A DNA stretch of 41,009 bases from Burkholderiales bacterium (GTDB lineage: Bacteria > Pseudomonadota > Gammaproteobacteria > Burkholderiales > Thiobacteraceae), in the NCBI GenBank assembly GCA_018781585.1, contig JADMJT010000043.1:1-41009 (forward strand), given 5' to 3'. Positions 1-41,009 of this stretch are shown here, one piece after another. A program made the position numbers and the translations under genes. The notes beneath the pieces were generated by a model that was not told where the DNA came from, ran no database searches, and worked only from the letters and a program-made list of their open reading frames with translations. Each line of letters starts with the position of its first letter. The stretch's first letter is position 1.

Positions 1-1
1 C

Positions 2-634
2 ATGCTCGAATACACCGAATACACCAAATTCCTGATCGGCCTGTTGGCCATCGTCAACCCGCTGGGCGCGGTGCCGATTTTCGTGGCACTGACTTCCGGC
101 TCGGCTGATGCCGAGCGTAAGAAAATCGCCAAGATCGTGGTCGCGGCCGTGCTGATTATTCTGTACGTGGCGCTGTTGTTCGGTGATTGGCTGCTGCAAT
201 TTTTCGGCATCACCATCCATTCCTTCAGCGTCGGGGGCGGTATTTTAATTCTGATCATGGCGATCTCCATGTTGCAGGCGCGGCTCAGCCCTTTCTCGCA
301 AACCGCGGAGGAAGCGCGCGAAGGCGAATCCAAGGAATCGGTGGCGGTGGTGCCGCTGGCGATGCCGCTGCTCGCAGGGCCAGGGGCGATCAGCACGGTG
401 ATTCTGTATGCGCACAAAGACCCGGGCGTGAGCCACTATTTGGTCATGTCGCTCGATATCTTAATCATCGGTATTCTGCTGTGGGCAGTGTTGAAATTAG
501 TGCCGTGGATTTCACGCCATGTGAGCCAGACCGGCATTAATATTTTTACGCGCATCATGGGGCTGATTCTGGCCGCCATCGCGGTCGAATTTATCGCAAC
601 CGGGTTAAAGGGTTTATTTCCGGCGCTCAGTTGA
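2..634 (+). CDS. MarC/YhgN-family integral membrane protein
   Basis: A 210-residue hydrophobic protein with about six predicted membrane segments (roughly 7-29, 42-62, 70-92, 114-137, 145-166, 184-205). It carries the two related motifs typical of the MarC family: NPLGAVPIF near residues 19-27 and AGPGAI near 125-130. A charged loop at about 100-112 separates the two halves. Family length is about 200 residues, so the protein looks complete, although its ATG is the second base of the window and a slightly earlier start cannot be excluded. MarC proteins are inner-membrane proteins of poorly defined function. The name comes from the mar locus but a drug-efflux role is not supported, and some relatives are annotated as amino-acid transporters. 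The stop codon is 8 bases before a REP pair that may end the transcript. Family assignment is secure; the substrate is unknown. Confidence 0.88.
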   Translation: MLEYTEYTKFLIGLLAIVNPLGAVPIFVALTSGSADAERKKIAKIVVAAVLIILYVALLFGDWLLQFFGITIHSFSVGGGILILIMAISMLQARLSPFSQTAEEAREGESKESVAVVPLAMPLLAGPGAISTVILYAHKDPGVSHYLVMSLDILIIGILLWAVLKLVPWISRHVSQTGINIFTRIMGLILAAIAVEFIATGLKGLFPALS

Positions 635-642
635 AACCAGAA

Positions 643-689
643 GTAGCGCAAGCATCCCTGCTTGCATGCCGGCAGGATGCCGGCGCTAC
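643..689. repeat. Pair of inverted REP elements with GTAG heads
   Basis: Two hairpin units face each other. The left unit reads GTAGC + GCAAGC + loop ATCCCT + GCTTGC. The right unit, read on the minus strand, is GTAGC + GCCGGC + loop ATCCT + GCCGGC. Head and loop are conserved, while the stem differs on both sides so that pairing is kept. This is the layout of REP/REPIN elements mobilised by RAYT transposases, whose units start with GTAG. The two-base spacer plus the next base forms an ATG at 666 that is in frame with the downstream DUF924 gene but is not its likely start. Related units lie at 38467-38489 and 38532-38554. Confidence 0.75.
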
Positions 690-704
690 ATAGACAAAAT
701 AAAC

Positions 705-1250
705 ATGACCCTACCTACTGACATTCTCGATTTCTGGTTTGCAGAGGCCATGCGCTCGAAATGGTTCGCCTCCACGCCGCAACTGGATGCGGCGATCAAA
801 GAACAGTTCGAGCGCGTATGGGAAGCCGCGCTACGCGGTGAGTGGGACGACTGGCTCGGCAGTCCTGATGGCTGTTTGGCGTTGGTGATTATTCTCGATC
901 AATTGCCCTTGAACATGTTTCGCGGCACGGCTAAGAGCTTTGCCAGCGAAGCCAAGAGCCGCGACATCGCCCGGCATGCCATCGACCAAGGCTACGACAA
1001 GCAGATCGACTCGGCGCGCCTGGCCTTCCTGTACATGCCCTTCATGCACAGCGAAAATCTGGCGGATCAGGATTTTTCCGTGGGCTTATTCGAAGCAGCG
1101 GGGCTGGAAAACAACCTGCGCTTCGCAAAACATCACCGCGAGATCGTGCGCCGCTTTGGCCGCTTCCCGCATCGCAATACGATCTTAGGCCGGGTGAGTA
1201 CGCCGCAAGAATTGGACTATCTTAATTCGAAGGAAGCGTTCAAAGGCTGA
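705..1250 (+). CDS. DUF924 family protein
   Basis: A soluble protein of 181 residues belonging to the DUF924 (PF06041) family, predicted to be an all-helical TPR-like fold with no established reaction. Recognisable family blocks are ILDFWF near the N-terminus, the central LDQLPLNMFRG, FLYMPFMHSE, and HREIVRRFGRFPHRN towards the C-terminus. I chose the ATG at 705 because the protein then begins with MTLPTDILDFWF, the usual family start. The earlier in-frame ATG at 666 lies inside a REP element and would add 13 unrelated residues. It converges with the phosphatase/kinase gene, with a 120-bp palindromic element between them. Confidence 0.88.
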   Translation: MTLPTDILDFWFAEAMRSKWFASTPQLDAAIKEQFERVWEAALRGEWDDWLGSPDGCLALVIILDQLPLNMFRGTAKSFASEAKSRDIARHAIDQGYDKQIDSARLAFLYMPFMHSENLADQDFSVGLFEAAGLENNLRFAKHHREIVRRFGRFPHRNTILGRVSTPQELDYLNSKEAFKG

Positions 1251-1260
1251 ACCATTTATA

Positions 1261-1380
1261 CATGGCGACAGAAGTCGTAGCGAGCGGTGTGAGGTCGAGC
1301 CGAGAAGCGCAGCCGTACAAATCGTACGGCGAGCATCGCAGGTTCGAGATCGCGCCGCGCAGTAGACTTATGTCGCCATG
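1261..1380. repeat. 120-bp element with 16-bp terminal inverted repeats (MITE-like)
   Basis: CATGGCGACAGAAGTC at 1261-1276 is matched by its inverted copy at 1365-1380 with one mismatch in 16. The inner arms also pair imperfectly, and a perfect 7-bp stem (GCCGTAC/GTACGGC, 5-base loop) sits at the centre, 1312-1330. The whole segment can fold as one long hairpin. It fills the gap between two convergent genes and starts 10 bases after one stop codon and ends one base from the other. No coding capacity is apparent. Confidence 0.7.
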
Positions 1381-1381
1381 G

Positions 1382-3079
1382 TTATTTCCCGCCTGCCAGC
1401 AGGAAATAGAGCAATATCAGATTGAGTAGGAATGATGCCAGCGCCAGCGTTTGCCACACGGCAAGCGGGTTGCGCGCCAATAGCGGTGTTGGCGGCAGCA
1501 CGGTCAGCGGTTTCATCTCGCCATGTTCGAGCGCCAGCAACATTTCTTCGGTGGTCTCGAAGCGGTTTTGCGGATCGCGGGCGACAGCTTTCAGCAAAAT
1601 CGTTTCCAGCCATTGCGGAATATCCGGACGGTAGCGCGTAGGCGGCACCGGGTCGCCGAAGCGGGGATGCTGAAACGGCTCGATCTCGCCGTAGGGATAT
1701 TTGCGCGTCAGCAAGTGGTACAGCGTGACGCCAGCGGCATACAAGTCGCTTTGCATGGTAGCGACGGCGCCAGCGAACATCTCCGGCGCGATGAAACTCG
1801 GAGTGCCCGCATTGCCGCGCGCCCCCTCTTCGGTCCAGGGGTTCAATGCCACACCCAGATCCAAAATGCGCAGCTTGGCATCGGCGCCGCTGTGCAAGTT
1901 GGCGGGCTTGATATCGCGATGGATCACATGCAAGCGATGCAAGGCAGACAAGCCCTTCACCAAGCGGATGCCAATCTGTGCGACATCGGCCACGGAAAAG
2001 TGCTGACCTTGATCCAGCCGCTGTTGTAGCGTCGCGCCTTCGTGATAGCTCATGACGTAATACAAGGCGCTGCGCGCATCCGCGGCCAGCGGTACCACTT
2101 GTGGAAAATAATGCGCCAGCACGCGCTTGGCGAGCCACTCTTCCATCAGCAAACCGGCGCAGCTCGCCGCATCGTCGGCCAATGCGGGTTGCAGTGTTTT
2201 TAACACTAACACCTGCTGTGTCTCCACTTGCCGCACTTTGTATAGGCGCGATGCGCGCGATTCATGCAAGCACTCCAATACTTCAAAATCGTCAATGCGA
2301 TCTCCGGCTTTCATGCGCGGCGGCAGGGGGAGTGTTTTACCCTCGGCGAGAAAATCATTGAGCGACTCTTCACCCAATTGCGCAACCCGTGTCACCAGCA
2401 CGGTCGCGTTGTCTTGCCCACCCTGCTTGATGGCGTTTTCTACCAAGGCATCGGCGGCGCGCTGTGGATTGCGATGCAGCAGCAAGAGTTCGTGCATGAC
2501 TTTCTCACCCAGCGGCTCCCACACGCCATCAGTGAGTAGGCAAAACACATCGCCCGCCATCAGCTCGCCATCGGCGTAATCCACCGATAAGAAATCGTCC
2601 AAACCCACCGCACGCTTCAGCACATGCTGCATGCCGGGGCGATCCCAAACATGATCGGTGGTGAGTTGGATCATTTGTTCGCCGCGCAAACGATAGATGC
2701 GCGAGTCGCCCACATGCGCGGTGTAGTAGCGGCTGCCGCGCAAAATCAGCGCACTCAAGGTCGTGGCCATACCGGAAAATTCGCGACGCGAATTAGCTTG
2801 CGCGAGCAGCCAGCGGTTGATCGCGGTGAGAATCTTATCCAGCGCGTAGGGCACTTCCCAGGTATCCGGCGTGGCGTAGTAATCGGAGAGCACGCCGCGC
2901 ACGGTGAACTCCGCCGCCTCGCGCCCCGCCTCTCCGCCGCCCACGCCATCGGCAACGGCGAGCAGCGCGCCTTTCATCTGTGCGAGTGAGGGCTCCGGTG
3001 TCACGCAGCCGGCGTAATCTTCGTTTTGCTCGCGGCTACCGATGTGGGTGGCTTGGCCGACGGTGATTTGGAGATGCAT
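1382..3079 (-). CDS. Fused PP2C-type protein phosphatase and Ser/Thr protein kinase with C-terminal membrane anchor
   Basis: A 565-residue bifunctional signalling protein. Residues 1-235 are a PP2C phosphatase with all metal-site motifs intact: QNED (18-21), ADGVGG (43-48), GDSR (124-127), TDG (183-185) and DNAT (223-226). Residues 263-530 are a Hanks-type kinase with VLKTL (293-297) for the ATP lysine, the catalytic loop HRDIKPAN (387-394), DLG in place of DFG (407-409), and an APE-like segment near 431. The usual glycine-rich loop is not evident in the stretch around 272-282. Residues 537-560 form one membrane helix, so both domains should face the cytoplasm. The gene follows narK on the same strand after 165 bases. 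Similar fused proteins are encoded beside nitrate-assimilation genes in Pseudomonas, which suggests a role in controlling nitrate uptake or reduction; the target is unknown. Confidence 0.92.
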   Translation of the reverse strand: MHLQITVGQATHIGSREQNEDYAGCVTPEPSLAQMKGALLAVADGVGGGEAGREAAEFTVRGVLSDYYATPDTWEVPYALDKILTAINRWLLAQANSRREFSGMATTLSALILRGSRYYTAHVGDSRIYRLRGEQMIQLTTDHVWDRPGMQHVLKRAVGLDDFLSVDYADGELMAGDVFCLLTDGVWEPLGEKVMHELLLLHRNPQRAADALVENAIKQGGQDNATVLVTRVAQLGEESLNDFLAEGKTLPLPPRMKAGDRIDDFEVLECLHESRASRLYKVRQVETQQVLVLKTLQPALADDAASCAGLLMEEWLAKRVLAHYFPQVVPLAADARSALYYVMSYHEGATLQQRLDQGQHFSVADVAQIGIRLVKGLSALHRLHVIHRDIKPANLHSGADAKLRILDLGVALNPWTEEGARGNAGTPSFIAPEMFAGAVATMQSDLYAAGVTLYHLLTRKYPYGEIEPFQHPRFGDPVPPTRYRPDIPQWLETILLKAVARDPQNRFETTEEMLLALEHGEMKPLTVLPPTPLLARNPLAVWQTLALASFLLNLILLYFLLAGGK

Positions 3080-3143
3080 GGGTAGGGATTGTAACCACGA
3101 ATGAACACGAACTTACACGTATTAGAAAGGCAAATCTTCACCG

Positions 3144-3208
3144 CGGAGTACACGGAGGGCACGGAGTAAAACAAAATACTTAACCTCCGTGTACTCTGTG
3201 TCCTCCGT
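3144..3208. repeat. Imperfect inverted repeat of the CACGGAG type between narK and the kinase gene
   Basis: Two 24-base arms (3144-3167 and 3185-3208) are inverted copies matching at about 19 positions, built from repeats of ACACGGAG/CTCCGTGT. They are separated by an AT-rich 17-base loop. The segment lies inside the presumed narK-kinase transcript and could fold in the mRNA. It resembles the dispersed noncoding repeats common in proteobacterial genomes. Confidence 0.55.
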
Positions 3209-3244
3209 ACCCCGGGGGGTAGGCTACGCGCTGGTGAAAAGGTC

Positions 3245-4456
3245 TTAGATTTTCGCCGCCGTGAGATGCGCCGCACCCCAGGTGGTGCGCCAGCGCGTCT
3301 TCACGCTTGACAGCCCAACCAGTGCCAGCACCGCGAGCGCGGCAAAGATGATGAAGCCAATTTGATAACTGCCGGTGAGTTGCTTGGCGTAACCCAAGCT
3401 CGACGCGAGATAAAACCCGCCCACGCCGCCCGCCATGCCGACCAGCCCCGTCATCACGCCGATTTCCTTGCGGAAGCGCTGCGGCACGAGTTGGAATACC
3501 GCGCCGTTGCCCATGCCGAGCGCCAACATGGCGGCGACAAACACCGTCAACGCCATCCACGCCTGCGAGAAGCCGAAACTCACGATGAACAGAAAAGCCG
3601 CTGCCAGGGTATACATCACGAGCAAGCTGCGAATACCACCGATGCGGTCCGCCACCGTGCCGCCGATCGGCCGCACCAGCGAGCCGGCAAATACACAGGC
3701 GGCGGTGAAGTAGCCGGCGATCACCGGGCTTAAGCCGTACTGTGTATTGAAATAAATGGTGAGCGAAGACGCCAGCCCAACGAAACCACCGAAGGTCACG
3801 CTGTAGAAAAACATGAACCACCAGGCATCTTTATCCTTCAGCACGGCCAGATACTGACTTAGCGATTTGGCGGGGGGGCATTCCGGCGCATCCTTGGCAA
3901 AAATCAGATACACCACGAACGCGAGGCCCAAGGGAATCATGGCGAGCCCGAATACATTTTGCCAGCCATACCAAGTAGCCAGCGTGGGCGCGAACAGCGC
4001 CGCCAATACCGTGCCCGAATTACCCGCGCCGGCAATACCGAGTGCGGTGCCCTGGTGCTCAGGCGGATACCAGCGTGAAGCCAAGGGCAGCGCCACCGCG
4101 AATGCCGCACCGGCGAAGCCCAAGAAGCCACCGAGTAGCAATACTTGCTGATAACTGTGCACACCGAAGTACCAAGCAAAACCCAGTGCGGCGAGCACGA
4201 TCACTTGCCCAATCGACCCCGCGAGTTTCGGCTTGAGGTGATCCACCAGTACCCCCATCACGATACGCAGCAGGGCACCGGACAATACGGGCGTCGCCAC
4301 CATCAGGCCTTTTTGCGCCGGCGTGAGTTGCAAATCCTGCGCGATTTGCACACCGAGTGGACCGAGCATGACCCACACCATGAAAGCTAGATCGAAATAA
4401 AAAAATGCCGCAAACAGCGTCGGCGGGTGGCCCGCCTTCCAAAACCCCTTATTCAT
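3245..4456 (-). CDS. narK: NarK/NasA-type nitrate (nitrite) transporter, major facilitator superfamily
   Basis: A 403-residue transporter with about 12 membrane segments, the expected size for single NarK domains. Glycine-rich stretches characteristic of the nitrate/nitrite porter family are present: GIAGAGNSGTVLAALF in the middle of the N-terminal half and GMGNGAVFQLVPQRF plus GMAGGVGGFYLASSLGYA in the C-terminal half. I start at the ATG at 4456 (MNKGFWKAG), which has AGGAG eight bases upstream. An in-frame ATG at 4471 lies upstream of that ribosome-binding site and is unlikely. A sigma-54-type promoter ends about 43 bases upstream, and the phosphatase/kinase gene follows. With NasA and NirBD in the same region, import of nitrate for assimilation is the likely role. 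The direction and substrate cannot be proved from sequence. Confidence 0.93.
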   Translation of the reverse strand: MNKGFWKAGHPPTLFAAFFYFDLAFMVWVMLGPLGVQIAQDLQLTPAQKGLMVATPVLSGALLRIVMGVLVDHLKPKLAGSIGQVIVLAALGFAWYFGVHSYQQVLLLGGFLGFAGAAFAVALPLASRWYPPEHQGTALGIAGAGNSGTVLAALFAPTLATWYGWQNVFGLAMIPLGLAFVVYLIFAKDAPECPPAKSLSQYLAVLKDKDAWWFMFFYSVTFGGFVGLASSLTIYFNTQYGLSPVIAGYFTAACVFAGSLVRPIGGTVADRIGGIRSLLVMYTLAAAFLFIVSFGFSQAWMALTVFVAAMLALGMGNGAVFQLVPQRFRKEIGVMTGLVGMAGGVGGFYLASSLGYAKQLTGSYQIGFIIFAALAVLALVGLSSVKTRWRTTWGAAHLTAAKI

Positions 4457-4498
4457 GCAACAACTCCTCATAGTAAAAACAATCGTCAGGGGTGTTAT

Positions 4499-4515
4499 TG
4501 CACGAGGCGTGCCAG
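4499..4515 (-). promoter_or_regulatory. Sigma-54 (-24/-12) promoter for narK
   Basis: On the minus strand the sequence is CTGGCACGCCTCGTGCA. It matches the consensus TGGCACG-N4-TTGCA at every fixed position but one (G for the first T of TTGCA), with the required GG-to-GC spacing. Transcription would start near 4488, leaving a leader of about 32 bases before the narK ATG. Sigma-54 promoters need an enhancer-binding activator, usually NtrC for nitrogen genes. The second nitrate transcription unit has a matching element at 18556-18571. Confidence 0.78.
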
Positions 4516-4679
4516 CTTAGTGCATGTATCTGAAACTCGCTTTGAATCAGTGCATTGCGCACCATTTTAGAAAGTATTGAAAATTTTATCGCACCAGAAT
4601 AGGACATGGACTGGCGCGGATTCACCAATAAGATGCGCGAGCCTTCCCTTTGAGCGAGCAGAGAAAAAAGCGTCTGCCG

Positions 4680-4708
4680 TTGGACGCCTGAACAAGCGCT
4701 GGCATAAT
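4680..4708 (+). promoter_or_regulatory. Candidate sigma-70 promoter for the transglutaminase gene
   Basis: TTGGAC, 17 bases, then CATAAT (5/6 of the -10 consensus; the -35 is poor at 3/6). It would start transcription about 75 bases upstream of the ATG at 4790. Confidence 0.35.
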
Positions 4709-4789
4709 TAGGAATTGTTTCGTCATAACCGTCGGCGCAGTCCGCCAGCAACTGCAAGCCTTGCTCCAATAACCTTCGAGGAGACAGCA

Positions 4790-5890
4790 ATGGATCGACG
4801 CCGCTTTATCAAAGCTACCACCTTGTTTACCGCCGCCGCTTTGAGCGGATCCCGCCTCTCAACTGCTGCTGAAACGCAGTTCAACCCCTCACCCGCCAAT
4901 GGCTGGCGGGTATTCGAAGTGACTACCCGCGTTGAGTTAACCAAGACTGACAGCGCTACGCGCGTATGGCTGCCGCTGCCCTCGGTAGAAGAAGCGACGT
5001 GGATCAAGACCATGGGCAACCTATGGCAAGGCAATGCCGCGAATGTGCAGATGCATCGCGATGCTTCCTACGGCGCTCAGATGCTGGCGGCAAGCTGGGA
5101 AGCGGGCGAAACAGCACCGGTCATCGAAGTGACCAGCCGCTTTGCCACGCGCGACCGCGCCGTCGATCTGACTCAACCGGGCAAGCCGGTGCCGCTCGAC
5201 AAAGCAACGGCCAAACTCTATACACGCTCAACAGCGATGCTGCCCACGGATGGCATCGTCAAAAAGAGCGCGCTCGATATTACCCGTGGCGCCAAGACCG
5301 ATCTTGCGAAGGCCCGTGCAATCTACGAATGGATTGTGGACAACACCGCGCGCAACCCGAATACGCGTGGCTGCGGCATCGGCGATATTCGCGGGATGTT
5401 GGAGACTGGCGATCTAACAGGCAAATGCGCCGACCTAAACGCGCTCTATGTCGGCCTCGCGCGTGCCGTGGGTCTGCCCGCGCGCGACGTGTATGGCATC
5501 CGCGTGGCGGATTCGAGATTTGGCTACAAGAGTCTAGGTAAGAGTGGCGATATCAGCAAAGCGCAACATTGCCGTGCCGAAGTATGGCTGGCGAATTTTG
5601 GTTGGGTAGCGGTCGATCCGGCAGACGTGCGCAAAGTGGTGCTCGAGGAAAAACCCGGTCTTACCCTTAAAGATGATCTAGTAGTGGCGGTGAGAGAAAA
5701 GTTATTCGGTGCGTGGGAAATGAACTGGCTGGCATACAACTTCGCACACGACCTCAAGCTGCCAGGATCGGCCGGCCCCACCATCCCTTTCTTGATGTAC
5801 CCGCAGGGAGAGAACGCTGCTGGACGCTTAGATAGTCTTGATCCGAATAATTTCCGTTACAAGATCACGTCGCGTGAGATGACGGCCTGA
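4790..5890 (+). CDS. Tat-exported transglutaminase-like domain protein
   Basis: A 366-residue protein of the bacterial transglutaminase-like (papain-fold) superfamily. The N-terminus begins DRRRFIKAT followed by a hydrophobic stretch and an Ala-rich cleavage region, i.e. a twin-arginine signal, so it should be exported folded to the periplasm. The presumed catalytic triad is visible: Cys213 in GDLTGKCADLNALY, His260 in KAQHCRAEVW and Asp276 in WVAVDPADV. An N-terminal beta-rich region (about 38-120) precedes the core. The ATG at 4790 has GAGGAG upstream. Members act as proteases, amidases or crosslinkers, and the substrate here is unknown. It is divergent from narK with no obvious metabolic link to it. 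Confidence 0.85.
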   Translation: MDRRRFIKATTLFTAAALSGSRLSTAAETQFNPSPANGWRVFEVTTRVELTKTDSATRVWLPLPSVEEATWIKTMGNLWQGNAANVQMHRDASYGAQMLAASWEAGETAPVIEVTSRFATRDRAVDLTQPGKPVPLDKATAKLYTRSTAMLPTDGIVKKSALDITRGAKTDLAKARAIYEWIVDNTARNPNTRGCGIGDIRGMLETGDLTGKCADLNALYVGLARAVGLPARDVYGIRVADSRFGYKSLGKSGDISKAQHCRAEVWLANFGWVAVDPADVRKVVLEEKPGLTLKDDLVVAVREKLFGAWEMNWLAYNFAHDLKLPGSAGPTIPFLMYPQGENAAGRLDSLDPNNFRYKITSREMTA

Positions 5891-5925
5891 GTGTTGATAT
5901 TTGCGCACCTGTACCACTCAGCACG

Positions 5926-6252
5926 CTACCGCCCTTCCCCGAACAAAGCCCGCCTGACATCGCCGGGTTTGAGCAAGCGGCCGCGAACCACAGCGCGATA
6001 GTCCTCGCGTAAACCCTTGGCGAGAATGTATCCCGACAACACGACGGCGGGAATCAGCAGCAACAAAAATACCCAAGCAAATTGCCCCGGCAGGACAAGA
6101 CCGGCGGCGGACAACAGATAGAGGGGCCAACTGAATGCGAAGCCGCGCAGGGTGTGTTTCAGTATCAGCAGCGCGCCGTATAAAAGGCGCAAATTACGCT
6201 GAGGGCGGGAACCATAGGCCGCATCAAACACTGCTTGGGTGAATTCGTCCAT
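5926..6252 (-). CDS. Small membrane protein of unknown function
   Basis: A 108-residue protein that I do not recognise. It has two predicted membrane helices (about 41-56 and 58-80), an N-terminal soluble segment rich in Arg and aromatic residues, and a basic C-terminal tail (RAVVRGRLLKPGDVRRALFG). The gene lies alone on the minus strand, converging with the transglutaminase gene, and its start is an ATG (MDEFTQAVFD). GC content and codon use resemble the flanking genes, which supports it being real. No function is assigned. Confidence 0.6.
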   Translation of the reverse strand: MDEFTQAVFDAAYGSRPQRNLRLLYGALLILKHTLRGFAFSWPLYLLSAAGLVLPGQFAWVFLLLLIPAVVLSGYILAKGLREDYRAVVRGRLLKPGDVRRALFGEGR

Positions 6253-6439
6253 GAGGGTAAAAACCTATTGATCCGCGAAGGGCCGCGAATGAACGCGAAG
6301 TGTTCGTGGCAGATAATGCTATATCAGCATCATCACCTTAAAAGGTTTGTTCTTGGTAACTTTTAAATAAGACATTTTTCCGATCGATTTTATCCTGTTA
6401 CGACACGTTGTCCGCAACGATAGGCTTCGATATCAAGGC

Positions 6440-9400
6440 TTATTTTGCGATGCGTAAATTTGAATTTATAGTCTGAACCAGTGCATTTATATCGATGGGC
6501 TTTGTCAGGTAATCAACAAAGCCTGCTTTCTGAGCCTTTTGAATGGCGCTAGGCATTGCGTTGGCGCTAAGTGCGATGACTGGCGTGTTTTCCATCTCAG
6601 GGATAAGGTGCAGTTGTTCGAGCATGGCAAAACCGTCCATGCCCGGCAGATTGATATCCAGAAGAATGAGGTCGGGTCGATGTGCCTGCACCAAGCCCAA
6701 CCCAAGTTCCGCACTGTGGGTGGTGAGAAGCTTGATACCCTGTTGTCGCGCCAGCACTTGTTCCACCAGCGCAATGTTGTCTGGGTTGTCTTCAACATAA
6801 AGGATGGTCCAATTACGGCCTACATTCGGCAGAGCGCGCGGGGCGATGTCCGTGGGCATCAGATCAGTCTCAGCATGAACAGGGGCAGGCGCTTCATCCA
6901 GCTCGATCCAGAAAGTACTCCCCTGCCCCAGGGCACTGCTGACGCCAATCGTCCCGTCCATCATTTCAATGATTTGCTTGGTAATAGCAAGTCCAACACC
7001 CGTGCCTTCAACCGTCGTATCTTCTGCGCCTAAACGATTGAATGGTTGGAAAAGCAAACCCTGCTTCTCGATGGCTATCCCATGGCCACTATCGGCGATA
7101 GAAACTCGAATTTTGTGGCTATTCTCCTCTGAGCAAGACAGCGTCACCGTGCCCTGGCTTGGCGTGTATTTGATTGCATTTGAGAGAAGATTCAGAAGTG
7201 CCTGCTTGAGACGTGTACGGTCTGCACGGACAAAGCGTCCACGATAGGCAGAAGTGCGATCCATAAAGGACATGCTTTTCTTGTGCATTAGGGGTGCAAT
7301 CAAGTCTGCACTTTCCCGTATTGCCCCGCCAATATCCACAACTTCGATTAACAGTTCGATCTTGCCCGCCTCTATTTTGGCCAGATCAAGCACCTCGTTG
7401 ATCAGCCCAAGCAAATGCCTGCCACCCCTGAGTATATAGTCGACGTTTTCCTGTTGAGATGCGGTGAGGGGTTGCTCTGAATCTGATTCCAGTAACTGCC
7501 CAAATCCCAAAATGGCATTCATCGGTGTCCGTAATTCGTGACTCATATTGGCCAGGAATTCGGATTTGGCTCGGTTGGCCTGGTCTGCCTCAATTTTGGC
7601 CTGAATCAACGCTTCTTCTGTTTGTTTGTGCGCGGTAAAATTCGTGCGGATGGAAATATATTGGTGAGGTAAGCCATTTTCATCCAGGAATGGGACGATG
7701 GTCGAATCTACCCAGTAATCTTCCCCATTTTTATTACGGTTCTTGATAACGCCATGCCACACCTTGCCTTGAGAAATATCCGCCCACATCTGAAACCAGA
7801 ATTCATTCTCGTGGTAACCGGAATTGACGATACGGTGATTGGCGCCCAGCAGTTCCGATCGTGAATATCCGCTAATTTCAAGAAATTTATCGTTGGCGTA
7901 AGTAATCGCGCCAGTGACATCGGTAATGCTAACGATGGAATGTTGGTCCAGCGAGAATTTCTGCTGCGACAACTCATTCATCGCTTTGGCGAGTTGCTCC
8001 TCATATTGCCTACGTTCGGTAATATCATGAAATACCCCGATGGTGCCGATGCACTGGTTCGCAGAATCGAACACAGGTGATCGGGTCGTCTCGTAAATAC
8101 GCCTGCCGACATTTTTCAACGTCAGGACTTTCTCCTTCACTAGCGTTTCATTATGATCTCTTGCGTACTTATCATCCGACTTACAACCCACCGCTTCGTC
8201 GACAGGAGATATTTCTTCCTCTGTTTTCCCACGCAATTCGGCGGAGGATAAACCCGTCGCGTTTTCGAGGGCGCGATTCACGAATATGTAGCGTGAATGA
8301 ACATCTTTTGACCACACCAGATCTGGCAAATTGTCGAGTAGCGTCGCCTGCTCCCGCTCCTTTATATGCAAATTCTTAGAAGTTTGCTGGAGTTGTTCAT
8401 TAAGCAAGGCAAGCTGCTGCGTTCTTAACGCTACGCGTTGCTCCAGGTCGGCATTGATCTCATTTGTCTCTTTGTTCGCCCGGTTTAGCGCTTGAAGCGT
8501 ATTTCTGAGCACTATCTCCATCTCGCTAAAATTCCGCACCAAGTCATGAATTTCCTGAACCGGAGATTCCAGCAACGCAACCCCAGCCCCCCTTTCGCCC
8601 AGATTGATACCGGTCGTTGCCTGAGATAATACGGTTAACGGTTTAGCCAAAATACGGCTGATGATCAGCCCAAACAAATAAGCCAGTGTGCACAACAAAA
8701 TAATCAAAGCGAATGCCTTGATGTTCGCTTCTTGCGTAGCAGCATAGTATGGTGCGGCTGGCACCTCCGCGATCAATCGCCAAGGTATTTCTTCGGTTAG
8801 CGTGCTTTCTTTCACATAAAAGGAATTACGCCAGATTAAAGTTGGGGGACCATCAGCGACTGAGTTCCATTGATAAATATTCGCGTCAACCCAGGTTCTG
8901 ACTCCATGTCTATGACCGGTATATAGCTGCCCAGTGGCCACGTCAGGAGCGGTTGTTGCGACGACTTTTCCCTTTAAATCCACAACTGTCGCGCGCGCTC
9001 CGCCCCGACGGGCTTGTCGACTCAGCGCATCGCTTACATAGTCAAGCTTGAGCGACGCCACGACGAAACCATTGAAAGCCCTACCGTCAACTCCCTTGCC
9101 GAGAATCGGTACGCTAATGCCAACAGCCGGCATATGTGTAAGCTTACCGATGAAAACTTCTGAAACAACTGGTTTTATACTTGCCTGAAGGTCCTTAAAC
9201 CACGGTCGATCTGAAAAATTTAATTTATTTTTGGTCGTCATTTTATCGTCGGTTACCGCATAGGCTGCCACTGCCCCAGTGGCATCACCCACATGCACAC
9301 TGTTCAATCCCGGGAACGTCGCCTGCACCACATCCAGTTCATGCCGCATACTGCCGAGGGGTTCGCCCCCTATCCTGGAGGCTCTTTCCGCGATTCCGTT

Positions 9401-10108
9401 TAAAGTGAAAATATACCGCTGATGCAAGGCTAACAATTGACTGGCAAACTCATCGGATAAAGTACTCAATCGTTGGTTCACGTCGGCACGCATTTGCCTA
9501 CCTTGTTCCCGGTTATTGACCACGAGAATTGCCATTGCGGGGAAAATTACTGACACCACCAGCAAACTGGTGAGTCCCTGCCTAAGCGGGAACGCTTTTC
9601 TGTTGGAAGAATCACCCGTCCACTTTTGGATGGGAAGATAGGTCAAAATCAGGCTGGCCACCAAGGCATTAAAGTACCCATTTACCCCTTGCTTAAGCGC
9701 AATAAGTAATGCCGCTGACGTGTCAAAAGGCAACAAGCTGAAATGCAGCACCCATGCCAGGGGCATGCCTAGCGTGACCCAGAAAATCCCATCCAGCAAT
9801 GGGATGTTTGCGTCCTTCCTCTTAAATGCCAAACCGACTACTAACGTTTCAAGTGCAAAGGTAAGAAAGGCATAAGGGTGGTGCCACAAAATTACTGTAT
9901 AGCTTGATGCAATAATTGACGCTAGTACGGCCCAAGATAGGCCATATAGGCTGAGTATGATAAGAACGAAGATGCTACCGAATAAAAAATCAACGCCTGT
10001 GAATAGCGAGGCATGAAGATAATTGCCAACAAACGCGATGACAATCAGAGCGAAGAACGAAAAAAGCTGCCGCTGGGTAAAAAGCTCGCTGTTTTTATAA
10101 GCGCACAA
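6440..10108 (-). CDS. Membrane hybrid histidine kinase (MASE-like TM, Cache, HAMP, two PAS, HisKA, HATPase, receiver)
   Basis: A 1222-residue sensor kinase. In order it has six or seven membrane helices (about 13-160, MASE1-like), a further helix near 178-197, a large periplasmic double-Cache-like sensor (about 200-460), a helix at 464-485 and a HAMP region with coiled coil (about 485-585). Two PAS domains follow (about 586-700 and 715-830). Then come HisKA with phospho-acceptor His857 (MSHELRTPMN), an ATPase domain with Asn977, DSGHG (1006-1010) and GTGVGL (1035-1040), and a C-terminal receiver with Asp1151 (LLDINLPGMDG) and Lys1203. All catalytic residues are intact. No separate response regulator is adjacent. 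Codon use is more AT-rich than its neighbours, suggesting acquisition. The start is a TTG with no clear ribosome-binding site, so the N-terminus is uncertain. The ligand is unknown. Confidence 0.9.
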   Translation of the reverse strand: MCAYKNSELFTQRQLFSFFALIVIAFVGNYLHASLFTGVDFLFGSIFVLIILSLYGLSWAVLASIIASSYTVILWHHPYAFLTFALETLVVGLAFKRKDANIPLLDGIFWVTLGMPLAWVLHFSLLPFDTSAALLIALKQGVNGYFNALVASLILTYLPIQKWTGDSSNRKAFPLRQGLTSLLVVSVIFPAMAILVVNNREQGRQMRADVNQRLSTLSDEFASQLLALHQRYIFTLNGIAERASRIGGEPLGSMRHELDVVQATFPGLNSVHVGDATGAVAAYAVTDDKMTTKNKLNFSDRPWFKDLQASIKPVVSEVFIGKLTHMPAVGISVPILGKGVDGRAFNGFVVASLKLDYVSDALSRQARRGGARATVVDLKGKVVATTAPDVATGQLYTGHRHGVRTWVDANIYQWNSVADGPPTLIWRNSFYVKESTLTEEIPWRLIAEVPAAPYYAATQEANIKAFALIILLCTLAYLFGLIISRILAKPLTVLSQATTGINLGERGAGVALLESPVQEIHDLVRNFSEMEIVLRNTLQALNRANKETNEINADLEQRVALRTQQLALLNEQLQQTSKNLHIKEREQATLLDNLPDLVWSKDVHSRYIFVNRALENATGLSSAELRGKTEEEISPVDEAVGCKSDDKYARDHNETLVKEKVLTLKNVGRRIYETTRSPVFDSANQCIGTIGVFHDITERRQYEEQLAKAMNELSQQKFSLDQHSIVSITDVTGAITYANDKFLEISGYSRSELLGANHRIVNSGYHENEFWFQMWADISQGKVWHGVIKNRNKNGEDYWVDSTIVPFLDENGLPHQYISIRTNFTAHKQTEEALIQAKIEADQANRAKSEFLANMSHELRTPMNAILGFGQLLESDSEQPLTASQQENVDYILRGGRHLLGLINEVLDLAKIEAGKIELLIEVVDIGGAIRESADLIAPLMHKKSMSFMDRTSAYRGRFVRADRTRLKQALLNLLSNAIKYTPSQGTVTLSCSEENSHKIRVSIADSGHGIAIEKQGLLFQPFNRLGAEDTTVEGTGVGLAITKQIIEMMDGTIGVSSALGQGSTFWIELDEAPAPVHAETDLMPTDIAPRALPNVGRNWTILYVEDNPDNIALVEQVLARQQGIKLLTTHSAELGLGLVQAHRPDLILLDINLPGMDGFAMLEQLHLIPEMENTPVIALSANAMPSAIQKAQKAGFVDYLTKPIDINALVQTINSNLRIAK

Positions 10109-10112
10109 GGAT

Positions 10113-10139
10113 AATACCCATATTAATATAATGGGTATT
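10113..10139. repeat. Perfect 9-bp inverted repeat at the kinase start
   Basis: AATACCCAT and ATGGGTATT are separated by nine AT-only bases, and the repeat ends five bases before the presumed TTG start of the hybrid kinase. It could be an operator or an mRNA hairpin that hides the start; no ribosome-binding site is visible there. Confidence 0.6.
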
Positions 10140-10388
10140 TACGGTACTGGGGGTTTGCCGGTTTGTCAATCGGCAGCCTATCTTTTCCGATATGGAATGA
10201 GTCTGAAGGAATTACGTATTTCCAACTTACGGTGGTTAAACCCAGTTCCAACTCACCACTAACAGAGGAGAGTAAGGTGCGAGGTTAAATTATTGTTTTG
10301 ACGGGTAAATATGTATCTGAAACTTGGGAGGGGGACTACTGAATGACTGGTTTGGGCAAAAATTGATGGCCAGCATTACGGATACCCG

Positions 10389-10429
10389 AAAAAAAACAGG
10401 CGAAAGAACCCTTCCCTTCGCCTGTTTTT
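10389..10429 (-). terminator. Intrinsic terminator of the ybiB-nirBD-nasA-dmsBC operon
   Basis: A 13-bp perfect stem (AAAAACAGGCGAA/TTCGCCTGTTTTT) with a 12-base loop lies 23 bases after the dmsBC stop codon and is followed on the minus strand by a run of T. It is A/T-tailed on both sides and could work in either direction. Confidence 0.88.
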
Positions 10430-10451
10430 GATGTGAATCGCTTTCTAGTAA

Positions 10452-12311
10452 TCAGTGACAATCCATCGCCACACCTACTTGGGGCATCTTGGCGAGCCCT
10501 GTTTCGCGCGCATGTGCTTGGAAGGCCGGATTGCGCCAGAAGAAAGCGCCGGGCATGGTGGTTGGGATCACCAAGGCGTAGAACAACATGCGGCCCACGG
10601 CGGCGGCGCTGGTTGCTACGACGCTGATCAGTAGCCAAATGGCCCAGCCTGTCGCGCCTTGCGGGATAAAGAGCGCGAACGCCAGTACCGCAAGCAGCGC
10701 CACACCAAAAGCCGCGTTGCGTGAGCGATAGGTGTGTGCGAAATTGGTCGTCTGCACTTGATGTGCGGCGGCACCCTCGCCGCCCATGCGCCGCAGATCG
10801 CGCGCATGGAAAGCAAGTCCGATTATTTCCAAGGCCAAACCTGCAACGACTGCCCAAGCCAATGTACCGAGTAGTGCTGTGCTCTCATCGACCAAGGGTG
10901 CAAAGACCAAGCCCACCGCCAGTGGGCCCAACACGAGCATGGCGCCGTAGAAGCTGGTGAGTACCTGCCAGTGATTCCAAAAGGGTCGCGCTGGGATGCG
11001 ATAAATGCTATGCATGAAATACAGCGCCGCTAACCCCGACAAGGCTGCGCCATAGCCTGCGAGCGTAGTCAAATTGTTTATCAAGCCCAGTGGTAGCCAC
11101 TGACTTAATTGCGGAAAAGCGGTGAGCACGGTGTAAGCGCCGAGTAGGTTGTAGAACACGGCGATGCCCGCCACTTCGCGCGATACCGGCGAGTAACGCA
11201 GGTTGTTGAAGGCGCGATAGAAGCGATGTGGCCGCCCAAGATGCAAAGTGGAGAGAACGAGCGCCAGGGTTTGCAGGCCGATCATGCCGAACAGAAAGGC
11301 GGGGCGCGCGATCGGATGCGCATCGGCGGCGAGCATGTCGAGCCCAAACAGTGGGCCGAAGAACAGCACGAGAAAAGCGCCCACCACGGCTTGGGATATC
11401 AGCGTGAATACCACCAGCGGATTTTCGCGGGTGGAGAGTTTCTTGATGCCCCAGCCACGCGACTCGTCTCTCATTAAGGGTTGTGGACGATACTCACCCC
11501 CACCCCAGCCCTCCCCCGCCTCGCGCGGAAGGGAGTCGGAAGCGGTGCGCACGTATTGAATCGGATGACTGTCCGTGCGCGTCATTTCGCGCGGCAATGT
11601 TTTAGTCTGCTGGAAGCGAATATTCGGATGCGTGATGTTTGGATCGGGAAAACCGGGAATCGTAATCTCAGTTTGAATGCGATTTTCCGGCTTGGTCTCG
11701 ATCACGCCGAAATCGAGCGCGTTGGCTAAACAAGCTGAGACGCAGGCGGGCTTCAAGCCCACTTCCAAACGATCGACGCACATATTGCATTTCGATACGT
11801 GACCCGCGACCGGATCAAGCTGCGGCGCGTTGTAAGGGCAAACCCACGTGCAGTAGCCGCAACCAAAGCAAATATCCGGGTCTTGCAGCACCGCGCCGTA
11901 TTCGGCGAACTTGGTGTAGGCGAGTGTGGGGCAACCCTTGAGGCACACCGGATCATCGCAGTGGTTGCACGCCATGGAAATATTCATACGGGTGTAGGAC
12001 GGATACGCCCCGCCTTCGAGATAGCCTACGGAACGGAAAGCTAGATGCGCTGGCGTTTCATTTTTCTCGGCACACGCCGCTTCGCACGCATGGCAGGCGA
12101 TGCAATTGTCGGCGTTGAAATAAAAGCCGTGCTGCTTGTAGCGGTCGGGGTTCGCCGACACCGCCGCATCGCCGTTGATGTTAAGGCTTTTGCCGCGTAG
12201 GACGTGGCCTTGCGGCACGGTCTCGATTGATTGGCCCCAGCGGTTTTGCTCGGGATGATCGACCTTCGGCACGAAGGCGTAGGCAGGTTCTTTGGGACGT
12301 GGTTCAAACAT
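10452..12311 (-). CDS. DmsB-DmsC fusion: four-cluster ferredoxin subunit joined to a membrane quinol-oxidising anchor
   Basis: A 619-residue protein. Residues about 65-205 are a DmsB-type subunit with sixteen cysteines in four groups for [4Fe-4S] clusters (CIACHACEAAC; CNHCDDPVCLKGC; CFGCGYCTWVC; CNMC plus CVSAC). Residues about 295-600 are a DmsC-type anchor with about eight membrane helices. The domains are normally separate polypeptides. I start at the ATG at 12311 (MFEPRPKEP), 13 bases after the nasA stop. It should move electrons from quinol through the clusters to a molybdenum partner, here NasA encoded just upstream. The linker near residues 258-273 (LPREAGEGWGGGEY) is translated from a dispersed CCCTCTCCC-type repeat. 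The fusion itself is clear; the partnership with NasA is inferred from adjacency. Confidence 0.88.
   Translation of the reverse strand: MFEPRPKEPAYAFVPKVDHPEQNRWGQSIETVPQGHVLRGKSLNINGDAAVSANPDRYKQHGFYFNADNCIACHACEAACAEKNETPAHLAFRSVGYLEGGAYPSYTRMNISMACNHCDDPVCLKGCPTLAYTKFAEYGAVLQDPDICFGCGYCTWVCPYNAPQLDPVAGHVSKCNMCVDRLEVGLKPACVSACLANALDFGVIETKPENRIQTEITIPGFPDPNITHPNIRFQQTKTLPREMTRTDSHPIQYVRTASDSLPREAGEGWGGGEYRPQPLMRDESRGWGIKKLSTRENPLVVFTLISQAVVGAFLVLFFGPLFGLDMLAADAHPIARPAFLFGMIGLQTLALVLSTLHLGRPHRFYRAFNNLRYSPVSREVAGIAVFYNLLGAYTVLTAFPQLSQWLPLGLINNLTTLAGYGAALSGLAALYFMHSIYRIPARPFWNHWQVLTSFYGAMLVLGPLAVGLVFAPLVDESTALLGTLAWAVVAGLALEIIGLAFHARDLRRMGGEGAAAHQVQTTNFAHTYRSRNAAFGVALLAVLAFALFIPQGATGWAIWLLISVVATSAAAVGRMLFYALVIPTTMPGAFFWRNPAFQAHARETGLAKMPQVGVAMDCH
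11493..11540. repeat. Dispersed CCCTCTCCC-type repeat read in frame inside dmsBC
   Basis: On the plus strand this starts CTCACCCCCACCCCAGCCCT and continues through CCCCGC and GCGCGG to a run of GGGAG. It has the same organisation as the intergenic copies at 14540-14578 and 34545-34584. Here it encodes the linker LPREAGEGWGGGEY without breaking the frame. Confidence 0.7.
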
Positions 12312-12324
12312 AGTCAACTCTCTT

Positions 12325-14514
12325 TCAATAAGCCCGTGCAGCCGCATTCGCGGCTGCCGCCGCTACCTGATCCGCCGCTGGCTCGATACGTACGGAGCAC
12401 TGCTTGTAAGCTGGCTGACGCGAATGCGGATCGAGCAGGCCCAAGGTCAGGCGATTCACGCAGTCATGAAAATGGAAAGGGATGAACACCATATTGCGCG
12501 ACACGCGCTGCGTGAGTTGCACCATCACGACCGCTTCACCGCGCTTTGAAGTCAGTCGCGCGTAGCCGCCGTGTGAGACACCCACCTCGGCTGCCGCATC
12601 AGGATTCATTTCCATATAGGGCGTCGGGCTGAATTTGTTGGCATTGCCGACTTTTCCAGTCCTCGTGCGCGTATGGAAGTGCTCCACCACGCGGCCAGAG
12701 TTGAGCCAGAACGGATATTCGTCGTCCGGGCGTTCGTTGTTATCGACGAAGGCCAAGGGAATCAGTTTGGCTTTGCCATCCGGGTGCTGAAACTTTCCGT
12801 CCGTGTACAAGCGTTGCGCGCCGGTCTCATCACCCTCGCGGCAGGGCCACTGCATGCCGCGCTGCGCTTCGATCTTGGCGTAGCTCATGCCGGAGATATC
12901 CAAGATGCGATCTTCGCCCTTGGACAGCACTTTCATTTCCTCGAACACGGCTTCGGCGGTTTCCGGGAAGCTTGGGCCTTTGCCATCTGCCAGCCGCTTG
13001 GCCAGCGCGTTGAAAATCCACAAATCGGGTTTGGATTCGCCATTGGGCGGCATCACATTGCGGATCAGATTCACGCGGCGCTCGGTGTTGGTGAAGCAGC
13101 CTTCTTTCTCCGCCCAAACCGCTGCGGGTAAAAACACATGGCTGTACTGATTGGTTTCAACATCACTATACGCATCCTGCACCACCAGAAACTCCAGCTT
13201 CTCAAGCGTCTTGCGGATGCGGCTGGTGTTGGGCATCGAGGTCATGGGATTGGTGGCAACCAGCCACAGCCCCTTGATTTGCCCGGTTTCGATCGCGGGC
13301 AAAATATCGGTCATGAACATGCCGCGTTTTTTCGGGAAGAATTCCGGATCGACGTTCCAAAACTTGGAAATTTCCTCGCGATCCTTTTCCTTCTCCAACA
13401 CGCGATAGCCAGGTAGACCCGAACAAGATGACCACTCACGCGTGCCCATGGCATTGCACTGGCCGGTGATAGAGAGCGAGGAGCTGCCCGGCTTACCGAT
13501 GTTGCCGGTGATGAGGTTCAAGTTATTGATCGCCACTACGCCATCGGAGCCGTGCGTGCTCTGGTTGATACCCATGGTCCAGATGCTCATGGCCTTGGGT
13601 GCTTTCGCATACAGGCGCGCGACATTGCGGATGGTGTCTTCGTCAACACCGCATTGCTGCGACGCGGTGTAGGGATCCCAACGCTCGATTTCGGTTTTGA
13701 ACGCTTCGAAATCTGCACAGTGCGCGTCGATGTAGTCTTGCTTGTGCAAGCCTTCTTTCAGGATCACATGCGCCATGGCGTTGAGCAGCACCACGTCGGT
13801 ACCGGGCGTGATCGCCAGATGCATATCGGCCATTTGCGCGAACATGGTGACGCGCGGATCAACCACGATCACCGGGAATTTGCGCTTCTCTAACGCCTCT
13901 TTAAGCCGCCAGTAAATGACTGGATGCTGCTCAGGTAAATTAGAACCGAAGGCGATTAAACAATCGGTATGGTCGAAATCTTCGTAGCAGCCGGGGGGGC
14001 CATCCGAACCGAAAGAACGCTTATAACCCGACGCTGCCGAGGCCATGCATAGCGTGGTGTTGCCGTCGTAATTATTCGTGCCCATGACCCCGCGCGCGAG
14101 CTTGCCCAGGGTGTAGAACTCCTCGGTCATGATCTGGCCGGTGGAAACGATGGAGAAGGCATCGCGGCCGTAGGTTTCTTGAATACGCTTGATTTCAGCG
14201 GTGGTCTTGTCGAGCGCAGCGTCCCAGCTCACTTCACGGAAAGTCTCGTGGCGATAATCGCGCAGCAGCGGCTTATCGCCGCGACCCGCTGTCTTGCGAA
14301 ACAATTCGTGCTCTAAAATACCTTTGATGCACAACTTGCCGCGATTTACATCGGCATCGGCCACGCCGCGTGAAGCGACCGCCGTGCCGGTCTGATCCAG
14401 GCCGACTTCGATGGAGCAGCCGGTGGAACAGTAACCACACGTCGTGTAACGCCACTCGACGACGCCCTTGTCGACGAGCTTGATGGGATTTTTTTTGTTG
14501 CGACCAAACAGCAT
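12325..14514 (-). CDS. nasA: Assimilatory-type nitrate reductase catalytic subunit (molybdopterin oxidoreductase)
   Basis: A 729-residue enzyme of the Mo-bis-MGD family that would reduce nitrate to nitrite. The N-terminal [4Fe-4S] site is Cys26, Cys29, Cys33 and Cys62 (TTCGYCSTGC and GKLCIKG). The presumed molybdenum ligand is Cys156 in GNTTLCMASAASGY, as in NapA/NasA enzymes. The C-terminal cofactor-binding domain includes LNSGRVVEHFHTRTRTGK. There is no twin-arginine signal, so it is cytoplasmic. It lacks the extra C-terminal [2Fe-2S] region of longer NasA proteins. It follows nirD and precedes the DmsB-DmsC fusion with a 13-base gap, which points to membrane quinol as electron source. The ATG at 14514 has AAAGG upstream. 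Nitrate as substrate is inferred from family and from nirBD and narK nearby. Confidence 0.88.
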   Translation of the reverse strand: MLFGRNKKNPIKLVDKGVVEWRYTTCGYCSTGCSIEVGLDQTGTAVASRGVADADVNRGKLCIKGILEHELFRKTAGRGDKPLLRDYRHETFREVSWDAALDKTTAEIKRIQETYGRDAFSIVSTGQIMTEEFYTLGKLARGVMGTNNYDGNTTLCMASAASGYKRSFGSDGPPGCYEDFDHTDCLIAFGSNLPEQHPVIYWRLKEALEKRKFPVIVVDPRVTMFAQMADMHLAITPGTDVVLLNAMAHVILKEGLHKQDYIDAHCADFEAFKTEIERWDPYTASQQCGVDEDTIRNVARLYAKAPKAMSIWTMGINQSTHGSDGVVAINNLNLITGNIGKPGSSSLSITGQCNAMGTREWSSCSGLPGYRVLEKEKDREEISKFWNVDPEFFPKKRGMFMTDILPAIETGQIKGLWLVATNPMTSMPNTSRIRKTLEKLEFLVVQDAYSDVETNQYSHVFLPAAVWAEKEGCFTNTERRVNLIRNVMPPNGESKPDLWIFNALAKRLADGKGPSFPETAEAVFEEMKVLSKGEDRILDISGMSYAKIEAQRGMQWPCREGDETGAQRLYTDGKFQHPDGKAKLIPLAFVDNNERPDDEYPFWLNSGRVVEHFHTRTRTGKVGNANKFSPTPYMEMNPDAAAEVGVSHGGYARLTSKRGEAVVMVQLTQRVSRNMVFIPFHFHDCVNRLTLGLLDPHSRQPAYKQCSVRIEPAADQVAAAAANAAARAY

Positions 14515-14539
14515 GGATCAAACCTTTCATTAATGCTTG

Positions 14540-14578
14540 CCCTCTCCCCCAGCCCCTCTCCCGCACGCGGGAGAGGGG
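14540..14578. repeat. CCCTCTCCC/GGGAGAGGG dispersed repeat between nirD and nasA
   Basis: CCCCTCTCCCG and its inverted copy CGGGAGAGGGG form a strong hairpin at 14554-14578, with a preceding CCCTCTCCCCCAG arm. A further partial GGGAGAGGG follows at 14592-14600. It lies inside the operon and might affect nirD/nasA message stability. Relatives are at 11493-11540 and 34545-34584. Confidence 0.7.
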
Positions 14579-14605
14579 TACGCGTCAGCGCGGGAGAGGG
14601 AAATA

Positions 14606-14989
14606 TCAGTGGTCAGCACTGCCGTCACTTGGCGTCAGCGACAAAAACACCTTCTCGCCATCCAAACGAATTGGGAACGATGCCGCACAGCCTTCATCCG
14701 GCGCTACGGCAATGCCTGTTTCCAACGCAATGCTCCAGTTATGCAGCGGACACGCCACAGTGCGCCCGTAGATAATGCCCTGCGACAAGGGGCCGCCCTT
14801 GTGCGGACACTTGTCACGTAACGCAAAAACTTCATCTTGCAGATTGCGAAACACGGCGATATCACCCAGCGGTGTTTTCACTACGCGGGCGCCATCTTTC
14901 GGGATGTCGGATATCGCGCCCACTTCAATCCACTGTTCGAACTTAATCGGTTTAGTTGGCATCGCTACTTTCTTCGCTAAGTTATTCAT
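14606..14989 (-). CDS. nirD: Nitrite reductase small subunit with intact Rieske motif
   Basis: A 127-residue Rieske-fold protein, the small subunit of NADH-dependent siroheme nitrite reductase. Both halves of a canonical [2Fe-2S] Rieske site are present: CPHKGG (Cys61, His63) and CPLHNW (Cys80, His83). This differs from enterobacterial NirD, where the ligands are lost, so this subunit probably binds a cluster. Its ATG overlaps the nirB stop codon (ATGA), a strong sign of translational coupling. nasA follows after a repeat-containing gap. Confidence 0.94.
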   Translation of the reverse strand: MNNLAKKVAMPTKPIKFEQWIEVGAISDIPKDGARVVKTPLGDIAVFRNLQDEVFALRDKCPHKGGPLSQGIIYGRTVACPLHNWSIALETGIAVAPDEGCAASFPIRLDGEKVFLSLTPSDGSADH

Positions 14990-17436
14990 GCGGTTTGCCC
15001 CTCAATCACTTTCATTGGCGTGAACTCATGCTTGTCTACGCCCTTGGCACGCTCGGCCCAAGGGTCGAAGCGGTAGATTTCCTGCGATTCGAGGAAGCGC
15101 TTATACGCGGCTGCGCGGCCTTCGGCGTCGTCCACCACGCGGCCTTTGATATAGGCCAGGCCCACGCGCTCCACCCAAGGTGCGGTGCGCTCCAGGTAGC
15201 GCGCTTCTTCGCGGTAGATTTGCATGAAGGCGGCGGCGTATTCCAATACTTCTTCACGCGTGGTGACACGACACAGCAAATCGGTGGCGCGCACTTTCAC
15301 GCCGCCGTTACCGCCCACGTGCAGCTCCCAACCGGATTCGATCGCGACCACGCCAAAATCCTTGATCGTCGCCTCGGCGCAGTTGCGCGGACAGCCGGAG
15401 ACCGCCATCTTGAATTTGTGCGGTGTCCACGAACCCCAGGTCATTTCTTCCAGGTCGATACCCATCTGCGTCGAGTCTTGCACGCCGAAGCGGCACCACT
15501 CGGAGCCAACGCAGGTTTTCACCGTTCGCAGCGCCTTGCCGTAGGCGTGACCGGAAACCAGGCCCCGATCCGCGAGAAAGCCCCATACCTCAGGCAAGGT
15601 TTCCTTCTTCACACCCAGCAAGTCGATGCGCTGGCCACCGGTGATTTTCATCGTGGGCACTTCGAATTTCTCGGCCACATCGGCAATCGCGCGCAACTGA
15701 TCCACCGTCACCGAACCGCCCCACAAACGGGGGATCACGGAGTAACTGCCGTCCTTTTGGATATTGGCGTGCGCGCGTTCGTTGATGTAGCGCGATTGAT
15801 AATCGTCTTTTGCCGTCTCGGGCCAGGTGGAAATCAGGTAATAGTTCAAGGCGGGGCGGCAGGATGGGCAGCCATCGGCACGCTTCCATTCCAGCTTCGC
15901 CATTACATCGGGTATCGATGTGAGCTGTTGATCGCGAATCGCGGCGCGCACTTGATCGTGGGTGTAGTCGGTGCATTTGCACATCGGCTTGGCTTCGGGC
16001 GCCTCGTAATCGCCGCCCAAGGTGTGCGCCAAAATTTGCTCGACTAGACCAGTGCAGGAGCCGCAGGATGCCGCCGCTTTGGTGTGCGACTTTACGTCAT
16101 CCAGCGTGAACAATCCTTTGGTGACGATGGCCTTAACAATGGTGCCCTTGCATACGCCGTTGCAGTCGCACACTTGGTCGGCGTCTTGCATCGCCGCAGC
16201 GCGATTTTGCCCGCCGTGGCCGGAATCGCCCAGATGCGTTTCGCCAAACAGCAGGCGATTGCGCAGCGCAGAGACGTCGGTACCTTCGCGCATCAATTTG
16301 AAATACCAGTTGCCGTCTGTGCTCTCGCCATAGAGCACCGCGCCCACCAGTTTGTTGTCCTTGAGTACAAGCTTCTTGTATAGCCCGCCCTTGGGATCCG
16401 ATAGCAGCAGGTCTTCCGTGCCTTCGCCGCCCAGATAATCGCCTGCGGAAAATAACTCGATGCCGGTGACTTTCAATTTGGTCGAGGTGACCGAGCCGGT
16501 GTAACGGCCAATGCCGAATTCGGCCAGATGATTCGCGCACACCTTGGCCATCTCAAACAGCGGCGCAACCAAACCATAGGCGATGCCGCGATGCGACACG
16601 CACTCGCCGATGGCATAGATACGCGGATCGAAAGTTTGCATGGTGTCGTTGACCACGATGCCGCGATTACAGTGAATGCCTGCGGATTCGGCCAATTGGG
16701 TGTTGGGGCGAATGCCGACAGCCATCACCACCAAATCGGCCGGCACTTCCTGTCCATCTTTAAAGCGCACGGCAGCCACGCGGCCATCGCGGCCGATGAG
16801 TTGCTCGGTCTGCTTGCCCATCAGGAAATTGAGCCCTTTATCTTCCAGGCTCTTTTGCAACATTTTGGATGCGACCGGATCCAGCTGACGCTCCATGAGC
16901 GCGTCGGGTAGATGCACTACGGTCACGTCCATACCGCGCAGTTTCAAACCATTCGCGGCTTCCAAACCCAGCAGGCCACCGCCGATGACCACCGCGTGTT
17001 GGTACTTACCGGATGCCTCGATCATGGCGTCCACATCGTGAATGTCGCGGAAGCTGATCACCCCCGCCAGATCATTGCCGGGTACAGGCAAGATAAACGG
17101 ATTGGAACCCGTGGCGAGAATTAAGCGGTCATAGCCGGCACTGGTGCCATCGTCCGCGTGCACCGAACGATTCTTACGGTCGATACGCGTGATTTTTTTG
17201 TTCAGATGCAGCGTGATGCCGTTTTTTTCATACCAGTCGACATCGTTGAGCATGATGTCTTTAATCGTCTGCTCACCCGCCAGCACGGGCGAGAGCAAAA
17301 TCCGGTTGTAGTTAGCATGGGGCTCAGAACCGAACACCGTAATGTCATACAGATCGGGGGCCAGCTTGAGCAGCTCCTCCAGCGTGCGCACGCCCGCCAT
17401 ACCATTGCCGACCATCACTAATTTCATGCGTTTCAT
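14986..17436 (-). CDS. nirB: NAD(P)H nitrite reductase large subunit
   Basis: An 816-residue cytoplasmic enzyme reducing nitrite to ammonium. It has an FAD/NAD-binding reductase module (about 1-300; VGNGMAG near the start, VVIGGGLLGLEAA near 150) and a BFD-like [2Fe-2S] region (CDCNGVC, CGSCTG; about 420-465). The ferredoxin-like half-domain and siroheme-[4Fe-4S] domain follow, with CVGSEWC (642-648) and SGCPRNC (Cys682, Cys686). All cofactor ligands are intact and length is normal. I start at the ATG at 17436 (MKRMKLVMVG), which has GGAG upstream, not at the TTG four codons earlier. It lies between ybiB and nirD in one minus-strand unit driven by a sigma-54 element. Confidence 0.95.
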   Translation of the reverse strand: MKRMKLVMVGNGMAGVRTLEELLKLAPDLYDITVFGSEPHANYNRILLSPVLAGEQTIKDIMLNDVDWYEKNGITLHLNKKITRIDRKNRSVHADDGTSAGYDRLILATGSNPFILPVPGNDLAGVISFRDIHDVDAMIEASGKYQHAVVIGGGLLGLEAANGLKLRGMDVTVVHLPDALMERQLDPVASKMLQKSLEDKGLNFLMGKQTEQLIGRDGRVAAVRFKDGQEVPADLVVMAVGIRPNTQLAESAGIHCNRGIVVNDTMQTFDPRIYAIGECVSHRGIAYGLVAPLFEMAKVCANHLAEFGIGRYTGSVTSTKLKVTGIELFSAGDYLGGEGTEDLLLSDPKGGLYKKLVLKDNKLVGAVLYGESTDGNWYFKLMREGTDVSALRNRLLFGETHLGDSGHGGQNRAAAMQDADQVCDCNGVCKGTIVKAIVTKGLFTLDDVKSHTKAAASCGSCTGLVEQILAHTLGGDYEAPEAKPMCKCTDYTHDQVRAAIRDQQLTSIPDVMAKLEWKRADGCPSCRPALNYYLISTWPETAKDDYQSRYINERAHANIQKDGSYSVIPRLWGGSVTVDQLRAIADVAEKFEVPTMKITGGQRIDLLGVKKETLPEVWGFLADRGLVSGHAYGKALRTVKTCVGSEWCRFGVQDSTQMGIDLEEMTWGSWTPHKFKMAVSGCPRNCAEATIKDFGVVAIESGWELHVGGNGGVKVRATDLLCRVTTREEVLEYAAAFMQIYREEARYLERTAPWVERVGLAYIKGRVVDDAEGRAAAYKRFLESQEIYRFDPWAERAKGVDKHEFTPMKVIEGQTA

Positions 17437-17495
17437 CGTTTGCTCCAAGTGCGTTTCCGTTACATCAAAAAATTAAATCAATGGACAGGACTTAC

Positions 17496-18479
17496 CTAAG
17501 CCGCCGCCAAGCTCCCCGTCTCTACCGCCGCAATGGCTTTCGCCTGATTAAAATCCTGCGAATAACCTGACGCATACAAACAGCAGGCGAGTTGATTTAC
17601 GAGCGGCAAGGGCGCGGATATTTCACGCGCCAACACACGTTTGATCCAGCGCGCGGTCGACACTGCATCGCAGGTGTCGGGAATCGGCGGCACACTTTTG
17701 ATCGGGCCGGATTCAGCCTCAAACAACACGCGTGATTCGCCGCCTTGGAAATAGCGCAACTCCGGGCGACGCTTGGGATTGGCGTAAGGCTCGCCTTCTG
17801 TGCCGCGCAGCAGCAAAGCGTCGAAGCCGGTCGCAATCAGAAAATCGGATATCAGTTGTAAGTAATCAGGATGACTGGCGCTGATCAGTCGCAGCCCCAT
17901 GCCATCGAAGGGATCGATCAGCTTGACCAAGGTATGCGCACTATTGCGCACGCCGAGCCGGCTGCGTGCATTGAGCAAAGACGCCAAACCCGGACTTAAC
18001 GCACTGGTGGGCACGAATGCGATACGATCATTGGCGAGGCGTGTCTCGGCTTGTGCAAGCGTGGCACAGGGGAAAATATCCAACTCGCGCATCACATGCA
18101 CCGTCGCGACGCGGCCATGGCCTTCCAACTCGCCATGCAACAGCACCGGTACGCCAAATTGCCTAAGCCATAAAGCGATCAGCGGGGTGAGGTTGGCCTG
18201 GCGACGTGCACCGTTATAGGTAGGAATCACCACCGGTCGCGGACCGCTGGAAGGCGAGGTCAATTTGTAAACACGCTTGTCCACCGCCTGATAAAAACCG
18301 AGCAACTCGTCGAGCGTCTCGCCCTTCATGCGCATGGCCATCAGTAAGCCACCCAACTCCATATCCGGTACGCCGCTATCGAGCATTGCGCTCATCAAAC
18401 GATTGGCATCGTCCTCACTCAACGCTCGGCTGCCGTTAGGGCCCCGGCCAATTTCTTTTAAATAGGCTGTGTAGCTCAC
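17496..18479 (-). CDS. ybiB: YbiB/TrpD2-family protein (anthranilate phosphoribosyltransferase-like fold)
   Basis: A 327-residue member of the glycosyltransferase family 3/TrpD2 group. Features include the N-terminal helical domain with ALSEDDANRLMSAML, LGGLLMAMRMKGET, and later blocks PVLLHG and GVRNSAHTLVKLIDPF. Escherichia coli YbiB has the TrpD fold but binds nucleic acid rather than making tryptophan, and no trp genes are nearby here. The GTG start has AGGAAA upstream. It is the first gene behind the sigma-54 element at 18556-18571, with nirB 59 bases downstream, so it appears co-expressed with nitrate assimilation. Family call is firm; why it sits in a nitrogen operon is unknown. Confidence 0.85.
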   Translation of the reverse strand: MSYTAYLKEIGRGPNGSRALSEDDANRLMSAMLDSGVPDMELGGLLMAMRMKGETLDELLGFYQAVDKRVYKLTSPSSGPRPVVIPTYNGARRQANLTPLIALWLRQFGVPVLLHGELEGHGRVATVHVMRELDIFPCATLAQAETRLANDRIAFVPTSALSPGLASLLNARSRLGVRNSAHTLVKLIDPFDGMGLRLISASHPDYLQLISDFLIATGFDALLLRGTEGEPYANPKRRPELRYFQGGESRVLFEAESGPIKSVPPIPDTCDAVSTARWIKRVLAREISAPLPLVNQLACCLYASGYSQDFNQAKAIAAVETGSLAAA

Positions 18480-18767
18480 GCTGATTTCCTGACTATGGTG
18501 CCGACTGGATGCATTTGGATTTCCTTCACTATCTCTCAGGTGTTTTCTTCGCTAATGCAATCCCCGTGCCACTATCTTTTTTTTATATTTATCAGCGCTT
18601 TACCAAGAATGGCTGGGGTTGCCATATAAGAACACGCTTATTAGTGGTGCATAGATGGGGGATAACGCCTCATGCTGGTGCGAGACCTGTGACAAGCCCA
18701 AAAAACGGCTTCTTTGATATGGCTAAATAGCCTCAGCCGCACCGCACCGGTAGAATACGGCTTCCTC
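18480..18767. other. Divergent regulatory region between ybiB and the protease gene
   Basis: 288 bases without a credible gene. It holds the sigma-54 promoter of the nitrite/nitrate reductase operon (18556-18571) and, 75-125 bases upstream of it, two TGGTGC hexamers (18645-18650 and 18676-18681) spaced 31 bases, which could be NtrC half-sites. I see no convincing sigma-70 promoter for the protease gene. Confidence 0.5.
18556..18571 (-). promoter_or_regulatory. Consensus sigma-54 promoter for ybiB-nirBD-nasA-dmsBC
   Basis: The minus strand reads TGGCACGGGGATTGCA, a perfect match to TGGCACG-N4-TTGCA with correct -24/-12 spacing. Transcription would begin near 18545, giving a leader of about 66 bases before the ybiB GTG. 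With the similar element upstream of narK it implies nitrogen-regulated, activator-dependent expression. Confidence 0.88.
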
Positions 18768-20018
18768 ATGCGATTCCTCCTGACCTGCCTCTTCCTGCTG
18801 ATTTTTAACCACGCCGCGCTGGCCGCGACCGAGGATGTGTTCCGGCGCTATCAAGACCGTATCGTTCAGGTGCGCATATTGGTGGCGGCAAGCGGCGCCA
18901 AGACGGGCATGGGTTCGGGCTTCGTCGCGACGCCCGATGGCTTAATCGTCACCAACTATCATGTCATCGCCGACCTCGTGCAGCAGAGCGGTCAATATCG
19001 CGGCGAGATTCTCGGCGCGGACGGCAAACTCGGTAAGCTGGAACTGATCGACTTCGATGCCGTACATGATTTAGCGCTGCTGAAATCAGACCTGCCTCAA
19101 CCGCGCCCGTTTGAATTGCATACTGGTTCGTTACCGATTGGCATGCGGGTATTTTCCATCGGTACGCCGTTCGACTTGGGTTTCACTATCGTCGAAGGCA
19201 CATACAACGGGCTGCTGGAGCAATCGCTGTACGAGAAAATCCATTTCACCGGCTCGATCAATCCGGGCATGAGTGGCGGCCCGGCGGTGTTGAACAACGG
19301 CCGCGTAGTGGGTGTGAATGTCGCCACCGCGGGAAATCAAGTGAGCTTTTTGGTGCCCGCAAAATATGTGCGCACCCTGCTGAGCCGCGCGCATGGCGCA
19401 AAACCCTTGACCCCAGCGGAGGCCCAAGCGCGCTTGCGCGACCAATTGATCGCGAACCAGGCGGCTTATATGACGCAGATCATGAACGCACCGTTTATGA
19501 CCAGCCAGCTCGGCCAGTATCAAGTGCCTGGCCGTCTTGCCGGCTTCATGAAATGCTGGGGCGATTCGCAGCAATTACCGGAAAATCGTTTTGACCAAGC
19601 TCTGCAAGCGTGTTCGTCAGAAGACGACCTCTATGTATCACGCACCCAGACCACCGGCATCGTGCACTTCCAGCACCAATGGTTGGCCGGCAAACAGCTC
19701 AACCGCTTCCGCTTCTTCAATCTGTATCAAGCGCAGTTCAACGCCAATTACCCCGGCCTGCGCGCGACGCAAGAAGATGTCACCAAATTTAGTTGCCACA
19801 CCGATTTCGTCAAAACCAACGGTGTCAGTTTCAAAACCGCGTTGTGCCTACGCGCATACAAACGGCTGCCGGGCTTGTTCGACGCGGTGTTGAAAGCCGC
19901 CACCTTGAACGAGAACCATCGCGGCGTGCAAACCACGCTGGTGTTGGCGGGTGTCTCCGCTGAGAACGCGACACGCTTTACTAAGCGCTACCTGGGAAGC
20001 TTTCGATGGAACCCGTGA
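18768..20018 (+). CDS. Secreted trypsin-like serine protease (HtrA-like catalytic domain without PDZ)
   Basis: A 416-residue protein with a classic signal peptide (MRFLLTCLFLLIFNHAALA, cleavage after residue 19) and an S1-type protease domain. The catalytic triad is His65 (VTNYHVIADL), Asp101 (AVHDLALLKSD) and Ser169 (INPGMSGGPAV). After about residue 215 there is no PDZ domain. Instead there are about 200 residues with several cysteines that I do not recognise. I start at the ATG at 18768 because it gives a clean signal peptide. The stop overlaps the FHA gene by 13 bases, so the two are translationally coupled and probably act together. Confidence 0.87.
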   Translation: MRFLLTCLFLLIFNHAALAATEDVFRRYQDRIVQVRILVAASGAKTGMGSGFVATPDGLIVTNYHVIADLVQQSGQYRGEILGADGKLGKLELIDFDAVHDLALLKSDLPQPRPFELHTGSLPIGMRVFSIGTPFDLGFTIVEGTYNGLLEQSLYEKIHFTGSINPGMSGGPAVLNNGRVVGVNVATAGNQVSFLVPAKYVRTLLSRAHGAKPLTPAEAQARLRDQLIANQAAYMTQIMNAPFMTSQLGQYQVPGRLAGFMKCWGDSQQLPENRFDQALQACSSEDDLYVSRTQTTGIVHFQHQWLAGKQLNRFRFFNLYQAQFNANYPGLRATQEDVTKFSCHTDFVKTNGVSFKTALCLRAYKRLPGLFDAVLKAATLNENHRGVQTTLVLAGVSAENATRFTKRYLGSFRWNP

Positions 20019-20968
20019 TCATTACGGAAGTGCTGGATAAATCCGGCAAGGTGCATGAGCGCATGCGGCTTACGCGCTTTCCCGCTGTGATCGGGCGGGG
20101 CTACGACAGCGATGTGATTCTGGGCGACGAATTTGTCTCCGCGCACCACGCACAAATCGTGTTGGATGAAACCGGCCAACCGATGATCAAAGATCTCGAT
20201 ACGGAAAACGGCACTTACCAGTTGCCGACGATGCAGCCCGTCCACAACCTTGCGCTCGGCGCAGAAACACTGCTTCGGCTCGGCCAGACGCTGGTGCGAT
20301 TACGCCGGCCGGAATTTCCGGTGGCGCCAACGCGCATCGATACGCTCACCCATAGCCGCCTGACCCAGTTTTTTAGCAGCGGGTTAATGCTCACGGCGTT
20401 GGGCTTGCTGCTGCTGGGGATACTCGGACTCCATGCTTACCAAATCTCGGCGCAGCAAATAAAACTCAGCAAACTGCTGTTGGAGTCACTCGAAGTCGCC
20501 ATCCTAGTGCCGATCTGGGCCGGTCTGTGGGCGATTTTAAGCCGGGTTTTCGCGCACCACACCGCTTACGTCTCGCATGCGGTGATTGCTTGTTTGGCCG
20601 TCATCAGTTTTTTTGTCGCGGATACGTTTGCGGAATACTACGCATTCGGATTTTCAGCGCAACTCAGCGCTGAAATTTTGTTCCACATCCTATTTGGGTT
20701 AATTGTAGCCCTGGTGCTGTACGGGCATTTGCGCTTTGCGACCCTGCTTTCGCCCAAGCGTATCGGCGTATTTTCCGGCATGATCGCGGCGGGGGTGGTG
20801 GCGCTTTCCGGCTTCACCACTTATGTGCAGGAGTTGGATTTCAACGACACCCTGCCTTATCCGCCGGAGCTTAAGCCAGCTCAGTTTCGCATGGTGCCGG
20901 AAAAATCGCTTGACGCTTTCATTCGCGCTGCGGAGCAGGTGCCGCAGCGGCTCGATTCGCGCAACTAG
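20006..20968 (+). CDS. FHA-domain membrane protein
   Basis: A 320-residue protein. Residues about 24-98 form a forkhead-associated domain with the phosphothreonine-binding signature: Gly30-Arg31, Ser45 with His48 (FVSAHHAQI), and Asn68-Gly69 (DTENGTYQL). Residues about 118-275 contain five predicted membrane helices, and a short tail follows. FHA domains bind phosphorylated threonine peptides in the cytoplasm, so this protein could link kinase signalling to the membrane. It overlaps the upstream secreted protease gene by 13 bases. The window also encodes a fused Ser/Thr kinase/phosphatase, a possible but unproven source of phosphothreonine. Confidence 0.86.
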   Translation: MEPVIITEVLDKSGKVHERMRLTRFPAVIGRGYDSDVILGDEFVSAHHAQIVLDETGQPMIKDLDTENGTYQLPTMQPVHNLALGAETLLRLGQTLVRLRRPEFPVAPTRIDTLTHSRLTQFFSSGLMLTALGLLLLGILGLHAYQISAQQIKLSKLLLESLEVAILVPIWAGLWAILSRVFAHHTAYVSHAVIACLAVISFFVADTFAEYYAFGFSAQLSAEILFHILFGLIVALVLYGHLRFATLLSPKRIGVFSGMIAAGVVALSGFTTYVQELDFNDTLPYPPELKPAQFRMVPEKSLDAFIRAAEQVPQRLDSRN

Positions 20969-21014
20969 CTCGTCAAAATTACGCATCTAATAAGCTGTTG
21001 CGCCGCTCGTACCT

Positions 21015-21578
21015 TCAATACTTATCCCATAACTCAGGACGTGCCCAATATTTGCTATTGAACCACTCCGGTGTGGTCTTGTAGGTGCGTAAATCGAATT
21101 TGAGCAACGCAAGCGGCAGGCCGTTTTTGGCATAGATATTCACTCGCTCCATGCCAAAGCCGATCAGTTCGTTGTATTCCCAAAAGCTTGCGTGATTGAG
21201 CCATGCCTTACCGATTGGCACCAAGGCATACAATTGCATAGCGTGAACATCGCGCAGACTGGCCAGCAGGATACCGGCATCGCGCTTAGGCAAATATTCC
21301 AGCACCCCAGCGATGAAAATAAAATCAAAGCGGCCGGCCGTGCTCACTTGCTCAAGCCAATCGCCTGTGGCCAGTTGAGTTAAAGCACAACCGGGCTTTA
21401 CGTGGCAATAGTCAGCAAACACCTCCGCTGCTTGCGGCCCGATCGCAAGCAGCGTATCCGGCATGGCCTCGTGCAACGCCATGGCGATATCCGCTAGGTA
21501 CCCTTGATCTTTGCCGTTCCCCATCCAGGTTGATCCGATTTTATGAATTATTACGACACGCTGCCTAAAACATGACAA
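21015..21578 (-). CDS. Methyltransferase-like protein of unknown function
   Basis: A protein of up to 187 residues resembling a reduced SAM-dependent methyltransferase fold: LLAIGPQAAEVFADYC as a degenerate motif I, and FDFIFIAGVLEYLPKRDAGILLASLRDV as the following strand-helix unit. The C-terminal part is rich in Trp and Tyr (TPEWFNSKYWARPELWDKY). It may belong to DUF6231, but I cannot confirm this. The longest frame starts with TTG at 21578 without a ribosome-binding site. ATG codons at 21524 and 21482 are alternatives. It converges with the FHA gene and diverges from parA. Confidence 0.6.
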   Translation of the reverse strand: MSCFRQRVVIIHKIGSTWMGNGKDQGYLADIAMALHEAMPDTLLAIGPQAAEVFADYCHVKPGCALTQLATGDWLEQVSTAGRFDFIFIAGVLEYLPKRDAGILLASLRDVHAMQLYALVPIGKAWLNHASFWEYNELIGFGMERVNIYAKNGLPLALLKFDLRTYKTTPEWFNSKYWARPELWDKY

Positions 21579-21746
21579 CTTAATAATTAAATCTAGGCAA
21601 TGGCTGCTGACCAGTAAAGATATCGTTTTTATAGTTAATTACTTTAATTACTCTAACACATTAACTTTCCATTCCAAATAGTTTGATTTATTGCAGATTT
21701 GTAATAATGACGCTATGCTTGCCTCACTCATAGGGAGGCGAGCGAT

Positions 21747-22589
21747 ATGGCTGTCATTACCGTGTTCAATCAAAAGGGTGGGGTGGGCAAAACCACGACA
21801 AGCTTGAATCTGGGAGCCGCGCTCGCGCTCGCCGGCTGTCCGCCCCTGTTAATTGACCTGGATCCGCAAGCCCATCTCACGCTTATCACCGGCAGCGCTG
21901 TCGATTCGAGCGAGGAAAGCATTTTCAGCTTCTATCTCAAGACGCGCCCGCTCAGCGAGCTAATCCGGCCTGCTGGCAATATCGGGCACATCATTCCCTC
22001 GCATCTCGATCTGGCGAAAACGGATACGCTCTTTGGTAAGAGCTATAACGTGGTGACACGGTTAGCGACGGGGCTCGGTGCGGAGACCATGCGGCAAAAC
22101 AGCGCACCGATTGTGATCGACTGTTGCCCGATGTTGGGGGTGTTGTCGCTCAATGCCTTATTCGCCTGCGATCTGGTGCTGATTCCAATTTCCACCGATT
22201 TCCTGGCTTTGAATGGCGCGGCGCAAGTGGAAAAAACCTTGAAGGCCTTGGAACAGGTAATGAAAAAGCGCCTGCCGCGCCGCTATCTGCTGACCCGCTT
22301 CGACAAGCGGCGCAAAATGACGCGCCAAATCTTGGCGCAGGCGCAGGAGAAATTCGGGGACGATTTATGCACCACCACCATCGCGGAGAATGTCAGCGTG
22401 GCCGAGAGCCCGGCTTTGAATAAAACCATTTTTGAACATGCGCCGAACAGCCGGGGCGCACAGGATTACGAAGCATTGTTGGAAGAATTAGTCGGCAGCG
22501 GTTTCTTTTCCGGCACGGAGATAGCCCTGCCACGCAACAAAAGAACCGACTACTCGCGCGGTCCCCGCTTGGTATATCAAGCAGGCTAG
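21747..22589 (+). CDS. Orphan ParA-family ATPase
   Basis: A 280-residue P-loop ATPase of the ParA/MinD superfamily. The deviant Walker A motif KGGVGKTT is at residues 10-17, the Walker A' aspartates in LLIDLDPQ are near 36-41, and the Walker B-like strand is VIDCCPMLG near 122-131. GGGAGG-like ribosome-binding sequence (AGGGAGG) precedes the ATG. There is no parB gene or visible parS cluster beside it, so a role in positioning some cellular cargo is as likely as chromosome segregation. It is monocistronic in appearance, with the next gene converging three bases after its stop. Confidence 0.88.
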   Translation: MAVITVFNQKGGVGKTTTSLNLGAALALAGCPPLLIDLDPQAHLTLITGSAVDSSEESIFSFYLKTRPLSELIRPAGNIGHIIPSHLDLAKTDTLFGKSYNVVTRLATGLGAETMRQNSAPIVIDCCPMLGVLSLNALFACDLVLIPISTDFLALNGAAQVEKTLKALEQVMKKRLPRRYLLTRFDKRRKMTRQILAQAQEKFGDDLCTTTIAENVSVAESPALNKTIFEHAPNSRGAQDYEALLEELVGSGFFSGTEIALPRNKRTDYSRGPRLVYQAG

Positions 22590-22591
22590 CG

Positions 22592-22798
22592 TTATTTCGT
22601 AATCAAATTAATCATGCCTTCCACGTCGAGATTTTCCTGGCGGGTCTCGACCGGTCGCTCGGCACAATCCAGTATTTCGCAGTTCATATACATTTGACGC
22701 AGACGCTGTTCCGCCGTGGCGCGATCCACGGCTTGGATCGTGATTTTGTCCACCCGCTGGCCGTTGCGGGTACGGATATTGAATTCGTATTTATTCAT
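22592..22798 (-). CDS. Small conserved-looking protein of unknown function
   Basis: A 68-residue protein (begins MNKYEFNIRTRNGQRVD) with a likely beta-beta-alpha arrangement, a helix rich in Arg/Gln and a Cys-x4-Cys pair (NCEILDC). I do not recognise the family. The ATG at 22798 is preceded by GAGGGA six bases upstream, a good ribosome-binding site. The frame continues upstream through gpsA, but that extension is out of frame with gpsA and is spurious. It lies 32 bases after gpsA on the same strand and ends two bases from the convergent parA stop. Confidence 0.68.
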   Translation of the reverse strand: MNKYEFNIRTRNGQRVDKITIQAVDRATAEQRLRQMYMNCEILDCAERPVETRQENLDVEGMINLITK

Positions 22799-22830
22799 GG
22801 CGTCCCTCGCTCCAAAGCAGCCTATTAACG

Positions 22831-23814
22831 TTACTCCGGTTTTGGCTCGCGCGCCAACAGGTCTTCCAAGGCTTGGCGTGGCGATAATCCCTCGAACATC
22901 ACGCGATACACTTCGCGGGTGATCGGCATTTCCACCTTCACCTGCTCCGCCATGCGTAGCACCTCGGCACAGGTGTGCACGCCTTCGGCGGTGTGCCCGA
23001 GTTGTTCGAGAATCGCCTGCAACGCTTGACCCTGCGCGAGCTGCAAGCCCACGCTGCGGTTGCGGGACAGATCGCCGGTGCAAGTCAGGATCAGATCGCC
23101 CACGCCGGCCAGGCCCATGAAGGTTTCCGGCCGGCCGCCCAAGGCGAGGCCCAAGCGGGTGATCTCGGCCAAACCGCGCGTAATCAACGCGGCGCGCGCA
23201 TTGAGGCCAAAGCCCATGCCGTCGGAGATGCCGGCGGCGATGGCCATCACATTTTTCACTGCGCCGCCCAATTCCACCCCGACTACATCGCTGCTGGAAT
23301 AGACGCGCAGATGATGATTGTTGAGCCGCGCGGCCACCTCCTGAGCGAACGCGGCATCGCTGGATGCCAGCGTCAGCGCGCACGGTAAGCCCTGCGCCAC
23401 TTCCTGCGCGAAACTGGGGCCGGACAACACCCCGCGCGGCACATCGGCGTGCAGTGTCTCCGCCGCGACTTGATGCAGCAACTTGGCGCCGCTTGGCTCA
23501 AAACCCTTGCACGCCCACACGATGGGTGCCGTATTCCCCGCTTGGGTCAGCGCGATCATTAGTGCGCGAAACCCGCTGGTCGGCACAACAGCGAGTATCA
23601 ATTCGGCGCCATTGATCGCCTGTGTCACGTCGGCGCTTAAGGCAATCGAATCGCGCAGAGAAAAGCCTGGAAGATAGCGCGTATTTTCGCGCGCACCAGT
23701 GATCGCATCGATTTGCCGACGATCGCGCGCCCACAACGTGAGGGAATGGTGCGCAGAAAGACTAATCGCCAGCGCGGTGCCCCACGCACCCGCGCCGAGG
23801 ATGGTGATTTTCAA
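22831..23814 (-). CDS. gpsA: NAD(P)-dependent glycerol-3-phosphate dehydrogenase
   Basis: A 327-residue cytoplasmic enzyme making sn-glycerol 3-phosphate from dihydroxyacetone phosphate for phospholipid synthesis. The Rossmann motif GAGAWGTALA is at residues 7-16, VLSGPSFAQEVAQG is in the middle, and the catalytic-lysine block GGAVKNVMAIAAGISDGMG follows. I start at the TTG at 23814 (reads MKITILGAGAWG), which overlaps the stop of the SH3 gene as TTGA and gives the usual family N-terminus. Longer in-frame extensions have no conserved sequence. Downstream position after secB, grxC and trxC is a common betaproteobacterial order. Confidence 0.94.
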   Translation of the reverse strand: MKITILGAGAWGTALAISLSAHHSLTLWARDRRQIDAITGARENTRYLPGFSLRDSIALSADVTQAINGAELILAVVPTSGFRALMIALTQAGNTAPIVWACKGFEPSGAKLLHQVAAETLHADVPRGVLSGPSFAQEVAQGLPCALTLASSDAAFAQEVAARLNNHHLRVYSSSDVVGVELGGAVKNVMAIAAGISDGMGFGLNARAALITRGLAEITRLGLALGGRPETFMGLAGVGDLILTCTGDLSRNRSVGLQLAQGQALQAILEQLGHTAEGVHTCAEVLRMAEQVKVEMPITREVYRVMFEGLSPRQALEDLLAREPKPE

Positions 23815-24245
23815 ATGCCCCACACTTCTTTCAGCGGCACGAAGCCGCTTTGCCCGTCGCGATGTTTGACTTTGATCCATCCGCCGCCGGCGATTTCGAC
23901 CAGATCCAATGCCACGTCGCGCTCGGCCTTGAATATTAGCGGTGCAGCGGCATCGGGCTGGCCGCGAATTTCGGCAACGGCGGCGGTGATTAATACGGTG
24001 CGCTTAGTGGCCAGTTTGGATGACTCCACCCATGCCAGTGCGCCGCTTGCATCACGCACTTTTGCCCATGTATCCAAAGCGACGATGATTTCCACTGGAT
24101 AGTGGCGGGAGAGAATAGACAACTTCTTCGCCTGCGCGGAGGGGGCGTCGTACAACACCGCCGCCTCGGCGGCGACAGAGCGAAATTCGAGTGCTTGCGC
24201 GGTCACACTCACCACACACCACAGCGCACCGATCAGCCAGCGCAT
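23811..24245 (-). CDS. Exported SH3-domain protein
   Basis: A 144-residue protein with a signal peptide (about 1-18, ending AQA) and two consecutive bacterial SH3-like (SH3b) repeats of about 60 residues each. The first contains LYDAPSAQAKKLSIL with WAKVRDASGALAWVES; the second has IRGQPDAAAPLIF with WIKVKHRDGQSGFVP. Such domains often bind peptidoglycan. The stop overlaps the gpsA start by four bases and secB ends one base upstream, so the three genes form one unit. Confidence 0.85.
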   Translation of the reverse strand: MRWLIGALWCVVSVTAQALEFRSVAAEAAVLYDAPSAQAKKLSILSRHYPVEIIVALDTWAKVRDASGALAWVESSKLATKRTVLITAAVAEIRGQPDAAAPLIFKAERDVALDLVEIAGGGWIKVKHRDGQSGFVPLKEVWGI

Positions 24246-24246
24246 A

Positions 24247-24717
24247 TTAGCTCGCGGCTACCTGCTCGCCTGCCGGCTGGGCGGCTTGAGCTTGCTGCGC
24301 ACGTTGCTGCTGATACAACGCTTCAAAATTCACCGGCGCCAAATAGATCGGCATGAATCCGGCGCGGCCCACCAGATCGGAAATCACTTCGCGGATATAA
24401 GGAAAAAGCATATTCGGGCAGGTGATATGCATGACCAATTCCATCGTCTCGTCCGGCACATTGGCGACGCGAAAAATCCCGGCTTGCGCCGCTTCCACCA
24501 GATAGGCGGTGCGCTCACCGAGCTTAGCGGTCACTGTCGCGGTAAGCGTCACCTCGTACAAGGCATCGCCTATTTTTTTGCCTTCATTGAAAATTTTCAC
24601 CTCGATCTGCGGCGCTTCGCGCTCCAGAAAAATCTCAGGGGAATTCGGGCATTCGAGCGAGGCATCCTTGACGTACAGCTTCTCGATGCCGAATTGCGGT
24701 TGCGGCTGGTCAGACAT
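24247..24717 (-). CDS. secB: Protein-export chaperone SecB
   Basis: A 156-residue cytoplasmic chaperone that keeps preproteins unfolded and delivers them to SecA. Family blocks are IEKLYVKDASLECPNSPEIF, VTLTATVTAKL, AGIFRV, CPNMLFPYIREVISDL and GFMPIYLAPVNFEALY. The C-terminal tail is Ala/Gln rich. I start at the ATG at 24717 (MSDQPQ) with AGGAG upstream. The frame extends two codons further to a GTG that overlaps the ribosome-binding site. Confidence 0.96.
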   Translation of the reverse strand: MSDQPQPQFGIEKLYVKDASLECPNSPEIFLEREAPQIEVKIFNEGKKIGDALYEVTLTATVTAKLGERTAYLVEAAQAGIFRVANVPDETMELVMHITCPNMLFPYIREVISDLVGRAGFMPIYLAPVNFEALYQQQRAQQAQAAQPAGEQVAAS

Positions 24718-24802
24718 AATCACTCCTAAACGTGGGCCATCACGGCACGAAGCCGCATTAAAAATGGCTATTTTACACGCTTAAGATGACAAACAACCGT
24801 GC

Positions 24803-25222
24803 TTACTGGCGGGAAATCCAGGCTTGCAATTGCGGCCCGTTCAGTGCGCCGGAGACTCGATCGACCTCAACGCCTTGATGGAACAAGGCCAAGGTGGGGA
24901 TGCTGCGGATCTGGTATTGCTGTGCAAGCATTTGCTCTGTTTCGGTATTGACCTTGGCAAAGCGCACGCGGGTCGCGAATTCACCCGCAGTCTGGGTGAA
25001 AACGGGTGCGAATTGCTTGCACGGCCCGCACCACGGCGCCCAGAAATCCACCACCACCGGCAGCTCATTGTGTTGCAGGAATTTGGTGAAATGCGCCTGC
25101 GTCAGGTCGATAGGCACCCCGGGCAACACTGGCGCATTGCATTTGCCGCACTTGGGCTGCGCGGCCAGCTTTTCGTCGGGCACGCGATTGACGGCGAAAC
25201 AATGGGGGCAGACGAGATGCAT
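24803..25222 (-). CDS. trxC: Thioredoxin 2 with N-terminal zinc finger
   Basis: A 139-residue cytoplasmic thioredoxin. The N-terminal zinc-ribbon uses Cys5, Cys8, Cys25 and Cys28 (CPHC and CGKC), and the redox centre WCGPC is at 64-68. This combination defines TrxC, which is linked to oxidative stress and heat sensing. No ribosome-binding site is visible before the ATG, because a large inverted repeat lies directly upstream (25226-25321). Gene order with grxC and secB supports the call. Confidence 0.94.
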   Translation of the reverse strand: MHLVCPHCFAVNRVPDEKLAAQPKCGKCNAPVLPGVPIDLTQAHFTKFLQHNELPVVVDFWAPWCGPCKQFAPVFTQTAGEFATRVRFAKVNTETEQMLAQQYQIRSIPTLALFHQGVEVDRVSGALNGPQLQAWISRQ

Positions 25223-25225
25223 TTT

Positions 25226-25321
25226 AGGATTCGGGATTCAGGGGAAAGCGGCGTTGTTCATGCCTGATAAATGGTCACGCTCGTGAAAATTTCAAGCCCA
25301 CCCCCCTGAATCCCGAATCCT
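25226..25321. repeat. Perfect 19-bp inverted repeat around the trxC leader
   Basis: AGGATTCGGGATTCAGGGG at 25226-25244 is exactly complementary to 25303-25321, with 58 bases between. The unit contains the GGGATTCGG-type motif of dispersed proteobacterial repeats. It fills the space between the grxC stop and the trxC start, so it could separate or attenuate transcription. Confidence 0.75.
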
Positions 25322-25324
25322 GAT

Positions 25325-25579
25325 TCACCCCAGCAGCGGCTCCAACTTTCCATCTTGATCCAACTCCGCCAGGTCGTCGAATCCCCCCACGTGGAAGTCG
25401 TCGATATAGATTTGCGGCACGGTGCGGCGGCCGGTTTTTTCCATCATTTCGGCCATCTTAGGCGGGTCTAGATCGACGCGGATTTTTTCGATGATCTCTA
25501 CGCCTTTGCGCTTGAGCAAACGCTCGGCCATCGTGCAATAGGGGCATACGCCGGTGCAATACATGGTGATTTGGGCCAT
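25325..25579 (-). CDS. grxC: Glutaredoxin 3
   Basis: An 84-residue glutaredoxin with the dithiol centre CPYC at residues 12-15, a TVPQIYIDD segment (cis-proline, glutathione binding) and GGFDDLAELD near the C-terminus. It reduces protein disulfides with glutathione in the cytoplasm. Its ribosome-binding site (GGAGAA) lies inside the end of the rhodanese gene and only one base separates the stop from the ATG, so translation is coupled. Confidence 0.95.
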   Translation of the reverse strand: MAQITMYCTGVCPYCTMAERLLKRKGVEIIEKIRVDLDPPKMAEMMEKTGRRTVPQIYIDDFHVGGFDDLAELDQDGKLEPLLG

Positions 25580-25580
25580 G

Positions 25581-25991
25581 CTATTTCTCCACAGGTAGGT
25601 TGGCTTGTTCCCAGGCGCTCATGCCGCCCGCGAGATTGTATACGTCGGCAAAGCCATTTTGCGTCAGGATGCCGCAGGCGCCCGAAGAACGGTGGCCGCT
25701 GCGGCAGGCCACGATCACCGGCTTCGCCTTGAATTTCTCCAACTCGCTCAGACGATTTTTAAGCTGTCCCAGCGGGATATGCTTGGCGTGCGGGATGCGC
25801 CCCAGCGCCACTTCGTTCTCTTCACGTACGTCAAGCACGACGGCGTCTTCGTGATTCATTTTCAGCACCGCTTCCTGCACATCCACCTGCTTGCGACCGA
25901 AGAAGATGCGCCCGATGGTCGGCCACAGCAGCATGGCGCCGCTCACTAAAATCAAGCCGATAATTAATAGATTATTTTGGATAAATTGCAT
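25581..25991 (-). CDS. Membrane-anchored rhodanese-like sulfurtransferase
   Basis: A 136-residue protein with one N-terminal membrane helix (about 6-26) and a single rhodanese domain. The active loop is CRSGHRS, with the sulfur-carrying Cys96. DVREENEVALGRIPHA and YNLAGGMSAWEQA are typical rhodanese blocks. I start at the ATG at 25991 (MQFIQNNLL) with AGGAG ten bases upstream. Its first 20 bases overlap the end of the pglL-like gene. Located directly before grxC, as in many betaproteobacteria, it probably handles persulfide sulfur at the inner membrane. Confidence 0.92.
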   Translation of the reverse strand: MQFIQNNLLIIGLILVSGAMLLWPTIGRIFFGRKQVDVQEAVLKMNHEDAVVLDVREENEVALGRIPHAKHIPLGQLKNRLSELEKFKAKPVIVACRSGHRSSGACGILTQNGFADVYNLAGGMSAWEQANLPVEK

Positions 25992-27774
25992 GCTTCTTTT
26001 GCTCCTGTAAAAAAATTCGGACGGTGTCCAATAATGATTCGACGTCGCGCCGCGCTTCGGGTTCAAGCTGGCGGGTTTCAGTTAAGAAATTTTCTGCGGC
26101 GCCCGGGTACATCGCCAACGCGCGTTTCAACATTACCTGCGCGTCAGCCGCACTACCCTGCAAGGCCAACAACAAGGCCTGCCGGTACACCACCTCTTGC
26201 GTCGGCGCAAAGCGCATGACCGAGCGATTCAACAACTGCAGATCCTCACTCTGCGCGCGATTCGGTGCGAGCGCAGCCGCATAGGCAAAGTCGCTATAGG
26301 GTGTGAGCATGGATTCATGTCGCACATGCTGCAATACCCGCTCAATCTCTTGCACGCTCGGCGGCGCTTGGTGCGCGCGGAATAAGCCCTCAAGCTGGCT
26401 ATAGGTATCCGCGATGCGTACCAAGCTGATCCAACCTAGCACGAGCATGAGACCGAACGCCGCGCGCATCAGCCCGCTCAATTGCAGGCGTAGGGTATGC
26501 GTATCGGCCGCGCCGATCAAGATGGCCGCGATGCCCAGAAAAGGGGCGTACCACAAAGGATATTCGAGCAAGCTGTGAATCGTGAGTACGGCCAGCACCG
26601 CCGCCACCCACCAGCCGGCCATCGTGGCAGGTTGGCGCAGCTTCCCCGCGAGCCAATAACCCGCGCCGACCAACAACAGCAGCAAACCCGCACCACCGAA
26701 TTCCGCGCCGATCTGCGTGAGTAGATTATGGCTGTGGTTATACATCGCACCGGCCAATGGGCTAGGCAGCAGCGTGGCCGCTGCTTGGGTAATAGCCGAT
26801 TCGGAAGCCAGCATGAAGTGCTGCCAAGCGAATTGGCCGAAACCCGCGCCGATAAGCGGATGTGCCAGCCCTATCTGTACTGCTTCGCGCCACAAGCCGA
26901 GCCGGACATCCACGCCACTGGCCAGTTCAAACAAGCGTTCGGTCGAGGTAATTGTGCCGGTTACGCCCTGCATCTGGGGCAAATGCGCGAGCCACTGCAT
27001 CAAGGCAAAGGCCAGCAACATGCCGAGTGCAACCTTGAGCAGGGTTGGTCCGGGCGCACTGGAACGCCTACCCCAAACCCAAGCCAAAATCGAAAACGCG
27101 CCAAGGTAAAGCCAACTCGAACGCGAGCCGGTCAGCGCCAACACGAACAACAACAGCGCGCCGAACCCCAACGCCACCCAGCGATTGAGCTTACCATCAG
27201 TACAAAGATACAAAGTTGAAGCCAAGCCCAGTGCTAAATAATTCGACAAGTGATTAGGCTGACCCAGGTTGGCCATCACTGCACCGCCCATTTTTTTATT
27301 GATGATCGAATTCAGCGGGGTCGGCAATCCAAAATGTTGAATCAATCCCAACGCTGCACTGATCGCCGCACCCACCAGCAGCGCCCACGCCAGCACGCCG
27401 GCAATGCGCGACAGCCCTAACTCGCGTCCGAGCTGGTTGCCCAGCCACAACATGAGCGCACCCCACAAAATATACATGGCGGCGACGAAGGCTTGCTGCG
27501 GATAAGCGACGCGTTCCAGCACCACCTGCACGATCAAAATACCAATAAAGCCGAGCAGAAACAGCATGGATCGGGGGATGTGCATCGGCTCCCAATAACG
27601 GCGGGAAAGCAGCGGCAGCGCCGCGAGCAGGCCGAGGCCGAAAGCCAGCCACTCGGAAAAGAAGCTCGGAATGGGAAGCTTGTGATGCCATTGCAAAAAT
27701 GGCAGCACCCACGCCAACGCGAGAAAAATCAGACTCGCGTGTAACGGAGAATAGTTTTTAAGAGAAATGGGCAC
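25972..27774 (-). CDS. PglL/Wzy-type O-oligosaccharyltransferase or O-antigen ligase
   Basis: A 600-residue membrane protein with about 12-13 helices and a C-terminal soluble helical region (about 470-600). Diagnostic motifs are LGQPNHLSNYLALG near 170-184, LTGSRSSWLY near 215-224, and NHSHNLLTQIGAEFG near 340-354, the last containing the histidine essential in PglL/WaaL enzymes. Such enzymes transfer lipid-linked glycans to proteins (often pilins) or to lipid A in the periplasm. No pilin gene lies nearby, so the acceptor is unknown. The start appears to be GTG at 27774, but it is only a few bases after the T-run of a terminator and lacks a ribosome-binding site, so the N-terminus is uncertain. 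Confidence 0.87.
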   Translation of the reverse strand: MPISLKNYSPLHASLIFLALAWVLPFLQWHHKLPIPSFFSEWLAFGLGLLAALPLLSRRYWEPMHIPRSMLFLLGFIGILIVQVVLERVAYPQQAFVAAMYILWGALMLWLGNQLGRELGLSRIAGVLAWALLVGAAISAALGLIQHFGLPTPLNSIINKKMGGAVMANLGQPNHLSNYLALGLASTLYLCTDGKLNRWVALGFGALLLFVLALTGSRSSWLYLGAFSILAWVWGRRSSAPGPTLLKVALGMLLAFALMQWLAHLPQMQGVTGTITSTERLFELASGVDVRLGLWREAVQIGLAHPLIGAGFGQFAWQHFMLASESAITQAAATLLPSPLAGAMYNHSHNLLTQIGAEFGGAGLLLLLVGAGYWLAGKLRQPATMAGWWVAAVLAVLTIHSLLEYPLWYAPFLGIAAILIGAADTHTLRLQLSGLMRAAFGLMLVLGWISLVRIADTYSQLEGLFRAHQAPPSVQEIERVLQHVRHESMLTPYSDFAYAAALAPNRAQSEDLQLLNRSVMRFAPTQEVVYRQALLLALQGSAADAQVMLKRALAMYPGAAENFLTETRQLEPEARRDVESLLDTVRIFLQEQKKHAIYPK

Positions 27775-27778
27775 GGGA

Positions 27779-27817
27779 GAAAAAGCAGGGCACCCGCGAT
27801 GGTTGGGGCGCCCTGCT
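27779..27817 (-). terminator. Intrinsic terminator of the RND/DUF2892 operon
   Basis: An 8-bp stem AGCAGGGC/GCCCTGCT with an inner CCC/GGG pairing is followed on the minus strand by TTTTTC. It lies 11 bases after the DUF2892 stop and ends the pump operon just before the pglL-like gene. Confidence 0.8.
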
Positions 27818-27828
27818 CAGACAGACGA

Positions 27829-28044
27829 TTAAGCGCAGCTTTCTTTGACGCCAACTTTTTTCAAGACAATATCCAGCGGACAAAATTTGGTGAAGCCGCT
27901 TTGAAACAGATTCGCGCCGACAAACGCGGTAAACCACAGCCAGCTCACGTGGCTCATATCCACTTGGCCATTGATGTGCGCCAGCGTCAGGGAAAGCATG
28001 ATGAAAAAACCAGCGATGACACGTACCCATGAATTTACAGTCAT
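27829..28044 (-). CDS. DUF2892 (YgaP membrane-domain-like) protein
   Basis: A 71-residue membrane protein with two helices (about 5-22 and 33-52) and the family C-terminal block GFTKFCPLDIVLKKVGVKES containing a conserved Cys-Pro. DUF2892 proteins resemble the membrane part of the rhodanese YgaP and are frequent neighbours of sulfur-handling genes. It is the last gene of the arsR-controlled pump operon. The ATG at 28044 has GGAG upstream. Confidence 0.88.
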   Translation of the reverse strand: MTVNSWVRVIAGFFIMLSLTLAHINGQVDMSHVSWLWFTAFVGANLFQSGFTKFCPLDIVLKKVGVKESCA

Positions 28045-28091
28045 TTCCTATTCTCCGTTGGTTGAAAAAGATTACTAAGCGCCGCTTCTTC

Positions 28092-28115
28092 GGGCGAGGC
28101 ATGCCTCGCCCCTAC
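28092..28115. repeat. GTAG-headed palindrome that provides the RND gene stop codon
   Basis: On the minus strand GTAG is followed by the perfect 20-bp palindrome GGGCGAGGCATGCCTCGCCC. The TAG of the GTAG head is the stop codon of the RND gene (CCG-TAG-GGG). The element fills part of the 67-base gap to the DUF2892 gene. It has the head-plus-hairpin layout of REP elements but a different sequence from those at 643-689. Confidence 0.75.
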
Positions 28116-31100
28116 GGCTTTTTATTCAGCGCCACATAATACAACACCGGGATCACCACCAGCGTCAACAGCGTGGACACCAATACGCCGAAAATCAGCG
28201 ATATCGCCAGGCCGTTAAAGATGGGGTCATCCAGGATAAAGAACGCACCGAGCATGGCCGCCAGCCCGGTCAAAATAATCGGCTTGGCGCGCGTGGTGCT
28301 AGCCAACATCACCGCTTTTTGCAAGTCCATGCCTTCTGCCACTTGCATGTTGATAAAATCGACTAGCAAGATGGAGTTGCGCACGATGATGCCGGCGAGC
28401 GCGATCATGCCGATCATCGAAGTCGCGGTGAATTGCGCGCCTAGCAGCGCATGCCCCGGCATCACACCAATTAAGGTAAGCGGAATCGGCGCCATGATAA
28501 TGAGCGGCACCAAGTAGGAGCGAAATTGCGCCACCACCAGCAAATAAATCAGCACCAGACCCACCGCATAGGCGATACCCATGTCGCGGAAGGTCTCGTA
28601 TGTCACCTGCCACTCGCCGTCCCATTTCACCGCGAAACCGGCATACGGGTCACCCGGCTGTTTAATGAAGTAATGGCTGAGCGTACCGCCCTCGGCTAGT
28701 TTGAGATCGCTCAAAGCGGATTTGATGGAGAACATGCCATACAGGGGACTGTCTACTTTGCCCTTCATGTCGCCCACGACGTACACCACCGGCAGCAGAT
28801 CCTTGTGATAGATCGTCTTTTCACGTTCAGTTGGCGTCACTTCAACCAATTCGGACAGCGGAACCAAGGCGCCATCGCGTGCGCGGACGGTGAGCTTCAA
28901 CAATTCATCTAAATTATTTTGCCGCTGCGGCGCGAGCGTGACGCGCACCGGAATTTCGAATTTGGCATCGCCGGAATGAATCGGTGTGACATCCTCGCCA
29001 GCAAGCCCCATTTTCATCACAGTCACGATGTCTTCCTGCGCCACACCTTTCAGCGCCGCCTTGCTTTGCAGCACGCGCAGGATGAATTTCTGCGCGTCTT
29101 CTTCCACGCTGTCGTCGATGGCGGTGATGTCCTTTGTCTTGGCGAATGCCGCACGCACCTGCTTCGCCACCGTAATCTGCGACTTATAGTCGGGGCCGTA
29201 GATTTCAGCCGCGATCGGGGAAAGCACCGGCGGACCGGGCGGTACTTCGACGATTTTGACATTCGCGCCCAAGCGATTCGCGATTTGCTGGATGGGCTCG
29301 TGCACGCTTTGCGCGATCTCGTGCGATTGCCGGTCGCGCTGATGCTTGTCCACCAAATTGACTTGGATATCGCCTACTTCCGGGCCGCGCCGCAAATAGT
29401 ATTGGCGTACCAGACCGTTGAAGTTAATGGGTGAAGCGATGCCGGCATAAGCTTGATAATCGCTGACCTCCGGCAAGGTAGCGAGATAGGCGCCGATCTC
29501 ATGCATGACGCGTGCGGTCTGTTCCAGCGGCGTGCCCACCGGCATGTCCACCACCACTTGAAACTCCGACTTATTATCGAAGGGCAGCATTTTGAGAATC
29601 ACCACCTTGAACACCGCGAGCGATATCGCAAACGCGATCGCCCCCAGAATCCAGTACAACAGTTTTTTGCGCTTGGGCGCGCCCTGCTCGCCATTGAGGA
29701 AGGGTGTGAGCTTGGCTTCGATCCACAGCGAAAAATCGCGTTCCACCTTGGAAGCGCCGCCCGCGTGCTGATGCCCCAATAATTTCAGCGTCAGCCACGG
29801 CGTGACGACGAAAGCAATGGCGAGCGAGATTAACATGCCGATGCTGGCATTGATGGGAATCGGGCTCATGTACGGCCCCATCAATCCGGAGACGAAAGCC
29901 ATGGGCAGCAGCGCCGCGATCACGGTGAAGGTAGCGAGAATCGTCGGCCCGCCGACTTCGTCTACTGCTTCGGGGATCACCTCAAGCAAGGGTTTATTCG
30001 GTTCCAGCAGACGGCGGCGATGAATGTTCTCCACCACCACAATCGCATCGTCCACCAAAATCCCAATGGAGAAAATCAGCGCAAACAAGGACACGCGGTT
30101 GAGCGTAAACCCCCAGGCCCAAGACGCGAACAAGGTCGCCGCCAAGGTCAGTAACACGGCGATGCCGACGATCACCGCCTCACGCTTGCCCAAGGCAAAA
30201 TACACCAGCGCCACCACGAATGCCGTGGCAAACAAGAGCTTGCTGATGAGCTTCATCGCTTTGTCGTTCGCGGTTTCGCCGTAGTTACGGGTGACGGTGA
30301 CATTCACGCCCTCGGGCAACACCGTGCCTTTTAATTGGTTCACGCGTTGAATGACCCGTTCCGCTACTTGCACCGCATTTTCACCCGGCTTTTTCGACAC
30401 GGAGAGGGTCACCGCCGGATGTTCGCCCGGCTCGGTGATGCCTTTGGTTTTGCCGGCCGGGCCGGCGCCGATCCACACATAGCGGCTGGGTTGATCCGGG
30501 CCGTCCACAATGGTGGCGACATCACTCATGAAGATCGGCTTGTTTTCAAACACCCCCACCACCAAGCTTTTCACATCCGCGGCGGAGGAGAGAAAGGTTC
30601 CCGTCTGCACCAGCACTTCTTGATTGTTGGAAACCAAGGTGCCAGAAGGCTGCGAAGCGTTGCTGACTTTGAGCGCATCACGAATATCCTGCGCAGATAT
30701 GGAGTAGGCCTGCATGCGTTCCGCATCCATGATGACGCGCACGCTGTGGCCGGGGCTGCCGAGGGTAGTGACTTCGCGCGCACCCGGAATACGCTTCAAT
30801 TCAATCTCCGCCGCATGCGCCACTTTGGCTAAATCGAATGCGCCGCGCTGTGTGTCAGTCGTCCATAAGGTGAGCGACACGATGGGCACATCGTCGATGC
30901 CTACCGGTTTAATGATCGGGTCTTGCACGCCGAGATTGGGCGACACCCAATCGCGGTGCGATTGAATCGTGTCGTATAAACGCACCAGCGCGCCGATCCG
31001 CTCCTCGCCCACTTTGTATTGCACCGTCAACACCGCCATGCCGGGGCGCGACACCGAATAGACATGTTCTATCCCAGCGATCTGCGATAACACCTGCTCG

Positions 31101-31309
31101 GCGGGCGTGGCGACCAGGCTCTCCACATCCTTGGCGGAAGCGCCGGGGAAAGGAATAAACACATTCGCCATGGTCACGTTGATCTGCGGCTCTTCTTCGC
31201 GCGGCGTGACCAGGATGGCGAACAAGCCCATCAGCGCCGCCATCAAGGCGATGAGCGGCGTGAGTTGGGAGGTGAGGAAGGCTTTAGCGATGCGTCCGGA
31301 AATACCCAT
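28112..31309 (-). CDS. RND-family efflux pump, inner-membrane subunit (AcrB/HAE type)
   Basis: A 1065-residue proton-driven transporter with the usual duplicated layout: a first helix near 10-35, a large periplasmic loop, helices about 355-520, a second loop and C-terminal helices about 890-1060. The proton-relay motif GILVDDAIVVVENIHRR includes Asp420 and Asp421. It lacks the methionine/charged pattern by which I would assign it to metal exporters, so the substrate is open. It follows its adaptor gene on the same strand. No outer-membrane channel gene is present, so a shared TolC-like partner would be needed. The stop codon comes from a dispersed palindrome. Confidence 0.93.
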   Translation of the reverse strand: MGISGRIAKAFLTSQLTPLIALMAALMGLFAILVTPREEEPQINVTMANVFIPFPGASAKDVESLVATPAEQVLSQIAGIEHVYSVSRPGMAVLTVQYKVGEERIGALVRLYDTIQSHRDWVSPNLGVQDPIIKPVGIDDVPIVSLTLWTTDTQRGAFDLAKVAHAAEIELKRIPGAREVTTLGSPGHSVRVIMDAERMQAYSISAQDIRDALKVSNASQPSGTLVSNNQEVLVQTGTFLSSAADVKSLVVGVFENKPIFMSDVATIVDGPDQPSRYVWIGAGPAGKTKGITEPGEHPAVTLSVSKKPGENAVQVAERVIQRVNQLKGTVLPEGVNVTVTRNYGETANDKAMKLISKLLFATAFVVALVYFALGKREAVIVGIAVLLTLAATLFASWAWGFTLNRVSLFALIFSIGILVDDAIVVVENIHRRRLLEPNKPLLEVIPEAVDEVGGPTILATFTVIAALLPMAFVSGLMGPYMSPIPINASIGMLISLAIAFVVTPWLTLKLLGHQHAGGASKVERDFSLWIEAKLTPFLNGEQGAPKRKKLLYWILGAIAFAISLAVFKVVILKMLPFDNKSEFQVVVDMPVGTPLEQTARVMHEIGAYLATLPEVSDYQAYAGIASPINFNGLVRQYYLRRGPEVGDIQVNLVDKHQRDRQSHEIAQSVHEPIQQIANRLGANVKIVEVPPGPPVLSPIAAEIYGPDYKSQITVAKQVRAAFAKTKDITAIDDSVEEDAQKFILRVLQSKAALKGVAQEDIVTVMKMGLAGEDVTPIHSGDAKFEIPVRVTLAPQRQNNLDELLKLTVRARDGALVPLSELVEVTPTEREKTIYHKDLLPVVYVVGDMKGKVDSPLYGMFSIKSALSDLKLAEGGTLSHYFIKQPGDPYAGFAVKWDGEWQVTYETFRDMGIAYAVGLVLIYLLVVAQFRSYLVPLIIMAPIPLTLIGVMPGHALLGAQFTATSMIGMIALAGIIVRNSILLVDFINMQVAEGMDLQKAVMLASTTRAKPIILTGLAAMLGAFFILDDPIFNGLAISLIFGVLVSTLLTLVVIPVLYYVALNKKP

Positions 31310-31321
31310 ATTTTAGTAAGC

Positions 31322-31380
31322 CGTTAGCGGGAAGCGGTGAGCGGGAAAAACCGCTTACCGCTCACTGCTTTCCGCTCCCC
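31322..31380. repeat. GCGGTGA/GCGGTAA iterated repeat with hairpin between adaptor and pump genes
   Basis: On the minus strand the seven-base unit GCGGTRA and GCGG runs recur around GTGAGCGGTAAGCGG, then CCCGCTCACCGCTTCCCGC pairs back with it. The repeat contains the adaptor stop codon and codes for its last residues (SGSGKQ). It resembles dispersed AGCGGTGAGCGG repeats and could form an intercistronic hairpin. Confidence 0.6.
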
Positions 31381-32393
31381 GATTTTAAGTAGATGCCCGC
31401 TTTGACCGGATCGAGTGCGACTTTTTCATTCGGCATGAGCCCCGCCAACACCTCGTATTGGCCCTGCCCTGCAGGCTCGCCTAAGCGCACTTGGCGCAGT
31501 TGTACATTCTCTTTGGCATCGACCACATACACCGCCGTCAATTCGCTCCGATGCAGCACCGCTTGGGCCGGCACCAGCAATTTCTTGGCGCGGCCCACGG
31601 CGAAGTGCGCGCGCGCAAACATGCCGGGGTACACGTCACGCAGGTCTTCGGGTAAATCGATGCGCACGCGGCTGGCATGGGTTTTCACATCGGCGGCGGG
31701 CAGGATGGACACGTTCGCCGCTTTCACCCATTTATTCAGCGAAGGGATTTCAATACTTGCCCGCGCCTGTTCGCGCACCAAGGGTAATTTGTACTGCGGA
31801 ACCGACACCTCGACTCGCAAATCTTTCGGATCAAAGCCAGTGAGTAAGGCTTTGCCCGGCAACGCCATTTCGCCCAGCTCGACATGGCGCGCGCCCACCA
31901 CCCCGCTAAACGGCGCGACGATGGTGGCGAATTGACGCGTGGCGGCTGCTTGGCCCGCGCCGGCGATGGAAGCAGAAGATGACGCTTGCGCCGCTTTGTA
32001 TTCTGCTGTGGCCTTATCCAGCGCCGCTTGGCTGATGAATTTCTGCTCGAATAATTGCCTGGAGCGTTCATACGAGGCGCGAGCGTTATCCAACACGGCA
32101 CGGGCTTGCGCGACTTGAGCTTGGCTTCCGGCCAACTGCTGACCGACCACGCTCTCGTCGATGCGCGCGATGACCGCGCCCTTTTGCACGTAATCGCCCA
32201 CATCGAAGCGCAACTCGATAATACGGCCAGCAATCTGCGCCGATACGGTCGCCTGCTTTACCGCCTCGACCAAGCCTTCGGCCGCATAGGTCTGATCGAC
32301 TTCCCGGAACTCGACTAAACCGACTGGGAACGGAAGCGCAGCGAGTGCTAACTTAGGGATAAAAAAACCGATTAAAATCAAAGAACGCAGCAC
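31362..32393 (-). CDS. RND efflux periplasmic adaptor (membrane fusion protein)
   Basis: A 343-residue HlyD/AcrA-type adaptor. A signal peptide ends near ALA (residues 16-18). The biotinyl-lipoyl halves flank a coiled-coil hairpin (about 85-150; QAQVAQARAVLDNARASYERSR). Beta-barrel and membrane-proximal parts follow (VYPGMFARAHFAVG, LLVPAQAVLHR). It links the inner-membrane pump to an outer-membrane channel. The GTG start is preceded by GGGGGG. The promoter with an overlying palindrome lies 27 bases upstream, so this is the first gene of the pump operon. Confidence 0.92.
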   Translation of the reverse strand: MLRSLILIGFFIPKLALAALPFPVGLVEFREVDQTYAAEGLVEAVKQATVSAQIAGRIIELRFDVGDYVQKGAVIARIDESVVGQQLAGSQAQVAQARAVLDNARASYERSRQLFEQKFISQAALDKATAEYKAAQASSSASIAGAGQAAATRQFATIVAPFSGVVGARHVELGEMALPGKALLTGFDPKDLRVEVSVPQYKLPLVREQARASIEIPSLNKWVKAANVSILPAADVKTHASRVRIDLPEDLRDVYPGMFARAHFAVGRAKKLLVPAQAVLHRSELTAVYVVDAKENVQLRQVRLGEPAGQGQYEVLAGLMPNEKVALDPVKAGIYLKSGSGKQ

Positions 32394-32413
32394 AGACAGC
32401 CCCCCGTGAATAT

Positions 32414-32431
32414 TATTAGATTATGCTAATA
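32414..32431. promoter_or_regulatory. Palindromic operator candidate over the -10 box of the pump promoter
   Basis: TATTAG-N6-CTAATA is a perfect 6-bp dyad, and its central six bases are the -10 hexamer of the promoter at 32420-32448. AT-rich dyads of this size are typical binding sites of ArsR-family repressors, and an arsR gene lies directly upstream. Confidence 0.68.
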
Positions 32432-32448
32432 TAGAGTCTGCAAGTCAA
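32420..32448 (-). promoter_or_regulatory. Sigma-70 promoter for the adaptor-RND-DUF2892 operon
   Basis: On the minus strand TTGACT, 17 bases, CATAAT: five of six matches in each box with ideal spacing. The start would be near 32413, about 20 bases before the GTG of the adaptor gene. Confidence 0.82.
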
Positions 32449-32518
32449 GATAATACGGTCGTGGAAAACTGCTCGCCGGCAGCGACGCCCCGATTCAATA
32501 CGCGTTATTGGGAAATAA

Positions 32519-32836
32519 TTACTTTGCGAAGCCGCAAAATACATCGCGCATCATGCTGATGAGCTTGAGGGTGCGCGTGTCGCCGACGCGGTAAAATACC
32601 CGGTTGGCGTCCTTGCGGGTGCGCAGCACGCCTTTGTCGCGCAAAATGGCGAGGTGCTGCGAAATATTGCTTTGCGAGGTGCCGACGGAGTCAACTATGT
32701 CTTGCACGGAAACTTCCTTGTCACCCAGCACGCATAGAATTTTGAGGCGCAGCGGGTGCGACATGGCTTTCATGGCGCGCGAGGCTTGCTCGATGTGTTC
32801 GTCCTTATCGATCAGTTCAACTGGTTCCAGAATCAT
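32519..32836 (-). CDS. ArsR/SmtB-family repressor, BigR/SqrR/HlyU-like
   Basis: A 105-residue winged-helix regulator. The family core is AMSHPLRLKILCVLGDKEVS followed by the recognition helix TSQSNISQHLAILRDKGVL and a wing ending FYRVGD. Two cysteines stand at Cys35 (KILCVL) and Cys101 (DVFCGFAK), exactly 66 residues apart, the spacing of the redox pair that senses persulfide or reactive sulfur in BigR, SqrR and HlyU. No metal-binding CxC motif is seen. I use the ATG at 32836; a TTG three codons earlier is closer to the AGGA and is possible (it would make the cysteines 38 and 104). A palindrome over the promoter of the downstream pump operon is the likely target. Confidence 0.88.
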   Translation of the reverse strand: MILEPVELIDKDEHIEQASRAMKAMSHPLRLKILCVLGDKEVSVQDIVDSVGTSQSNISQHLAILRDKGVLRTRKDANRVFYRVGDTRTLKLISMMRDVFCGFAK

Positions 32837-32973
32837 GGTCGCCAACGCTTCCTCTCCGACACAATTTGGGGGAATTTCCAGGTAACGGACTATCCCCTAA
32901 TGCGATCATTATCAAAATATACTAAAATAATGCAACTCTTTTGTCACATCACCTTGAAAATCCAAGAAGTAAT

Positions 32974-34515
32974 ATGAATGTCACACCGGTTTTACTGATT
33001 ATCCTGGATGGCTTCGGTTGCCGCGCCAATGGGGCCGACAACGCCATCTTCCAAGCCAAAAAACCCAATTGGAACAAGCTTTGGAGCGATTTTCCGCATA
33101 CGCTGATCCATGCCTCCGAAGCAGAAGTCGGCCTTCCAAAAGGCCAGATGGGTAATTCCGAAGTAGGCCATTTGAATATCGGTGCTGGCCGGGTGGTGTA
33201 CCAAGAATTCACGCGCATCAACCGCGCGATTGAGACCGGGCACTTCTTTGCCAACCCGGCCTTGACCCAGGCGGTGGAGACTGCAAAAGGGGATCACGCG
33301 CTGCATATCATGGGCCTGTTATCCGATGGCGGCGTGCATAGCCACGAATTGCACCTCCACGCCATGATCGAAATGGCGGCCAAACACGGTGTTAAAAATA
33401 TCTATGTCCATGCCTTCTTGGATGGCCGTGATACACCGCCTAAGAGTGCGGAGCCCTCGCTACTCAAGCTCGACCAAAAAATGCGCGAATTGGGCGTGGG
33501 GCGCATCGCCTCAATTATCGGCCGCTACTATCCGATGGATCGCGACCGGCGCTGGCAGCGCGTGAAAGACGCCTACGACCTGCTCACCCAAGGTAAGGCC
33601 GAGTTCAGCGCAAAGAGCGCGCTGGAAGGCCTGCAAATGGCCTACGACCGGGGAGAATCAGATGAATTCGTCAAAGCCACGGCCATCGTGTCCGAAGGCG
33701 CTGTGCCGGTGCGCATGAATGACGGCGATGTGGTTGCGTTCATGAATTTCCGCTCCGACCGTGCGCGCCAACTCTCGCGCACCTTCCTTGAAGAAGGCTT
33801 CGACGGCTTCCCGCGCGAGTATCGCCCCAAGCTCGGCATGGTGGTCACGCTTACCGGCTATAGCGAAGACTTCCACATCCAAGTCGCCTTCCCGCCGGAG
33901 CAGATCCGCAATGGCTTCGGTGAATACATTGCGAAGCTGGGCTTGAAGCAACTGCGCATTGCCGAGACCGAAAAATACGCGCATGTCACCTTCTTTTTCA
34001 ACGGCGGCCAAGAAAAAGTTTATCCGGGCGAAGACCGCATCCTGGTGCCCTCGCCCGATGTCGCCACTTATGATTTGAAGCCGGAAATGAGCGCCTTCGA
34101 GGTCACCGACCGGCTGGAAGCGGCGATCAAAAGCAAAAAATACGATGCGATCATCTGCAACTACGCCAACGCCGATATGGTGGGCCACACCGGCAATCTG
34201 GCGGCGGCGATTCAAGCCATCGAAGCCATCGACACCTGCTTGGGCCGCATTGTCAAAGCGCAGCTGGAAGCGGGGGGCGATGTCCTCATCACCGCCGACC
34301 ACGGCAATGCCGAGCGCATGATGGATGATTGTTCGCACCAGGCGCACACCGCGCATACCATGAGTTTGGTACCCTTCATTTACGCCGGTGCGCGCCCCGC
34401 CCTCCTCGCCGATACCGGTGCGCTGGAAGACGTCTCCCCGACCATGCTCAAAATCATGGGGCTGCCCCAGCCGCAGGAAATGATGGGCCGGCCGCTGATT
34501 GAGTTTAATTCCTAA
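32974..34515 (+). CDS. gpmI: 2,3-bisphosphoglycerate-independent phosphoglycerate mutase
   Basis: A 513-residue dimanganese enzyme interconverting 3- and 2-phosphoglycerate in glycolysis and gluconeogenesis. Active-site blocks are LLIILDGFG (Asp12), GQMGNSEVGHLNIGAGR (Ser62, the phosphoserine), FLDGRDTPP, RYYPMDRDRRW, NFRSDRARQ, NYANADMVGHTG and TADHGNAE. Length is normal. The ATG at 32974 gives the standard N-terminus, and the frame extends upstream only by a non-conserved TTG stretch. It heads the gpmI-envC-ctpA order seen in many proteobacteria and is divergent from arsR. Confidence 0.96.
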   Translation: MNVTPVLLIILDGFGCRANGADNAIFQAKKPNWNKLWSDFPHTLIHASEAEVGLPKGQMGNSEVGHLNIGAGRVVYQEFTRINRAIETGHFFANPALTQAVETAKGDHALHIMGLLSDGGVHSHELHLHAMIEMAAKHGVKNIYVHAFLDGRDTPPKSAEPSLLKLDQKMRELGVGRIASIIGRYYPMDRDRRWQRVKDAYDLLTQGKAEFSAKSALEGLQMAYDRGESDEFVKATAIVSEGAVPVRMNDGDVVAFMNFRSDRARQLSRTFLEEGFDGFPREYRPKLGMVVTLTGYSEDFHIQVAFPPEQIRNGFGEYIAKLGLKQLRIAETEKYAHVTFFFNGGQEKVYPGEDRILVPSPDVATYDLKPEMSAFEVTDRLEAAIKSKKYDAIICNYANADMVGHTGNLAAAIQAIEAIDTCLGRIVKAQLEAGGDVLITADHGNAERMMDDCSHQAHTAHTMSLVPFIYAGARPALLADTGALEDVSPTMLKIMGLPQPQEMMGRPLIEFNS

Positions 34516-34542
34516 CGGTCATGGCAACACTTGCCATGACCG
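34516..34542 (+). terminator. Strong hairpin directly after gpmI
   Basis: A perfect 12-bp stem (CGGTCATGGCAA/TTGCCATGACCG) with a 3-base loop begins at the base after the gpmI TAA. It lacks a long T-run, so it may act as a weak terminator or as 3'-end protection of the message. Confidence 0.55.
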
Positions 34543-34544
34543 TT

Positions 34545-34584
34545 GCCCTCTCTCCTAGCGCTCTCCCCTATCTGGGAGAGAGGG
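34545..34584. repeat. CCCTCTCTC/GGGAGAGAGGG dispersed repeat
   Basis: An inverted pair CCCTCTCTC and GAGAGAGGG with an internal CTCTCCCC unit, the same family as 14540-14578 and the in-frame copy at 11493-11540. It lies between gpmI and envC. Confidence 0.65.
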
Positions 34585-34615
34585 GCTTAGGCTCGCTGCG
34601 CGAGTTTCACATTAC

Positions 34616-35797
34616 GTGAATCGCGGCGCGCTACGGGCTCTCCTCTTCGCCGTCACGGCGCTCGTTTTTCTCGTCCCGGCGCAGGCCGCGAAAAGCCCGC
34701 CGCCCAAGAAAGAACTGGGCGAGGTGCGCGAGCGCATCGACCGTCTCAAACGCGAAATCGAAAACGCGGAAGAAAACAAAGCCGATGTGCTGGATCAACT
34801 CAAGCAATCCGAACAATCTATCAGCCACATCAACCGCAGCCTGCATGCGCTGGGACAAGACCAACAAGCGGCCAACGCCACCCTGACGGAAGCGCAAAAA
34901 GAGTCGAATCAACTGCGCGCGCATATTCAGTCTCAGCAATCGGTGTTATCGAAATTGCTGTACCAGCAATACGTCAACGGCAGCCAAGACACGCTGCGCT
35001 TGGCATTGAGCTTGCAAAACCCTAACGATATCTCGCGCCAAGTGGCGTACTACGGCTACCTGTCCCGCTCACGCGCAACGCTCATCACCAGCCTACGCCA
35101 CGATTTGAAACAAGCGGAAGCGGCCGAAACGGTGGTGCGTGAGAAAACCTTGGAGCTCACGCAAATCCAAGCCCAACAACAAGCGGAAAAACGCGCGCTG
35201 CTAAAAGAAGCGAATACGCGCCGCGTGGTGCTCACCAAGCTCGATAAACAAATTGGCGCCCGGCGCAAGCAAGTCACTCAATTGGAGCGCGACGAACGGC
35301 GTTTGACCCGATTGGTCGAACGCTTGGCGCGGGTCGTACCGGCCAAGGCCAAGAGTAAGCCGCGCCGCGCGGGCGAGCGCGCAAAACCAGCGAGTGGCGA
35401 CTTCAATCAGCTCAAAGGACGCATGAAATTACCGGTGGCAGGGGAACTTGCCAATCGTTTCGGGAGTCCACGTGCAGATACGGGCACTGCTTGGAAGGGC
35501 TTATTCATCCGCGCCAACACGGGCAGTGCAGTCAAGGCCCTCGGGCCGGGGAGCGTGGTGTTTGCGGATTGGCTACGCGGCTTTGGCAACCTGCTCATCA
35601 TCGACCACGGCGACGGCTATATGAGCCTATATGGCAATAACGAGGCGGTATTGAAGCAGGAAGGCGAGCAGGTAGCGGCGGGGGAGGTTATTGCCACGGT
35701 CGGGAACAGCGGCGGCAACCCAGAATCCGGTTTATACTTCGAAGTTCGCTACCAAAGCCGTCCTATAGACCCTTTACAGTGGGTGGGTCGGCGGTAA
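34616..35797 (+). CDS. envC: EnvC-like murein hydrolase activator (degenerate LytM/M23 domain)
   Basis: A 393-residue periplasmic protein with a signal peptide (about 1-24, ending AQA), long coiled coils (about 30-115 and 165-245), and a C-terminal M23/LytM domain (about 270-390). Zinc ligands are not conserved: the expected HxxxD region reads GTAWKGLFI and the HxH region reads HGDGYMSLYGNNE. It should therefore activate amidases during cell separation, as EnvC does, rather than cut peptidoglycan. The start is GTG at 34616. ctpA follows after 26 bases. Confidence 0.9.
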   Translation: MNRGALRALLFAVTALVFLVPAQAAKSPPPKKELGEVRERIDRLKREIENAEENKADVLDQLKQSEQSISHINRSLHALGQDQQAANATLTEAQKESNQLRAHIQSQQSVLSKLLYQQYVNGSQDTLRLALSLQNPNDISRQVAYYGYLSRSRATLITSLRHDLKQAEAAETVVREKTLELTQIQAQQQAEKRALLKEANTRRVVLTKLDKQIGARRKQVTQLERDERRLTRLVERLARVVPAKAKSKPRRAGERAKPASGDFNQLKGRMKLPVAGELANRFGSPRADTGTAWKGLFIRANTGSAVKALGPGSVVFADWLRGFGNLLIIDHGDGYMSLYGNNEAVLKQEGEQVAAGEVIATVGNSGGNPESGLYFEVRYQSRPIDPLQWVGRR

Positions 35798-35823
35798 TTT
35801 TTAATACAAAGTGAGCTTATTCC

Positions 35824-37245
35824 ATGCGCGGTAAATTACATTTTTTTAGTCTCTTCATCGGCGCCATGGTCGGCGTGTTGATTGCCCTGAATTTTTCCGC
35901 CGAGGCCAATAAAGACGCCACCTCACCCTTGCCGGTGGATGAACTGCGCGCCTTTACCGAAGTATTCGGCAAAATTAAGAGCGATTACGTCGAACCGGTA
36001 GAAGACAAGAAGCTCATCAACGAAGCCATCAATGGCATGTTGAATGGCCTCGATCCGCACTCCAGCTATCTCGACCAGGACGCATTCAAAGACTTGCAAG
36101 TTTCGACCCAAGGTGAGTTCGGCGGCTTAGGGATAGAAGTCGGCATGGAAGATGGCTTCGTTAAAGTGGTCTCCCCGATCGAAGACACCCCCGCCTACCA
36201 GGCCGGGGTGAAAAGCGGCGATCTGATCATCAAACTCGACGACACGCCGGTAAAAGGACTTTCGCTGAACGAAGCCGTTAAGCGCATGCGCGGCAAACCC
36301 AATACCAAGATCACGCTGACGATTCTGCGCAAGGGCGAAGCGAAACCCATCATCGTTACCCTGACCCGCGCTGTAATTCAGGTCAAGAGCGTGAAAAATA
36401 AGCTGCTCGAAACCGGCTATGGCTATATCCGCATCACGCAATTCCAAGACCACACCGGCGAGGATCTGGTGAAGGCCATCGACACCCTCGGCAAACAAAA
36501 TAAAGCGGCACTCAAAGGTTTGGTGCTCGATCTGCGCAACGATCCGGGGGGCTTGCTGAATGGCGCGGTTGCCATATCGTCCGCTTTCCTGCCCAAGGAT
36601 GTGCTGGTGGTGTACACCGATGGCCGCACAGAGGACGCGAAAATGCGCCTCACCGCGAATAAAGAAAATTACCTGCGCACGAGCCAATCCGACTATTTGA
36701 AAAGCTTGCCGGAATGGATCAAGACCGTGCCAATGATCGTGCTGGTCAATGGCGGCTCCGCCTCGGCTTCCGAGATCGTGGCCGGCGCATTGCAGGATCA
36801 CAAGCGCGCCATCATCATGGGCACACAAACCTTCGGCAAGGGATCGGTGCAAACCATTCTGCCGCTGGGCAACGGCACCGCGATTAAGCTCACCACCGCG
36901 CGCTACTACACTCCCAGCGGCAACTCGATCCAAGCCAAGGGGATTACCCCCGACATCGTGGTGGAAGACGCCACGTTGAGCGAAGGCGAAAAGCAATCTA
37001 TGTCCGTGCGCGAAGCGGATTTAGACCGCCACCTGACCAATGACAAGGACAAAGACAGTAAGCCCGACGTCACACCCGTCAAACCGCAAGCACCGAAGAA
37101 CGATAAGCCCAAGGACGACAAATCCGGCAAGGTACAAGACAAGCCGGCCAAGCCGACCGACCCGGAAACGGTGATTAAACAGGACTACCAGATCAACCAA
37201 GCGTTGAATCTGTTAAAGGGCCTGCAACTCGTCCAAAAACGATAA
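35824..37245 (+). CDS. ctpA: Carboxyl-terminal processing protease (S41, PDZ)
   Basis: A 473-residue periplasmic serine protease. It has an N-terminal signal/anchor (about 6-24), a PDZ domain (about 95-175; GGLGIEVG and GDLIIKLDDTPV), and a catalytic core with GGSASASEIVAGAL (serine in the 311-317 block) and the general-base Lys339 in TFGKGSVQT. The Lys/Pro/Asp-rich stretch at about 395-445 is a low-complexity extension. These proteases trim periplasmic proteins and control cell-wall hydrolases, which fits the envC neighbour. Confidence 0.95.
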   Translation: MRGKLHFFSLFIGAMVGVLIALNFSAEANKDATSPLPVDELRAFTEVFGKIKSDYVEPVEDKKLINEAINGMLNGLDPHSSYLDQDAFKDLQVSTQGEFGGLGIEVGMEDGFVKVVSPIEDTPAYQAGVKSGDLIIKLDDTPVKGLSLNEAVKRMRGKPNTKITLTILRKGEAKPIIVTLTRAVIQVKSVKNKLLETGYGYIRITQFQDHTGEDLVKAIDTLGKQNKAALKGLVLDLRNDPGGLLNGAVAISSAFLPKDVLVVYTDGRTEDAKMRLTANKENYLRTSQSDYLKSLPEWIKTVPMIVLVNGGSASASEIVAGALQDHKRAIIMGTQTFGKGSVQTILPLGNGTAIKLTTARYYTPSGNSIQAKGITPDIVVEDATLSEGEKQSMSVREADLDRHLTNDKDKDSKPDVTPVKPQAPKNDKPKDDKSGKVQDKPAKPTDPETVIKQDYQINQALNLLKGLQLVQKR

Positions 37246-37260
37246 GCGCTTATCGAGGCT

Positions 37261-37788
37261 ATGAAGCGCTTTCTCTCACGCCTTGCCCTGCTTTGTTTAA
37301 TCCACGCCCCAGCTTTTGCCGGCTGGGGTGATTTCGATTACGACTTCGACGCCGACAACAAACCCTGGAAAGAAATTGAAGCGCAATTGCCCGCGTATCC
37401 CAAGCTGGAACAAGCGCTGCCTTTCTTCGTCTCCTCCGCCTCAGACAACGAATTTTTTATTGACCCCAAATCGGTCAGCGTGGGAGAAGACGAGGTCGTG
37501 CGCTATACCCTGATGATCAAATCCGTGGCTGGGGTGTTAAATGTCAGCTTCGAAGGTATTCGCTGCAACACTCGCGAGAAAAAACTTTACGCTTTCGGCC
37601 GTAAAGATGGCACTTGGTCGCGCAATAAATACGCCAAGTGGGACGCCATCAAATACAAGGATGTGAACCGTCAACACCACATGCTGTTTGACGATTTCTT
37701 CTGCCCCAACAATATCATCGCGAAGGATGCCGCCGAGGTGGTGAATGCCTTGAAATACGGCTTCCATCCCCGCGCTGTTCGTCAGTAA
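37261..37788 (+). CDS. CNP1-like family exported protein
   Basis: A 175-residue protein of the CNP1-like family (PF08750), found mainly in betaproteobacteria. A signal peptide covers about 1-20 (ending AFA). Typical features are the acidic aromatic start WGDFDYDFDADNKPWKE, FFIDPKSVSVGEDEVVRYTLMI in the middle, and two cysteines (GIRCN and FFCPNN) that may form a disulfide. Function is unknown. Its TAA overlaps the ATG of queE by one base (TAATG), so the two are coupled. Confidence 0.85.
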   Translation: MKRFLSRLALLCLIHAPAFAGWGDFDYDFDADNKPWKEIEAQLPAYPKLEQALPFFVSSASDNEFFIDPKSVSVGEDEVVRYTLMIKSVAGVLNVSFEGIRCNTREKKLYAFGRKDGTWSRNKYAKWDAIKYKDVNRQHHMLFDDFFCPNNIIAKDAAEVVNALKYGFHPRAVRQ

Positions 37789-38447
37789 TGTCTAGTCCGA
37801 TTCTGACGGCGACGTTGCGCGTCACGGAAATCTTTCTATCGCTGCAAGGCGAATCTTCACGCGTGGGGCTGCCTACCGTGTTCGTTCGCCTCACCGGCTG
37901 CCCCCTGCGCTGCGGTTATTGCGATACCGAATATGCCTTCACCGGTGGTGAGACCATGACCTTGGATGCGATTCTGAACCGAGTCGCCGATTTACATGCG
38001 CACTATGTCTGCGTCACCGGCGGTGAACCCCTGGCGCAAAAAAACTGCACGGATTTGCTTGCCGCTTTATGCGACGCTGGCTACTCGGTCTCGCTGGAAA
38101 CCAGCGGCGCGCTCGACATCAGCGCGGTGGATGCCCGCGTGTCTCGCATCGTGGACGTCAAAACGCCCGGTTCGGGCGAGGTCGAAAAAAATCGCTGGGC
38201 GAATATCGCCGCACTCTCCCCCGGCGACGAGGTGAAATTTGTACTGTGCGATGCAACTGACTATCAGTGGGCGAAACAAGTGTTGGCTGAACATCATCTG
38301 ACGGAAAAATGCCCGGTGCTGTTCTCACCGGTGCATGGCCAGCTCGAACCGGGACAACTCGCGGATTGGATCTTGCGCGATCAATTGCCGGTCCGCCTGC
38401 AAGTTCAACTGCACAAAATCCTGTGGGGCGTGACGCCTGGGCGCTAG
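37788..38447 (+). CDS. queE: 7-carboxy-7-deazaguanine synthase
   Basis: A 219-residue radical SAM enzyme of the queuosine/7-deazaguanine pathway. The cluster motif is Cys38-x3-Cys42-x2-Cys45 (GCPLRCGYCDT), and VTGGEPLAQK and SLETSGALDI follow. It converts 6-carboxy-tetrahydropterin to 7-carboxy-7-deazaguanine, the step before QueC, which is encoded next after a REP-containing gap. Confidence 0.95.
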   Translation: MSSPILTATLRVTEIFLSLQGESSRVGLPTVFVRLTGCPLRCGYCDTEYAFTGGETMTLDAILNRVADLHAHYVCVTGGEPLAQKNCTDLLAALCDAGYSVSLETSGALDISAVDARVSRIVDVKTPGSGEVEKNRWANIAALSPGDEVKFVLCDATDYQWAKQVLAEHHLTEKCPVLFSPVHGQLEPGQLADWILRDQLPVRLQVQLHKILWGVTPGR

Positions 38448-38466
38448 CAGATTGGCCGATCCTGCC

Positions 38467-38554
38467 GCCGGCTGGAAGCCGGCGCTTACGCAGCGGGGTA
38501 TGGGGCCAGTGCAAAGGCGTGGCGCTTTTGAGTAGCGCCGGCATCCTTGCCGGC
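38467..38554. repeat. Two REP-type hairpin units in divergent orientation
   Basis: Unit A (38467-38489, minus orientation) is GTAAGC + GCCGGC + TTCCA + GCCGGC. Unit B (38532-38554, plus) is GTAGC + GCCGGC + ATCCTT + GCCGGC. They are the same family as the pair at 643-689 but arranged back to back. A separate stem CAGCTAG/CTAGCTG follows at 38559-38581. The repeats fill the queE-queC gap. Confidence 0.72.
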
Positions 38555-38619
38555 AAGCCAGCTAGTTTTTAAAGCTAGCTGAGTTTCATCGTAAATCAGG
38601 TTTTTAAAGTTAGGGCAAC

Positions 38620-39303
38620 ATGCACAGCAAAGCAAATCCATCTGCGGTGGTGCTGTTATCCGGCGGGCTGGATTCCGCCACCACGCTCGCGATTGCGCGC
38701 AGCAAGGGCTTTTCCTGCTATTGCCTCAGTCTGGATTATGGCCAGCGCCATCGCGCGGAGCTTGCGGCGGCGGCCAAGGTCGCGCAGTCGCTTGGCGCCA
38801 CGGAACACCGCGTCATGCACATTGACTTGGCGGCCTTTGGCGGCTCCGCCCTCACCGACACCGCGCTTGCGATACCCACCACCCCCGCAGCAGGTATTCC
38901 CATCACCTATGTTCCCGCACGCAATACCATCATGTTGTCCTTAGCACTCGCTTGGAGCGAAGTGCTGGGCGCGCGCGATATTTTTATCGGCGTCAACGCG
39001 GTGGATTATTCCGGCTACCCGGATTGCCGGCCGGACTATATCGCCGCCTTCGAATGCGTAGCCAACCTCGCCACCAAAGCGGGCGTGGAAGGCAAGCACC
39101 TCACCCTACACGCGCCGCTGATCCAACTCAGCAAAGCCGACATCATCCGCCAAGGCCTGCCACTCGGTGTCGATTACGCACTCACGATTTCGTGCTATCA
39201 GGCCGACGCGCAAGGCCGCGCCTGCGGCGTGTGCGATTCCTGCCGCTTGCGCAAAAAGGGGTTTGCGGATGCGGCTTGCCCTGACCCGACCCCCTATTTT
39301 TGA
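38620..39303 (+). CDS. queC: 7-cyano-7-deazaguanine synthase
   Basis: A 227-residue ATP-dependent enzyme making preQ0 from 7-carboxy-7-deazaguanine and ammonia. The PP-loop SGGLDS is at residues 14-19. The zinc site is Cys192, Cys202, Cys205 and Cys208 (SCYQ and CGVCDSC). Intact family blocks include [18 protein letters not shown] and [15 protein letters not shown]. It completes the QueE-QueC pair for queuosine or related deazaguanine products. Confidence 0.96.
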
Positions 39304-39357
39304 TTAGTACAAATCTACTAAGTACCTAATTTTATTGAGAAACAAATAAAATCCTAC

Positions 39358-39387
39358 TTGCCATCCGGGCGCGAAAAACGCTAAAAT
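39358..39387 (+). promoter_or_regulatory. Sigma-70 promoter candidate for the YeeE/YedE gene
   Basis: TTGCCA, 18 bases, TAAAAT: four of six and five of six consensus matches. The start would be near 39394, about 70 bases before the ATG at 39466. Confidence 0.5.
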
Positions 39388-39465
39388 ACCGGATCAAATT
39401 TTCTACACTTTTGCACCGGTTATTTCCCGCCCGGCAATCGTTTAATCCAAAAAGAGGATCTCATC

Positions 39466-40749
39466 ATGGTTTTCGAAAACTTTGCCAGCGCGCAGTCGTT
39501 CTTCCTCTGGTCAACTTTCGTGATCGCGCTGATTATGGGCGCGGTTGTGAATAAAACCGGGTTCTGCACCATGGGCGCGGTGTCCGACTGGGTCAATATC
39601 GGCGACACGGGGCGCATGCGCGCTTGGGTGTTCGCCATCGCTATTGGGATACTCGGTGTCATGGCCCTAGAGGCCGCGGGATTCATCAACCTGTCAGTCA
39701 ATCCACCCTCCCAGACCACCTTCCCGCCCTACCGCCAGAATCAACTGGTATGGGTAGAAAATCTGCTGGGCGGCTTGCTGTTCGGCGTCGGCATGACACT
39801 CGCCTCGGGCTGCGGCAACAAGACCTTGATCCGTATCGGCGGCGGTAACATCAAATCGATCATGGTGTTGTTGATCATCGCGGCCATCGCCTATTTCATG
39901 ATCAACCCCTTCCCCGGCTCGGACAAAACGCTGTTCTCCTTATTTTTCTACGATTGGATCCGGCCGCTGTCCACGTCGCTTACCACCAACCAAGACCTTG
40001 GCGCCATGCTCTTCGGCGCGGACAAAGCAGCGACTGGCCGCGCTGTCATGGGGGGAATCATCGGCGCGTTACTGCTGGTCTATGTATTTAAATCGAACGA
40101 TTTTCGCGGCAGCTTCGACAATATCCTCGGCGGTCTGATTGTCGGCCTGGCGATCCTCGGCGCGTGGTATGTCACTAGCAACATACAGGTGCAGGCCGAA
40201 ACCGAAACCGTGAAAATCCAAAAATTCGTGGAAGATTGGGATTTGCTGGCCCAACCCACCGATGTCAAACCCGCACAAGCTGGCCCGCTCGCACCGCAGT
40301 CCTTCACCTTCATCAACCCGATGGGGCAAACATTAGGCTATGTCGCCAAGGGTTTTGACAAATCCTTGCTCACTTTCGGCGTCATGGCCTTGGCTGGCGT
40401 GATTTTCGGCTCTTTCTTGTGGTCGCTGATCACACGCAGTTTCAAGATCGAATGGTTCGCCTCCTTCAAAGATTTCGTCAGTCATTTTATCGGCGCGATC
40501 CTGATGGGTTTCGGCGGCGTACTCTCCATGGGCTGCACCATCGGCCAAGCAGTCACCGGCGTCTCGACCCTGGCCGTAGGTTCCATCGTTACCTTCGTCG
40601 CCATCGTGCTCGGAAGTGCCATCACCATGAAGATCCAGTACTACAAAATGGTGTACGAAAGCGACGCAAGCTTTCTCAAGGCCCTCATTACCGCCTTGGT
40701 CGATCTCAAACTATTGCCGGCTGGCCTACGTCAACTGGAAGCGGTTTAA
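39466..40749 (+). CDS. YeeE/YedE family (TsuA-like) thiosulfate/sulfur transporter
   Basis: A 427-residue membrane protein with about ten or more helices. The three cysteine motifs of the family are present: Cys34 in TGFCTMGAVSDW, Cys116 in ASGCGNKTL and Cys357 in MGCTIGQAVTGVS. In characterised YeeE proteins such cysteines pass thiosulfate through the membrane by transient S-S interactions. A hydrophilic loop at about 241-282 separates the halves. The ATG has GAGG upstream. No TusA/YeeD gene follows. Together with the rhodanese, DUF2892 and persulfide-sensor-like ArsR it suggests active sulfur metabolism. Confidence 0.9.
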   Translation: MVFENFASAQSFFLWSTFVIALIMGAVVNKTGFCTMGAVSDWVNIGDTGRMRAWVFAIAIGILGVMALEAAGFINLSVNPPSQTTFPPYRQNQLVWVENLLGGLLFGVGMTLASGCGNKTLIRIGGGNIKSIMVLLIIAAIAYFMINPFPGSDKTLFSLFFYDWIRPLSTSLTTNQDLGAMLFGADKAATGRAVMGGIIGALLLVYVFKSNDFRGSFDNILGGLIVGLAILGAWYVTSNIQVQAETETVKIQKFVEDWDLLAQPTDVKPAQAGPLAPQSFTFINPMGQTLGYVAKGFDKSLLTFGVMALAGVIFGSFLWSLITRSFKIEWFASFKDFVSHFIGAILMGFGGVLSMGCTIGQAVTGVSTLAVGSIVTFVAIVLGSAITMKIQYYKMVYESDASFLKALITALVDLKLLPAGLRQLEAV

Positions 40750-40779
40750 GCCTTAATTCATAGGGTATAGATGCTCTCT

Positions 40780-40802
40780 GCCCCGCCTCGTGCGGGGCTT
40801 TT
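40780..40802 (+). terminator. Intrinsic terminator after the YeeE/YedE gene
   Basis: Stem GCCCCGC/GCGGGGC with a 5-base loop followed by TTTT, 30 bases after the stop codon. Confidence 0.9.
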
Positions 40803-40804
40803 CA

Positions 40805-40833
40805 TTGACACAAATCTATCATTAACGGATAAT
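40805..40833 (+). promoter_or_regulatory. Sigma-70 promoter of the tRNA-Lys gene
   Basis: TTGACA (perfect -35), 17 bases, GATAAT (five of six). The start would be near 40840, nine bases before the tRNA. Confidence 0.92.
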
Positions 40834-40848
40834 CCCGCCTTTCTTTTT

Positions 40849-40924
40849 GGGTCGTTAGCTCAGCTGGTAGAGCAGCGGACTTTTAATCCGTTGGTCGCAG
40901 GTTCGAATCCCGCACGGCCTACCA
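40849..40924 (+). tRNA. tRNA-Lys, anticodon TTT
   Basis: A 76-base cloverleaf with encoded CCA. The acceptor stem GGGTCGT pairs with ACGGCCT (including two G-T pairs). G18-G19 and A21 occupy their expected places. The anticodon loop is CTTTTAA with TTT at 40882-40884 on a GCGGA/TCCGT stem, and the T-arm contains GTTCGAATC. It is flanked by its own promoter and a strong terminator, so it is a single-gene unit. Confidence 0.97.
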
Positions 40925-40930
40925 AAAACC

Positions 40931-40966
40931 AAAACGGCCTAGCGATTTTCTCGCTAGGCCGTTTTT
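40931..40966 (+). terminator. Intrinsic terminator of tRNA-Lys
   Basis: Arms AAAACGGCCTAGCGA and TCGCTAGGCCGTTTTT pair over 15 bases with a 5-base loop and end in TTTTT. A second short hairpin (GCGGCAGA/TCTGCCGC) follows at 40972-40990. Confidence 0.93.
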
Positions 40967-41009
40967 CATTTGCGGCAGATTCTCTGCCGCCACCTCCATC
41001 ATTCGCTAC

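What the first reader, a model, noticed from the sequence alone, without database searches (positions are those of the whole stretch)
10452..14514. NasA-type cytoplasmic nitrate reductase paired with a DmsB-DmsC fusion
The catalytic subunit has no Tat signal and no C-terminal [2Fe-2S] domain, while the next gene encodes a four-cluster ferredoxin fused to a membrane quinol-oxidising anchor. This implies a quinol-fed assimilatory nitrate reductase with active site facing the cytoplasm, unlike soluble ferredoxin- or NADH-dependent NasA. It could drain excess quinol while feeding NirBD.
Basis: partly seen in the sequence, partly recalled or inferred. Interest (0 to 1): 0.62.

Follow-up and report, generated by a model that had tools for sequence, protein, structure and literature searches.

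The report
Membrane-anchored nitrate reductase for nitrogen assimilation
A bacterial gene pair appears to encode a nitrate-reducing enzyme that takes its electrons from the membrane quinone pool, not from NADH or ferredoxin, while working on the inner side of the membrane to feed nitrogen into the cell, an arrangement that recurs mainly in carbon-fixing bacteria.

Summary
A 729-aa Mo-bisPGD subunit (12325-14514, -) without a Tat signal or C-terminal [2Fe-2S] domain is followed after 13 nt by a 619-aa fusion (ATG at 12311) of a 16-Cys ferredoxin domain and an eight-helix DmsC-type anchor, in a nirB-nirD operon. The pairing is real: in 185 sampled genomes of the class the fusion occurs in 28, all with this catalytic clade, and 74 of 80 loci from a second collection have the catalytic gene directly upstream. 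Active-site positions match NasA/NapA, not formate dehydrogenases, but the subunit is its own lineage. The anchor keeps the DmsC quinol-site residues (three of four in 81 of 81, one in 76). Its loop charges are inverted relative to DmsC/YnfH (81 of 81), as in Soe-type anchors, so active site and iron-sulfur domain should face the cytoplasm. Carriers are enriched in RuBisCO (26 of 28 versus 63 of 157). Best reading: a quinol-fed, cytoplasm-facing assimilatory nitrate reductase that spares NADH in autotrophs. A published survey says the NasA/NapA clade never carries these subunits. Nothing biochemical was tested; the 'excess quinol drain' role is untested.

The parts
12325..14514 (-). catalytic subunit, 729 aa, short nitrate-reductase clade (Mo-bisPGD, N-terminal [4Fe-4S]), no Tat signal, no C-terminal BFD [2Fe-2S] domain
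14329..14439 (-). N-terminal [4Fe-4S] cysteines C26, C29, C33, C62
   Evidence: invariant columns of the 6-sequence alignment; that they bind the cluster is from the family domain
14047..14049 (-). Mo-ligand Cys156 (followed by Met157), as in NasA and NapA
   Evidence: alignment with E. coli NapA and FdhF: C-M in 14 of 14 short-clade rows, C-H in 6 of 6 FDH rows
10452..12311 (-). DmsB-DmsC-type fusion, 619 aa, start ATG at 12311 (stop included)
11730..12104 (-). ferredoxin domain with 16 cysteines (four [4Fe-4S] clusters inferred), all 16 in 81 of 81 aligned sequences
10575..11423 (-). membrane anchor, eight predicted transmembrane helices, NrfD/PsrC-like fold
   Evidence: AlphaFold model, Foldseek hits to alternative complex III chain C and PsrC 2vpw_C, PF04976
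11175..11243 (-). putative quinol site: His357 (= E. coli DmsC His65) to Glu379 (= DmsC Glu87)
   Evidence: alignment; H and E in 81 of 81; DmsC roles from PMC8076601 passages
11496..11543 (-). linker insert between the two domains that looks like a translated palindromic repeat; also in G004, absent in G006 and G002
14606..14989 (-). nirD, nitrite reductase small subunit
   Evidence: TIGR02378 92.3 bits, cut-off 74.65
14986..17448 (-). nirB, nitrite reductase large subunit
   Evidence: TIGR02374 965 bits, cut-off 578
17496..18479 (-). ybiB; also beside nir/nas genes in L051, L052, L053, L055 and L087
3245..4471 (-). NarK-family MFS transporter, probably part of the same pathway
   Evidence: TIGR00886 291.9 bits, under the cut-off of 311.7
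1382..3079 (-). PP2C/Ser-Thr kinase fusion; the same architecture with an MFS gene sits beside nas clusters in L128 and L188

Best explanation
The two genes encode one membrane-bound complex, a quinol:nitrate oxidoreductase working for nitrogen assimilation. Proposed path: quinol is oxidised at a site in the first four helices of the anchor (His357, Glu379), close to the cytoplasmic face. Electrons pass through the four [4Fe-4S] clusters of the fused ferredoxin domain to the [4Fe-4S] cluster and Mo-bisPGD of the catalytic subunit. Nitrate is reduced to nitrite in the cytoplasm, and NirBD reduces it to ammonium with NADH. The anchor is inverted relative to E. coli DmsC, as proposed for SoeC, so neither subunit needs Tat export. 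Shown here: gene pairing, domain content, residue conservation, charge inversion, lineage, genomic associations. Inferred: complex formation, orientation itself, direction of electron flow, nitrate as substrate, quinol as donor. Physiological inference: in autotrophs whose electrons enter at the quinone level, drawing two of the eight electrons of nitrate-to-ammonium reduction from quinol avoids making that NADH by uphill electron flow.
For: Fusion in 28 of 185 class genomes, all 28 with the catalytic clade, 0 in the other 157; upstream catalytic gene in 74 of 80 loci. Distances in the catalytic subunit track those in the fusion (r 0.66) better than either tracks NirB (0.45, 0.49) in 41 loci. 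Active-site columns Cys140/Met141/Thr333/Gln110 (FdhF numbering) as in 27 of 27 classical NasA and 2 of 2 NapA rows in 14 of 14 short-clade rows, unlike 6 of 6 FDHs. Nitrate-reductase group apart from FDHs with 100/100. nirBD in the window and in many loci. A same-genus genome has a classical NasA (923-aa frame) at the same chromosomal locus. DmsC quinol-site residues kept: His357, Glu379, Ser374 in 81 and Ser354 in 76 of 81. K+R 16.2 on the N-terminal side versus 0.6 on the other, same sign in 81 of 81; Soe-type anchors agree (17 of 18), DmsC/YnfH oppose (0 of 4). The own genome (MAG, 98.7% complete) has no NarG match, no NapA above cut-off and no second match to the catalytic subunit at E <= 1e-100, so this is the only nitrate reductase these searches recognise. 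RuBisCO family in 26 of 28 versus 63 of 157.
Against: No biochemistry. Curated family cut-offs are not met: best model TIGR01591 Fdh-alpha 583 against 666, NasC 529 against 1100. A first tree with long outgroups placed the clade weakly (83) with FDH, AioA and NasC-like rows. The two NasC-like/Streptomyces rows have Thr, not Met, after the Mo-Cys, so Met is no universal nitrate-reductase mark. In one genome (G074) the fusion lies on another contig, and one locus (L121) has a nirB fragment, not nasA, before the fusion. The hydropathy-based count gave the expected sign in 78, not 81, of 81. The ferredoxin part of the AlphaFold model has low confidence, and no complex was modelled. The RuBisCO association is by genome presence and not corrected for phylogeny.
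Confidence: 0.77

Rival explanations
1. A dissimilatory or redox-balancing nitrate reductase: the complex drains quinol to nitrate as an electron sink, and NirBD detoxifies nitrite or serves DNRA; nitrogen supply is secondary.
For: A quinol-linked enzyme fits respiration or overflow; NirBD can serve both pathways (passages in PMC4914600); 15 of 80 loci also carry a classical NasA-like gene that could cover assimilation.
Against: Both half reactions on the cytoplasmic side would not by themselves build a proton gradient (inference). In 15 of the 28 carriers of the class sample no second match at E <= 1e-90 appeared beside the short enzyme (where at most six candidates per genome were scored; for the window's genome all nine were scored); two of these 15 (G093, G160) have NarG. 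NarG is not enriched (2 of 28 versus 27 of 157). The same locus in a sister species holds a classical NasA.
Confidence: 0.2
2. The catalytic subunit is fed by soluble ferredoxin or NADH like NarB/NasA, and the fusion serves another oxidoreductase or only tethers it.
For: Short NarB-type enzymes without a C-terminal [2Fe-2S] domain work with ferredoxin (recalled). G074 keeps the two genes on separate contigs.
Against: All 28 genomes with the fusion have the catalytic clade, they are adjacent in 74 of 80 loci, and all 16 cysteines and most quinol-site residues are kept.
Confidence: 0.08
3. The catalytic subunit acts on formate or another substrate, and the complex is a quinone-reducing dehydrogenase.
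For: Highest NCBIfam score is formate dehydrogenase alpha, below cut-off; top PDB hit is the FdhF subunit of HDCR 7qv7, ahead of NapA 2jio.
Against: FDH His141 and Arg333 are Met and Thr in 14 of 14 rows as in NasA and NapA; FDHs fall outside with 100/100; frequent nir linkage.
Confidence: 0.04

Closest known systems
Assimilatory nitrate reductase NasA/NarB/NasC
   Same: No export signal, Mo-Cys followed by Met as in NasA (and NapA), N-terminal [4Fe-4S], next to nirBD
   Different: Separate lineage; partner is a four-cluster ferredoxin fused to a membrane anchor; no BFD domain; in the window no flavoprotein other than NirB lies in the cluster
DmsABC (E. coli DMSO reductase)
   Same: Ferredoxin subunit with 16 cysteines and DmsC anchor with the same quinol-site residues
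   Different: B and C fused; no Tat export; catalytic subunit of another branch; anchor charge pattern inverted
SoeABC (cytoplasm-facing sulfite dehydrogenase)
   Same: Same predicted N-side orientation of the anchor (PMC8076601 passages)
   Different: SoeA-like proteins are only distantly related (54-74 bits); B and C separate there; the anchor profile scores E. coli DmsC 55.6 bits but Soe-type anchors only 12-33
NarGHI respiratory nitrate reductase
   Same: Quinol-fed, cytoplasmic nitrate site, membrane-bound (recalled)
   Different: NarI is a haem b protein with a periplasmic-side quinol site (recalled); no NarG match in the window's genome

Membership tests
Assimilatory nitrate reductase (NasA/NarB/NasC) | No export signal, cytoplasmic catalytic subunit | tested here: met
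   No twin-arginine pattern; MLFGR start in 64 of 68 uncut frames
Assimilatory nitrate reductase (NasA/NarB/NasC) | Mo-Cys ligand and NasA/NapA active-site residues | tested here: met
   Cys, Met, Gln, Thr columns 14 of 14, as 27 of 27 classical NasA and 2 of 2 NapA; two NasC-like rows differ at Met and Thr
Assimilatory nitrate reductase (NasA/NarB/NasC) | Linked to assimilatory nitrite reductase genes | tested here: met
   nirB and nirD in the window; nirB-like gene in 56 of 80 loci; of the other 24 many are short contigs, but L133-L135 are not
Assimilatory nitrate reductase (NasA/NarB/NasC) | Falls inside the NasA (or NasC) clade | tested here: inconclusive
   Inside the nitrate-reductase group (100/100) but as a lineage beside NasA, NasC-like and NapA, order unresolved; cyanobacterial NarB and B. 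subtilis NasC not in the tree
Assimilatory nitrate reductase (NasA/NarB/NasC) | Passes curated NasC model cut-off | tested here: not met
   NF047855 528.9 bits against 1100
Assimilatory nitrate reductase (NasA/NarB/NasC) | C-terminal [2Fe-2S] domain of proteobacterial NasA (not in all members) | tested here: not met
   No Fer2_BFD; no BFD-like motif in 81 short-clade frames from 79 loci, some cut at the 5' end
Assimilatory nitrate reductase (NasA/NarB/NasC) | Nitrate reduction | not testable with these tools
   needs enzyme assay
DmsABC | DmsC-type anchor (PF04976) | tested here: met
   74 bits against 22.3
DmsABC | DmsB equivalog | tested here: not met
   TIGR02951 158.1 against 214.1; 16 cysteines present
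DmsABC | Tat-exported DmsA with periplasmic active site, N-out anchor | tested here: not met
   no Tat pattern, charge bias inverted 81 of 81; location itself not measured
SoeABC | Anchor oriented with quinone site to the cytoplasmic side | tested here: met
   same charge pattern as 17 of 18 Soe-type anchors; prediction only
SoeABC | SoeA catalytic subunit | tested here: not met
   catalytic profile scores SoeA-like proteins 54-74 bits against 1587 for the window

The most novel reading that the evidence does not exclude
The complex is an energy-conserving assimilatory nitrate reductase: the NrfD-like anchor, inverted in the membrane, couples the large drop from quinol to nitrate to proton movement, so that nitrogen assimilation contributes to or is driven with the proton gradient.
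Probability: 0.1. Interest if true: 0.85.

Novelty: new variant of a known kind. Interest (0 to 1): 0.66.

Why it matters
A 1,568-sequence study of the enzyme family states that no member of the clade with NasA/NasC, AioA and NapA is associated with the canonical four-cluster or membrane-anchor subunits (PMC7331816, passages read). The pair described here is such a case, in 28 of 185 genomes of the class (a sample drawn evenly across groups, so not a species frequency). If it works as proposed, nitrate assimilation in carbon-fixing bacteria, several of them titled as sulfur- or iron-oxidiser lineages, is partly paid from the quinone pool, which changes NADH and proton budgets used in metabolic models, and it gives a second example of an inverted NrfD-type anchor. 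It also supplies a clean test: one catalytic clade, one partner, and a sister species with the classical enzyme at the same locus.

Tried and rejected
Plasmid collection: no close relative of either protein (658 and 1416 records with a match, all under 60% identity); used only for reference sequences. The first catalytic tree (56 rows with distant DmsA, SoeA and AioA) did not finish its careful search and put the clade weakly with FDH, AioA and NasC-like rows; a 31-row tree without the long DmsA, SoeA and AioA rows was then made, and both are reported. The hydropathy-based topology count gave the expected sign in 78 of 81 fusions; the three others were not examined singly, and the count on AlphaFold helix borders gave 81 of 81. 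The one Soe-type exception (L142_8, 267 aa) may come from my choice of a late Met as its start; it stays in the count. The intended DmsC of L204 was not recovered by the script, so four DmsC/YnfH were compared, not five. Of 12 non-fused anchor loci fetched from the class sample, 9 had a SoeA-like neighbour, one (L174) had none in the stretch and two (L159, L161) were not recovered by my profile; the name Soe is therefore not claimed for all 53 genomes with such anchors. Formate dehydrogenase was considered and rejected on active-site columns. NarG partnership was considered and found not enriched. A strict form of the palindromic repeat matched once in the own genome, on another contig, so a dispersed family is not shown. 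Literature: ten searches showed, in their listings and in the passages opened, no quinol-fed or DmsC-anchored assimilatory nitrate reductase; most listed papers were not opened and subscription journals are not held. Papers: PMC8076601, PMC7331816, PMC4914600, PMC4013037, PMC10734462, PMC4725956 and PMC6397845 were seen as passages only; all others as search listings only.

Full report
What is there. On the minus strand of the window lie ybiB (17496-18479), nirB (14986-17448), nirD (14606-14989), a 729-aa molybdopterin subunit (12325-14514) and a 631-aa frame (10452-12347) whose start, judged by five aligned orthologues, is the ATG at 12311, 13 nt after the preceding stop. The catalytic subunit has the three usual Mo-bisPGD domains and no BFD [2Fe-2S] domain; the second protein has 4Fe-4S domains and a DmsC domain. 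Further down the same strand are a NarK-family transporter (3245-4471; 291.9 bits, under the cut-off of 311.7) and a PP2C/Ser-Thr kinase (1382-3079), separated from the pair by a sensor kinase (6440-10108) and a plus-strand transglutaminase-like gene.

Is the pair real? Among 60 relatives, 7 genomes hold close catalytic orthologues (67-100% identity; frames of 728-740 aa, one cut by a contig end). The same 7, plus G001 where the contig starts inside the fusion, hold the fusion. The next-best matches (43% and less) mostly have frames of about 880-1010 aa; the three of these genomes examined for it (L051, L053, L058) carry the BFD motif. In a sample of 185 genomes of the class, the fusion (E <= 1e-100) is in 28 and the catalytic clade (67% identity or more) in the same 28, plus a contig-end fragment in G126; none of the other 157 has the fusion. 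In G074 the two lie on different contigs. In a sample of 299 genomes of the phylum the fusion (E <= 1e-80) is in 3, the window's own included; the other two have a catalytic relative directly upstream (56 and 70% identity over the part fetched). A scan of a collection of 84,980 species genomes kept its best 80 loci of at least 572 relatives of the fusion; two of the 80 (L059, L071) match contigs already seen as G004 and G002. In 74 of the 80 the catalytic gene lies directly upstream on the same strand, with gaps of -1 to 240 nt. Five of the other six begin at or near the fusion, and one (L121) has a nirB fragment before it. A nirB-like gene lies in 56 of the 80, nirD in 48; many of the rest are short contigs. 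In 41 loci with all three full-length, protein distances of catalytic subunit and fusion correlate at 0.66, against 0.45 and 0.49 with NirB.

What the catalytic subunit is. Aligned with E. coli FdhF and NapA, it has Cys then Met at the Mo ligand, Thr where FDH has Arg333, and Gln at FdhF 110, in 14 of 14 short-clade rows. These are the residues of 27 of 27 classical NasA rows and 2 of 2 NapA rows; 6 of 6 FDH rows differ, and the two NasC-like rows have Thr in place of Met (the importance of Arg333 in FDH is recalled). A 31-row tree rooted on FDHs places all nitrate-reductase rows apart from FDHs with 100/100 and gives four lineages whose order is unresolved: NasC-like (2 rows), NapA (2), classical NasA (12 rows, 100/99) and this clade (9 rows, 100/100, stem 0.96). 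An earlier 56-row tree with very long outgroups put the clade weakly (83) nearer FDH, AioA and NasC-like rows. Curated models score it below cut-off. I therefore call it a lineage beside NasA, not NasA proper. Cyanobacterial NarB was not in the trees.

Direct swap. In G003, of the same genus, the same chromosomal place (protease, ybiB, nirB and nirD neighbours at 76, 84, 72 and 58% identity) holds a classical NasA (923-aa frame) with a BFD motif in place of the short enzyme and its fusion. In L053 and L087 both types stand in one cluster. Of the 80 scanned loci, 15 carry a second, classical NasA-like gene; 8 of these are complete at the C-terminus and show the BFD motif, and 7 are cut by contig ends. 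The window's genome has no second match to the catalytic subunit at E <= 1e-100, no NarG match and no NapA above cut-off.

The fusion. All 16 cysteines are in 81 of 81 sequences, as are His357, Glu379 and Ser374; Ser354 is in 76. In the alignment with E. coli DmsC these are His65, Glu87, Ser82 and Ser62, the four residues that a review lists first for DmsC, as I read its table the quinone-site column; it reports that His65 replacement blocked quinol oxidation (PMC8076601, passages). AlphaFold gives eight confident helices in the anchor; the ferredoxin part is poorly predicted (mean pLDDT 72.7, pTM 0.79). Foldseek's best hits are alternative complex III chain C and PsrC, the only two with E under 0.001.

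Orientation. On AlphaFold helix borders, lysine plus arginine count 16.2 on the side of the N-terminus and 0.6 on the other, with the same sign in 81 of 81. A hydropathy count gave 78 of 81 for the fusion, 17 of 18 for Soe-type anchors and 0 of 4 for DmsC/YnfH of DMSO/selenate reductase clusters. By the positive-inside rule the fusion is N-in and C-in, inverted relative to DmsC, which fits the missing Tat signals: no twin-arginine pattern in any of 81 fusion N-termini. The review proposes the same inversion for SoeC. By sequence the anchor is nearer E. coli DmsC (55.6 bits) than Soe-type anchors (12-33 bits).

Setting. Carriers have a RuBisCO-family gene in 26 of 28 genomes, against 63 of 157 others (Fisher p 1.3e-7), and a non-fused DmsC-family anchor in 17 of 28 against 36 of 157 (p 1.5e-4); 9 of the 12 such anchors fetched from this sample have a SoeA-like neighbour. 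NarG is in 2 of 28 against 27 of 157 (p 0.26). These tests ignore phylogeny, and the family lists were read off the output by hand. The window's genome has three RuBisCO-family genes, DsrA (499 bits, above cut-off) and a Soe-type cluster, so it is probably a sulfur-oxidising autotroph. Transport genes of a nitrate-type kind occur in L099 (NMT1-like binding protein, permease, ATPase), and MFS plus PP2C/kinase pairs in L128 and L188; other loci were not annotated this way.

Mechanism. Quinol oxidised near the cytoplasmic face, electrons through five clusters to molybdenum, nitrate to nitrite in the cytoplasm, nitrite to ammonium by NirBD with NADH. As drawn this is not electrogenic. The gain would be that two of eight electrons do not have to be lifted to NADH. 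That last step is inference, and so is quinol as donor.

Known or new. A family-wide study says that the clade with NasA/NasC, AioA and NapA is not associated with the canonical four-cluster or membrane-anchor subunits (PMC7331816, passages). A Gallionellaceae pangenome paper reports nasA with nirBD in iron oxidisers, with no mention of the fusion in the passages read (PMC10734462). Ten searches showed no description of the pair, within the limits given in Tried and rejected. I rate it a new variant of a known kind.

Noticed in passing
window 11496-11543 and 14540-14600: A palindromic repeat of the CTCTCCCGC...GCGGGAGAGGG type lies between nirD and nasA, and a degenerate copy is read in frame in the linker of the fusion (SLPREAGEGWGGG). 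A similar insert is in G004 but not in G006; a strict pattern matched once elsewhere in the genome.
   Followed up: partly
L051 8765-18041: A same-genus genome has a classical NasA with a different gene order at the same locus: it looks like an in-place exchange of nitrate reductase types.
   Followed up: partly
L188 12751-16189: Between fusion and a second, classical nasA-like gene lie a short gene without Pfam match and a DsrC-like gene.
   Followed up: no
L079, L089, L091, L094, L099, L120, L124, L127: These loci have a more distant NirB (37-39% identity); in L099 one BFD domain was found in it and an ABC transporter of nitrate type lies alongside.
   Followed up: partly
L133, L134, L135: Catalytic subunit and fusion without a nirB match within the fetched stretch; a reverse transcriptase gene lies near the pair in L133.
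   Followed up: no
window 6440-10108: A 1222-aa hybrid sensor kinase with PAS domains sits downstream of the pair on the same strand; link to nitrate unknown.
   Followed up: no
L112 6768-8948: The catalytic gene is split into two frames (158 and 568 aa) in this MAG, either a stop or an assembly error.
   Followed up: no
L099: The public MAG record is titled Bordetella parapertussis although its pair resembles that of environmental betaproteobacterial MAGs in the same listing; possibly mislabelled.
   Followed up: no
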